Assembly (NCBI GenBank): GCA_903813345.2
Contig: CAIIXF020000005.1
Coordinates: forward strand, 27,903,375-27,967,374
From: Owenia fusiformis
Lineage: Eukaryota > Annelida > Polychaeta > Sabellida > Oweniidae
Length of the DNA stretch: 64,000 nucleotides
Reading direction: 5' to 3'
Position numbers and translations under genes: made by a program. This document shows positions 1-64,000 of the stretch, in pieces. The notes beneath the pieces were generated by a model, which saw nothing but the letters and a program-made list of their open reading frames with translations, did no database searches and was not told where the DNA came from. How positions within the stretch are numbered: the stretch's first letter is position 1; each line of letters starts with the position of its first letter.

Positions 1-1985
1 TCCCATATACATCGAAAATGCCATTACCTTAAGCTAAGGCAATGTTTTACTTGACGTTTTTACCATACCAATTATTTGTAAATGTAAAAATTGGCTGTGA
101 CGACGGGCATATTGCCTGTGATTATTTCTGGTGTATCAGCATTGTTCCCAAATTGTGCTCATCTTAATACATTCTGCCCTGCTGTTAAAGTAGAACAATG
201 ACGAAATACCATTAAATTCTCGTTAGGAATTAATCAGAATTGCTTGGAAAGTAGAAGAGGGACACCTGAAAAAGCAAAAGCCATAAGTCAACTGCTCTCC
301 ACTGTGTGCTAAGATTAACAAGTTACCATCTGCCTCTAATGGATCTGGTCAACGTTTGATAATTCATGCGTCTGGGCAGGTTTATCCTTGTTTGGGCAAG
401 TTTGAATACGTCTTACAAGATTGGGCGAGTTGAGGCACGCCTATGAGAGATGTTGTTAAAATGTGTTTAATAAACCAGAACTAATGTATTAAAAACTACA
501 AACGTAGCACATGCTTGTACAACGTTAGTACTAATCTAATCAGCCTTATTTATAATATTAGTTTTGTTAGACAAGACATCAGCTATGTTTTGATATGGAC
601 ACGTGTTGAATTGATTGAACTTGTCAGACCTATTCAGAAACAATATGTAAAGGAATATATACAAATGTTTATGAATGCATTCATTGATTTTACAGTGACA
701 GTTTATCAAACAACCGTACATGATGGCTTTTCCCTGGAGGAATTATTAATGATATTGAATTGAGTTAGTTAGTTAGTTATTTACAATCTATTGAAATAAA
801 AACGTTATGCTAACTTCAGTGGAATGGACACGAGTTATTTTCATTTAATGAACTTCAATCAAAGTTTCAATTAAACTATAATATCAATCTGTTTGGATAA
901 GCTCTTGATCAAACCTGTTCTGGTTGAATTAAATTCAAATAATATCAATCGCTGTTTTAATTAAAATAATTAAGAACAACTTTATTCAAATCATCCAGAG
1001 CTATTATCTTTGTAAATTACAATATCTCATATTAAGTAATTTTTGTTTTACAGAAATATAACGGGAGTATATACATTGAATAAGATGATTAACATACCTG
1101 TACCTTGAAATGAGACCGTTTACTGGGTAAGAGTTCACTGAACAAGATGGAATAGGGTTGAAACACAATTTTTCGGTATGAGTACGATTGGCTCGTTTGT
1201 GACATTAATATATTTTGTATCACATACTCATCTTAATTCACAAGGTGTCGGTTGCTCCAACTTGGTGTGTTATAATACATTGGAAGTCGAAGATGTCACA
1301 TACTGGAGTCTAAGGCATAATTTGTCAATTTGTCACCAAATTCTAACATAGGAACAAAAGGTATTCGCGAGAACACAATTTTGCCGGTATTTCACATGAA
1401 GTATTAGATGACTAAGCTTACATATGGTATTCACTAGTTTATGGCACAAAGTCTCCCATTTTCACGTTTGTCTTACATATATAAAGTACTGACATCTCGA
1501 GCAATCTCGAACCGACTGTATTAAAGTGATTTACTCTGATAAGTATTAAAGACAATGGAACAAGTCAGCAATGGCAACAAGGCAAGAGCTACCTTTACTA
1601 TTTTGAAGAATGCATATTACTCGAAGATGAAGAAAGTCCATGTACCATATACTATAATTGGTCAATAAACCAACGTTGTTGCCCAAAATATTTCAAATGT
1701 TAACTTAACATTTATTTATTTCAAATTAAAAGTAGATTTCTCTTTGAAAAATCGATTTATGCAACTGAATCGTTTGGGTTTGTGGGTGTGTTCATCGACA
1801 TATTGATCTAGTCTCATACTGGTACCATGATTATGTTTCCATTGAGTGAAACTGCGAGTGTAAATTATTGCAAAATATATTTAAATGAACAGCAGGGGGC
1901 TGGATGAGTAAAGAAGGTGGATATATTGTAGGATATTGTTTTACTCGAGACAAGAAATATATATACACCTTCAGCTGCAACAACG
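1..1985. other. AT-rich non-coding stretch, nothing recognised
   Basis: Only short open frames are present (about 80 residues at most) with no recognisable motif, no coherent exon chain and no clear repeat. I see nothing to annotate. Confidence 0.5.
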
Positions 1986-1991
1986 GAAAGG

Positions 1992-2147
1992 CAGGTGTTA
2001 AAAAGGGTAGGAGGTCCTATCAAATCATGGTCCTACTCTCCATTGATTTATATGGTGACCTAAATACAACTCTTTCCCTTATTATCTTATACACAATCAG
2101 GGCCAGTAAGGGCCGTTTAGAAAGGGGACCATAATTTCTTTCACACC
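1992..2147 (+). repeat. Dispersed repeat, copy 1 (inverted copy at 10.94 kb)
   Basis: About 155 bp running from GGCAGGTGTTAAAAAGGG to TTTCTTTCACACCGG. The segment at 10937-11107 is its reverse complement with scattered differences; shared blocks include GTAGGAGGTCCTATCAAAT and GGGCCAGTAAGGGCCGTT. The 76-aa open frame across it is not preserved as a protein signal. It looks like a short non-autonomous element or a fragment of one; no superfamily can be assigned. Confidence 0.7.
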
Positions 2148-3030
2148 GGTCCAACGTGTTATAAATGAAAGGCCTTGTATCATTACTTAATGAACAATCT
2201 GAAGTATCTGATTTGATATGTTGGCAGGCTTCATAAACAGACTGATAAAAACGAAAAGTAATGAAATGTTGGTTTCCTGTGAGTCATATACCCATATTGT
2301 ATCTTACACACAGTAACTAGTACTTCAGATTAGCAAGTTGTGCACGAGTGACTACAGGGATATAATGTTATGGATGGGAAAGATGGGCAGGTGTCTAAAA
2401 AAATATGGTCCCAATTAGGGAGGTGCAAAAGGTGGGATCACAGAGATAGGCGATCGATGTAAACTCAAACAGGTGAGGAAAAAGTAAAGCCAAATGGAAT
2501 TTACTACTATTGGACATGATTTTCACGCCTTCAAGGCCGAATCATATTCTGTAATTTTCTTTTGAAAAATTTAGCGAGGCAGTAGCTTCTACTACTCTTT
2601 TTGCTAAATACAATGGAAGTGTTCAGACTGGATAAAAGGGAAACATCTTTATCTTTCCTTTTCCAGTTTTATTCATCTACGTACAAGTATGTGTGTCTTC
2701 ACTGCATTCCATTGGTATGTTTTTTATAATATCCTTTTTGCGTTTTAATAATGGTTATTGTAGGTAGTCTTCACTCCTTCATTTTTGTTGCAGTTTTTAT
2801 GTCACCACCAAAAGTAATGAGACATTTTTATAGTCTCTAACTTTTCGTGGACAATGTTAGGCGTTTAGTGTTCGGCGGTTGGTGTTTGGCGGTCGGCGTT
2901 TGGCGTATGCAACAGTTGGTAGGTGGTGAAATTTTCCATATTAATGTCTCGTTGGTATACGAGAGTATCATAAAGCTCTCATAATATCACTCACATTTTT
3001 TTAATTTTTCAATATATTCTATTGAAATTT
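2148..3030. other. Non-coding stretch with degenerate GGCGTTTGG motifs
   Basis: No coding signal. At 2858-2908 there are four or five degenerate tandem copies of a GGCGTTTGGTGTTC-like word. Otherwise nothing recognised. Confidence 0.4.
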
Positions 3031-3034
3031 TCAT

Positions 3035-3335
3035 AGAGTCTGCAGTATAGAATACTGTATTAATCTATCAAAAAATATTTGGTGTAACAGAAATATTATA
3101 TAAGGAGTGGTTGTCATAGTAACGGGAAATCAAGGTACCCGGGGCAAATAAGAATGATTGAGAGAATGAGCTGAATTAACCACGTTTACATGCATAATAA
3201 ACTCTCATAAATTATCAAACACATTTTTTATTTGCTCTGGGTGTCTTGATTTCCGGTTACTATGGCTACCATTTCTTAAATAATACTTCTGTTATTTCAA
3301 ATATTTTTTGATATACAGCATTCTATAAGCTCGTA
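3035..3335. mobile_element. Palindromic MITE (foldback)
   Basis: The left part (from ATCAAAAAATATTTGG, then AACAGAAATATT and GTCATAGTAACGGGAAATCAAG) is mirrored on the right (CTTGATTTCCGGTTACTATGGC, AATACTTCTGTTATTTC, AAATATTTTTTGAT). About 300 bp, no coding capacity, so a non-autonomous foldback element. It lies directly 5' of the LINE fragment. The exact ends and target duplication are unclear. Confidence 0.65.
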
Positions 3336-3424
3336 TAAGCTCAATTCAGTTCATATGAAATGCAAATCTAGACAGGTTGGGATATGAACACAGTCTTATG
3401 GGCATTTACTCAAATCTATCATCT

Positions 3425-4440
3425 AAATTATAATTGGTTTGCCAGTTATATACTTATCAAATCGATCTCAAATTACTGAATATCATGGTTGTGTATCAAA
3501 CCCTACAGAAATATCGTGTGGTGTACCTCAAGGATCAATTCTTGGACCAATTTTATTTTTAATATATATTAATGACATTGTGAAAGCAACTTCTACTCTA
3601 AAACTAACAATTTTTGCAGATGACACAAATTTACTTGGTTCTTGTAAAGATTTAAAGACATTAGTTCATTTTTTCAACAATGACCTCATGACATTAGATA
3701 ACTGGCTAAAGGTGAACACTTTCACCAAACATAGACAAAACTAAATGCATGTTATTTTCATTTCGTAAAATCACTCAAAACGAATCCCATCTTCTGAATA
3801 TAAAAATAATATAGAATGGATAAACAGAACTTTTTGGGAATCATCATGGGAAGATCATATCAAACAAGTTTCTCTTAACATCTCCCAAATACTTGGTATA
3901 TTATATAAGGTACATATCCAGTTAAACTTTGAATCTTTAAGATCAATTTATTATTCACTAATATATAGTCACTTGAATTATTGCATTCTTATATGGGGAA
4001 CTGCAATTAAGAGATTCATGGATGGAATTTTTAAACTGCAAAAACAGTTTCTGATATTCATTTCAAATAGCCCAAGAGAGACACCTTCTGCCCCCCCCCC
4101 TTTAAAAAATATAAACGTCTTGATGTATTTGAGGTATATAAACTTAATGCTGCTTTGTTTGTATTAAAAGACCAAAAGAATTTCCTAGAACCATGTATAA
4201 TGATTACTTTATTGCAAACAGTTTAATCCATAATAGAGGTACAAGAAATACATTTGATCTCATAACTCATAACTTTAGACCAACGTTTGATCAAAAATCC
4301 ATTAAGCGTCAGGTTAAATCACCTGGAATGAACTTCCAAACTCAATTAGAGAAATCAATAGCAGCGATAGATTTAAAACTGATTACAAAAGATTACTTTT
4401 GAAAATTCATAAATCTTAATTGTATGTATGTATTTAAATG
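3425..4440 (+). pseudogene. 5'-truncated non-LTR retrotransposon (LINE) reverse transcriptase remnant
   Basis: This is the 3' part of a LINE ORF2. In 3439-3720 the RT core reads YLSNRSQ, then CGVPQGSILGPILFLIYIND, then the catalytic FADDTNLL, then LDNWLKVN. Near 3718 the frame shifts, and the next frame continues with NIDKTKCMLFSFRK, a WEDHIKQVS segment, YSHLNYCILIWGTAIKR and FKLQKQF, the usual C-terminal order of jockey/CR1/L2-type LINEs. Another shift near the C-tract at 4091-4100 leads to a last piece ending near 4402. An in-frame stop near 3812 and these shifts mean it is dead. The endonuclease and 5' half are missing, as expected from 5' truncation. The clade (CR1/L2 versus jockey) is not settled. 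Confidence 0.8.
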
Positions 4441-4781
4441 TTATATGTTTGTAATAGACTGTATCTTCCCTAGCAAAAGCCATATATTTGTAACATTTGG
4501 TAATTTTGATTTAACATGTGAGAATGAGTCCCCAATAACTATATTCATACAGTGATATTTTTTATATTGTATAGCCTAATATGTTTATGTATATTATAAT
4601 TATAATGTAAATGGATGTTATATCATAAATATAGAGTAAAATTAAGATAGTATAAGGTAGAAAATGCTGAATGTAATATAATACCTGCATTTCTCTGCAT
4701 TTTCTTTCCTTATTCAAATTTAGTTATTTTCAAATTATAAGATTCAGCAAGAAGTAGTGTAGTAAGCAAGCCATCATTTAA

Positions 4782-5135
4782 GGATGTTCCCTGGTCAGAT
4801 AGGAAAATATTCAATAGTATTTAACTTTTTCTCAAAAATGGTTTTCTGGGATTCTCACGGGCAACAAAGAATATTAAAACTTTAAAAACCATATGTTAGT
4901 GTGCTTTTTTCTGAGCAAGAGGCCTCTAAAGTGTCAATATTTGACAAAAGTGGGCGTGGCACTTTCTCATTGAAACCCATGTTAAAAATCAGGTTTTCAC
5001 CCCAAAACACACTTTTGAATATTTAACTTTTTCTTAAACTCACAGAAACACTTAGTTATGCTATGTACTTCACATTTTGAAAAGAAAAATTAGGGGTTGG
5101 TGTTCATCGTTTTCAACTTCGTCCAGGGAACATCC
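4782..5135. mobile_element. piggyBac-type MITE with TTAA target duplication
   Basis: A 354-bp element with perfect 13-bp terminal inverted repeats, GGATGTTCCCTGG at 4782 and CCAGGGAACATCC ending at 5135. It is flanked on both sides by TTAA (4778-4781 and 5136-5139), the hallmark of piggyBac integration. The interior is AT-rich and non-coding, so it would depend on a transposase elsewhere. Confidence 0.8.
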
Positions 5136-5139
5136 TTAA

Positions 5140-8100
5140 TAACAAAATATTGCGATTAAATGCTCTATATATTCAAAAGGATATCAAGCTGAATAGTATA
5201 TTGTAACAAATGTATGTAATATTACTGCTGAATAAAAAAAGAATTGCATAAAGACTATCACTCTTTAACACAATGGCCACATGGAGAAGTTAAATGGTTC
5301 GAGCGATGGTGGATTCTTTGCTTAACATTAGATGTGATTTTTGTCATACCACGAACTTGTTATTACTAACTGGTAATGAAAATATCATCCTCAGGCTAAG
5401 ATGTTCTTCCCAAACCGACATATTCAATTATATTTTATAAAGAAGTACATGCAATCCGTGACTTAAGAATCAAGTAGTATGAAAGAAGCATTGAAAACCA
5501 ATTTCCCTTTGCTTCAAAGAGCACGTCGATTCCTTTCCTTACATAACGAGTTTGTCACAAAGTTGCTTGAGAAATTGGGCCATTACAATGTAGATTCGGA
5601 TGTTGTATTGTAGTATCTGTGATAAAATTAATGTTTATCAAGAATATACCAAAGAGGCTCGTTAAAGGCAAATGCAATAATTTCGTGGGTGAATCTCATC
5701 TGGTATTATTGACTTATTCATTATGGACATAATTCATTTGATGGTCTTGTTTACAAATTTTATTCAAGAAAAACATCGCAGAAATATTATTCATTGGACG
5801 TACTCCCTTGTGTCACAGTTCTTATTGCGTACGATAGTAGGTACCCTAAATATATCATTTGTAAAACTAATCTGTTTTGACGATTGATATAAACTATAAA
5901 GGTGATTTATGGATTTTTTTTAAAACAAAGGTACACTAAAACTGGAATTAGATACGACAAGCCATTTAACAAATTTGATCTCATCAAGAATCATCTAACA
6001 ACTTGCATTGATTTTTTCTAATTTCTACAACTATAAGCGAACATAACCATAAATTTTAGGATACTCAAGTGTGACATTCTGATCGGCAAAATGTAGATCA
6101 TAAATATAAAATCTCATGTTTATGCCTTTATGAACATCTAACATGATAACAACTTAGATTTACGTCATTTTATTTGTATTCAGTTTTAAATTGAGGGAAC
6201 ATCTTCTCCAGAGGATTTGTTGGTTTGTTGATTGTTTCGTTGATTGGTGTGTTAATTGGTGAGGTCATTCGATGTCACAATCAATTAATTAGACACAGAT
6301 ACTCTAGTGTCAGCCTCGCCTTTAGGTAATAAAATTCCTTATTTTGCAATGAATCCTGAATAGTTTGTCTGAATACTCAATTCGTGTTCGGGAAAGACTT
6401 TCAGGATAGCGTTTTAAAAACAAGTTAATAGACAAGTATCCATTAAGTGAAAACCAAAGTTCAGAGTTTATAAAAACATCAAGTTGTATTGTTTTTATCA
6501 GTTCACCTGAATTAAGCTTAAACAGGCAATGCGCCTATTTTTGAAGGAAAGGGGACTAAATATTATTTGAGATATGTTACTCACACACTCAATCAATTAT
6601 GATAAAAACTTTAATTTGGTTCAATACTGCAGTGAAAAAAATCTCTTGCATAGAAAACAGCATTAGAAGTCCAGAAATCAAAAGAAGTGAATTACCACTT
6701 TTCCCAAAGTGTATGTTTTAAATATTTTGAGTTTCAAAATGGCTGTCAGTTTCGTAAAAACCTAATCTTTGAATACTCAAATACCAGTTGACGGATGTGG
6801 TTCACATTTTATATGCCGATACCTAGGAACAAGGAAGCACTGTTCAAGGAGAAATTCAAGAAGATGGCAACTATTATCAAAACATTTTTGTTCGGTGGGA
6901 TTTGCTACTCCGTGGTGTTGCTGTTTTCTAGTTGAAAATGGTTAACACGGAAAGCACTTCAGATGAATATTTTTTAAACAAATAGGTATTCTCGTGTTGC
7001 TTGTTATCAAAAGCATGTCACTGTCCATTCAGACGATACCTAGGGCATCATTAGCTCTAATTAGATAACAATTCCACTTGATTTATCGAGAGGATTATAA
7101 CGACTGCGATGTTGACGCACTCTTTATAAGCTAGTATCAGTTTCACCTGTTGTAAATTGAAATTAAGTCGAATATATTACCACATGCTCAAGTTCCAACC
7201 ATAAATGCTAAGTTAATTCATTGTCGTGTAAAAGAAACAAAGATGACGACAGTCTACTGATGACTTATACAAACTTAAAAGCTTTATTCCTCCTCATAAT
7301 AGTTTATTTATTGTTTGTGGCCTCTCTTTGTTGTATGGGATATGGTATTACATTTGACGATATCTTTTATGGAATGGGATAGGAGCTAATTGAATCTTCA
7401 AGCAAAATACCATTTAGATCACCTAGATATGTTTCCACTGTTACAGGTAACCAATATTTTCAGAAAGGCCTCGATTAAGCTAAAACCTCCTATTTATGAC
7501 CCCTATTCTAACCAATTGGAATTGAAAATACATATACCAAGTAACATAATTTTATTGGTTGAAACTCAATCAAACAATTTTATTCTGAGAAAATGAAGAT
7601 TTAATGAATCTAATGATTACTGTGCCGCCATTTACAATTCATTTTCCTGCGTATTCATTCATTAAACTTCCAAAATTTTCAAAACTGACATCTTACTCAG
7701 ATGATCGACAAACATTAAGCGACCTTGGTATATTCTTATGCAACAGGGGATACAATTTATATGCCCTCGTATTGTACTTTGCCCGGCCTTGATACACGAC
7801 TACTAAATATCATTTCTTTTTGATATCAAGACCATATTTTGTGTTCTCCAGCTTTTATGATTTCAGTATGAATGAAATGCTCTATAGCCTTATCGTATTT
7901 TGGATTGATATGGTTCAGAAATGTGGAGGGGGGGTTAAGACATCGATTCCTCGTGCATTTAATCATAAATTATGATAGTGGGCATTTGGTATTCTTATTC
8001 CTGGTTACGCTTTATTGTTTGTACGAACTGCATTTTCCCTTCTTGCACTTATGCTTACAAAGCCAAAGTGCAGTGAACCGGTTAGTATAAAAAATGTTCC

Positions 8101-9400
8101 GACAAAACTAAGGAATAACATCAGATGTCCTTAGACTTACTGCGTGTGATGCTCAAAACAAGTTGTTACAAAATTAATGAGGATGTTGTGTTCCCGGTTC
8201 TTTGGGGTTATTTATAAAAAATAACATCGATATTTATATCTGTCTTCAAAATCTGTTTATTAAAACTGTTTTGTTTTAATTCGCTCAAACTTCGAATCTA
8301 TCAGGAGATGGATCTTCAAATATGAATTAATCTCTGTCATTTTGAAATTAATTTTGATCATGATAGCAGATATTATCAGGAACTCAGATCAATGTTATTT
8401 ATTCGATAATACCTTACGAAGCTGAACAATTCCTGTTCTTATAAAAGACGTTAAAGAAAACAAAAAATACAAAAAAAAACAATAAAGTAATTACACTCTT
8501 CATAATTATAAGTTTGCTTGGTCAGTAATGAAAAATCGTGAATAATTAAGCCCTTCGTCAGAGTATCATTTTCGCTTAAGATCATAAATATGATTTATTA
8601 CCAAAAATCTGGTTATTCCATATTTCTCGAATTAAAAGGTTAGATATCCCGGCAACACATCAATCATATTTACATAAAAAATAAACGGTACATGAACACG
8701 ATCCATTGCTATTCATTAAATAACTGCAAATCAGCTAAATTACTAAGGAAAGGTTATTCCGATTGATTATATTGCAAAATGGGTCTATTTGATAAAGATT
8801 AATTTATTTCAGTTCATTAATTTAATCAGGCCGATTGGTCCGACGTAGGATTGTTCCATTAAAACAATTGCAATCGCCAATACAATACTGAAAGGGATCC
8901 CCGGATGGCAAGTAATAAATTCGAATCCACAGGGTGGCCGAAAAGATTGTTAACAAAGCCACTTTCAGACCATTCCAGACAAGCTAAGCTCTTCAACATT
9001 TAAAAAGTTACTCGACTTTTTTGCAAAAAATCTTCCAAAAAGTAACAGTCGCATGAATTCACATTGTCGTTCTTACAAAATGATCCACCGCCTAACTTAT
9101 GCACCATCGAACTCGGTAATATTGTACACGTTACTATTATTCCCATAGGAAAACTGGGCTTGCTTTTTAACATTTCAAGCGAAAATTCTCTATGGAGCTT
9201 TTGTTTTTCTGACGTAATTTCTTCTAAGAAATCGGTCACGTGACATGGTTCAATTCATCTTATTTCGAAAGGGGTGTCATCTATTTAGAATATTTATTTT
9301 CATCTTGTCCAGTCCTATATACAACCTGCCCTTATCTTTTTCGCTCGTAAAACCGCGTAGTAATGTTAAAATTATGGAATAGAATCTCTGAGAGTGGCGA
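5140..9400. other. Non-coding stretch, nothing recognised
   Basis: Open frames are short and unsupported. A short GTTGATTG-rich patch lies near 6215-6265. The - strand frame at 9000-9239 (79 codons, no ATG-anchored motif) resembles no family I know. No exon chain is visible. Confidence 0.45.
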
Positions 9401-9812
9401 CATGTCTTCATCTTTACCATCTTGTGTTTGACACCCCTCATTTTGGGAAAGTCCAAGTAAACCGCACATCCGGGTGATTGGAAAAGGGACATTTTTTGAA
9501 AAAATCGAGCGGCAACAAAGATACTTCTGGTCAAACTGAGTTTATGACGAAACATGCCCGTAGTCAGAATTTTCTAAGGGGGTTTCACTTTTCCAAAAAT
9601 TCAAGGGGGGGTTCACTTTGCCAAATTTGGCCAAAAATCACTAAAAAAAATTGTCAGAATGGTGAAAAACTGCATGATTTTGAAAAAAAATTTGGCCAGG
9701 GGGGTTGATTCAAAATCACAAAAAAGTCGAGCAACTTTTTAGATGTCGAAAATCTTAATAGAAATTTGTTTGTTTCAAAATCAAAATTCGAAATTAGCAT
9801 TTCAAAATCACA

Positions 9813-10823
9813 CCCGGTGATCGTGAAATTGGGACGGAGGGGGGGAGCAGGCAATTTCCGCTAGAAAATTCAACAAATCTGGTAAAATTATTTTTTCAAG
9901 ACAGCGTTTACGATTGAATTGCAAATTGAATAAGCGCACGGTATGATAAAATATGTTAGGTGTTCTAGGATTATTTTTCAACCGATACTCTTTTAAGATA
10001 TAAGATCTATTAAAAAAGGCGCAACGCAACCAACGTGCAAAAGTCAAAGTTTTTGCTATAAATCAAGCAACAATGGACTACACGACCTGTAATAAATACT
10101 TGTAAGTTATGTTATCATAACTAAATTAATGTCATTGCTGAATTTATAAAATAAGTTTCAATACGTAAAATAAAAAATAATCGAAAATAATTAAAATGGG
10201 ACGGAGGGGGGGAGGGGACGGAGGGGGGGAGTAATAATTCTATAAAGTGAAACAACTTCACACGAATTCTTGTATTTGAAAAATGAACTCATTAACTTAG
10301 TAAGAAACTGGATGATATACCCCTGGAGACTGAAAAATGGGGACATTTGGAGTAAAAGGACTTAAAGTCGCGAAACATCTCTAATCATGTCTTATATACA
10401 TATTGCTCCCCCCTCCGTCCCCTCCCCCCCTCCGTCCCAAATTCATTATTTTCGATTATTTTTTATTTCACATATGGAAACTTATTTTATAAATTCAGCA
10501 ATGACATTAATTTAGTTATGATAACATCACTTACAAGTATTTATTACAGGTCGTCCAGACCATTGTTGCTTGATTTATAGCAAAAACGTTGATTTGTGCC
10601 TGTTGATGGCCTTGCGCCTTTTTTAATAGATCTCATACCTTAGATGCGTATCGTTTCAGAAAAAATCCCAGAAAACCTAACATATTCTACCATACCGTGT
10701 GCCTATCCATTTAGCAATTCAATAGTAAACTTTTTCTTGAAAAAATAAATCTTCCAGATTTGTTGAATTTCCTAGCAGAAATTGCCTGCTCCCCCCCTCC
10801 GTCCCATATTCACGATCACCGGG
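9813..10823. mobile_element. Foldback element, G-tract family, copy 1
   Basis: Two inverted arms, 9813-10231 and 10405-10823, each 419 bp, flank a 173-bp loop. The outer end reads CCCGGTGATCGTGAAA followed by TGGGACGGAGGGGG; the inner end of each arm carries a doubled GGGACGGAGGGGG tract. Between them the arms share AAAAAAGGCGCAACG, ATTACAGGTCGT and CGAAAATAAT blocks. There is no protein-coding capacity. A second copy is at 26035-28096. The 66-79 aa frames over the arms are by-products of the repeat. Confidence 0.85.
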
Positions 10824-10936
10824 TGTGAAAATGAGAAATCTCCGACATCCTTCAGTTATATGAGTTGACACTCTCCCAGTATCAAAGAAATGATGGTGAC
10901 CTTGACAATGATAGTTCTGAGATTTTGACAAATCCG

Positions 10937-11107
10937 GTGTGAAAGAAATGATGGTCCCCCAGGGATTATGGTCCCCTTTCTTAACGGCCCTTACTGGCCC
11001 TGATTGCGTATAAGATAATGAGGGAAAGAGTTGTATTTAGGTCACCATATAAATCAATGGGGAGTAGGACCATAATTTGATAGGACCTCCTACCCTTTTA
11101 CACCTGT
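10937..11107 (-). repeat. Dispersed repeat, copy 2 (inverse of 2.0 kb copy)
   Basis: Begins CCGGTGTGAAAGAAATGATGG and ends with CCTACCCTTTTACACCTG. It is the reverse complement of 1992-2147 apart from substitutions and a small insertion near its start. It lies about 110 bp outside the G-tract foldback. Confidence 0.7.
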
Positions 11108-12052
11108 TTCCCGATATTCGTTCTATATACTTTAAGACATTTATTCTACAATTTATAGACCCCCACGTTGAATGAATGTGAAATGCCAAATATATGTTCA
11201 TTAACGAATGTGGTGTATGGTGAGTGCCACTGTTTATATAAAGTTAACAAGTACAGCCACTACAAAAACATATGTTAACATAAAACACGTGTCAAAGTTA
11301 TACATTTATAATTCATGGGCAACTATTCACTATATATAGCATTCTACTATTTACTCGTATTTACCTTCAATTACATGGAATGTGAAATCCCAAGTGCAAT
11401 GTTGATAGGCGGAGTTTAGAGCCCCTGAGAATACAGGCTCTACAAAAACACATGTTATCTGGAATGTACGTGCATCACCTTTTGGTGCTTGCAGAAAACG
11501 GTCAGTGCGAAAATTAATTACCACGAAGACTTAATGATCGAGTGAAAGCAATCGTTATTTCCTGGCCTATATGTAGATAAAGGAAACTATTATAAGTTGT
11601 TTATGTATACATGAAATGGGTTATGTATATTAGACAAATACATTTTTAGTTTTGAAATAAATCTGAAACGAAATGGTTTATCTAAACAAGATATTTTGAC
11701 TGCTACAAAAATGGACATTCGGTCAACCATATCTCTCAATGGGCCCGATATACTCTTCATTCTCGATGTTTGATTTGAACATCAATTATCGCATGTTCTG
11801 CTTCAGAGTCCTTAAACTTTCTTTCAGAATATCCGAGATAAGCTTTGACCGCTGAATGACCGCAGCAGTAAGCACGTTTGATGTGAGATTGTGTTGAATC
11901 ATCCGTTGTATTTTAATGAATTTCTCTTTTAAATACCATTATGCTATATCCCCTGACTTCTAATGTAATCAAGGTGAAGTTGGAGCAAATGAAACCTTGT
12001 GAAGCAAGATGGGGTGCATGTATGGTCATTAAGAGTGTGGCTCTGAGGTGGT

Positions 12053-12658
12053 TCACTCCCCTCCACAAGTTTGGCACTGACCTAAGCTCCCTCATTAAAC
12101 TACGTGTTAAAGTGTCTTTATGTTTGAATTTTTATTTACATAACCTGTGAAGAAAACACTTATAATATTGATGGGAATGTAACTTAATCTCCAATGCCTC
12201 CAAAGTTTCCCTTTCTTCGATTACAAGAGGTCGAAAATTGATGATAAATCTTATGAATTTTTGAAATCGACATTCCCATGTAAACCAATGGGAAATGCAT
12301 AGATTTGCAACAAGTGATAGGACAGAACATTCGTCCATCTGAAAAAAACTTCCCTATTGAAATAACACGGGAGGCGAAAAATGACTTTGAAGCTCTGTAA
12401 CTTAAAGTAAACTGAACACTTAGCATACAAAAAAAGTTAGACGATTTTCAAAAATTCAGCTTTATCATCAATTTCCGACCTATTGTAATTGAGGGAAAAA
12501 TTGAAAATTTGGAGGCATTGGAAATGAAGTAAAGTTACAGTCCCGTCAATATTATAAGTATTTTCTACACAGTTTGTGTAAATAAAAATTCAAACGTAGA
12601 GGCTTTAACACGTAGTTCAATGAGGAAGTTAGGGTTGCCAAACTTATGGAGGGGCCGT
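12053..12658. mobile_element. Foldback element (about 230-bp arms)
   Basis: The left arm (CCCCTCCACAAGTTTGGC, CTACGTGTTAAAG, AATTTTTATTTACA, TAATATTGATGGGA, CCAATGCCTCC) is mirrored by the right arm (GGAGGCATTGGA, GTCAATATTATA, GTAAATAAAAATT, CTTTAACACGTAG, CCAAACTTATGGAGGGG). The centre is near 12355. The small open frames over it on both strands are repeat by-products. Confidence 0.75.
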
Positions 12659-13039
12659 GTACCTTTGTAGAGACTTGTATCAAGTTGCAAAATACAAGTC
12701 CTCAGTTATCGAATAAGCTTTCAAATGATATATAACATATGAGGGTATGCTGCCTAAGTTTGATTTTCGATTGTGGATGGTCATTATCGAATATTAATAA
12801 ACTGGACGTTTTGCTTTTCAATTCATAATGCGGGAAATTTTCTCTATCTTCCATGTAGTATTATAGCAAACGTTTCGAATCAAAGTCACATTCAATATGA
12901 TTCAATTATAGAAACAGGCCGCCTTTTTACTACAATTCATAACAATAACAAATAATACATAACACATTTGATTGCTAATGGATTTCTTCTGTCTCAAATG
13001 AATTTTTGATTTAATTTTTCCTGTTAAAATTGATAAGGC

Positions 13040-13445
13040 TTGAAACCTCAGCTCCAGTGGGATTTCATCCGGGGGTTTCATCACCTTACATTTGTCGGAT
13101 AATGAAAACCAAAAACATTAATCGACCGATGAAATCAAAATTAGTGCCGATCCCGTATCCATTTTTCGTCAAAGAGAGTTCACTTTTTATACTGAACAAC
13201 TTTGGCCCAAAATCACTCGAAAAGTACTCATAATAGTGAAAAACTAGATCTCATTTCTCATTATATTTAATTCTATATGTTCAGAATGCACGAGAGAGGG
13301 TCTAAATTGGAAAATTTCTGGAGCATGCCCCTCGATCCACGCATGACCCATTCATATACAAAAATCACCCCCTCCCTTGGCAAATCCTTCTGAAGCCCCT
13401 GGGTTTTGATCGAACCCCCGAACCCCCTCCCCCTGGCAACGGGCC
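13040..13445. repeat. Degenerate C/G-tract repeat region
   Basis: This region has CATCCGGGGGTTTCATC, TTTGGCCCAAAATCACT and CCCCCTCCCCCTGGCAACGGGCCC. The region at 9540-9715 has a comparable order (GGGGGTTTCACTT, TTTGGCCAAAAATCACT, then a G tract), which suggests distant copies of one repeat. No coding signal. Confidence 0.35.
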
Positions 13446-13799
13446 CATGTAGTCTGTCAATATCAAATGTTTACTTCTTTGACAGAGACAGACGCAGACA
13501 ACACTATCGAATTGATAGGGCTTGGTTTGAGAATATAATTCATATACACTTTTAATAATATTCGTTCTATAACGTTTTCATATGTTGCCTTGCATTCTAA
13601 TTTACAAGTTCGTCGAGATATTAGCGATATGAGAATAAAAAGCGCAACATGTTACACTGCTGTTAATGGCTGAATCCTTTGTGCTTTGATGAAATGACGT
13701 GGTGACCTTCAATTTCAACATATATACGACTGTAAGTCATAATAATGTCTGAGACTATCATAAAATAACAATTATAAATAAGTTATTGGTGTATCTTTC

Positions 13800-14109
13800 A
13801 GGTTATTGGCCGTAAATTTACCTAAAGTCAGAGCGGATGAGGCTCAGTGAATCTTAAGGGATATCCCGGAGTGTGTTACATCGTATCTACTTACCGCCCT
13901 TACGGGTGTAATCCCTCGACCGCTGTTCTACCTGCGACTTGGAGCTATATGCCGAGCTTATTGCATTCGCAACAACGTCGTCTGTGCTGGATACACATTA
14001 AACCAAGCCAGGAAAACTATAAATTGGAAGCCTGTTAATATTACATCAGAACGTAATCAGGTTGTACCTAAGAAAGACTCGTGGCTCGCAGAAGGATTAA
14101 AAAACTGGT
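13800..14109 (+). other. Possible 5' non-coding exon of the amine receptor gene
   Basis: A patch richer in G+C than its surroundings, ending in a strong donor (CTG|GTAAGT at 14110). It contains short upstream ATG frames, for example ATGAGGCTCAGTGAATCTTAA at about 13837, but no long frame matching a known protein. A plausible acceptor (TTACCTCATTTCAG) ends at 15868, 287 bp before the receptor ATG, so 13.8-14.1 kb plus 15869-16154 could form a spliced 5' UTR. This is inference from splice signals and base composition only. Confidence 0.3.
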
Positions 14110-16049
14110 AAGTACGTTTTTAATGATTTCTTGAATTAATTCATTTAATAACTGTAGTAAAACAAAATAGACTTACAGTCCTAAGCATTTGATAATACTA
14201 AAGATGATTTTGATATTTGCAATGTACAAGTTATTATTAATTAGACAAATATTAAATCTGGTGAGGTCAATGGAGATTTTGGCTGAATATAGTACTTCTG
14301 TTTATATCACTTCTGTGTTTCTTTGGCCTCGTGCTTTTGAGTAAACATACACGTTAATTCTGAGCAGATATATCTGCTAAAAGCAATATTGATGATTTCG
14401 AACAACTTTCAATTGAATTATTCAATCCAGGGAGATCCCAGATTCTAACTTCATAGCAAATATATTTACCGGCACTGGCGAACACATTCTTGAATAGTGA
14501 CACTCAAAGAAATGTGTTAGTTTGCGAGAAATAAGTTTTGATTCTTTTTTCCAGATTTGAAACCAGAACAGGTTTGCGGAGAGAAAAAAACAAATATTAT
14601 CTTTGAGATAGGATAAATGTGTGTTCCCTGACCGACGTTATTGATATATAGCATATAGCTTCATTCTGTCTTCAACAGATGTCTAAATAATGTGAAGAGC
14701 TTTAGATGGAATGAGTTCTACGAAACATCATCAGAGTCTGTCATTAACCTTTCGTACTTGTTAATAACACTCCGAGACAAATTCTTTGGATTTATAGATA
14801 ACGTTTATGATAAAAAATATAGCCTATAAATAGACAACGGAGAAGGAATAGCGAGGTTAAATAACGGTTATATCGGCCTACTTCAACTGCGCTTATGGAA
14901 TTGAAAAGCAGAAATTCATTACGAGACAAACTATAATTCGCCGGGAGAATAACAACGTTGGGCAAATGAAACCAACGTGTCAATTGACGTGCCAATCCTA
15001 AATGTCCCGTAACGGGATTGCATATCAAGAGATGAATACTAACTTACCGATCAGACTGGATTAAAAGGATGTTCCACACGATAAATTATTTACTTCACCG
15101 TCTCGGAAGATAGAATTGAGAATCTATCAAGAACGGCGCGTTGATATTGGTGTATAGCTTTAATTGATGACATCGCGCACGATAAGTTCAGTTCAGTGCA
15201 GGAATTGCATATATCTAACTGCATTGCTTTGCGTAACAAACCATCGACCACTTTCTGATAGACAACACGGTGGCAGGACAAGATACTCGTAATTTCAACA
15301 AAGTAATATTAATAGTATTACAAAGAAGATAAATACACATTTCTGAGCTAGATTATGAAAATTTCTATTGATTTATTATAGGTGAGTTGTTTCAAGCCAC
15401 AGCAAACAGCAAAAATATTTAGCAATATCGTATCGTATATTTAGTTTTACAAACGTCCATGACAGATAAGAAGAGCTGTGAGGTAAGCTGAACCTTGTGG
15501 ATGATTTCGTCTCACTCAAGTGTTTAACGACAAACGGATATAAAATATCAGATGCAGAATATTGAAGATCCGAATCAGAAATATGAGACAGATCATTGTG
15601 ATTATAAACTACGCTTTGAATACAAAGTATACCGTCAAACTCGATTGCTCGATAGAAAATCTCAACAATTCTAAATTTGCCTTTATTATCCATATACCAC
15701 GTCGTGGGAATATCATCTAAATAAAATATCAGTTCAATATCAAGGCGACGGGTGGCAGATTCAATTTGTTTTATGGACTATAAAAACCAGTGGATGAATA
15801 CGAAGATTGGTGACACATAATTATTATACATCCTTCATCCGTCTGGTAAGAGATTTACCTCATTTCAGCCGCTCTCGAGAATACTTCAACATCTGCAAAA
15901 AAGACATACAAGGATTTACTTTCCGAATCGGCAGCGGGGATTGTGACAATAGCGTTCATTATATCAGTGATAAAATATGTATTGTAATAACACAGGCTGC
16001 GAACTAGTACAATAGGTGTTTAATTAGTTGTAATAAAAATATGATGCTG

Positions 16050-16057
16050 TGACGTCA
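16050..16057. promoter_or_regulatory. CRE palindrome upstream of the receptor ATG
   Basis: A perfect TGACGTCA, the CREB/ATF site, 98 bp before the receptor start codon. A chance match is possible, but the position suggests cAMP-responsive control of an aminergic GPCR, or an element in its 5' UTR if the UTR starts further upstream. Confidence 0.35.
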
Positions 16058-16154
16058 ACTAAATCTAAATACCCAGTGGCAGCGTCGCAAAAATATAACT
16101 TTTTACAAGAAATGCGGATACTGTTAGAACTGTTGATGTTAGATTAACTATAAT

Positions 16155-17543
16155 ATGGCACAGGATGATCTGCAGGCGGCAATAAATAAAACTACAGTGG
16201 ATATTTTAAGCGGCTACACCGGTGCTTACTCATTCGCCAACAGCTTAGACTCAAATCTTGATAACGGAAATATGGTACCAAATGTGTATGACATGAGTCT
16301 TGTTTCTAATAAAACAGATATGGCTATGGTCAATTCGTCGCTATCTGAATCGATGACAGAGAACATGACATGGGATACAATGCCAGTAGGTGAAGCTATT
16401 GTGTCTTCCTCTTTGCAAGGATTTTTCATATTTACAACAGTGTTCGGAAACATCCTCGTTGTGATGTCTGTATTCACGTACAAGCCTTTACGAAACGTCC
16501 AGAACTTTCTTATAGTCAGCCTCGCTTGCGCTGACATGTGTGTGGCGACCTTGGTTATGCCATTCAACGTGGTCTATAACATGTTAGGCTATTGGACATT
16601 CGGGATGGTATTCTGTCAGCTTTGGCTTACGATGGACGTGTTGTGCTGCACGGCATCTATTTTGAACTTATGCGCAATAGGCCTGGACCGTTACTGGGCT
16701 ATTCATGATCCAATAAATTATGCACAAAAACGGACACTAGGAAGGGTTATGTTTATGATCTTGATGGTGTGGGGACTAAGTGGTATGATCGCCATCCCCC
16801 CGCTTGTTGGCTGGAATAATTGGCCAGACGTGCAAAATGAACGAATGATGATCTGTGCCCTTACAGATGAAAAGGGATATGTTATCTACTCTGCATCTGG
16901 ATCGTTCTTCGTTCCTTTATTCATATTGTCTATTGTATATCTAAAAATATTTCTCGCTACACGCGAGCGGCTGCGAAAGCGAGCAATGGCTGGTGCTGCC
17001 ATGAAAATCACAGCGGCCAGTATAGTAAACAATCACAACACTGAATGCAGCTCCTCTGAAAGCCCAGAGGAGACAAAAGACACACACGTTATTGCGGATG
17101 ATAACAGCACCGCGTTATGTATAAATAAACGCAAATATGAACACCTTAAGGACAGTCCTAACAGGTGTCATAATGGGTCAACCCAAAAACTGAATCCTAA
17201 GCAATCGCCAAAAACCTTTCCCCAAAAGTCGAATTTACAAATACACAAATTCTTGGAAGAAAGGGCAAAAATATCTCTATCCAAAGAAAGACGTGCAGCT
17301 AGGACACTAGGTATTATCATGGGTGTATTCGTGCTCTGTTGGCTTCCCTTCTTCCTTATGTACGTAGTTTGTCCATTTTCAGGAGACCTTTGTATGAATT
17401 CAGACAAACGTTTTATTAACTTCATTGTATGGTTAGGGTATATTAATTCAACTCTTAATCCCATTATTTATACAATTTTTAACATTGACTTCAGAAAGGC
17501 TTTCAAGCGAATACTTTCTGGAAAATGTAATTTGCATAGATGA
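16155..17543 (+). CDS. Tyramine/octopamine-type biogenic amine GPCR
   Basis: A complete intronless 462-aa class A receptor. Residues 1-80 are an extracellular tail with N-glycosylation sequons at N11, N52, N60 and N70. Seven membrane segments follow: TM1 about 82-106 (N99), TM2 with D127, TM3 with C154 and the amine-binding D161, then D178-R179-Y180, TM4 W206, loop cysteine C234, TM5 with serines 246, 248 and 250 before P254, TM6 CWLPFF (395-400), TM7 W426 and NPIIY (435-439). The third inner loop is long (about 270-380) and basic at both ends; the C-tail is short with a possible palmitoyl cysteine C458. LDRYWAIHDPINYAQKRTLG, GYVIYSASGSFF and ARTLGIIMGVFVLCWLPFF match insect Oct-TyrR/tyramine type 1 receptors better than dopamine or serotonin receptors. 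Those couple mainly to Gi/o at the plasma membrane; ligand and coupling here are inferred. AATAAA signals lie at 17912 and 17963. Subtype call is moderately sure, amine receptor very sure. Confidence 0.93.
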   Translation: MAQDDLQAAINKTTVDILSGYTGAYSFANSLDSNLDNGNMVPNVYDMSLVSNKTDMAMVNSSLSESMTENMTWDTMPVGEAIVSSSLQGFFIFTTVFGNILVVMSVFTYKPLRNVQNFLIVSLACADMCVATLVMPFNVVYNMLGYWTFGMVFCQLWLTMDVLCCTASILNLCAIGLDRYWAIHDPINYAQKRTLGRVMFMILMVWGLSGMIAIPPLVGWNNWPDVQNERMMICALTDEKGYVIYSASGSFFVPLFILSIVYLKIFLATRERLRKRAMAGAAMKITAASIVNNHNTECSSSESPEETKDTHVIADDNSTALCINKRKYEHLKDSPNRCHNGSTQKLNPKQSPKTFPQKSNLQIHKFLEERAKISLSKERRAARTLGIIMGVFVLCWLPFFLMYVVCPFSGDLCMNSDKRFINFIVWLGYINSTLNPIIYTIFNIDFRKAFKRILSGKCNLHR

Positions 17544-20500
17544 AAAATATCGTTTTTAATTATATTTTATTGAATTAATGCAATCAAAACAAACCTGAAA
17601 TATATCGATGTAAATACATAATGCATTAGCTGGTCATAGAAAATGTAATCGTATCTAAAGTGCTTAAGGGGTATACTTAAGGGGTTATTTAGATAATAGC
17701 CTGCTAAATAAGGAGGTTGTAACTTTGCAATGATTGCTCTTTTTATCTCATCCTTCAAAGTATCATATGTTGCTTGAATATGTTTTTCACGGCTACCGTT
17801 TGAAGCAAACTCATTTTCCAAATACTTAACCAGTTAATGTGTATTGGCCATCCACTTATAAAGCGAATGTTTACTTTTTACTATTTTTGTTTTCATGGAT
17901 ATCACTGATCTAATAAATACTACGTGTAATTCTTTGCTAAGTTGCAAACCTTATGCTGTTCAAATAAAGCTTCAAAGAACATCATTCTCCAGATAAATCT
18001 GTGATCTTAAAGGCAGAATCTGATCTATATGTGGTCACAAAATTACAAGCAACATGTATAGTTGACCTACCAATCTATTCCTTACAATATCAAATACAAT
18101 ATCTCCTAAAAGATTCACAATATGTTATAAATTGGGGGAGTTATTGAAAATTCAAAGTGCAAAAATGACTGAAAAATGTTTGAATTCTCCCAAATAATAA
18201 GAATGGTACCCATTCTTATAGAAAAATAATACATTATTGTAAAAATCTTTAGTTTTCCTGGAATAAAGTATGCACTTTTGTGATTTTTAGAAAATAGACA
18301 TGACAAGGAATGGCATGAAAAAAATATTCTAAAATTGAAACAGTTTTTGTTTAGCCTGCTCGCTTTATCTGATTCTCTCTTTAAACATCATTTATCAAAC
18401 ATATAACGATGATAAAGTTTCCATCTGCGGAACTTCCATCTAACATTGTTCATTGTCAAGAACAATCTATATCGAAATCACAATCGATCGTATGTATGAA
18501 GTCAATCAATTTTAAAAAATATATTTTTAATCTCATTCAAAGCTTTCATATTGTTATTGGCTATACGCCATTGAATTTCTGAAACATGCCAATGGGTGTT
18601 ATCCTCCGATACATGGATCGAGAGGTGTTTGTTTTCATACTGAAGTTAGTAATTGTGATGCAGATGTGAATATCCTTGGGTGATAAAGTAAAATGATGTT
18701 CCAAATGGATGTGCCTGCTTCAACCCGATATTCAGCTTGTCAGTCATGATAATAAGAAGAGAATTCTTATTATATCACTGGAATTACCATAGTGCCGGTC
18801 TTCAAGAATCGTAGTCTCACGGGACAGTGAAAAATATACTACAGTGCTATTAGCATTCAAGATTGCTTTATCATTATCACATTATATTATCTGTAAATAT
18901 GTACGTTAGGCTTCATAGGCCTCTGTCGCTTTGCGTAAATACTTCGCTATTCTGATAAATTAGTTAATATCATATGAACGACAGTTCAACGACAGTATTT
19001 GAGAGATATTGCATTTACAAATATAATTCTTAACTCAAAACACCAAACCATATTCAGTTCCCTGTACAATCAAAGCCATTGATGAGTCGAGCTGCCCAAA
19101 AAGTTTGAAATGTGTATCTGGCACCATATCCGCTTACATTGTGAAAAAGTAATTCCTAGTACGCCTAATTAAGGAGCTATAGTAACACAATGTAGTGCAT
19201 CGATATTTGACCTAATATTTACATACCTACACATGTCCAGTACTGTTTTTTATTATAGCCGTTCAATAATCTTCGGACCGTTGGGCTGAATTATGCGTGT
19301 CATTAGCAGGGGTCAAAAATATTGGTAAAAACGAAATCCCCTTTTTACAATTTGGAGTACATACAGCTACAAAATATTATATAAAATGCATTTAATTTTG
19401 AGTGTATGTTTTAGGTTTCCCAACTATAAATTTGATGTTATTTTTCTTAGAAATACAAAAAATCACTTAATCAGCACATCAACAATTTGAATTATTTTTT
19501 CAATATTAGTGATGTAAATGGTATCAATGAATCATTTTTATATAAGAATGAAATATGCTAAAATTGTTGTTGATTTTCGAAAAATGGGGTTTAATACGTT
19601 TTGAGATATGAACTGTTACCGTCAGGGGTCAACTATCTATAAAGGGGGCGTATTGCTCTTCATTGACTTACTGTGGCTCACGCTAAAATTATTTTGCCCC
19701 TATTTAGATATTGCTGAGATGTAAAACAACCACCAAGACCTGGTCGAATTCATGAAGCTTTGAGAAAATATGCTTTTGATTTTCACTAAAAATCTGCTCA
19801 TAACCATCAGTTGTGCCTAAAGAATATATTACCATCTGAAAATCTGATGATATGCAGCAGTAACGTCGAAAGAGAAATGTAAGGCGTTTGATTGCACAGA
19901 TCTCTTATAAACTATTAGGCACTGCTCCCTCTGAATATATAAACGTTCTAATACCTCTATAACATTCAAATATATATATATATTTCACATATTTGTCGTT
20001 AACATGCTTTATTAATGTGTTTTATAAAACATAGGCAATTATTTCCTGTTTGACTCCTGGCAATGATAGCTGTAAATTCTTAAATAAAACTTTGAAATAA
20101 TAAAAACCTAACATATTTGAAATTATAAATTCTTAAAAGAATTCACACAATTTTGTCGAATCTGCTTGACCAATATTCAAAAAATAAACAAAATTAAATG
20201 TATATCTATGTAATTACATTAATGAACCACTTGAAATTAGAATGAAATTAGAATTAATTCCAACATAATGATAATCCAATTTATTGCAAATATGCTACAA
20301 TTACTTATAAAGTCTTATAGTCTTATATGTAGAAACTTGTAATGAGAGGCATATTTCGAACCAAAAGACCGGAGTTTTTTCAGCAAACGGCATTCTAAAG
20401 GAATCAAGACATATGGACCTCCTTAAATATTGGTCCAAATGTTGCTGCACTATATTGTGTTACGGATTCTTCATATTCCGGAGTCATACTATGGACTATA

Positions 20501-23460
20501 ACTGAAACTAGAACATTTCAAAACACATCAAAGCTGTCTTATAAAAAATTACCTCATTGACTTCTCCAGAAACATCGAGACTCGAGAGCATATGTAAACT
20601 CCATCAATTCTCGAAATGACTTTTTGTTGGTTAATACAGAAAACTATAAAAAGTTGATATTTTAAAAGCGTTTGACAGGTATAAACTAACCAATTGAAAC
20701 TGGTGTGTCGTGTGTGAAGTAACTCTCAGGTATGCGATGGTAGGCCATCATTTGTCGTGTTCCGATAAACTTGTTGATTTTTGTTCCTTCCCAGCTTAAG
20801 ACAATCCATATTTTGAATGTAACTGAAGATTTGTTCCATAAATGATCTGATATCATCCCTACTTTCAAAGGAAATCTATATATATTCTATGTTACTTCTC
20901 AAGTTTGTAATTTTGGTCTCTTTAGAATGATGGTAGGTACTTCATATTTTCTCAGGGTATAAGCAAGAAGCAAGTTACTTTGCCCTATCTACAACAATCT
21001 CCAATACATGTAATTTGTATACGAGCCCCATCAAGGCGTAATATATCTGAATAGCACAGGTTTTAATGCAGTGTTTTCATAGGAAACATCATTATTATTA
21101 AACTTAAATGATTATGTACTCGTTTATTTAGTTGAATCAAATTACTGTATTGTTATGATATGATCAACGCAATATACAGGTTGACAAATAAGTCACATCC
21201 AATGCTACACCTAAATCCTTAATATATCGTAACTAGTGTGATAGACTATTAGAAATGTCATCCAAAGTTACACTAACGTTAACGTCTTTCAAGTATTATG
21301 AATGAACTTTACGACGTCATTTAATAGGTAGTGTGTCCTTCCCAGCAGCTTTTATTGCGTCAAAATGAGAAGGATATGCCCTCAGCAATACTTTAAAATG
21401 TTTTTCACATTCTTGTTGCAAAAACTCTTCACCACCATCCCCGACCCTTTATTTTCTACACATCTAACCCTATCTTCAACTTGGTTGAATTCACTGCCAA
21501 AAACATATGTTGTCAGTTTGAGCTCATTTGACTTTTCTGATGCCTGATTCTTAGAATCGAGTCAAATACACCAAATTGCCATCTGTGGTCAATTACTTGA
21601 CGGTTATCAGACATATGCTAATCAAGGCAACTTTGGACGATCTTTCCAATGATATATCACACTTGGTACCATATATCTTGGTTTTAGCTGTAGAGTGGGA
21701 GCGTGGCTTATACTTAAAATTATATATATGTTAGTCAATGTAAACTTTTAACATGCGGCTATTTTTAATCGCAAAAGAAGGCCAAGATGTCAAGATGTAA
21801 AAAATACCAGACCTAAAGTTCAAGTGAATATAGGTTCTTGACCGTTCTCAATGTCAGTGCCCTGAAGGGAGTAATAGATTCGGATGACCTCATAACTATC
21901 TTATAATGGGTATATTATATCCAGCAGCGATTCTAACATAAATGTTTTCTTAGAAAAATATATCCACTGATTTATCAAAAATTCATATTTCTGATTGGTC
22001 AGATACAGTCATGTGACTCTCTGGAATGTGGTGATTCAAGATGGGACGCATTGGTATCCTCCATTAAGGGACCAATATGCGAGAAATCCCCCGGCAAGAT
22101 ATATCTTATTCATCATTGGTTGAAATTGAAAAAACACTTGCAAAATAATTGATTAACCACGAATGATCTATTTACACAGGTTTACTTTTTAGTTTTTATT
22201 GAATGCATAATGTTTGATAATATGGATGATATTCTTATGTGATAGTTTTATTTATGTGCATGAACAATGGACATGTATCTGCTCCTATAATATGATATGT
22301 ATTTAACTAGATATTAGGCGTTTGTATAACACCTATGGGATATTTATTTTTGCAGATATGGAATATATAAATTTAATTCGTGAGTAACTTTATCTCATGT
22401 ATTATTTGCTGAACGCATATGCATATATATATATATTGTAATAGATATCATATGTAAGGTAAGATCATAATAGGAAGGGTGTTGGCAAATGTATAAAATG
22501 AATCGAACAGAAAGTGCCAATAAATATTTGATACAATATAAAAAATTCACTGTTGTTTAAATCTTGCTATTATATGCTATTATTAAGTTAAGGGGCAACA
22601 TAAAATAAGAAATAGAAAAAAGTTGTTTGTTCTTGTCACAATTTTACAATTTTTGGTCATAGCATTCGTTGTCATGGGTACTTTTAATAGTTGATGGATT
22701 ATGACGTTCTCTCACGAAAATGTATTTATTTTGAAGATTAATTGGTTAATGAACTACGGATATAGGATATATTCCCCTTACTTTCAATTCTAATGAATAT
22801 ATAATAAGATATGTTTCCAAATAATAAATTTCGGCTCGCAATGGATACATCTAAAAGGTAGTATGTATTTGAAAACATTGTATATTCTCTATCCATCAAT
22901 TGCCACTTTAACTCTCAAATCCCAATTACAACCCCCCAAATATTACAAAATGGATAGAATGAACAGATATCCTGATTCTCTGGTACCGATTCCACTCCTT
23001 TAACTATTGGAGGGTCTCCAATATTGAATTTGTTTCCATATAAAAAAATTATAGTTAAAAGCATTTACTTCCGATTACAAATTATTAGGAGGCAATGATG
23101 TAAAATGTATCACGTCGATGACGTTAGAGTGATAATTCAACACGTCATGCAGCTGTCTTAACAGCTTTATTATGCTCCTGAGACAATCATCGAATAGAGG
23201 GATAAAACAAATCGATGTCCATATAACGTTTGTATTAAAGTCATGATGAGCATATGTTTCATGATTGAGATATCGAAAGAAAGCAAAATTCAAGATTACG
23301 TAGATCTGTGACACACGTGGAAATATTTAATATGATATCGAAGTTCATTCTGAAAACATTAGAGACGAATGAATCCAACTAAACAAGATAATTCAGTAGA
23401 AAAAATTAGAAAATACGAAGCCCAAATGATATGTAAAGAAAACTATTCCACTTTTTATAA
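17544..23460. other. Receptor 3' flank and non-coding stretch
   Basis: AATAAA at 17912-17917 and 17963-17968 are candidate polyadenylation signals of the receptor. Beyond about 18 kb I see no exon chain, RNA gene or clear repeat. All open frames are shorter than about 80 codons and lack motifs. Confidence 0.45.
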
Positions 23461-23834
23461 CCCTACTATCACACCAAACTAGTTCTCACTACGTTCTCGA
23501 AAACGGGCTTGAACTGTGTACGAACGGACTGGACGTACTTAGAACCGTTTGGGGTCTATTTACAAACTTCATCGAACGTACTGGAACGGGTAAGTCCTCT
23601 AGAACTTAGAACATGCTCAAAATGTTCTCGTGGTCGTCACGTTCTACAATTAGAATTCTTTTCTCCGAACCACGCCAGCAATGCGTACTCATTAGTAAAT
23701 TAATGTTAATTTTACGTTTCTATTTGTATTTTTGCTATACTTGTCGTTTAGTAAAGTCAAAATATCACTTTCATCAACGTTTACAAAATGAAATGTCCGT
23801 CTACCGTGTTTTTCTGTCGTCATGAAACTTATCT

Positions 23835-24002
23835 TTCAAAAGTAGCGGTCAACAGTACCTAGTAGTGGTCAACAGTACACATATTGTTGACCGCTAATCA
23901 ACCAATTAGAATCGAGTATTTCAGTTGAGGTACTAACGATACAACATATTGTTGACCCCTAATCAACCAATCAGAATCGAGTATTTCAGTTGAGGTAATA
24001 AC
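23835..24002. repeat. Local tandem/inverted duplication inside the TIR element
   Basis: Two copies of a unit of about 63 bp (ATATTGTTGACCGCTAATCA, then ACCAATTAGAATCGAGTATT, then TCAGTTGAGGTA; second copy with CCCC and CAATCAG changes) follow two short copies of AGTAGYGGTCAACAGTAC. The GTTGACC/GGTCAAC words are mutually inverted. Confidence 0.7.
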
Positions 24003-24450
24003 AATTTATGTTGTTTACATGGCTCGTAGTTTGAATAATGATTTTGTACGATTATGACAAGTAAAATCACCTTATTTATTTTGCGGATATACTTTGATTA
24101 ACACAACAGATAAAGTATAGATTAAAACTTACTGCTGACATATGGTTTACTAAATTAAATGCACAGAAACTGGTGACATATTTCGGTTATCAGAGACAGT
24201 ATTCCCAGGAGACTGGCATGAAACAATGGGATACACGATCTGTCATTCCCGTTGTTTAGTATTTGTTGTTTAGTATATACTCATCAAGTGATATGTTGAA
24301 ACTTTACTTTCTGGCTTATCTTGTCAGAGATCTCCGCTTCTCATTTGTGAGATGAATGTGGCATCTGACAGTTTAATGGCATTCAAATGAATTAGAAAAC
24401 GAATGGAATATAAATTCCAGGAATACATTCAACGTAAAGAATTTATGTAT

Positions 24451-24538
24451 GAATACTTGTGCAAGTTCATGTATTCTTGATTAGCTTCAATTATTAGTTA
24501 TTGAGTCAAGTAAGATAGAATCTTGCACAGGTACGATA
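24451..24538. repeat. Small imperfect hairpin, TACCTGTGCAAG family
   Basis: ATACTTGTGCAAG at about 24451 is mirrored by CTTGCACAGGTA ending at about 24534, with partial pairing between. The same terminal word occurs in the hairpin at 63.7 kb, so these are probably members of one miniature element family. Confidence 0.45.
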
Positions 24539-26639
24539 TATAAAAAAAAAATTTCATATGACTTTATACGAGGGTTTGAATATTTGCTCCAACTTTCTTG
24601 AATATTCTTCAATTCAGCTGAAATTTTGTGTATACTGCAATAAAAGTGTTATCTAATATTCCCTGTATTTCAGCATCATATATTAATGTTAAGTCTTAAA
24701 ATGGTTGCTATAGCATTAAGCACTGCGATGTTAAATTGCCACAGTTCAATAGTCACAAATTCAAAGTCTGTCATCACGGTCAAAAAATAGCAAAATGGCT
24801 GCAATTCTCTCTAACCTGGTAGGAAGTCATTGGATTCAGTTGCCATGTTTCAATTTAAATTTGGTTTAAATTGTGCGTTCGTCTCGTCTACACAACGTAT
24901 CCAATCAGTTCAATTACGTCCTTAATCTGTTAAACCAGTTGACAATTAGTTGTACCTCGTTCTCAATACGTCCCAATATGTTACTGAATTATCCACCAAA
25001 TTTCCATACGGTTGAACTCGTTCTAAAATAGAAACATCGTGTCCCTAATCCGTGCAGAACGCATTTATAATTCCCTATTTTCCTTTTTTTTCCCGATTGG
25101 GGTACTCACGGCTGCAATTTACGCCTGACTACACAACGTCGTAATACGTCCCTAGTAGGATTGAAGTACGACACTTCCGTTCGTAGTGTGTCCCCAGTGC
25201 GCCCAGGTCGTCTTAAGTACGTTGTCACTCGTTCTGAAAAAAATTTTGAGCATACTCTAAGTTCTGGAGGACCTACTCGTTCGAGTAGTTTCGTGAAGTT
25301 TGTAAACAGATCCAAAACGGTTCTTAGTGGGTTCTTAGTACGTCAAATCCGTTCGTGCACAGGTTAAGCCCGTTTTCGAGAACGTAGTGAGAACTAGTTT
25401 GGTGTGATAGTAGGGTTACTTGGTCTCACAGCCATACAAACTCATGCTACCATGGTGAAAGTATACAAGGAGTATACACCATACATTAATGGGTGGCTAA
25501 AGAGATCTTAAATTGATAATTGGTCCCTTCCGAACAAGAAAGACAAAAAGATCCGAACCTGGGAGGCCAGAGTCACGGTAGAAAAAATTGCCTGGACTGG
25601 GTAAGACGGCATCAAGCGTGCATAACTTGGAAAGTAATTACTTTTGTAATTAACTATAAATATATTATAAGTATTATATGAATATTAGGTGGCCCTAAAT
25701 TCAAAATTTTGGATGATTGTGTTTTAATTTTAGCCTCCTTAAAAGTGACCCGGTGGGGCAAAACTCATACTCTTGCAATGCTCTTAAAAACCATGCTGTG
25801 TAATTCCTTCGAACTTTACGAAATGAACAATAAGTGTTCAAAGCTCATCTATGTGAAATATGAGGCCAAAAGAATAAAAATTGATAATATGAGAGCAAAA
25901 ATTTCAAACTTTTTGGACAACCCTCGTATAATGTTCAGGCATTTTTATTGCATATATCGACTTGGTTGAAAGAGCTTGGTAAAATGGAACTTCATTCTTC
26001 CCAGATATGGGACGTCATGACATACATTATCAAGCCCGGTGATCGTGAAAATGGGACGGAGGGGGAGCAAGCAATTTCTGGTAGAAAAATGAACAAATCT
26101 TCAAAAATTATTTTTTCAAGAAAAGGTTTATGATTTAATTGCTAAACCAATAGGTGCACGGTATGGTAAAATATGTCACGTATTCTACGAATTTTTTTAG
26201 CCAATTCTCTTCTTAGGTATAAGATCTATTAAAAAAGGCGCAACGCCACCAACGTGCAAAAGTCAATGTTTTGCTTTAAATCAAGCATCAACGGTCTACA
26301 CAACCTGCAATAAATATTTGTAAGTGACATTATCATCATAAAATTAATGACCTTAATGACTTTACAAAATACGTTTCCATACGTTGTATAAAAAATAATC
26401 GAAAATAATTAAAATGGGACGGAGGGGGGAGGGGACGGAGGGGGAGCAAAATGTCTATACGACATGATGAGAGATGTTACTACATTTTATATCCAAATTT
26501 TCCCATTTATTTGGTATGCATATTATGATTTTATTTCAAAAATTTTAAAAGTTACAGTGGCGTTTTGGCTCACCCTGTATTGGATTATTTAGTACTAGGG
26601 ACATGTCTGCATGCTCCCCAGGCGTTTGGAATAAATTTA

Positions 26640-26690
26640 ATTATTGTTGGTGTATCTAAATTGTTGTTGGTGATTCTAAATAATATGTAT
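26640..26690 (+). repeat. Short direct repeat
   Basis: Two tandem copies of a unit of about 24 bp (ATTGTTGTTGGTGATTCTAA and a variant). Minor. Confidence 0.4.
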
Positions 26691-27227
26691 GCCCGAGTGC
26701 CATTGGAAGACATCTACGTGTGAACCAGTCATAAGGAAAACAAACCCAACTATCCCAAACAATAATCAAACATTGAAGGAAACAATGTAACATACCACCA
26801 CCATTCAAGTTCCATTTTCACTTTCCAGGACCATAGCACCAAGCGACAATCCATGCATATAGAAACTATATTGCTTAGATTTAAAGTTATGTGGTCAATG
26901 AAAATATTAACATACATTGGCAATGCATTTGTATTTCTTCAAAATAGAGAATCTTGAGCATGCAAAAACATTGATATCAGAACGATTTGAGCCTGTCCCA
27001 ATGGAAACCGGATGAGATGTGGCTTACTGATTTAATAAGCACACAAAACAATTTTCAAATAATTAACAAATTTTTATTACATTTTCAAAAAATGACTTGT
27101 TACGCTTCTTTGGCGTAATAGGGGTTGCACCCATGGCATGAATGTGGCACATTCACTGGGAACCTTCCTAGCAGACTATTAAGTGTAAATTCTCTAGTCA
27201 GATCGGCTGATGGAACATGTTTTTTGG

Positions 27228-27330
27228 GCATTGCCAGTTGGCCGAGCAGTCTACAGCGCCAGAATCTCAGCTAGACAAAGACGTCATAACCATCAGGTCG
27301 TGAGTTGGAGACGCGTGAGCTTCTTGTATT
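27228..27330 (+). repeat. tRNA-Leu-derived segment (SINE head or tRNA pseudogene)
   Basis: The stretch AGTTGGCCGAGCAGTCTA followed by CAGCGCCAGAATCTCAG resembles the D-arm/A-box and anticodon arm of tRNA-Leu (TGGCCGAGYGGTCTAAGGCGCCAGA). A degraded B-box-like GTGAGTTGGAGACGC follows at the right distance. The acceptor stem does not pair and the T-arm is damaged, so it is not a working tRNA. An AT-rich tail follows, consistent with a SINE. It sits inside foldback copy 2. Confidence 0.45.
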
Positions 27331-28099
27331 TATTCAATTCTGCATAATTAAAATATATCGCATAATTAATATCAAGTAGATTGTTACTTCGCTGTGAATA
27401 ACTTACATTTTCGCTGAAACTTACATGTCCAAAGTGTGATGTGCTGTGTATGATATGCCTACAAATCAGCAGGTAAAAACGTTAAGACAGGTAAACATTT
27501 ATAGATAAACAGTCTCCTGGAATATTTTGCCAACCTTAATTTGACCCCTCTAACTAAACCTAACAAGTACAACATGTTATCAATTCCTGACCCTTTGTAA
27601 TTGAGGAGATAATGGGAAAATCTGGATATAAAGTATCAAGTAACATCTCATATCATATCTTATAGACATATTGCTCCCCCCCCCCCCCCTCCGTCCCCCC
27701 CCCCCCTCCGTCCCATTTTAATTATTTTCGATTATTTTTTATACAACGTATGGAAACGTATTTTGTAAAGTCATTAAGGTCATTAATTTTATGATGATAA
27801 TGTCACTTACAAATATTTATTGCAGGTTGTGTAGACCGTTGATGCTTGATTTAAAGCAAAAACATTGACTTTTGCACGTTGGTGGCGTTGCGCCTTTTTT
27901 AATAGATCTTATACCTAAGAAGAGAATCGGCTAAAAAAAATTCGTAGAATACGTGACATATTTTACCATACCGTGCGCCTATTCGTTTAGCAATTAAATC
28001 ATAAACCTTTTCTTGAAAAAATAATTTTTGCAGATTTGTTCTACCAGAAATTGCTTGCTCCCCCCCCCCCCTCCGTCCCATTTTCACGATCACCGGACG

Positions 28100-29680
28100 T
28101 GATTATAGAAAATACATGAATACACGTAGCAACCAAACAAAGGTTCATTGTCACGACACAAGGAGGATTGGCAGCAATTCTCAAACTCGATCTACCATTG
28201 CCTCGCCTGAAGCAATCAAGTTATTATATTGTTATAAGGTTCATCTTTGGACCACGCAAGTAGCAAAGTGTACGTATTTCGTTGCATTATGAATATTATT
28301 ACTGATCGTATTCAAACTTCCGTGGCAGCGCTAACTTTCAACATCACAGGGTACGTACCAAATGAAGCGTGCCAGTTGAACGTGCGGGGTCAGGTACAAC
28401 ACGAGGGTATACGAGGGGTTACCTCGCGCGTTGAACTCACGTTTAGTTTTTTACACAGTCCCTGTGAACAAACAGTATTTAAATCCAACCTTCATATTAA
28501 TGATAACAGTTTAAATCACCCTAACTTGGTCATAACATCGGTTGAAAACAGGAGGATATTATAACGTTCTACCTCAAATTAAAAAAAACTAGTTTTCACC
28601 CAATTTTCACCTAATTTACACCTAATCATCAACGATTCTGCTAAACACTGGTATTGAATTAAAGATGTATATAATAAAACCGTTTTACTTGACTTAGGTT
28701 ATATTAATGCTATCTTCATTTCAGAGCAGAAATTTTACGTCACGTTACACGATTGTCAAATGCACCGGGGATCACTTTGCCTTAAAATACGATTTTGGGG
28801 GATGACAATTCATATCTCATAATGTATTACTGCCAGTCTAACTAAAAAATTGATTCATTTACTTTGATTAGTGACTTCACCAATATGTAAAAAAACAGGC
28901 AAAACTTTGATACACAGATTACATAATTTCTGGTATTTTTTCACGAAATTAACCATGAACTTATAGCTGAAAAATATAACACATATATTTAAAAAAAATT
29001 ATTTGATTCTACTCGTATATTGAATTATATGTACTTCAAATTTTGAAAAAAATGTAAATAAGTGTGTATAACTTTTTTAACTTAAACCCCACGCCGACTC
29101 TTATGAAAGATGAATAGCCCATAATCCAATTTTAGGAAAATTTGACTATGGAATAAAAAAGACATCCTATAATTTACTCATAATATGATTTATATCCGCT
29201 TATGGTGGATATCTCTATATACCCTCTTGTTGCGCTCGCTTGTGCAATCAATATCACTTTGTGGATTATTAAAATGTTGAATCAAATGTGTAAAATGACA
29301 GACTTGTATACTTTTATTATATCTATGTACAGTACGTTTAACACTAGAGACATACTACTTTCATTACTCGCTAAATGCTGTAATGATTCAAACATGTAGC
29401 AATTTGTGTTTGATATTAGGTTAATTATGCAATGATTAATAATGCTTATCAAGTAGATGTGACTATTGATGCATGCTTCCAATTTGTCATACAGCAGGCT
29501 TATATTATTAATTCTGTACGTCTAGATACGTCAGATATGTAGCTAGAGATCCATAATCAGAAACTAGCGTTTATCAGTTCCGTACCAGAAATATTTTGTG
29601 AGTTGGAAGGCAAAAAGACGTTACAGTGGGTATGGGAATAGTACTGTAGAGATCACAGTTCTAATAAATGACTGCGTTAA
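28100..29680. other. Non-coding stretch, nothing firmly recognised
   Basis: A 105-codon frame at 28247-28564 is open but begins with TTG; its first ATG gives about 90 codons with no known motif, signal peptide or splice context. The rest is AT-rich with no repeat I can define. Confidence 0.4.
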
Positions 29681-29687
29681 CGAGGCG

Positions 29688-30180
29688 TAGCCTTTTTATT
29701 TTTTCGTGAAGCCACTCAGTAAAATTACGATTTCTCTGCAACCTGATGTCCAATCAAGATCATTCAAGTATCTATGTGTTCCTGACGCGTTCGGGCGTCC
29801 GGGAATAACAACGTCTACCCAAGGTTTGAACGTGAAATTGACGTAATTCATGACTAAATTTGAGATTCATAAACAAAATTGCTTGTGAAAACTATTTACA
29901 AAAGTGTTCCAGAGACTCTAATCTACTTGGCTAAGGATTTATTTGAAGAAACATTACCTTATTAAGCACGTAGAGGGACATACTGAACACGGAAATCATT
30001 ACATGAAATCTGTAGTCTGCAGTTGATCTGCGTCAATTTCGCGTGCAAGTAGACGTTGTCATTACTGCATGTTCAAACGTGTCAGGAACACATATATACT
30101 TGAGTGATGTTGATTGGACATCAGGGTGCAGAGAAATCGTATTTTTACTGAGAGGCTTCACGAAAAAATAAACAGGGTTA
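29688..30180. mobile_element. MITE with long imperfect inverted arms
   Basis: Left end TTTATTTTTTCGTGAAGCC, then ATTACGATTTCTCTGCA, CTGATGTCCAATCAA, GTGTTCCTGACGCGTT and ACAACGTCTAC. The right end gives the complementary order GTAGACGTTGT, CGTGTCAGGAACAC, TTGATTGGACATCAG, TGCAGAGAAATCGTATTT, GGCTTCACGAAAAAATAAA. Arms are about 200 bp with a short AT-rich middle and no coding capacity. Confidence 0.8.
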
Positions 30181-30794
30181 TAGGCCACCTTAAACATTCA
30201 TTTTAGCACCTGAATAGTTATTGTATTTAGAATGGTTAGCCTCGATCTGCACAGATCTGCGTCCGTGAATCTAGTTGAAATGAATGTGAAAAAATTTATT
30301 TTGTCTTACGAAGTTTATGTACGGCAATAGTTTATCCCTGACATTATGATAAAATGAACTTTTGGTATGTTGGTTGTTCACCATATTTTATGAACGAACC
30401 AGAATCTAACACTGTTGTTTATCTGACATTACAATTCGATATAACCCAGTTGATGACGTAGAGACCCAGGAATTAATATCACTTGAAAATACAATTAATT
30501 TGATATCATCTTGATGGGAAGGAACGCATTGAATGTATTGCTTTTTCGTCACCATGGATGATTTCTTCACCCGCCATATTTCAACTGTCATGAATGTCAT
30601 GTTAAAACAATAACTTTACCTCGTGAGAAACATAAATCTCTATTTTGTGAAGAATTTATTGCGCCAGGGTGATGTTTTGATATAATATCGTTCAAAAAGT
30701 CATTTTGCGTAGGAAATGCCTTAAATACCTCACATATGCCGTCACTTGTGAGATATGCACTGGTATTCACCTAAATAGAATGAAATATTTGTTT

Positions 30795-31290
30795 AATCAA
30801 ATTACTGTCAACCTTGCCATCCGAAATATTATTAATTTATATGTTTGAACATATCTGTAAATTCATTTAATAGATTTATCATATCACTGTCAAGCTTACG
30901 ATCCTAAATATTATTAATTCATATATTTAAAATTCATTTAATACATGTAGGTTTACAAATCCGTTTACGCCATAATTATTATTTTGACCTACACCGGACG
31001 AAAAAACATGTTTGAACATACTTATAAATTCATTTGATAGTTTTATCACATTACTGTCAAGCTTACCATCCTAAATATTATAAATTCATATATTTGAAAT
31101 TCATTTAATACATGTAGGTTTACAAATCCGTTTACGCCATAATTATTATTTTGACCTACACCGGACGAAAAAACATGTTTGAACATACTTATAAATTCAT
31201 TTAATTGTTTTATCACATTACTGTCAAGCTTACCATCCTAAATATTATAAATTCATATATTTGAAATTCATTGAATACATGTAGATTTGC
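30795..31290 (+). repeat. Tandem repeat, 167-bp unit
   Basis: About three units, the first diverged. AACATGTTTGAACATACTTA recurs at 31005 and 31172, exactly 167 bp apart, and TTACTGTCAAGCTTACCATC and ACACCGGACGAAAAAACATG recur in register. Non-coding. Confidence 0.85.
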
Positions 31291-32435
31291 AAATCCGTTT
31301 GCGTGTGCAAGTGACATTTTTCCATTCTGGTTCCATTTTTGTGATAAATTGGTCAAAAAAGGCCAAATTATGCCCAAAAGGCCCATTTTTACAGTATAAT
31401 ATGTCTCTAGTTAAGAGGAAAACATTCATTTTTAAGTTCAGTATACAATATTGTAGAATTTAAAGATGTACTGATAGGCCAATAAACAAAGAAAAATCCG
31501 CGAACGCTTATTTTCCTAGTTGTATTTTACATCCCTGGGTTAAAAAATATAATATAGTTCTGATTTCTAATTTCGTTTTCTGTATAAAAAGCCCTTTTCT
31601 CCTTTTCTGGCCGGGTGCAGCGCCATTTAGCATTTGATAATTGAGGAATGAATCGAGGTACCCTGCGCGCAGAGTCTAGTTAGACGAAGCTCTCTTTTAA
31701 GAAGTGAAGTTGAACGAATGCAAAGGGTAGAATCGAGGTTTATTCCCAATAGGGCAAATACTAATTCTATCAGGAAACATTTCCAAGTTTGGTAGAAACA
31801 GAATTTCTAGAGATGGCGGAGTGATTTTCGAGACTAGGTGGAGCAGAATAATTTTCTGAAACGGGTAGCTTTATTGTGGTAGCTCTCTCCAGGTTAATTT
31901 ATCTCAAAATCCATGTAGTCACCGTATCATTATCTTGAGCTAGACAAGACTGTGATGAACACTGGGAACTGAATCGCTGAGCTACATGCATGCCCATGAA
32001 CAAGTTATGACATGAAACGCACATACATACATGAATTGGATTTTAAATACAATATTGACCCATAGTTGCTACTCGAAGAGAAACATGAGTAAATGGTGTA
32101 CTTTGAACCTGATACGACCACATCTCCAAGCTTACAACATTTCTCATTATCAAAATTCTGAAGGTCACATGATTGTTACGTAGTGTTTGGTAGAACAACA
32201 TTCCACACGTAGTGAAGGCACCATAACAACATGAAGTGCGAAAATTCCGATCAATACCTCCAATTCCAAATACAAAACAAGGTAACTCGTTTGGAAAATG
32301 ATGGCTGTGATTGAAATTACAGTGTAAAGATAGAACCGCAACGAAATATTTCTTTGAAAAACTAAGAAATATGCATCACATATTGAATTTTTCAAAAAGA
32401 AAAAAAAGTATAAATAGTAGCGTCCAATTCACCCT
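31291..32435. other. Non-coding stretch
   Basis: No exon chain. A word resembling a tRNA A-box on the - strand (TAGCTCAGCG near 31975-31985) has no matching arms. Nothing else recognised. Confidence 0.35.
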
Positions 32436-32438
32436 GGT

Positions 32439-33280
32439 CCAATTCCCCCTGTTAGCATTTACATTGATCTCGTATACGTCATACAATTAATACTTGAAAC
32501 ACAACTATGATCGGACATAAGTATGATTGCAGAGAAGTGTACTTCTGGGTAATAAAGTAAAATCATCTTTATCTTTACATCGTAATTTCAATCACCGCCA
32601 TCACTTTTCAAACGAGTTGCCTTGAAATATCAAGATGACATGCTATTCTTATACTTCTAGAACTTAATGCGACTTTCATTCACCATTTATTTAAGTAGTA
32701 AAAATAAATTTGCTCTATGGGTGACAAAATGTTTTTAGTTCCCTGGTGAATGTCGAGTCTTGCATCATACGAATGCAATGTGATATACAAGGGGCGATCA
32801 ACAAATAACGCAAATAGACCCCTACCCCAAAAACAAATTGGAGTTAGAACACCAATGAACACCAATTCCCCCTGGTAGCATTTACATTGATCTCGTATAC
32901 GTCATACAATTAATACTTGAAACACAACTATGATCGGACATAAGTATGATTGTAGAGAAGTGTACTTCTGGGTAATAAAGTAAAATCATCTTTATCTTTA
33001 CATCGTAATTTCAATCACCGCCATCACTTTTCAAACGAGTTGCCTTGAAATATCAAGATGACATCCTATTCTTATACTTCTAGAACTTAATGCGACTTTC
33101 ATTCACCATTTATTTAAGTAGTAAAAACAAATTTGCTCTATGGGTGACAAAATGTTTTTAGTTCCCTGGTGAATGTCGAGTCTTGCATCATACGAATGCA
33201 ATGTGATTTACAAGGGGCGATCAACAAATAACGCAAATAGACCCCTACCCCAAAAACAAATTGGAGTTAGAACACCAATG
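32439..33280 (+). repeat. 425-bp tandem duplication
   Basis: Two nearly identical units, 32439-32863 and 32864 to about 33280, both starting CCAATTCCCCCTG(T/G)TAGCAT and ending GGAGTTAGAACACCAATGAA. Only a few substitutions are visible (for example GACATGC/GACATCC, AAAATAAA/AAAACAAA, GATATAC/GATTTAC), so the duplication is recent or homogenised. Non-coding. Confidence 0.9.
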
Positions 33281-33285
33281 AAGTG

Positions 33286-33470
33286 GTATCGATATGGTGA
33301 ACTTTTTGAACACACATTTCTCTTAAACCAGTAAATATGTATAAATAATTTTCGCATTAATTGTTGTCAATCAGTCAACATTACATAACGGATCGTGTTG
33401 TTTTACAGAATGTTTTCAATTATTGGTTTAAGAGAAAAACCTTGTTGAATTCAGTTCACCATATCGATAC
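33286..33470. mobile_element. Small TIR element (GTATCGATATGGTGAAC ends)
   Basis: 185 bp between GTATCGATATGGTGAACTTT and AGTTCACCATATCGATAC; the inner words TTCTCTTAAACC and GGTTTAAGAGAA also pair. A partial copy of its right half is at 39235-39325. Non-autonomous. Confidence 0.75.
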
Positions 33471-33542
33471 GTAGTAAGAGTTACGGTTGCCATAGAAACC
33501 CGTGGTATGGGCAACTGAAGCAGGTCGTGAATCATAACTTAC

Positions 33543-33942
33543 AATAAGGTATTCACGTGGTACTAACTTTGACCGTTAATTTGAATTTTTGACCTACCAG
33601 ATGTTTGAAAATCAAGGATTGCGAGTCTTATACTGCACTGTTTTTTTTCAAACGTGTAACATTCAAATCAAAACAAATTTGCCTTTCTGTCTATGCATTG
33701 CTTTACAGAGTAGCAGCGTTTTGGTCCCCAGCTGTGGGAAGCCCTTCTAACAGTTTGGGACCAAAATGCCGCTGAAAGTAAGCACTCTCTATAACAGAGT
33801 AATGTACCAACTAAAGCTTTGAACCGAACAAGTTTGAAGAAAAATGGTGCAGTATAAGACTCTCAATCCTTGATTTCCAGACGTCCGGTAGGTCTAAAAT
33901 TCAAATTAACGGTCGAAGTTAGTACCGCGTGGTATTGAACGT
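33543..33942. mobile_element. Near-complete palindrome MITE, about 400 bp
   Basis: The left half (ATTCACGTGGTACTAACTTT, CCGTTAATTTGAA, CAAGGATTGCGAGTCTTATA) pairs with the right half (TATAAGACTCTCAATCCTTG, TTCAAATTAACGG, AAGTTAGTACCGCGTGGTAT). Pairing continues almost to the centre (AGCGTTTTGGTCCC / GGGACCAAAATGCCGCT near 33715-33775). A transcript would fold into one long hairpin. Confidence 0.8.
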
Positions 33943-34239
33943 CTGTCCAGAATGAGTTTGAAAGACACTGTTAAGTCACACAAAGATGTTATTTGGGTGT
34001 AAATCAATTTTTAAAGTTTACTGCTAAATGATGTGATCTTCTTTTAATCGTTACTTCATAATGCCTGCCCAACAATAAATTTGTCATCAGGCTGTATACA
34101 TGTCGATACCCAACGATAAAATGACAGAAAACACACAGGCATCTGGGGAAATCAAAGTCAAGTCAGCCATACTGAAAAATGGTAGAATTGAAAACTTCAG
34201 TCATCAGACTTCCATAGAAAACAGAGAGAACTGATATAA

Positions 34240-34355
34240 TGCTGTATTTTGGATGAAATGTCGCTGCAAAAAACTTATGAGATGCTAAAGAAGTCATTTG
34301 GTGATGGAAGTGGACTAAGCAATGTCTATAGATGGTACAGAACGACTTTGCACTT
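34240..34355 (+). pseudogene. Mariner-type transposase N-terminal (HTH) fragment
   Basis: The frame at 34258-34350 reads KTYEMLKKSFGDGSGLSNVY then RWYRTTL. This resembles the N-terminal helix-turn-helix of mariner transposases (consensus like ETYEMLKxAFGDxxLSRxxV then FEWxxRF). The preceding FWMK segment, out of frame, may be the start of the same domain. No DDE catalytic domain follows in this frame. A dead fragment; the assignment rests on this short match. Confidence 0.5.
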
Positions 34356-34694
34356 ACTGTACGTGTACGTACCGATAACCTGCGTAAATGTTACAAATAA
34401 ACCATGGTGCTTCTCGACAAGGTGTGTTTATCTTCAAATGGGTAGGAATATTATATGAATGACACCAAGGAATTGTCTTTAGCATTCATAGCAGCTTTTT
34501 AATCACATGTTATGCAAATCAGATTTTTAGTAAAACAGCCAGCCACAGGAAACATTTTTATGATTATTTTCAACTATGTGCCAGTTTATTAATAAATTTG
34601 AGATTTCAATTTGAGTTTTCCTTATGGGAAAATAACATGGGAAATATTGTTTTCCACTTTATCTAAAGGGAATTACTTATTCCTTTAAAGGGGT

Positions 34695-34985
34695 TAATGG
34701 TGTCTCAAAATGCAACATATTGATGCAACAAAAATTGAAAAGGCAGGGGCGGAAGGGGTTGAAAATCAGGACAACATTTCAGAAAAAACATGTGGGTGGG
34801 TTGTTTGCATCTTTCCTGTCTTAAAGTCGAAATTATGATCATCATCTTCATGAGTGCTTTCTCTGGAGGTAATGCATTGGCTTATTATATGCACCTGTTT
34901 AAATCCTCAGAAAATAGCCAAAATCCAACATATGACTGTCCGAAATCAGTTGCAATACTTTCCGTCCTCCTTTCCTATGGTAAAT
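34695..34985 (+). repeat. Dispersed repeat, copy A (inverse copy at 37.8 kb)
   Basis: Blocks in order: AACATATTGATGCAAC, GGTTGAAAATCAGGAC, GGTTGTTTGCATC, CTCTGGAGGTAATGCATTGG, CATATGACTGTCC, GTCCTCCTTTCC. All reappear reverse-complemented in the opposite order at 37798-38065. Non-coding; the 65-80 aa frames over it are by-products. Confidence 0.7.
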
Positions 34986-35099
34986 AAAGAGCGCTGTTAC
35001 TTTATTTTCTTGACATATTGTCCTACTTGGGAAGCGGTCGCCAGTAAAACATGTAAATTGGAACCCATGGGATATTGTCTCATTTATATTAAATGACGG

Positions 35100-36415
35100 T
35101 GATATATTATTTACAAAAGGATTCCATTTCATCGTTGAATGTGCGGATTTCCCTTGAGATTATAGCAACCAAACCAAACCATAAAAAGTAGATAAAAGAC
35201 CAAAGTCAAACAATATATTTTCTTCCAAGTAAAGTCCAGAGTATAACGGATTATAGGACATGGGTAAGGACCCCAAAATATATGAATGGCAATTGTCACT
35301 CTATTTCGTCACTCTATTGTCACTCTATTTCGGGGTGTACTCCTAGAAGTACATCCTTCTCACACCTTTTCATATCAAGGGAAATATTACAAATGTTTTG
35401 AATATTATGAAATGAGATTCGCGAGATTATTTAGATCACATTGCCATGTTTATTCTTTCTCCTAAACGTAATTAACTGTGTGTTTAATTACGTAAAGTGG
35501 GCGAATAACGATGAACTAAGATTGTCCCTAAGCTTATTAAACCACGTCATCTGTCCTATACTCCACTTAAAGATTAGTTGTTCCAGGATATGGTTGACAA
35601 CTTGGTGTCATCAGGTACTTCGTTCCATCCGATCCTGTCTCGGTGCAAGTAACCAGGTGTTTGAAACACAATCTGCTACACATGGCTTCCTCTCGATAGT
35701 TACTGTTGTGATGAGAATGTTGGTCCCTTTGGAAAAATTTGGACCCATTTTAGGAAATAGGGGCACATTTGTCGGAAATGAAATCTCATTTATTCAAAGA
35801 GAGATATTTTCGATGATTAGGCCGTTCTGAAGCTTATTTAATGCCTAAAGAACAGGACTACCCCAAAAGGTATAACATCTTTCAAGGGCCGGCCACACGA
35901 CAAATCTCCGCCCCAAATCAGACATTAGCTTGCAAAAATATGCAATTAAGCCAACAATGTTGACATTATCCATCATTTCATGCAAAATGTTTTATCGCAA
36001 AAACGTATACGAGACAATCCGAGACAAATAGTCTAACGTTGCTTCATCAAGGTAACAAAATGAACCCATGGGTGTAGAAGACTATCTAAATGCTTGTATG
36101 TTGTATTTCCCCTTGTGTTAATACCTTGATCTATATTTATTTTCTGATGATTCAGCAAAGATGAGCCAAAGAACAAGCAATCCTGCTTATACTAGCAGTA
36201 AACTTCACATTCAGATTGGGACAAAGAATACAACCAGTGTTATGATCCCACATCTGACACCAATGTAATGACCCGAGGTCTTCTCCGGGAGTGACACATA
36301 TCGAGCTGTGCACAGTGGCAGAATAACATTCACACATAGCTAGGCAATGTGTGTCCGATTCCAGCCAATCCGAACAGAGTATTTATATAATGAACAGTGT
36401 GTGAAATATCAATAA
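35100..36415. other. Non-coding stretch with a small tandem repeat
   Basis: A GTCACTCTATTTC word is repeated at 35296-35332. The longest open frame (35441-35830, 129 codons) starts at a non-ATG codon and has no recognisable domain or splice pattern. No gene called. Confidence 0.4.
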
Positions 36416-36429
36416 CACATGGTCACTAG

Positions 36430-36700
36430 TTAAACAGTTGTCGTGGTGATGAATGGATTTTTCACATTGGATTTGATGACTTGCCAACTTGACCCTTGCA
36501 AAATATGTCAATGAAAGTGTGTTCTTTTAGTGATTTCGTTCCTTTTAGATGGTTTTATAGAAGACATTGCAATGTGTAAAAAGAATTTAAGCCCACGACT
36601 ACATGCATTGTAGCTGCTTCATTCCACTCGGGCGTTGTTTCCTAACTTTGCATTCCCGCTACGCAGTCATGCAAAGGTTTGGCTCACCACCAAGGGTTGA
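36430..36700 (+). repeat. Dispersed repeat, copy A (related copy at 49.1 kb)
   Basis: GTTGTCGTGGTGATGAATG, then TTTTCACATTGGATTTGAT, then TGTGTTCTTTTAGTGATTTC, then GCATTGTAGCTGCTTCATTC, then GTCATGCAAAG. The same words occur in the same order at 49115-49365 with substitutions and indels. Function and class unknown. Confidence 0.65.
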
Positions 36701-37797
36701 ATGGATTAGCTTGATTGCTTGAAGTGTTCGTCATCGATTGGTCTATCAATATATGTTATCGTCAAGTATGGAGTAAACTAGTGAACAGGAGAATATAATA
36801 TATAGAACGCTACAGTGTGAATGAAAGAGCGTTTTGTTTCAATACCGTGATGTATCACTCGTTTATTGTATGCTATACTTTAAAAGTTAGGAACAATAAT
36901 ACCGTGATATATTTTTCAGGCAAATCATTGAGTCATGTACGTAAATTCTTAAACAATTGCAGTAACTATTTTTATTAAGATGTAGTGCCTTTTTATTTGT
37001 TTACTTCTCGATTATTCTTGCTAAAAACATAGTTACAAATGTATACATGTTTGAGCATGATTGGTTACTATAAATTAACCATTCATTCTATAAAGCAAAT
37101 GAAGCGATAGAGTAAATTCATTTATTGATCTCATTAAGACGTATATAAATACAATTATATTGCAAAATTCTGTCGATTACGATTAATATAAAATCTATTC
37201 GTGGAATTTTTTATTCTTTTATGCTCATACCAGTGATATCGTTGGCATAAAACGTCATTATTTGTAGTCTGTATTGCGCAGACAAATATTTATGATAAAT
37301 TGGTTAAATTAATATATCTAGGTAGTCAGTGAATTAAGTTGTCATTAGTTAATTTTACAATGATCATCAAAATGTCACACAACATCTGACTTTTTAAGAC
37401 TTTGCGTATTGAAGTTTGACTTTTTCAGTGAGAGGATGAATGTGATTTTAATATTCAAAACAAACTATTATATACCGTGGTGTGAAAAAGTGTGAAGAAA
37501 GTGGGTTTTGTCTTTTCAAGTGTTGTCAATTGTTAACACTGACTTTACTTATAAACTGTATGAGTCAATTCCTCGTAAATTATTCTTATATCAGTTTGCA
37601 ATATTGTTTGCAAAAATAAGAAGCCACCTAGAATAGACTCATATGCGACACCAGTCTTTTGAATTTATAAAATAGACTCCACCAATTGTTTTGTTAATTC
37701 TTTTCCGCAGTTACCCTATTAGATTGGAAAGGATTCCAAGCAAGTGCGACAGATAAAGTGGAGAAAAAATTACAATATTCCCGAGTATAACACAATT

Positions 37798-38065
37798 GTT
37801 AAAGGAGGAGGGAAATTAGCGCAACAGATTTTGGACAGTCATATATTTGATTTTGGCCATTTCCTGGGAATTTTAACAGGTGCATATGTTAGGCCAATGC
37901 ATTAACTCCAGGAAAATCACCTCTAGAGATGATAAAATAATTTTGACTTTGAGACAGGGTAGATGCAAACAACCCATTCATATGTATTTTCTGAAATGTT
38001 TTTCTGATTTTCAACCACTTCCATCCCTGCTTTTATAATTTTTCTTGCATCAATATGTTGCGTTT
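37798..38065 (-). repeat. Dispersed repeat, copy B (inverse of 34.7 kb)
   Basis: From AAAGGAGGAGGGAAATTAGC to CAATATGTTGCGTTT, the reverse complement of 34695-34985 with moderate divergence. It ends about 150 bp before the mariner-type foldback. Confidence 0.7.
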
Positions 38066-38483
38066 ACAACATTTTCATACACCTCTCAATATTATAATTT
38101 TACAAAGGAAATTTTGGTTGATTGAACAAAAACTTTTTGTTCCAATGATGTATGATACCAAGAACGAAAAAAGTGTCTGATGTGTTTTCTAAAACAATAT
38201 AGAGAAAAGGATATACAGGGTGTCTCAAAAAAATGTACCCAAAAGTATATCAAGAGCACAGATAAACCAATCAATATTTTCAGACATTTTTTGCATGGTC
38301 ATGTAGCCAAAACATGAAAGTTTTCTCCCCAATACACCATTTTTATTTCAGTCTTGTCTTTTTGATGCTTTAACCCTTTACCTTTTACATCACAAAATCG
38401 ATGTAACCTCATATTTTGATGACAGCCTGTATACTTACTGCTACATTGTTCATCACATTTGATAATAATTCCAGTGAAATGTT

Positions 38484-38576
38484 TTAGATTTCCCTTTGGA
38501 TGTTGACCTTAAGTTGTTCTACGTCTTTTTGCTTGGAATGAGCATTAAAACACTCCTTCAAATAGCCACAGAGAAA
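38484..38576 (-). pseudogene. Transposase C-terminal fragment, left arm
   Basis: On the - strand the frame reads FLCGYLKECFNAHSKQKDVE then QLKVNIQREI and a stop. This is the shape of the C-terminal DFFLWGYLKxxVYxxxPxxL motif just after the last catalytic acidic residue in IS630/Tc1/mariner transposases. The conserved Trp is Cys here. No upstream catalytic domain is present. Confidence 0.6.
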
Positions 38577-38846
38577 GATGTTTGAGGATGACGATGGCAG
38601 AACAAACACAGATAATCAGGTCAATTATCGGCAAATGATTCAGGAGTTACCTTCCAGAGTTAGGCAGGCTAGCCTGGAGACCAAATGATATCCAAATGAA
38701 AACACAGTGCTCTCAAATTGATACACACAACAAAAGCTACACTAGAATCCCAACCAATGCAGTTTCTTGAACCTCTGACCTCTCTGTATAAGGGGGCTAT
38801 AAGACATTGTGAGGGCCTCCCTATTCACCATATTCGACAGCCCATG

Positions 38847-38970
38847 CTTTTTCTCTGAGGCTATTTGAAGGACCATTTTTATGCTAAACCCAAGCTAAGA
38901 GACCTAGAAGAACTTAAGACCAGCATCCGAACAGAAATCAAAACATTCCTCACCAGAAATATCAAATGTG
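38847..38970 (+). pseudogene. Transposase C-terminal fragment, right arm
   Basis: The + strand frame reads FL, a TGA stop in place of the family Trp codon (TGG), then GYLKDHFYAKPKLRDLEELK, then TSIRTEIKTFLTRNIK. The same region upstream of it (LPIHHIRQPM) is degraded. It matches the same motif as the left-arm fragment but with only moderate residue identity. Confidence 0.65.
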
Positions 38971-39234
38971 ATGAACAATGTAGTAGTAAGGATGCAGACT
39001 GTCATCGAAATATGACATTACATTGAATATGTGGTGTAAAAGGTAACGGGTTAAAGTATCAAAAAGGCAAAACTGAATTAAAAACTGTGTATAGGGGAAA
39101 AAACTTTCATCTTTTATCTACAAGACCATGCAAAAAATGTCTGAAAATATTGATTGGTTTGTCTATGGTGTTGATATACTTTTGGGTACATTTTTTTGAG
39201 ACACCCTATATATATATCCAAAAGATGACCATTA

Positions 39235-39325
39235 AATTGACGATGTGTAAAATTTTCAGAATGTTTTGATGACTGGTCTAAGAGAAACGCGTGTTCAAAA
39301 GGTTCACCATATCGATACCACTCCT
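39235..39325 (+). repeat. Half copy of the GTATCGATATGG element
   Basis: TTTTCAGAATGTTTTGATGA, GGTCTAAGAGAAACG and GTTCACCATATCGATAC match the right half of the element at 33380-33470 in the same orientation. Its left half is absent; the mariner-type foldback ends 27 bp upstream. Confidence 0.65.
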
Positions 39326-39339
39326 TTTGAAAATGTAAG

Positions 39340-39415
39340 GCCCATTTTTTGATAAATTTCTGGGCCCACAAAAGCCCCCCCCCCCCCCCCTGGATCCACC
39401 AGTGTAACTGACTAT
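39340..39415 (-). repeat. G-tract repeat remnant
   Basis: On the - strand: CACTGGTGGATCCA, then a run of 18 G, then GCTTTTGTGGGCCC. The form TGGTGGATCCAGGGGG is a common repeat motif in invertebrate genomes by my recollection, but I cannot name the family. Confidence 0.4.
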
Positions 39416-39419
39416 ACTG

Positions 39420-42400
39420 TAAATTCACAATCAACAGTCAAAAAGATTCGAACCAATATCTCTTCTTGTGTGTTTGGAATTTACATCAGGTCACATCAGG
39501 CTTAACAATAATCAAGAAAACTAGAAATCCCCCACTCGTCTATGAACAACATACTCAAGATTTCAAACTATTATTCTATTTTACAAGTCGAATTCATAGG
39601 ATTTATGCCTTTCCCGTTCTTTTGTGAACCAAGAGCTTGATGAACTGTCTGAGAGATTATATCACCTTAAATCAAATATATTCAATACCGTACTTCAAAA
39701 CCTCTGCGTAGGAATTTTTAGTATCCCATTAGAGAAGTTTGTTTGATATTTAATTAAATGTTTGATTCTAGATTGATAAGAGTAATGGCCAGTCTCATTT
39801 GTATTGCCGAGAAGTCAAGCGTCGCAAGTCAAATCAATGTCGAGATCTACTAGTGGATATATTTATTGACGCTGCTTTATTCATGGTTACACATTCCGGT
39901 ATCTAGTTAAAACCAATCGTTGATACTATAATTCAGAAAACACACATTTTAGCTGATTGGTATTTAACACGGACTATGTAATCTTGCGTTTCTTGAGATT
40001 GAATGCATATTGTTCTTAGTTATTAGAATCCGAATGAAGACGGATAACTTTAATCATCCACATTAAGGAAAAATGTATTCCAATTTGTTTTCGTAAGTTG
40101 ATATAACGATAGCTTATTGGCTTATGGTCATAAAAGACAGAACAAATTCCCAAGCTGCGTCCGAAGTCACAAAGTTGGCGTGTAAAAGATATGTTAAAGG
40201 TAGTTGGAACAAGCATTGTACAATACGATAAAAGACCAGGGCATGATTCAATCCATCCCAATGAGCTTAAATTTCATCGTAACATGACACATGTGGTTCC
40301 ATTCAAGAAAAGAAATTGAATCTTTAACATTTAATCTCCAATGTTTATCTTGCATCACACACTTCCATGTAAAAGTTTCATCGCTATTGATACGAGGATG
40401 TGTCATGTGCCAAGTGCGTATATCTTCTTCTTGTAATAATATTTATTCTGATAATTGAATATCCGATCGTAGCTTCTGCTGTATCAGCAGATAACACAAG
40501 AAACCAAGGTCAATATCAAGCTATTGAACAAACATGTTCAATGAAATGACCTTCGATAACCATGGCTAATTGGTATTAATCTTCTAAAGATTGTTAAAAA
40601 CTTTTTAACCAAGTTTATATTGTAAGAAGTGTATCAACATTGTGATGTTTATTTGAAGTCAGTTAAAAAACATTGGTTTCCTCAGCGAGAATGTAGAAAT
40701 AATGATTGTTTTTCTGGCAATACTCTGCGATATTTTCGTAACCTCTCCAGGAGTGACCATCAAATGAAAACACCCCTCTTCCTCGTATGGGTATGACTAG
40801 CAAAGTCAAACATAAATCATCCTAAAACTAGCTCTCAAGTTTGTAACGAATAATCCCCCCCTGCTCCCAGGGCACAGGAATCATTAATCAATTAATAGAA
40901 ACCAATAGGATCATATACTCAAAGATACTCCATATCTATGGAATAATGAATACTGATTAGATGTATATCATCATAATTAGATGTTTATCATCATAATTAG
41001 ATGTTTCCTCATTGTCTGGTTATCTCAACAAATGGAGATGTGTTGCACCGAGATCCTCCGTTACCAGTTTAAAAGTTATTGGAAGTAAATACCAGTTGAT
41101 TGAGGACAGATAAATATTGCTATATTCACATATAAAGGCCCTGTGTGAAGTTATATACAGTATATATAAATATTTATATTTTTCTTACAATTCATTTACT
41201 ATTTTTCATGCCTTTAAAAGCTATTTTAGAGATTTTGAGAAAAGAGAAATTTGAAAATTTTGAAAAATTGTCAGATTTTTGTTTTTCAAATTTCCCGCTA
41301 CTTTTCAAATAAAAATTGAAATCATCAAATATTCCCCTTTACAGTGCAAAACATCATTTTGTAGCAGTACCATTGCAAATATTGAACAAAGAACACAATT
41401 TATAAAAATAAATGTTCATTGTTCCACTTAAATATTTTTTTAAAAATTGAATTTTCTTCAATGTCAATCTTTTCTATATTGCTTAACTTCAAAAGTAACC
41501 CAAGGTTAATTGTCTAACTAGGTTTAAAAGAAGAATATTATATGTTTAAAACATTGCTGTGCCATTTGTTTCTATGGCAACTAAAATTTTGAAATGCATT
41601 TTTTCTCTGAAACAATTTTATGCATGGATGAATTCATTTCTCGCCTCCTTATTTATTATTAGATTTTCATGTATGCTATCTATTTTTGTGAAGTATGCTT
41701 ATTAAAAGAAGCGTGTGACCTCTAAAAATTAGTTTAAATAAATTCATGAGTTTTCAAGCAAAAAGTCCTTCAAAAACACCTTTAGAAATTAAAAGAAAAG
41801 TTCCACATATCACATTTTGGTAAGATTGGGTTAGACTACAATATAAACGAAAGTGGTTTAAACTAATAAGGGGCATAAGGATCATATGATGATGAGGATG
41901 ATTGCTAAATTGACAGTAAAGAATCATAGGATCATATGCTAAAATAGTATCATATGATCACATGCTGATTTCAAAAATGGCATTCATTATCAGGAGTAGA
42001 TCGAAAATGAATCTTGCGTTAACAGCAAGGTTAACTGATATTATTCGTGCACTCCTTGATTTGCGAGAATATTCTATTCATGAAACTACAAATCGTTCAA
42101 AAAAGTTTGGATTTCATAAGACAAATAATAAATGACAACCTGCTTAACAATCTGTTACTTAATAGTGCACACCCGTAGCTTCAATGTATCGTTCCATCTA
42201 TTTAGAATATATTCCCTGTCAAAATGTCACCTCTCGACATATTGGCCTTGACAAAATTCGAATAACTAATGACGCCCACGCCTGTTATGCAAGTTATATC
42301 AATCGACTCAATTTCTCATTCAATTTCAATGAAGTGTCTAATTTTTATTGGCGTTTCCATGACATTACTTATTTATTTTTTGTTCTTGCTTATTGATTTT

Positions 42401-42985
42401 GAAACGTTACAACCGGGGATTTCCAAGCTGCCAATCATATATACTATATATTTCTGTTCAGAGCACCAGTGGGATATGTGATACATTACACAATTATAAT
42501 TATTGCGTAACGTGGGTGCTAGTCATCATTCATCATTTCATTTGTTATGAATTGTAGATTTGGTCACATGTGGGAATAAGAGTTTGGGTAGAATTTAGAG
42601 TTTACAGCCTTTGCATGTTGAAAAGGTTATATTGCAAAATTGTACAAGGAAATATAAATAAAAGTATTGAAATTTTATCAGTCTGTGTTTGCTCAGTGAT
42701 GTCGATCAGAAATAATATAATATTCTTTTTAGTTCATAATGAAAAGTTGCATAAACTAAAATTACTCTTCCTCATCCTTAAACATTTGCTGTGCAAATAT
42801 CTAGATCTTATTTGTCGCAATTGTATTCTCCACAAAACAACATTTTACATATTTCAACTTATTGATTGAATAAAATGTTTTAATGCCGTTTTAATGCAAC
42901 TGCTCAGCCACCAAAACTTTGACAATTATGTATATAAAACTACGATATAGTGCTTGAGAAATGTCAGTAGATGACAATGTAAAAA
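39420..42985. other. AT-rich non-coding stretch
   Basis: No exon chain or RNA gene. A 21-bp word ATCATCATAATTAGATGTTT is tandemly repeated at 40965-41015. Apparent frames at 42184-42869 are short and start at non-ATG codons or are AT-driven. Confidence 0.4.
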
Positions 42986-42990
42986 TATCT

Positions 42991-43320
42991 TTTATCACAT
43001 GCTCTGTAAAATTCCAGTAATCTGATTGGTTGATTACCGTGTGAGTTTTCCCGTCTCACACGGCCGTCTTACACGTTACTAGAGGCAACCAGTGATGATC
43101 AATAGCAACGATGTGACGTCACTGATTATATCACTTTTAGCTAAGGAAAACAATATGACGTCATACTATTTCACAAACAAGTACGAATACAACGGTATGA
43201 CGTCATATTGTTTCAAAGCGAAATCAAAAATTATAATAGTTACCAGAAGTACACGGGGTACTGAACACAATCATAACTGACCAAATCAAAATGCTTCAAA
43301 ATTCCTAGACATGTGATAAA
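42991..43320. mobile_element. Small TIR element carrying three CRE palindromes
   Basis: The ends TTTATCACATG (42991) and CATGTGATAAA (43310-43320) are inverted, with weaker pairing inward (AAAATTCC words on both sides). The interior includes CTCACACGGCCGTCTTACACG and the three TGACGTCA sites. About 330 bp, non-coding. Confidence 0.55.
43114..43205. promoter_or_regulatory. Three TGACGTCA sites at exact 42-bp spacing
   Basis: Perfect CRE palindromes at 43114-43121, 43156-43163 and 43198-43205. The sequence between them is related but diverged (TATGACGTCATA cores), so this is a decayed 42-bp tandem repeat in which the CRE is the best-conserved part. A spacing of 42 bp is about four helical turns. 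Any regulatory role is inference. Confidence 0.6.
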
Positions 43321-43326
43321 ATCGTC

Positions 43327-43464
43327 ATCACACGTTTCAGCTTATGTGATACAGGAAATATTCCACTCGGGTAACAATGTATCACCACTCAAGCTTCGCT
43401 TTCGTGGATGATACAGTATTACCTTTCGTGGAATATTTCCTGTATCACATGCTGAAACGTGTGA
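43327..43464. repeat. 138-bp hairpin element
   Basis: ATCACACGTTTCAGC then GTGATACAGGAAATATTCCA on the left pair with TGGAATATTTCCTGTATCAC then GCTGAAACGTGTGAT on the right. The loop is itself partly palindromic (GTAACAATGTATCACC / GATGATACAGTATTACC). Confidence 0.8.
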
Positions 43465-43812
43465 TAACTGATAGTGTCATGTTACTCAAAATCTCAAAAT
43501 ACATCACAACATTGATAATATCAAAAAGCAATTAATATTGAATTTTCTTTCATATTAGAGCAGAATAATGAAAAATCGATATTGATTTGATTCATGCTTT
43601 TCTAAGGTCTATTTAGAGCAATATTTCTGTAGGAATATCCTATGGATTTGAAAAAAAATATCATTTATATCCATGAGTGGATATGGACATCTTTACGAGT
43701 AAGCGCAGCGAATGAGTGAAGATATAAATATTCATGAGTGGATGTAATTGATATTTTTGAAAAAGAGAAAGAAAGTTAAAAAAAATATTTTAAAAAATTT
43801 GAAAAAATCAGA

Positions 43813-43903
43813 ACCATCGAATATCACTTTTGAAACCATCGAATATCACTTTTTTTAGAAGTGATATTCGATGTTTTGAGAAGTGATATTCGATGGTTTG
43901 GGG
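43813..43903. repeat. Doubled palindrome on CCATCGAATATCACTT
   Basis: Two direct copies of ACCATCGAATATCACTTTT are followed by two inverted copies (AAGTGATATTCGATG), giving a strong stem of about 40 bp with a very short loop. Confidence 0.8.
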
Positions 43904-44251
43904 ATTTTTTTGCTAAAATATGATATATAAATATATAAAAATATATCTTGATCCACATATCAAATATATCTTCACCTGATATTCGATCTGTATCCTTGTA
44001 ACCATAGGATAATATCTTGTATGATGAAATATCGAATATACAGAAAGTAATAACCAAACCACTTGTCACTCTGCCATCTATACAAATTACTTATCATTAA
44101 TAAATATAAATATTAGTTGATAAATGCCCGTCTTTTTGCTACACCAAAGGTAAAAATAAGAATTGGCCAAATCCATAATGTCTTAGGCTGTGGGTAATTC
44201 CAAAGCAAAAGATAGGATATGTAAAGTCCCATAGACAGTTTGAAAATATTG

Positions 44252-45450
44252 TTGCAGTGGCAGAGTTCATGTGTCACATAGGCTTGCAGTGACATAGTTC
44301 ATATATACCAAAGGATTGCAGTGACATAGTTCATATATACCACAGGCTTGCAGTGACATAGTTCATATATACCATAGGCTTGCAGTGACATAGTTCATAT
44401 ATACCAAAGGCTTGCAGTGGCATAGTTCATATATACCAAAGGCTTGCAGTGACATAGTTCATATATACCAAAGGCTTGCAGTGACATAGTTCATATATAC
44501 CAAAGGATTGCTGTGACATAGTTCATATATACCAAAGGCTTGCAGTGGCATAGTTCACATATACCACAGGCTTGCAGTGACATAGTTCATATATACCAAA
44601 GGCTTGCAGTGGCATAGTTCATATATACCAAAGACCTGCAGTGACATAGTTCACATATACCACAGGCTTGCAGTGACATAGTTCATATATACCATAGGCT
44701 TGCAGTGGCACAGTTCATATATACCAAAGGCTTGCAGTGACATAGTTCATATATACCAAAGGCTTACAGTGACATAGTTCATATATACCAAAGGATTCCT
44801 GTGACATAGTTCATATATACCAAAGGCTTGCAGTGACATAGTTCATATATACCAAAGGATTGCAGTGACATATAGTTCATATATGCCAAAGGATTGCAGT
44901 GACATAGTTCATATATACCAAAGGATTGCAGTGACATATAGTTCATATATACCAAAGGTTTACAGTGACATAGTTCATATATACCAAAGGCTTGCAGTGA
45001 CATAGTTCATATATACCATAGGCTTGCAGTGACATAGTTCATATATACCAAAGGCTTGCAGTGACATAGTTCATATATACCAAAGGATTGCTGTGACATA
45101 GTTCATATATACCAAAGGATTGCAGTGACATAGTTCATATATACCAAAGGATTGCTGTGACATAGTTCATATATACCAAAGGATTGCAGTGACATAGTTC
45201 ATATATACCAAAGTATTGCAGTGACATAGTTCATATATACCAAAGGATTGCAGTGACATAGTTCATATATACCAAAGGCTTGCAGTGACATAGTTCATAT
45301 ATACCATAGGCTTGCAGTGACATAGTTCATATATACCATAGGCTTGCAGTGATATGTCATAGTCCATATATACCAAAGGCTTGCAGTGGCATAGTTCATA
45401 TATACCAAAGGATTGCAGTGACATAGTTCATATATACCATAGGCTTGCAG
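44252..45450 (+). repeat. Minisatellite, 32-bp unit, about 37 copies
   Basis: Consensus CTTGCAGTGACATAGTTCAT followed by ATATACCAAAGG, repeated head to tail for 1.2 kb. Variation is concentrated at a few sites: CTT/ATT at the start, GACATAG/GGCATAG, and CCAAAGG/CCATAGG/CCACAGG. A few units carry a 2-bp insertion (ACATATAGTTC) or a short one near 45353. The 74-aa - strand frame reads three different peptides in rotation because 32 is not a multiple of 3; it is not a gene. Confidence 0.97.
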
Positions 45451-46344
45451 CAATCATCCAAATATAATTTACATGAGAAATATAAACTGAATGAAACCGT
45501 TTAAAAAAGTTGGCTTTTCATTTTCGACATTGTGAATTTCCAGTCATTTTAGCAGTCATTTTCGATAACTTTAATTTGAAATGCTTTTCTCTACACCACT
45601 TTTCTGCGCTTGTGAAATACTTTCTTTTTTCAACTAATGTGAATGTTCATCATGCTTTCAATAAAAATAGATTACAATGTTGTTATGCATAAATACACAT
45701 TATCGCTTATTACCATATTCGTGTGAGACCCAACTTTTTATATCCATCGAATAAGTTAACTCTCTTTGAACAAAACGTACTTCAAAAACAACTCTCCGAA
45801 AAAAATATTTTGATAAAATTGGGTAAGAATTTACTTGCCTAGTGGTTTAAACTTTTCCTGGAGCCTTTAACTAATTTGGAATTAGTTTTGCTCGATAAGA
45901 TTGGTACCTACAATATATGATAACTGGCCAAGATTCATTTCCGACATTTAGAGTCATTTCTTTAGCAAAAGGTGGTAAGGTTTATTGGAAAGGTTTATCA
46001 ACGATATTAACTTCAAACCCCCATTTGCACTATATTCAAAAACATTTTTATCTCCTCTCACGCTAAAAGAATTCGTTTGCCTACAACCTCTCTAGAACAT
46101 CTGTTTTTTCCCATTAACCACTTCTACCACACAGTAAATTAAAACATAATTGCAAAACGATTTAAAGGGAAACAATAAAGCAAACTTAATGGCACCTTAA
46201 ACTTGTATAAGTGTGCTTTTAAACACTTTAGAGCAACTGGGCAAGGTGTAATACAGAAAGTGCCATCACAAATCATAAATTGCTGAATCTTTCTTACGTT
46301 TGGCATAGTTATGTATTCCTACTCAAAGTTTTGAAGATAGTTTG

Positions 46345-46500
46345 ACCCGGGGCCAGTTCTATTTTTAGGTCATAATACAACAGGAATGAAGGGGTCTCGA
46401 GCACCCAAACCCGGGGGCAGTGGTATTTTTTACCTGGGACTTTTTTTATTTTTAGGTAATAGTACAATAGGAAGGAACGGGTCTCGAGCACCCATGTGAA
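46345..46500 (+). repeat. Two-copy direct repeat, about 89 bp
   Basis: TTATTTTTAGGTAATAGTAC ... AGGAACGGGTCTCGAGCACC at 46447-46495 repeats CTATTTTTAGGTCATAATAC ... TGAAGGGGTCTCGAGCACCC at 46358-46405, with flanking CCCGGGG/CCTGGGA words also matching. Diverged tandem duplication. Confidence 0.7.
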
Positions 46501-47224
46501 ATAAGTGTTAAATGTTCATTTTCCCTGTGAGGTGTCTACTGTAAGAGTAGTACAAATGTTCATATTGTCATCTCATTTCCCATAGTGCGCAACATTGTGA
46601 GCTCTTCATATATTTCCCAACTGTCTTAGGATTCGGTATATAGAAATAGATGTGAAACATATTTTAACTTAAATATTCAAGAACGTTCTAAAATGAGAAC
46701 ACCAGGCCAGGAATAAGACGTCACTTACAAGGGATTTAAACCCTCAATAACGGAGGACATGCGATAGCAGCATCAATATTCTTTAAAAAGACACCGTAGG
46801 GATGTAAAAAGCAAATTATAGATTAATTTACGTGGGTACTTGAGACTATTTCCTTCCTGCTAAAGTGCATAACGTGCTCGAGACTCTTCTTACTTCTAAA
46901 GAATCTTTTTAGAATTGTTTTTAGATTGTCACTTGCCAATCTTTAATTCTGAACAATGACAATATCTTAAGTGTGTCTGAAATTCTATGACTTTGACTGT
47001 ATACTGTCGTCTCGTTATAGATCTGCTTCAAAAGTGAGAACACGACAATACAAGTCATAAGGAAAACAATCCACAATATCTCAAACTATGATTTGACCCA
47101 AATAGAGGCAAGCAATAAATGCGCGTCGCTTACCACCTTCATTACCATTTAAGGATCAGTATAACCTTTTTAAAAAAACTGGAAATGAAAGTAATTTTTC
47201 AATTGTGACTGCAATCTCGCTAGC

Positions 47225-47335
47225 TATACAATATACTACAATACAATAGAATACACGTACAATGGAATTACAATACCATACAATACTATACACTATACCT
47301 TACAATGCAATGCAAATTTGCAATGCGATACAATA
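47225..47335 (+). repeat. Degenerate (ATACA)n microsatellite
   Basis: Runs of ACAATACAATA and CAATACTATACAC words with interruptions. Low-complexity sequence. Confidence 0.75.
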
Positions 47336-47627
47336 CAATAATGGTTGTAGAAACACCTGTTGGTAAATAATTATATTTTCATTCTATGAAATACTGTTAA
47401 CATCCCAGATGTAAGCAACTTAGATCTATTTACAATATTTTCTCGCAGAAGCAAAAACTGACATCATGTTTTGCTCTTGTTTTATTTATATGTCGACAAC
47501 TAATTGAATCTACACAATGATTGATTAGCCTTACTTGCACTTAAGATCTAGGAAGAAGATCTAGAATTAGCATTGTGAACAGTTCACTGAAGTCTCGATT
47601 ATACCATGAAGATAAAGTTATACTTGG

Positions 47628-47838
47628 AATTCAATTAATTTTGCTTATTATAAATTCAAATGACGGTATGGATGATACAGTTTGTTTAAGTATTCTGCTG
47701 GTATTACATACAATACTATACTGGTATTACATACCAGCAGAATACTATATCTCGTCTCGTAAGACGTGATCCAAACCTCATTTGAATACAAAATAACCGT
47801 ATCATCCATACCATTTGAATTTATAAAAAGGAAAATTA
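47628..47838. repeat. Nested palindrome (foldback), about 210 bp
   Basis: Outer arms: ATTCAATTAATTTT, ATAAATTCAAATG and GGTATGGATGATAC pair with GTATCATCCATACC, CATTTGAATTTATAA and AAAATTAATTGAAT. Inside, AGTATTCTGCTGGTATTACA pairs with TATTACATACCAGCAGAATACT (47688-47746). Non-coding. Confidence 0.75.
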
Positions 47839-47839
47839 A

Positions 47840-49100
47840 TTGAATTCGCTCTATTAATTTTACTATCTAATATAAAATTGTATTTGTCGTTCACTTTGAC
47901 CTAGATGTCACATTTGGGGCATCTCTTTGACGTTCAATGTGGTTAGAACACAAGTCGGAGCTACTGAAACATTGTAAATCAAGAAGGACGTTGGGGAACA
48001 AAATGTTTTTTGCTGCTTGAAGTGAAAAAGAGGCTTGACACCAATCTTTTTGCTTGATTGTGATATAAAGACATGAAATAAACATTTTCATATGGAATTA
48101 TCAAATTCTATAGTTCATGCTAGACCTCTGGGTGTACAACTACCTTAAAACAACAACCTATTAATACTTAACAAGCTATTTATCTTCACGGGGAAGTACA
48201 TTCATTAATGATTTAGTGTCACATTACAAATTAAGGAATTTCCATATTTCTATCAATAAAATAATGGAATTTTAAGTAAATGTCCAGTAGCCTATTTGTA
48301 AATACACAGCCTCGACTATGCCTGTTTCTTGTTCTTTAGAATGGACTTTACTTTTCTGTAACGTACTGATGCCAGCCTGGAGAAAATGCATACTAGATCG
48401 TAGTTTTTGATATGTTATGACTAGGTCTGGTTTACTCTTCGGTGTTGATTTTTCCTTGTTGTGTTTTGAGATGCTCTCGGGTCTTTCTCCTTTGGAACTT
48501 GCGCTGACATATTTAGGACTAGAAGAACTTAATGAAATTAAAAATAAACATTTGCAGTAATTATAAGATACAATAGATTTATCGAGAACAATAGATTGTA
48601 GTAGCGTAGGATGTTATATTTCTCAAGTAATAACGAATTTAATTTACCTGGCCATGACATACTGAATATAGATGCAGCTGCAATTCAACTCTCAGATGCA
48701 ATAATTTGATTTTTAACTTTTGAGAGTAATGGCAAAAATGTTAAAACAATAATTTTATATCAATACATCTTTGTTTTATCGAAGAAGTGTCAAATGTCTG
48801 TCAACATCTTAAATTATTGAGAAATGAATCGACAAAATGGGAATTCACTTTGGCTTTTTCTTGACACATTTAAAGTGTCTCTTCGAGCGATTACATTACA
48901 AGTTATGTTATCCATAATTGGCGAAACGAGCGAAGTCTTATCATTTTGATTTATGGTCCCATTGGTCTTTTTGTGACCATTTATAAGTCGATCATTCGGC
49001 AACGACGAAAACTGATCCATTTTTATATAGGATACGATACGATGGCTAAAACGATGGATTTAAAATATACATATCTGAGTGTGTGAAATAATCAATTACA
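47840..49100. other. Non-coding stretch, two weak - strand frames
   Basis: Frames at 47891-48091 and 48814-49020 (- strand, 66-68 codons) are open, and the second is preceded on its strand by CCTATATAAAAATGG, a TATA-like word too close to the ATG to be a promoter. Neither shows a known motif or convincing splice donor, so I do not call genes. Confidence 0.35.
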
Positions 49101-49114
49101 CACTCAAGGTCACT

Positions 49115-49440
49115 AGTTGTCGTGGTGATGAATGAACTTTTCACATTGGATTTGATTACTTGCCACTTGATCATCCTTGCAAAAAATCATTGAAAATGTG
49201 TTCTTTTGGTGATTTCGTTGCATTGTAGCTGCTTCATTCCACTCAGATGTTGTTTCCTAATCTTTGCATTCCCTCTGCGCCATCCTTCATTCAAAGGACT
49301 TCATTTATTACTCAAAGTGAAATACCCTTGGACAAAGGATGCGCCGCGCGGTCATGCAAAGATTTAGAAACAACTTCATGGTATGATTCAGAAAACAATG
49401 CACTGAGTCCAGGGCTTAATTCCTTAACTCATAAAATATT
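49115..49440 (+). repeat. Dispersed repeat, copy B (related to 36.4 kb and 52.3 kb)
   Basis: The 5' part (GTTGTCGTGGTGATGAATGA to GGTCATGCAAAGATTTAG) repeats 36430-36700. The 3' part (AGTCCAGGGCTTAATTCCTT and flanks) repeats 52355-52415. It thus links two fragments of one longer repeat family. Confidence 0.6.
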
Positions 49441-49641
49441 ACATTCCATGCCCACCGTTTCTCTGCACACGGAGATTGGCTTGTCACCCCATGTCACGCA
49501 CAGCTCTTTGAATCAGGTGTGGGATCTGGCGGAGAGCGGCAACCTCATTGGTGATTATCTGTCGAAGTGTTCGATGTCTAAAATTTGGTACAGAGTAGAC
49601 AAAAATGAATGAGCCGTGGGCCGTGGTGACGTATGAATAAA
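49441..49641 (+). other. Possible terminal exon or relic, unrecognised
   Basis: The open frame that runs through the repeat continues to a TGA at 49610-49612 (last residues LSKCSMSKIWYRVDKNE), and an AATAAA lies at 49636-49641. Base composition is less AT-rich here (GTGTGGGATCTGGCGGAGAG). A polyadenylation signal 24 bp after a stop would fit a terminal exon, but I recognise no domain and find no upstream exon. A transposon ORF relic is equally possible. Confidence 0.25.
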
Positions 49642-49649
49642 TGACATAT

Positions 49650-52600
49650 CATTGGAAAGCGGAGAGGCGTGGCTTCATGACAAACTACATGGAGGTGGTG
49701 TATTTACCACTGCACTGGTCTTGTGATTTTGCTATATTTTTGTTTGTTGCGTTTTTTAGATACACAGGATTCTCTTCACCCATGAAAATACAAACGCGTT
49801 GTCGCATTTATGTCTTGTCTTAGCCCCATTCTGATACACATAGCATCTTTCTGTTTCACCTGAAACATCTCAGGGCTGAGAAGAAATGAGATGCCATGGT
49901 TTATCATGATGTCTTACCCCAAAGAAGTCAAGTTTCAATTATTTGTGTTCTCATACAGTAATAATGTGAAACTCTTTTTGAGTACATTGATTGTGGTTCG
50001 GACAATTTAAGTTAGTATTGGAATAAATGTACCCTGACATCTATATAAAGCGCGAGACCCATTTATTTCTATGAACAAATTATTGGAAAACACCTTTGAG
50101 TCTCACCTTTGCTCAAGTATCATTTCAAAGTCACTTCCTTGTAACGTTCTTTCCTCGCGATGTGACTGGAGACTGTCAACAGTCGATTGCCATCATTCTG
50201 ATGTATCAGAGTCTCTTGCTGTGGATCCCACAATGAATTGCCCTTTTCGTTAAAATTAAATTGGGTTTGCAGACATGTACTTGTATGCATGTTTATCATT
50301 TATCATCCTCGAAGCTCTTCCAGGATGATCATAGTGTGTGAAAATGGCATGGTACGATTATAGCAAATAATGCAATAATACTTACTTGTGAGAGTTAATG
50401 GAATTGAAGAGGGGTCAGAAAAAATGATAATCTTTCATTGAGCCAAAACAGAGACGTAAATATTGTAATTGACATCAAGGATGTTTATAGAGAACACGAC
50501 AATAAATCAATCAAGAAATATAGGATTGATGTAGCTGATGCTAGTCAAAATTGATAGAGAGTGGCATTTTATTAGTCCCGAGAATGATTGTGGGGGAGTG
50601 ATTATAATCAGTTAATCGTGTAATTTATCGGTAAGATGGTGCTATGAACCAGTGAAATATGGTCCATTGATCCAAGCCTACGTTGTCCAATTTATCAATC
50701 GTCAATTCTACAAGACAGATTTCCGGCCGTCAGTTATATGACTGTTAAATATACGTCCAAGATTCAAGATAGAAAATGAGCCGATCCTATTTGGGACAAT
50801 TATATTAAAGCTCCATTACTCAAAATATGTGAATTTATTCCATGAATGTAAAATTCTACAACATACAAATCTCAGGAAATCCATCCATCCGAGATGCGAT
50901 TACGTCACATGCCGATAATTAAAGGATTGCAAGTAATGAAAGTTGCAATTATTAGTGCCATAACACCGTGTAATGATTACAATGCTCATAACAAATACAT
51001 CAGTAATTGATCATATAGTTCATCGCTCCTCCAAAGATTTACCGATTCAGAACTTGACCTTGTATAAGATTAATGGATTCAAGGCTACTATATAAATAAA
51101 TCAAAGGAATATCAGTTGAGGAAGATTAAAAAACGCAAAACTGACCAAATCGCTGTGTAATTCATTAACTTCAATTTAATCTTAGAGTACACGTTGCAAA
51201 GTGGAGCGTAAGAAGAAATCGCATTTACAAGAGAAAGTGACAGTTACATAGATTTAATATCAAAACACAAATATTTCGAGAAAAGATAAGTTAACGTCGT
51301 CCGGCTCATTAACCGTATTCAATCAAACCAGAATGGCACATTCTAAATCAAAGAACAAAGCAATCCAATGGTCACCAGTCTGTAGCAAGGGATGAGGCAC
51401 TGACTCTAGGTAGCTTTGATGTTCAAGGGCGTGTTAAATCTTCTTGGTCCACCAGATTTCAGCTGTTCTTAAGTAAATGGACTCGGTGGGAATCAACGAT
51501 GTGTAAGAATGTCGTTTATATTTTCTCACTGTGCGTATATTACTATCGCGATAAATCATGTCATCTCATTCATTCTCGCTGTGAAATGCCCAGCTACGGT
51601 ATTTTAATATCAGGTTCGGTGATCCGGAGAGTTCGGATTCCATATTTCACCTATATGATAATATCACTTTATTTGTGTTCGTATTTTATGCAAGTAACAA
51701 TAAACAATATCAAATGTCAATTAGTATGTATGTGCAGATATGGCATAAAATAATTAAAGGGGCAACAAGGACTGTAGAGAGAAAATTCGAAATTTTTTAT
51801 ATTTTCTGAGCTATCGGGTCAATATTTGGCTAACACCTTCCTTGACATACCTATTTTCTTAAAATGTATGGATAAACTATCAATTCCAGCATTGAGAAGT
51901 GTAAATCCAGTTCAAAGCTTCTATAAAGATGTTCATACAGGGGTTTCTTAGTAGATAATGAAAATATATGTTAGTCTTGATGAAATATCCAAACTTAAAT
52001 ATATTTTGACACTGGTGTGCCTTTTATAAAGAATGTTCTACGATTTTAAATGAATGTCACTTTTTCCATGAATCTATCATAGATGTCATCGGGTTTGCCT
52101 CTCTGAAACAAATGAGCTAGCAGCCGATCATGTTCAAGATATGATTTTACCGTAACTTTTTGTAGATGACAGTGTAATGAGTCGCATTGTGATTTGGTAC
52201 CGATATCAATTGGATAAAGGCTAAATGAGAAATGGAGAGTTTAGACGAAGTCGAGTTCTAGCAAAGGTCGATCACAGAGTTAATTGTACTTGGGATTGGC
52301 TTTGTCGGTTTATATTCTTTGGTGGATATTATTCTCCTTTATTTTGCCTAGTGCAAAGTTTGAAACAACACCTTTGTGGAATGATAATCAGTCCAGGGCT
52401 TAAATCCTTAAACCTTCTAGTGAGGTTTAGAATATGTGTGATAATTAAAGCCGAGTTGAGTAGTGCAAGACAAATAACCAACCAGTGAAAAATTCCGTGA
52501 TACAAAGAGTGTGGGTGGATTTTCTGAATGTGACAACCATATGATCTGTTCCTGTGACAGTGCCTAATGCCTATGGTTCGAATAAGCAAAATCCTTAAAT

Positions 52601-53550
52601 AGGCTAGTACTCAAGTGTTCAGAAAACAATTATTATTCATTTTTTATTCCGATTATTTCGATAGATTTGAATAGCTATCATTTGACAGAATCAGTGTCTG
52701 TTGATGATGTATATTGTACCTGTGTTATTACACTGACAAATTGCTTCAGGATATGAACGCCATCACTCACTGTTCCTTCTTCCATATAACTGGATTGTGT
52801 CTAATCCATAACTCATCAAAATAAACCATCCTCTCTCTGGAATATTCTCAACCTTGGCGTGTTTAAACAAATCGAGAAAAAATGAATATGTACTACAGAC
52901 GTATTTAGTCAAGTCTCGACAAAAGTGAATATGTAGACGTGTTCGGACAAGTCTCAACAAGAATGAATACTGTATGCATGTTGACGTTCTAAAACGAGTC
53001 TTGGATGAAATAGACGAACAAGAATGACCATGTGGAGTTGTTTTTAACAAGTTTCACGAGAAACACCATTATAGTGATTGACCTGAAATAATATACTCGT
53101 ACGAGGTCACATCAAATCCGTCCATTTTATTTACCGGCATTTGATTAATTATAGTAAATCATGCAATCAAGTTTTACCTAAGAACATTGTAGCAATTAAT
53201 CAAATAAGAATGAAAGTGACATTATTGCATTCGGCAATGTCATTGATGTCACGTTAATGGGATTCTCTTATTGACTAGGAAACTTGATGCTGTCTGTTCT
53301 ATATTATCTGAGACTAACATAAAAAAGGTTGTTATAATTAGTCTCAGATAGTATTTAGGATTTAATGCATTATATTTTATGAGTAGTTGTATGTGGTTGT
53401 ATGTACAACTATTTCAGATGTCAAGAGTATTGGTAAGAATATGTCATTTGTTTTTTCAATATAGAGTTTAATGACTTCAGTAAGAATGAAATGTTCTATG
53501 GTCTTGTGATTTGGGATTCTGATGTTGTTCCTTTTACGTCAGATCATAAC
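49650..53550. other. Non-coding stretch with minor repeats
   Basis: No gene recognised. 52355-52415 shares AGTCCAGGGCTTAAATCCTT with 49.4 kb. 52860-53045 has a diverged 45-50 bp tandem pattern around CAAGTCTCGACAAAAGTGAATATG. A short hairpin at 53300-53350 pairs TATTATCTGAGACTAA with TTAGTCTCAGATAGTA. Confidence 0.45.
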
Positions 53551-53559
53551 TTGGGATTG

Positions 53560-54172
53560 CGCTGTTTTTTCCTATGACTAATTGTGTCCCTGTATTTGTA
53601 TAACTATTTGGACTTTTCTTATGATTGCGTCCCTGCATCTGTATTGCTATTTTGACTTTTCTTTAGACTGATTGTGTTCCTGTATCTGTGCTGCTATTTG
53701 GACTTTTCTTATGACTGATTGTGTTCCTCTATCTGTATTGCTATTTGTACTTTTCTCTCTGTATTGCTATTTTGACTTTTCTTATGACTGATTGTGTTCC
53801 TGTACCTGTGCTGCTATTTGGACTTTTCTCATGACTGATTGTGTTCCTCTATCTGTATTGCTATTTGTACTTTTCTCTCTGTATTGCTATTTTGACTTTT
53901 CTTATGACTGATTGTGTTCCTGTACCTGTGCTGCTATTTGGACTTTTCTTATGACTGATTTTGTACCTGTATTGCTATTTGGACTTTTCTCATGACTGAT
54001 TGTGTTCCTCTATCTGTATTGCTATTTGTACTTTTCTCTCTGTATTGCTATTTGGACTTTTCTTATGACTGATTGTGTTCCTGTATCTGTATTTCTATTT
54101 GGACTTTTCTTATGACTGATTGTGTTCCTGTATCTGTATTGCTATTTGGACTTTTCTTATGACTGATTGTGG
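53560..54172 (+). repeat. Minisatellite, 47-bp unit with 120-bp higher-order period
   Basis: Basic unit: TTCTTATGACTGATTGTGTT then CCTGTATCTGTATTGCTATT then TGGACTT. A higher-order unit of 120 bp, marked by TACTTTTCTCTCTGTATTGC, repeats exactly between 53761-53880 and 53881 onward, with a further variant near 54040. Non-coding. Confidence 0.92.
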
Positions 54173-54623
54173 TCGTTTGGCACATATTGGGAAATTCTTT
54201 AAAATCATTACAAGGTACTGTTCACTGTATTTTACAACTGATAATGAAATGGGGTCGAAATAGAAAAGTTAACATGGGAAGTAAAAAGCAGGTGACATAT
54301 GTTTTTTATGACATTGATAAAACACCATAGCATTCGTCTTTGTACATGGTTTTCGTTTACAATTTATTTTTATCCTAATGGTATGGTGTTATTATCCAAC
54401 TCTGGTGATGTCAGCAACTATACTTCTGTCATTATTTTACTTTTATGATCAGCATTTGCGTCATTTGATCCCGAATGTCTATAAGATAAAATATTGCTGA
54501 AACCCTTTATTTGACCTCGCAGATTGTATAGCCAGATAAAAGGTACACTATCTGACCAACTTCACAAGTCGATTTGCAAACTTATTTTGTTTCCAATACA
54601 TTGTTCTTGTGATTCAATTCAAT
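54173..54623. promoter_or_regulatory. Upstream region of the AprA-like gene
   Basis: 450 bp between the minisatellite and the start codon must hold the promoter if 54624 is the true start. I see no convincing TATA box at a sensible distance or other clear motif. Confidence 0.3.
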
Positions 54624-57600
54624 ATGTTATTTTTAATTTTTATATTATCTGCAGGAAGTTTCGTAGAAGCGGATCCCAGAATAAATGTAAGTTATATTCA
54701 TAGGGTATAACTAGAGCTGGCATCGAATAGGATTTTAATGTCGACTAACTATAAAACATTCAAAAATATAACATTGCATAAAATGACACACAGTTATCCT
54801 TTTTAGTAAATTTTTATCGCATTTTTACAAATATATAAATTATTTTAGAAAATTGAATTCTCCTGGAATAAAGTCTTAACTTCGGAATATATTAATATTT
54901 TGATAACGTTTATCCTATATCAACATTATAACTTTAACAATTCACTGTTTTCCAACTTGTATATTTAAGTGCACGACGTGTAATTTCACTAGAACACCAT
55001 TGGATGATTACGTTTATGCAAATGATGATTCCTGGGATATAAATGTCCTCAGTTCGGAACCAGGGGCATTATCTAGAGTGGACATACTCAATTTCACTTC
55101 GCTGTCTTGGAAAACAGGTATGTGTAGACAGTTTTTAAGTTCTTATAAATATTTTGGACCAAACAATTTTTTACTTGTTTCGTTGATATTGCCTAAGTAT
55201 CATTTTTGAAGGACTAGATCTGGAACCAAATATCCATCTTGGTTATGCGTTATCTCAAAGACAACAGCCTTCACTACTGATTATGTCAACATGTGTGGTA
55301 AATTATCATAAAATGATTGCTTAAAGTAAAAAGCCTTGTTCTTTAACAAAACAAGCATGTTGATGTCGTTTGCAATTTTAGAGTGATACAAATAATGACA
55401 TTCTGTGATAGGCTTAAAGTAAAAAGCCTTGTTCTTTAAGTTCTATAAAATGTTTAAGCAATTCAAATGTATCAGACTGTAATATCATAAATATCCCAAT
55501 AACTCGACAGTGTTGCAATTATTGTTGAAAATGTGAATCATGATTATGAACGTCGTATGCATGTTATAAATGTGAGATGCTCAGCCGGGTTATTAGAAGA
55601 CATCAAAACATACTCCTGCTCTAAGACTTTGCTCCTACTTTCAATCCGACGCCCATGCGAATGATTCGTTTGTTCAAAACTGAATACAGAACAAATGTGT
55701 CTCGAGAGCCATTTCAAGGAATCGAGGTGCGGATGTTTGAAAAGTTGAGGTCTTAACTTACTTTCTTAAACATAGTGAAAAACGTGTTATAAATCTACCA
55801 TAACTTTTATTTTAGGTTGGTAGGTCTGCATGATAGGAACACAAAACTATGACAAAATACTAATAAATATATTAAGCTTCCATTACTACGTATTGTTCCA
55901 GACTTCAGTAACTTCACAAGCTGGTGGCACTACCTCGTTGTAGTTACGCCTAGTGAACATTCCTACCTGAATAAGGGACTTCTCTTTCTTGGTGGCGGAA
56001 GTAGAAATGAAGAGTAAGTCCACATTGTGATACAAATTGTACATAACGACAATTATTATAATATTCATATCATATATAGCATGCTGTTATTATCAACGTT
56101 AAAATGAGTGAAACAAGGACCACGTCTAATATTTGTGTCATTTATGTCACAAGGTTGTCGTTTAGTATGACCCATATAATTGCGGTATCAAGAGTCCTTA
56201 CTCCGCAACTCTTTCACAAAAGTAGAGATTCGGAATCGGGATCGAAATGTAACCCTGTGACTATTTAGTGCATGTGTCTTATATTGTTTAATTGTGTTGT
56301 AGGCTGGCAGATGTGACGAGTGACCCAGATTATGATCTTGTGGTAACATTCGCTGAGTTAACTGGAAGTACGTGTGGCTACTTGAAAGGACTCCCAAACC
56401 AGCCTGTGGAATTCTTGGTAGGAAAACTTCTTCTGAAAATGCGAGTTCAGGGAGTATATATACATATGTATATGTGGTGCGCATGGCCTTAACTGAAGAA
56501 AGACGATTAAATGGGAAATTTGTTGAAGTTGCGCGTTATTTAGTGTTTATCTAACATTGTCATTGTTTTCCTACTAGAACGAAGACCCTCGCGTAGCTCG
56601 TGGAGACGATGCGTCTATTGCTTACACGTGGCGACGTTACTTAGTCGAGGAAAATGCCGCTAATCCTGACACGCTTATGCAGTTCCCTATGGTCAAGGTA
56701 CAAATTAAAATGATGTATGTTTACTTTCATTGAACTATCATGGCTTGTTCTTCGTATAATGGCGAGTTAAACACTTGTGTTGTTCACTTCAGGCAGCTAT
56801 ACGGGGGTTGGATGCAATGACGTTCCATGCACAGAGGGTAGATCCTAGGACACTTTTGGATGAATTTGTTATCGTTGGCAGTGGAATTGTAAGTAAAGAC
56901 CCTCTTTCATATGAAAGATGATTTGAGTTAGCAATTTAGTATAAGGTTACCTAGATTTGGTTCATAATTATGGATACTAAAGAATTAAAGGTAATAAAAA
57001 TCTAAAAAATCGGATGCAATCTAATTTCAGCGTGGCTGGGTTGCATGGTTAGCGGCTGCTATGGACACAAGAATAACCGGTGTGGTTCCATTGACTGCTA
57101 CTATTCCCAATTTCCAACAAGTAAGAATATTTACCTCCATATATTTCAAAACAACAGTTATTAAACAGCATGAGCTAAATAGGTACATGTACATGTAGCA
57201 ATATAATAATGCTGCCGTGGGCGAAACCAGAAACTAAAGATATGGAGAGGCAAAAACTTGAATTTGAGGCAATAAAATACGATCATTAATTTCGGTTTCA
57301 TGATTTCAATTGAATGTTTAAATACGTCTGGTTTTGGTAGGGAATGAAACAACAGTATCGCTCTTTTGGCGGTTGGTCGTACGCTCTGAGGGATTATTTT
57401 GAGCTGGATATCACCAGACAACTAGATACCCCAAACATGGCAACCTTGGAGTCACTAATAGACCCAATGAGTAAGTCAAAATAACAGCTATTTTTCATTT
57501 CAAATTTCTCGTTTACAATCGGCATATGCTGTCGGCTACGGGTATGCTGTAATTTCGGGTAGTTTAGAAAACTTCTTAAAAATGCATCCAATTGACACCA

Positions 57601-59960
57601 GTCGTTTGATACAATTCTAAACATTATTTCAGTTCATTGAACGATCCTCGTATTTGTGATTTTAGGATATAATAGTAGATATGCGAACGTTTCAAAGATG
57701 GTAGTGGCTGCTGCCTCAGATGAGTTTTACGCTGTAGACGTGTCCTCTACATTCTATAACCAACTCCAAGGAGGAAAATTATTCTGGTGAGATAAAACAA
57801 TACATCGCTTCATCAAAGTATCGCGTTCTACTTAATTCGAATAAAATATCGAAATTGAAAACTAAATTCGTCATCCCGTTCGTCCTTCCATACGAATAGG
57901 ACGACTCTGCTTAAGAAAGCATTTTCATTATGGATGATGAATTCAAATTGCCACTTACTTCGTAAAATGTATTGTTTGATAAAATCATGGGCTTTCAACT
58001 TTTAACTTGTTTTTCAGATTTAAAAAAAATGTTTTGTCCTTTGGGATTTGCTTTTTCGGGGAGTTAATGTTTTTCGAATAAATATTATGTAAAACGATTA
58101 ATACTTTTGTAGGCTTCGAGGTTGAATTTATGTGGATTAAAAAAATTATATTTTTAGGATGGTTGATAACACAGATCACGCCTTAAACAACAGACAAGTT
58201 GAAACTGCAGCCCAGATAGAAGCATTTTACGACAGCGTACTACAAGTAAGAAACACTCTGAAACTATACTTATAGGAAAATAGTTAATAAAGAGTACTAT
58301 GTACATCGGGATTTACGCTGTCTCGTGATGTGCTAAAGAGAATTTACGATCAGGATGTGATAACCTAGTTTCAAATTCATTTTTTTGTTTTTTAGAATCA
58401 TCCTATAGCTGATTACAGATATGAATTTGTAGAAGTAAGTTGTTTACTATTCATATTTATTATTTAGTTATCAATATATACATGTAGTTTTCGTCTTTCA
58501 TTTTGATAATCAGGACGTATTTCTACATGAGATTGGTTAATATTGAATAAAGTATTTATGTTATAGAATGTAACAACTGGTTCTGGAGAAATACGATTAT
58601 TCACCGACACACAGCCAACTTTAATTCGAGGTTTTTATGCGGACACAGAAGCACCACATTACAGGTAAGAAGTTCCATCTTGATTAGAATTACATGGTTT
58701 AACTCAAATCGGTCTACCAGTATAAGTTAGAACAAGGATGATCATATTAAGAAATGACCTCGAAATAAGTAAATTAAAATAAATAAGCGATTATACCCCC
58801 TCCCTAAAACCAGTATACTATGATGTACCACCCCCGGTGATACCAGGATTGGTCTGATGAAATGGAAAATCACAAAGAATCGTGGGCCCTGAAGTCTAAT
58901 CCTCGAATGACCTGATATAATAGGCTTGCATAATCTGACTACTATAATCTAGGATTTATTTTATATTGATTTTGTTATTGTAGACGTGACTTCCGTTGGG
59001 CGTACTACGATGATGAAAGAGGGAACTACACAGAAAGGTCTATTTTCTTTGAATGGGTACAAGACAACAATGTGGATGTTGAAACTGATGACTCCGTAAG
59101 TTAATTAGAGAAATAGTTAGAGAAAGGTTTGATGCGTTATTTTGAATTTGTCGTGCAGAGAAACAAATTCATATTTTCAAAGTACTGCCATGTTGCCATT
59201 ACCCTATCCATATTACTCGAGATATCTGTGTGTAGTCGGAACAACTTTACCAGATCTTATGGGTTCAAGTGAAATCGTGACCATTTGGAATTGACCAATG
59301 ACACTTGTTAGAGTGAAAGGGCGTTGGTCAAGGTTTATTTATGCCAAATGTGATCTTAAACCCTTCCTGAATGATCGTGTTATTCACATTTGTTTGGCTT
59401 GCACGTTTGGCTCACTCTGTAATTCTACAATTGAAAAGTTATATACTAATGGAAATGGGAGAATAAACTCTAATGACGCTCATTCCGAGCGGTTAATTTT
59501 TAATATAGATTAAAAGCTTAGAATTATGTGCAATTTTGATTTCATATTCTTGTTGGTTTTGCCATTAGGGAAACCAGTATTACAGTTTGGAATACAATAT
59601 ACCTGCTAATGGTTGGAGAGCATTTTATATTGAGGTCAGTAGAACGATCATAGTAGTATTCTATAAAACAGTAAGATGTACATTCTTCTTCACTTTCGTG
59701 GAAGTCATCTAATATTTTTACCAGCAGTCAACTTCTATATCTAGTAGTCTATCAAGTGCAAAATAAAAACTCAAATATTTACAATTAATACGTATCACGC
59801 CAAAGCGAAATTCCGATTCACTAGCTTTTTATATTTTCAGGCGGCTTTCACGACACCGTCACTGAGCACAATCTACAAGTCAACCGAAGTTTATGTTATA
59901 CCTGAGACATATCCCTTCCCACAATGTTCGGGACAAAACTGCTATGGGCGAATTGTGTAA
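54624..59960 (+). CDS. Secreted PhoPQ-activated pathogenicity-related (AprA-like) protein, 15 exons
   Basis: Exons: 54624-54686, 54970-55117, 55902-56013, 56303-56417, 56578-56697, 56793-56888, 57031-57120, 57341-57470, 57666-57786, 58158-58245, 58396-58434, 58567-58664, 58984-59095, 59569-59634, 59841-59960. All introns are GT-AG, every phase closes, and the total is 1518 nt (505 aa), close to the usual family length. The start is chosen because MLFLIFILSAGSFVEA is a good signal peptide. Family landmarks: TPLDDYVYANDDSWD (about 28-42), an NQPVEF segment (141-146), the elbow region VGSGIRGWVAW (214-224), SDEFYAVD (309-316, candidate catalytic Asp) and DNTDHAL (335-341, candidate His). The usual elbow is GASKRGW, so the nucleophile Ser appears to be Gly217. 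Dictyostelium AprA, a secreted proliferation repressor, belongs to this family; function here is unknown. AATAAA at 60045. Confidence 0.92.
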
Positions 59961-60044
59961 TCCTTAAACCAACAAAGATATAACAAAATAATGTATATTT
60001 GTCACAAGAGCATGTGATTGTTTCTTATTGATTTCCCACATAAA

Positions 60045-60050
60045 AATAAA
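60045..60050 (+). terminator. Polyadenylation signal of the AprA-like gene
   Basis: AATAAA 85 bp after the stop codon and only 23 bp before the CutC stop codon on the other strand, so the two 3' UTRs probably overlap. Confidence 0.6.
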
Positions 60051-60072
60051 GAAAATGTTCACAAAATAGTCA

Positions 60073-61075
60073 TCAATCATGTGTTACTCCTTTAGCGATA
60101 TACACTAATTTTCGAACTTTGTCGATGTCTGTTATTTTTCTTTGGAACTCTGGTGGGCTTATGCTAGCCCCCATGGCTACTGCAGTGTTTCTATATGACA
60201 TGTTTGAGGGGATTGTCGATCTGGCAGAGCAGTGGAATTCTTTGGCACCAGTTCCATCAAGAATTCGTTGCAGATTTCGCTCATTAATACCACCACCTGG
60301 CATCACTATGATTCTTTCTTTAGCCTAGAATTTAAGTTCACTAGTTGCATTTCCTACAGTATAATCACCATTTATTGGCAAAGATCAAAATATAAACGCT
60401 AATGACACAAGTTTCCATTATAAAAATATTGTTATACTTACAATATCTACCATGTTCTTTATGACAGGTACGCCCTCTAAAGCAGAATTTTCTAGTCCAC
60501 TAGTAAGTACTCTCTCACAACCAAGCTGTATTATAGTTTCTAAAGCAGTCTCGTATCGTTTACACATGTCGATTGCTGAAGAAGTGTTTCAATTCATTTC
60601 ACGAGAGTGTTTTTATTTTCAATAATTACTTTCAATAATTTTGTGGTATTGTATATTTTCAATTGTTTATCTTTCAAAATCATTCCTTAATCTCAATTAT
60701 TTCATATTTAAAACTGAACATTTTTCTATTCTAATGAACTTGGACTCCCCTGCATCTTTAATCCTTAATTCACCAATGACCACATATGTCAAATCTTTTC
60801 TCAGGTATCAAATTTGAAATCATAAGAGACAAGCAAAAGATGTTTATCAAAAATGGGTTCCAACATAAAGATTACATATATTTAAAGGCGCATGAGTGAC
60901 CAGTGTAGACGCATTCAACAATTATTTTCGATTATAAAGTGGCATCATATGCCAACGAAAATATATGAAATGAAAAATGATAGTTTAATGTGAAGGTTAC
61001 ACGAGGCCTTACAAAGTTCTTTAGAATAGATATTCTTACCTCTGTGAAATGTAACTGGACGGGGTCGACACAAGC
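60073..61075 (-). CDS. cutC: CutC copper homeostasis protein homologue, 3' exons only
   Basis: Three joined exons on the - strand: 61040-61075, 60442-60575 and 60073-60324 (stop TGA at 60073-60075). Phases agree and all introns are GT-AG. The joined protein runs CLCRPRPVTFHRAIDMCKRY, then RVLTSGLENSALEGVPVIKN, then IIVMPGGGINERNLQRIL and AKEFHCSAR. These are the classic CutC signatures (RPxxVTFHRAxDM, RVLTSGxxxxALEG, PGGGxN, HxSAR) of the second half of its TIM barrel. CutC proteins are cytosolic, about 250-270 aa, and linked to copper handling; the reaction is not established. Only about 140 aa are here. No N-terminal exon (MEVCVDS.. or IRPRGGDF-like) is evident between 61076 and the sulfotransferase start at 61860. 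Either the first exons lie beyond the window, with the sulfotransferase in an intron, or the copy is 5'-truncated. The remaining frame is intact, arguing against a long-dead copy. Confidence 0.82.
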
Positions 61076-61859
61076 CTGGAAAATGAAACAAATAATGAAG
61101 AAAATGTAAAGGCTAGGATGATGATGTTTTTCTTTTGAAATCCCGATGTATGATTGAGAGTAGAAAATTATCTTCCGGTAGCTGAAGAAAAAGCATGGGG
61201 TTTAGTGCATAACGTGAAGCAAAGTCTTACCTAAACGAATATGTTAATTAACGGTGTCCAAAATATGTACTTTATAATTTAATCAAGTTCATGTCGCAAG
61301 AATGATCGACCCCCACATTCAAGAATAAAACTTCGCTAAGACAAGCTCAAAATAGGTCACTTTAAAAGAGTGATGAGGAGGCAGATATCCTCTTGATAAA
61401 TCCATTATTTGTATCTTGATTTTTAACATTTAATGAGCCAAAATGACTTAATTTTTTATCGTAACTTTTACCTTTTTGTTTTATAAAAAATAAGGAAAGA
61501 AGAAGATTAGGACTAATATAATTCGTCAACAACAGAATAACCAGAATAACCAGTTACGCCTCAAACAAACATCCTCGTCAAATGCATTTTTCGTTAAACA
61601 CATTTGTATAGTAAAATAAAGATACCTATTCAGAAAATACATATTCTTTGCAAGTTTACAACTAACTGTACAACATGTCCCTGGGGCTAGGCATTATCAT
61701 AAATCCACCATACGTATACAGAGTCTCATTGGCTAGCGATAAGAAACAGTACGACCTTCTTCTGACTATTCACTAACTATAACCAGGCCTATTTAAACCT
61801 CGGGCAGAAAAAATATCATTTAACATAAGTTAACAGATACATGAAAAATTAACTCAACT

Positions 61860-64000
61860 ATGGCTTACATACAAGAAGACGTCAAGAGGCGACACCAACT
61901 ACATTCAGACTATCAGGGAGACTTCAACGAAGATGACGACTATGAAAAGGAAAAGAAGATGAGACGAACTTTCGTTTTTCCCTTTACAAGATTTAGTATT
62001 AAGGGAATAGTACTCTGGATCATAGGATTAGCAGGGATAAGCTTTCGTATGTATCCTAGTCCGTTGTCATTAATTTTACTTCCAAAATTACGATATCATA
62101 TATTTTATGATATGGCACATAGGATGCTACTCTTTAAATCAAGATACGCGTGATTATTAAAACGACAAATTCCATAGTCAAGTCATATTTCATTATTACA
62201 CTAGAAATAATATCTCAGTCTGATACTGGTACTACTTATTGTTCATTGGCTCAACTTTTTGAAGGGAGTTTCTAAAAACATTTATGACATCATTAATTAT
62301 AGTATGTATTTTTGTTTCAGTTGTCAAGCTGATTGTTTATTCCCAGGTATGAAATCTGCAACTTTGCTCTCTTTAAATAACTATGTGGTAAACAAAAACC
62401 TAACTTAACTCACATCATATGGCCTGCTACAATAACCATGTAGTTAATGAACGGGAGGGCTTTCAGAAATACATAGACGTTTTACATGAATACTCGTGCA
62501 AGTTGCCCGACAAGCTTATTTTTGACTAGTATAAATATACTCTTACAAAGGGGACCTTTTCGGGGGCCTTTTATTAGTTAATATTATTTGGTTTTTTAAA
62601 TGGTTCGCCTTTTTAAATGTTGTCTCTTGCGTTGACAATATTAAGTTCTGTATAGTAACTGTAAATAAGAGTAGTATAGGGAAACATTAGGCAATCAAGA
62701 ATACTTTAAACACTTGTAGAATGCAATACTTTTGTATGTTTTAGAAAGTAAACCACTGTAAAAGAGACAATATGCGAAGACTTGAAGACATTCATAGTGA
62801 AAGAATTGAACACCTCCAAAGCATGTGCGAAAAACATGGCTTGTATGATTCAAACAATAACGTCAACCGAGTTGAATTGGCTGAACTTCTCGTAAACAAT
62901 GAACACAAACTCATCATAAGACCGGTCCAACAAATAGGCAGCTCGTTCTGGAAAAGCATTTTGGTGATTCTCGACGGAATTTATACTGATAAAAGTCCAT
63001 TTGATATAAAGAACACAGCAACTGCCAGTAGTTACTCTTTTGTCAGATTAACTGACTATCCAACTGAGGAAGCCAACAGAATGCTGAGGGAATACACAAC
63101 AGTGATGTTCACAAGGGACCCACTATCAAGGATATACTCAGCATATCAGGATCTGTTTGCCTCCATCAACATGAGATATTGGAAAACGTTTGGTGCCAAC
63201 ATCATCAACCTTGTTAGAGAAGATGCTCATGAGAGATCAAAAAAGTATGCCTTTGGTTGTTATTATCGAGGATAGATAGCTTAGTGATAGCTTTTCTTTG
63301 TGGCATTTTTGAACCACTTGATGTGAGTGCATGCCTGTTTTTTCTCATATGACTAGCAAAGATACAGCCATATTTACCCCATGCAAGATATTGCCATCTT
63401 TCATCCTAAAAAGTCACACGTGCAAGATGAGATTTATTTATGACATCACAGGTTTAAAAACATCATCAACATGACAACTGATACACCGTTACTATGAGTA
63501 TCCATGCTCATTCTACAAAATAAGTTGTGACGTCATAACAATCAGACTTTGTTGCCACGCGTAACCAGGTGTTTTCTACAACATTGTTATGACGTCATAA
63601 CAATTGAAAGATGAAGTTCCATTAATTTGAAGCTATTTTTCACTCTGTTTTATCATAAAAAGGTGAAAATATGGCATAATACAGAGTCATATGAGAAAAA
63701 CTTTCTTATACTCGTACCTGTGCAATATCGTCCATTCTTGACTCGCTTTGATAATGTTTCTTTATCTCGTCTGCGACTCGATAAAGAAGAATTATCAAAG
63801 CTCATCAAGAATGGACGATCTTGCACAGGTACTCATATAAGAACCTCTATTTCTTTTCATGCTACATGAGTATACAACTGTTTGGTTTAGCTAGCCTCTA
63901 TAACATTATGAATTATCTAGTTATTCAAGAGACAAAGAGTTGTAATTTTAGGCTCTTCTTTCTTTTTCTCCAGGTGTGGTCATGATGTCACATTTGAAGA
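61860..64000 (+). CDS. Golgi carbohydrate sulfotransferase (CHST/HNK-1 type), 5' part
   Basis: Exons: 61860-62046, 62321-62346, 62745-63244 and 63974 to the window end; phases close and all introns are GT-AG. The first 247 residues show a charged 47-aa cytosolic tail, a signal anchor at about 46-69 (IKGIVLWIIGLAGISFLVKL), a stem, and the PAPS-binding features of the sulfotransferase-2 family: RPVQQIGSSFWK (130-141, 5'-phosphosulfate loop, usually RPKxGxTxWK) and TRDPLSRIYSAY (194-205, 3'-phosphate site). Exon 3 must splice at AAA AA|GTATGC (63245); joined to exon 4 it gives SKKCGHDVTFEE, the conserved CGxxVTFEEF block. Reading through the donor meets a stop 10 codons later. Family members transfer sulfate from PAPS to glycan chains in the Golgi lumen. 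The phosphosulfate loop is non-standard (VQQIGSSF), so the substrate and even activity are open. The C-terminal third lies outside. Confidence 0.88.
63520..63608. repeat. Hairpin with two TGACGTCA sites in a sulfotransferase intron
   Basis: GTTGTGACGTCATAACAAT (TGACGTCA at 63528-63535) and ATTGTTATGACGTCATAACA (63590-63597) pair with each other, enclosing about 50 bp. It resembles the CRE-bearing element at 43 kb. Confidence 0.6.
63715..63832. repeat. 118-bp near-perfect hairpin in a sulfotransferase intron
   Basis: The left arm 63715-63767 (GTACCTGTGCAATATCGTCC, ATTCTTGA, TTTGATAAT, TTCTTTATC) pairs with the right arm 63779-63832 (GATAAAGAA, ATTATCAAA, TCAAGAATGGACGATCTTGC, ACAGGTAC), leaving an 11-nt loop. 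It shares its end word with the hairpin at 24.45 kb. The 80-aa frame across it is a by-product. Confidence 0.85.

Follow-up and report, generated by a model that had tools for sequence, protein, structure and literature searches.

We identified in the annelid Owenia fusiformis a gene of the PF10142 family (PhoPQ_related; MEROPS S82), to which Dictyostelium AprA and the bacterial PqaA-like proteins belong, whose nucleophile elbow carries a glycine in place of the catalytic serine and an isoleucine in place of the invariant lysine next to it. Judged from its sequence, the product is probably a functional pseudo-hydrolase that acts by binding. The gene lies in a 64,000-nucleotide stretch of genomic DNA, referred to here as the window.

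The AprA-like gene and its paralogues

The window gene (54624-59960, plus strand) is complete: its 15 exons encode 505 amino acids and a stop codon, all introns have GT-AG boundaries and the frame is open throughout. It is located on a chromosome-scale contig of a 498 Mb genome. The protein matches PF10142 over the whole profile (positions 1-367 of 367, E = 2.6e-77) with 260.5 bits, the Pfam gathering cut-off for this family being 20.3 bits. Its N terminus is hydrophobic (MLFLIFILSAGSFVEA, judged by eye) and it has seven NxS/T sites; the protein is apparently secreted. With the rest of S82 it shares the full-length profile match, the Asp and His, the surroundings of the elbow and the RGW motif, but it is the product of a multi-exon animal gene and has none of the elbow Ser, Lys and Glu found in every other member examined.

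About 13 genes of this family are present in the genome, mostly on contig C5 and also on C7 and C12 (loci L009-L020), and many ancestral introns are common to these paralogues. We modelled the 12 loci outside the window with a purpose-written spliced aligner. The models are rough at their ends; L012 probably joins two places and L020 is without some pieces, yet both were counted, as their elbow exons can be read clearly.

Table 1 Features of the window gene (positions in the window)
Feature	Position	Strand	Remark
Exons 1-5	54624-54686, 54970-55117, 55902-56013, 56303-56417, 56578-56697	+	
Exons 6-10	56793-56888, 57031-57120, 57341-57470, 57666-57786, 58158-58245	+	
Exons 11-15	58396-58434, 58567-58664, 58984-59095, 59569-59634, 59841-59960	+	
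Exon 1, signal peptide-like start MLFLIFILSAGSFVEADPRIN	54624-54686	+	sequence, judged by eye
Exon 5, family-invariant ED motif altered by E156D (reads GDD)	56578-56697	+	
Exon 6, strand end and nucleophile elbow, ...FVIVGSGI; donor gtaagt	56793-56888	+	96 nt, as in most paralogous exons 6
Codon AGT, Ser216, variable x position of the GxS elbow	56880-56882	+	paralogues have A/G/E, bacteria mostly G/A
Codon GGA, Gly217 replacing the catalytic Ser	56883-56885	+	Ser in 128/128 relatives with a residue there
Codon ATT, Ile218 replacing the invariant Lys, directly 5' of intron 6	56886-56888	+	Lys in 128/128
Phase-0 intron 6, separating elbow and helix, position ancestral	56889-57030	+	common to 10/12 paralogues
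Exon 7, RGWVAW..., helix start after the elbow	57031-57120	+	R219, G220 and W221 kept
Exon 9, Asp310 (SDEF) and Asp316	57666-57786	+	Asp310 likely catalytic acid
Exon 10, His339 (DNTDHAL)	58158-58245	+	likely catalytic base
AATAAA polyadenylation-like signal	60045-60050	+	~85 nt 3' of the stop codon

Serine and lysine at the nucleophile elbow

The joined exons 6 and 7 run ...LLDEFVIVGSGI/RGWVAWLAAAMDTRI..., reading VGSGI/RGWVAW, where the slash marks the exon junction. A sequence-only reading of this DNA had placed Gly217 in the serine column, with Ser216 one position earlier and the GSGI/RGW junction falling at the elbow; the exon boundaries, which have GT-AG sites, and the numbering proved correct, and the column assignment is borne out by the paralogues and by the prokaryotic alignment. 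All 12 other PF10142 genes of the genome have SKRGW at the elbow. For the prokaryotic members we used two sets: 83 distinct sequences from a scan that was partly motif-based, and 35 distinct sequences from profile searches that do not need the motif, 33 of which cover the elbow. Aligned with these 12 and 116 relatives, the column of Gly217 holds serine without exception (12/12 paralogues, 33/33 profile-found and 83/83 pattern-found members), and the column of Ile218 holds lysine in the same sequences. Since both residues are invariant across all these relatives, Gly217 and Ile218 are not chance variation. At the DNA level, the paralogues have TCN AAR and the window gene GGA ATT, a difference in four of six bases. 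Upstream of the elbow, the family-invariant Glu156 of the ED motif is replaced by Asp as well; the sequence-only reading had named neither this change nor that of the lysine.

Candidate catalytic partners and predicted fold

The sequence-only reading had also stated that the candidate Asp and His are kept, naming Asp316 and His339. This held for His339, whereas for the acid Asp310 of the SDEF motif is favoured: all aligned relatives that have a residue at this position carry Asp, and Asp316 is only near-invariant (3 of the 34 bacteria found by profile have E or N instead). Because Asp310 is invariant and follows a strand in the predicted fold, it is the likely catalytic acid and likely a better candidate than Asp316. 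Both Asp310 and His339 are retained in the window protein.

The fold was predicted with AlphaFold2 for a bacterial PF10142 member standing in for the window protein (pLDDT 91.9, pTM 0.92), and the model is an alpha/beta hydrolase. In it, the invariant serine (S180) is placed on the elbow between strand 173-179 and helix 181-192, while the predicted partners D272, equivalent to Asp310, and H301, equivalent to His339, come just after strand 264-269 and after 291-296, respectively. A structural check of this kind had been suggested together with the original observation, and its outcome in the bacterial model agrees with a serine nucleophile at this column. The order of Ser, Asp and His in the model is the alpha/beta-hydrolase order described previously (PMC11878206). 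The solved folds nearest to the model are the CE7 acetyl xylan esterases/cephalosporin C deacetylases (Z 23.6, rmsd 3.2 over 271 residues), followed by S9 peptidases; the CE7 enzymes, however, have only about 16% identity to the bacterial model and are active esterases with Ser. A sequence search for a close solved relative gave no significant match for either the window protein or the bacterial profile. In weak matches of the bacterial profile to chlorogenic acid and cinnamoyl esterases, D272 and H301 are aligned with an Asp and a His of these enzymes.

Evolutionary history and constraint

In a tree of 37 sequences, the window gene groups with L017 as its sister (100/98) among serine-bearing genes, within an animal clade (100/100). 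Its position as sister to L017 within the serine-bearing paralogues shows that the loss of the serine is derived. L017 (C5, near 15.43 Mb) resembles the window gene in sequence (40% identity), in 12 of 14 intron positions and in the C-terminal tail, and intron 1 has the same place and phase in both; it differs in its intact GGSKRGW elbow and in its end branch of 0.56, compared with 1.43 for the window gene. The latter branch is the longest in the tree except for one near-equal bacterial row, and relative-rate tests revealed an excess in the window gene with five of six outgroups (chi2 5.0-21.3), the test with L015 not being significant (chi2 1.2). Among 40 columns defined as invariant on bacteria alone, 12 are changed in the window gene and 28 kept, versus 2-7 changed in the other paralogues.

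An accelerated branch is also compatible with a gene that is losing its function. The long end branch and the number of changed columns would thus fit a gene on its way out, whose catalysis is lost, whose constraint is relaxing and whose frame is intact just because the loss is recent; we give this reading a small but appreciable chance. However, the 15 exons contain neither premature stops nor frameshifts, all splice sites are intact and the polyadenylation-like signal is present. Over its full length, the branch also far exceeds what neutral drift could cover without introducing stops. When such drift of this coding sequence was simulated to 80, 60 or 50% amino acid identity, none of 600 runs stayed stop-free, and already at 80% identity the mean was 5.8 stops. 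Together with the 28 retained columns, this indicates that constraint was altered and not abolished over the whole branch. Moreover, each of the two elbow codons is at least two base changes away from every paralogue, so one recent mutation does not account for the loss.

Position of the serine and splicing

The serine one residue before Gly217, together with the retained Asp310 and His339, raises the question of whether the nucleophile has moved, as the sequence-only reading had allowed. The protein would then still be a hydrolase, with Ser216 working in a shifted elbow or with another residue as replacement. We consider this quite unlikely. When the window protein is aligned with the bacterial profile (hhalign, E = 2.4e-52), no gap occurs from F211 to W224, and the anchors F211 and R219-G220-W221 are fixed. 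This puts Ser216 at the variable x position, where two bacterial members reading GSSKRGW have a serine in addition to the real nucleophile; given serines at both positions in these bacteria, Ser216 is an ordinary variant and the serine has not simply moved. Lysine 218 and Glu156 are gone as well. Nucleophile elbows follow the pattern Sm-X-Nu-X-Sm, with a small residue usual at the last position, and a shifted V-G-S-G-I elbow would have Ile there.

The junction falls exactly at the elbow, and a misread splice had therefore been proposed as another source of the missing serine, the real transcript using a different junction or an alternative exon 6. This is practically excluded. The intron separates codons 218 and 219 in phase 0. 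In 10 of the 12 paralogues, an intron with matching column and phase follows an exon ending in Ser-Lys; the other two lack an intron there. The 11 in-frame, stop-free GT/GC-AG products listed across exons 6 and 7 and their intron include none with Ser before x-RGW, and no further copy of exon 6 was apparent within introns 5-7. A genome-wide search for an intronless copy with a GxGIRGW-like elbow found the pattern only at the level of the control. An assembly or base-calling error at the elbow is very unlikely, as it would have had to alter four of six bases of the paralogous TCN AAR in two adjacent codons with the frame kept, in a gene whose remainder is equally divergent.

Possible function of the window protein

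The window protein is a homologue of an enzyme family without an essential residue, as a pseudoenzyme is defined, and its retention is judged by the intact frame and the kept constraint. Among the features of active S82 members, the elbow Ser, the following Lys and the Glu of the ED motif are absent, and the Asp and His are present. No acyl-enzyme can form on glycine, which makes classical serine hydrolysis very unlikely. With the serine and its neighbour replaced while the gene is intact, the protein probably acts as a "dead enzyme", by binding instead of cleaving, and a non-catalytic member of this kind would be the simplest account of the data. The idea of a secreted pseudo-enzyme had been raised in the sequence-only reading and survived the splice, moved-serine and alignment tests; the binding or signalling role itself we infer.

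According to this proposal, the window gene would derive from a duplicate with a complete active site, from which the nucleophile serine, the lysine and Glu156 were lost, while the alpha/beta-hydrolase fold, Asp310, His339 and the start of the RGW helix were retained. Being unable to form an acyl-enzyme, the protein would have no serine-hydrolase catalysis left. The gene may have been kept since the secreted protein binds a receptor, a peptide or an active paralogue through the old pocket or surface, and such binding could result in signalling, sequestering or inhibition. A narrower version, namely a conserved secreted non-catalytic ligand or decoy of the AprA family, perhaps pairing with or antagonising active paralogues, is put forward only tentatively.

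A parallel is provided by the neuroligins, which likewise have an extracellular animal alpha/beta-hydrolase fold without a catalytic serine and act by binding. Their elbow reads FGSGAGA, with the same G-S-G pattern as in the window protein. Cholinesterases have a serine at the elbow position where neuroligins read GSGAG; a literature search by exact wording for the neuroligin glycine gave no match. Neuroligins differ in belonging to the carboxylesterase type B family and in their established role in cell adhesion, whereas the binding role of the window protein is proposed. Neuroligins and several insect CCEs (carboxylesterases without the Ser) have been described as catalytically inactive (PMC3017765). 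Animal alpha/beta-hydrolase pseudoenzymes are thus already known, and we found no literature report of a serine-less S82 member, as which the window protein appears.

S82 members have been described as barely characterised (PMC11878206). AprA acts as a secreted chemorepellent and represses proliferation, and a DPPIV-like activity has been reported for it (PMC8326840); the G protein-coupled receptor GrlH is needed for its full binding and response (PMC5821085). With both a DPPIV-like activity and receptor-aided cell binding reported, the family may act by hydrolysis or by binding alone, and a member without the nucleophile together with its intact sister L017 is a ready-made natural comparison. 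AprA-like genes have been reported in mollusc haemocyte responses (PMC7773633, PMC8902148), and a dead S82 member could mark a non-enzymatic role in immunity or growth control in invertebrates. If the ligand or decoy reading were true, signalling in the AprA family would be separable from hydrolysis, and animals would have a further family of alpha/beta-hydrolase pseudoenzymes beside the neuroligin group.

Additional observations

The paralogue L020 (C5:15837500-15846500) has kept the serine, but its ED motif is lost, DEF is changed to DAN and a stretch is missing after exon 7; from these changes, it may be a pseudogene or a further member without activity. Within the window, a minisatellite of 47- and 73-base units (120-base higher order) occupies 53567-54171, about 450 bases upstream of the AprA-like gene, and a CutC-like exon (60103-60324, minus strand; PF03932, 23.7 bits) belongs to its convergent neighbour. 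The window further contains an intronless frame of 466 codons for a rhodopsin-family GPCR (16143-17543, plus strand; PF00001, E = 1.5e-68) and a sulfotransferase-like frame (62745-63275, plus strand; PF03567, E = 7.7e-15).
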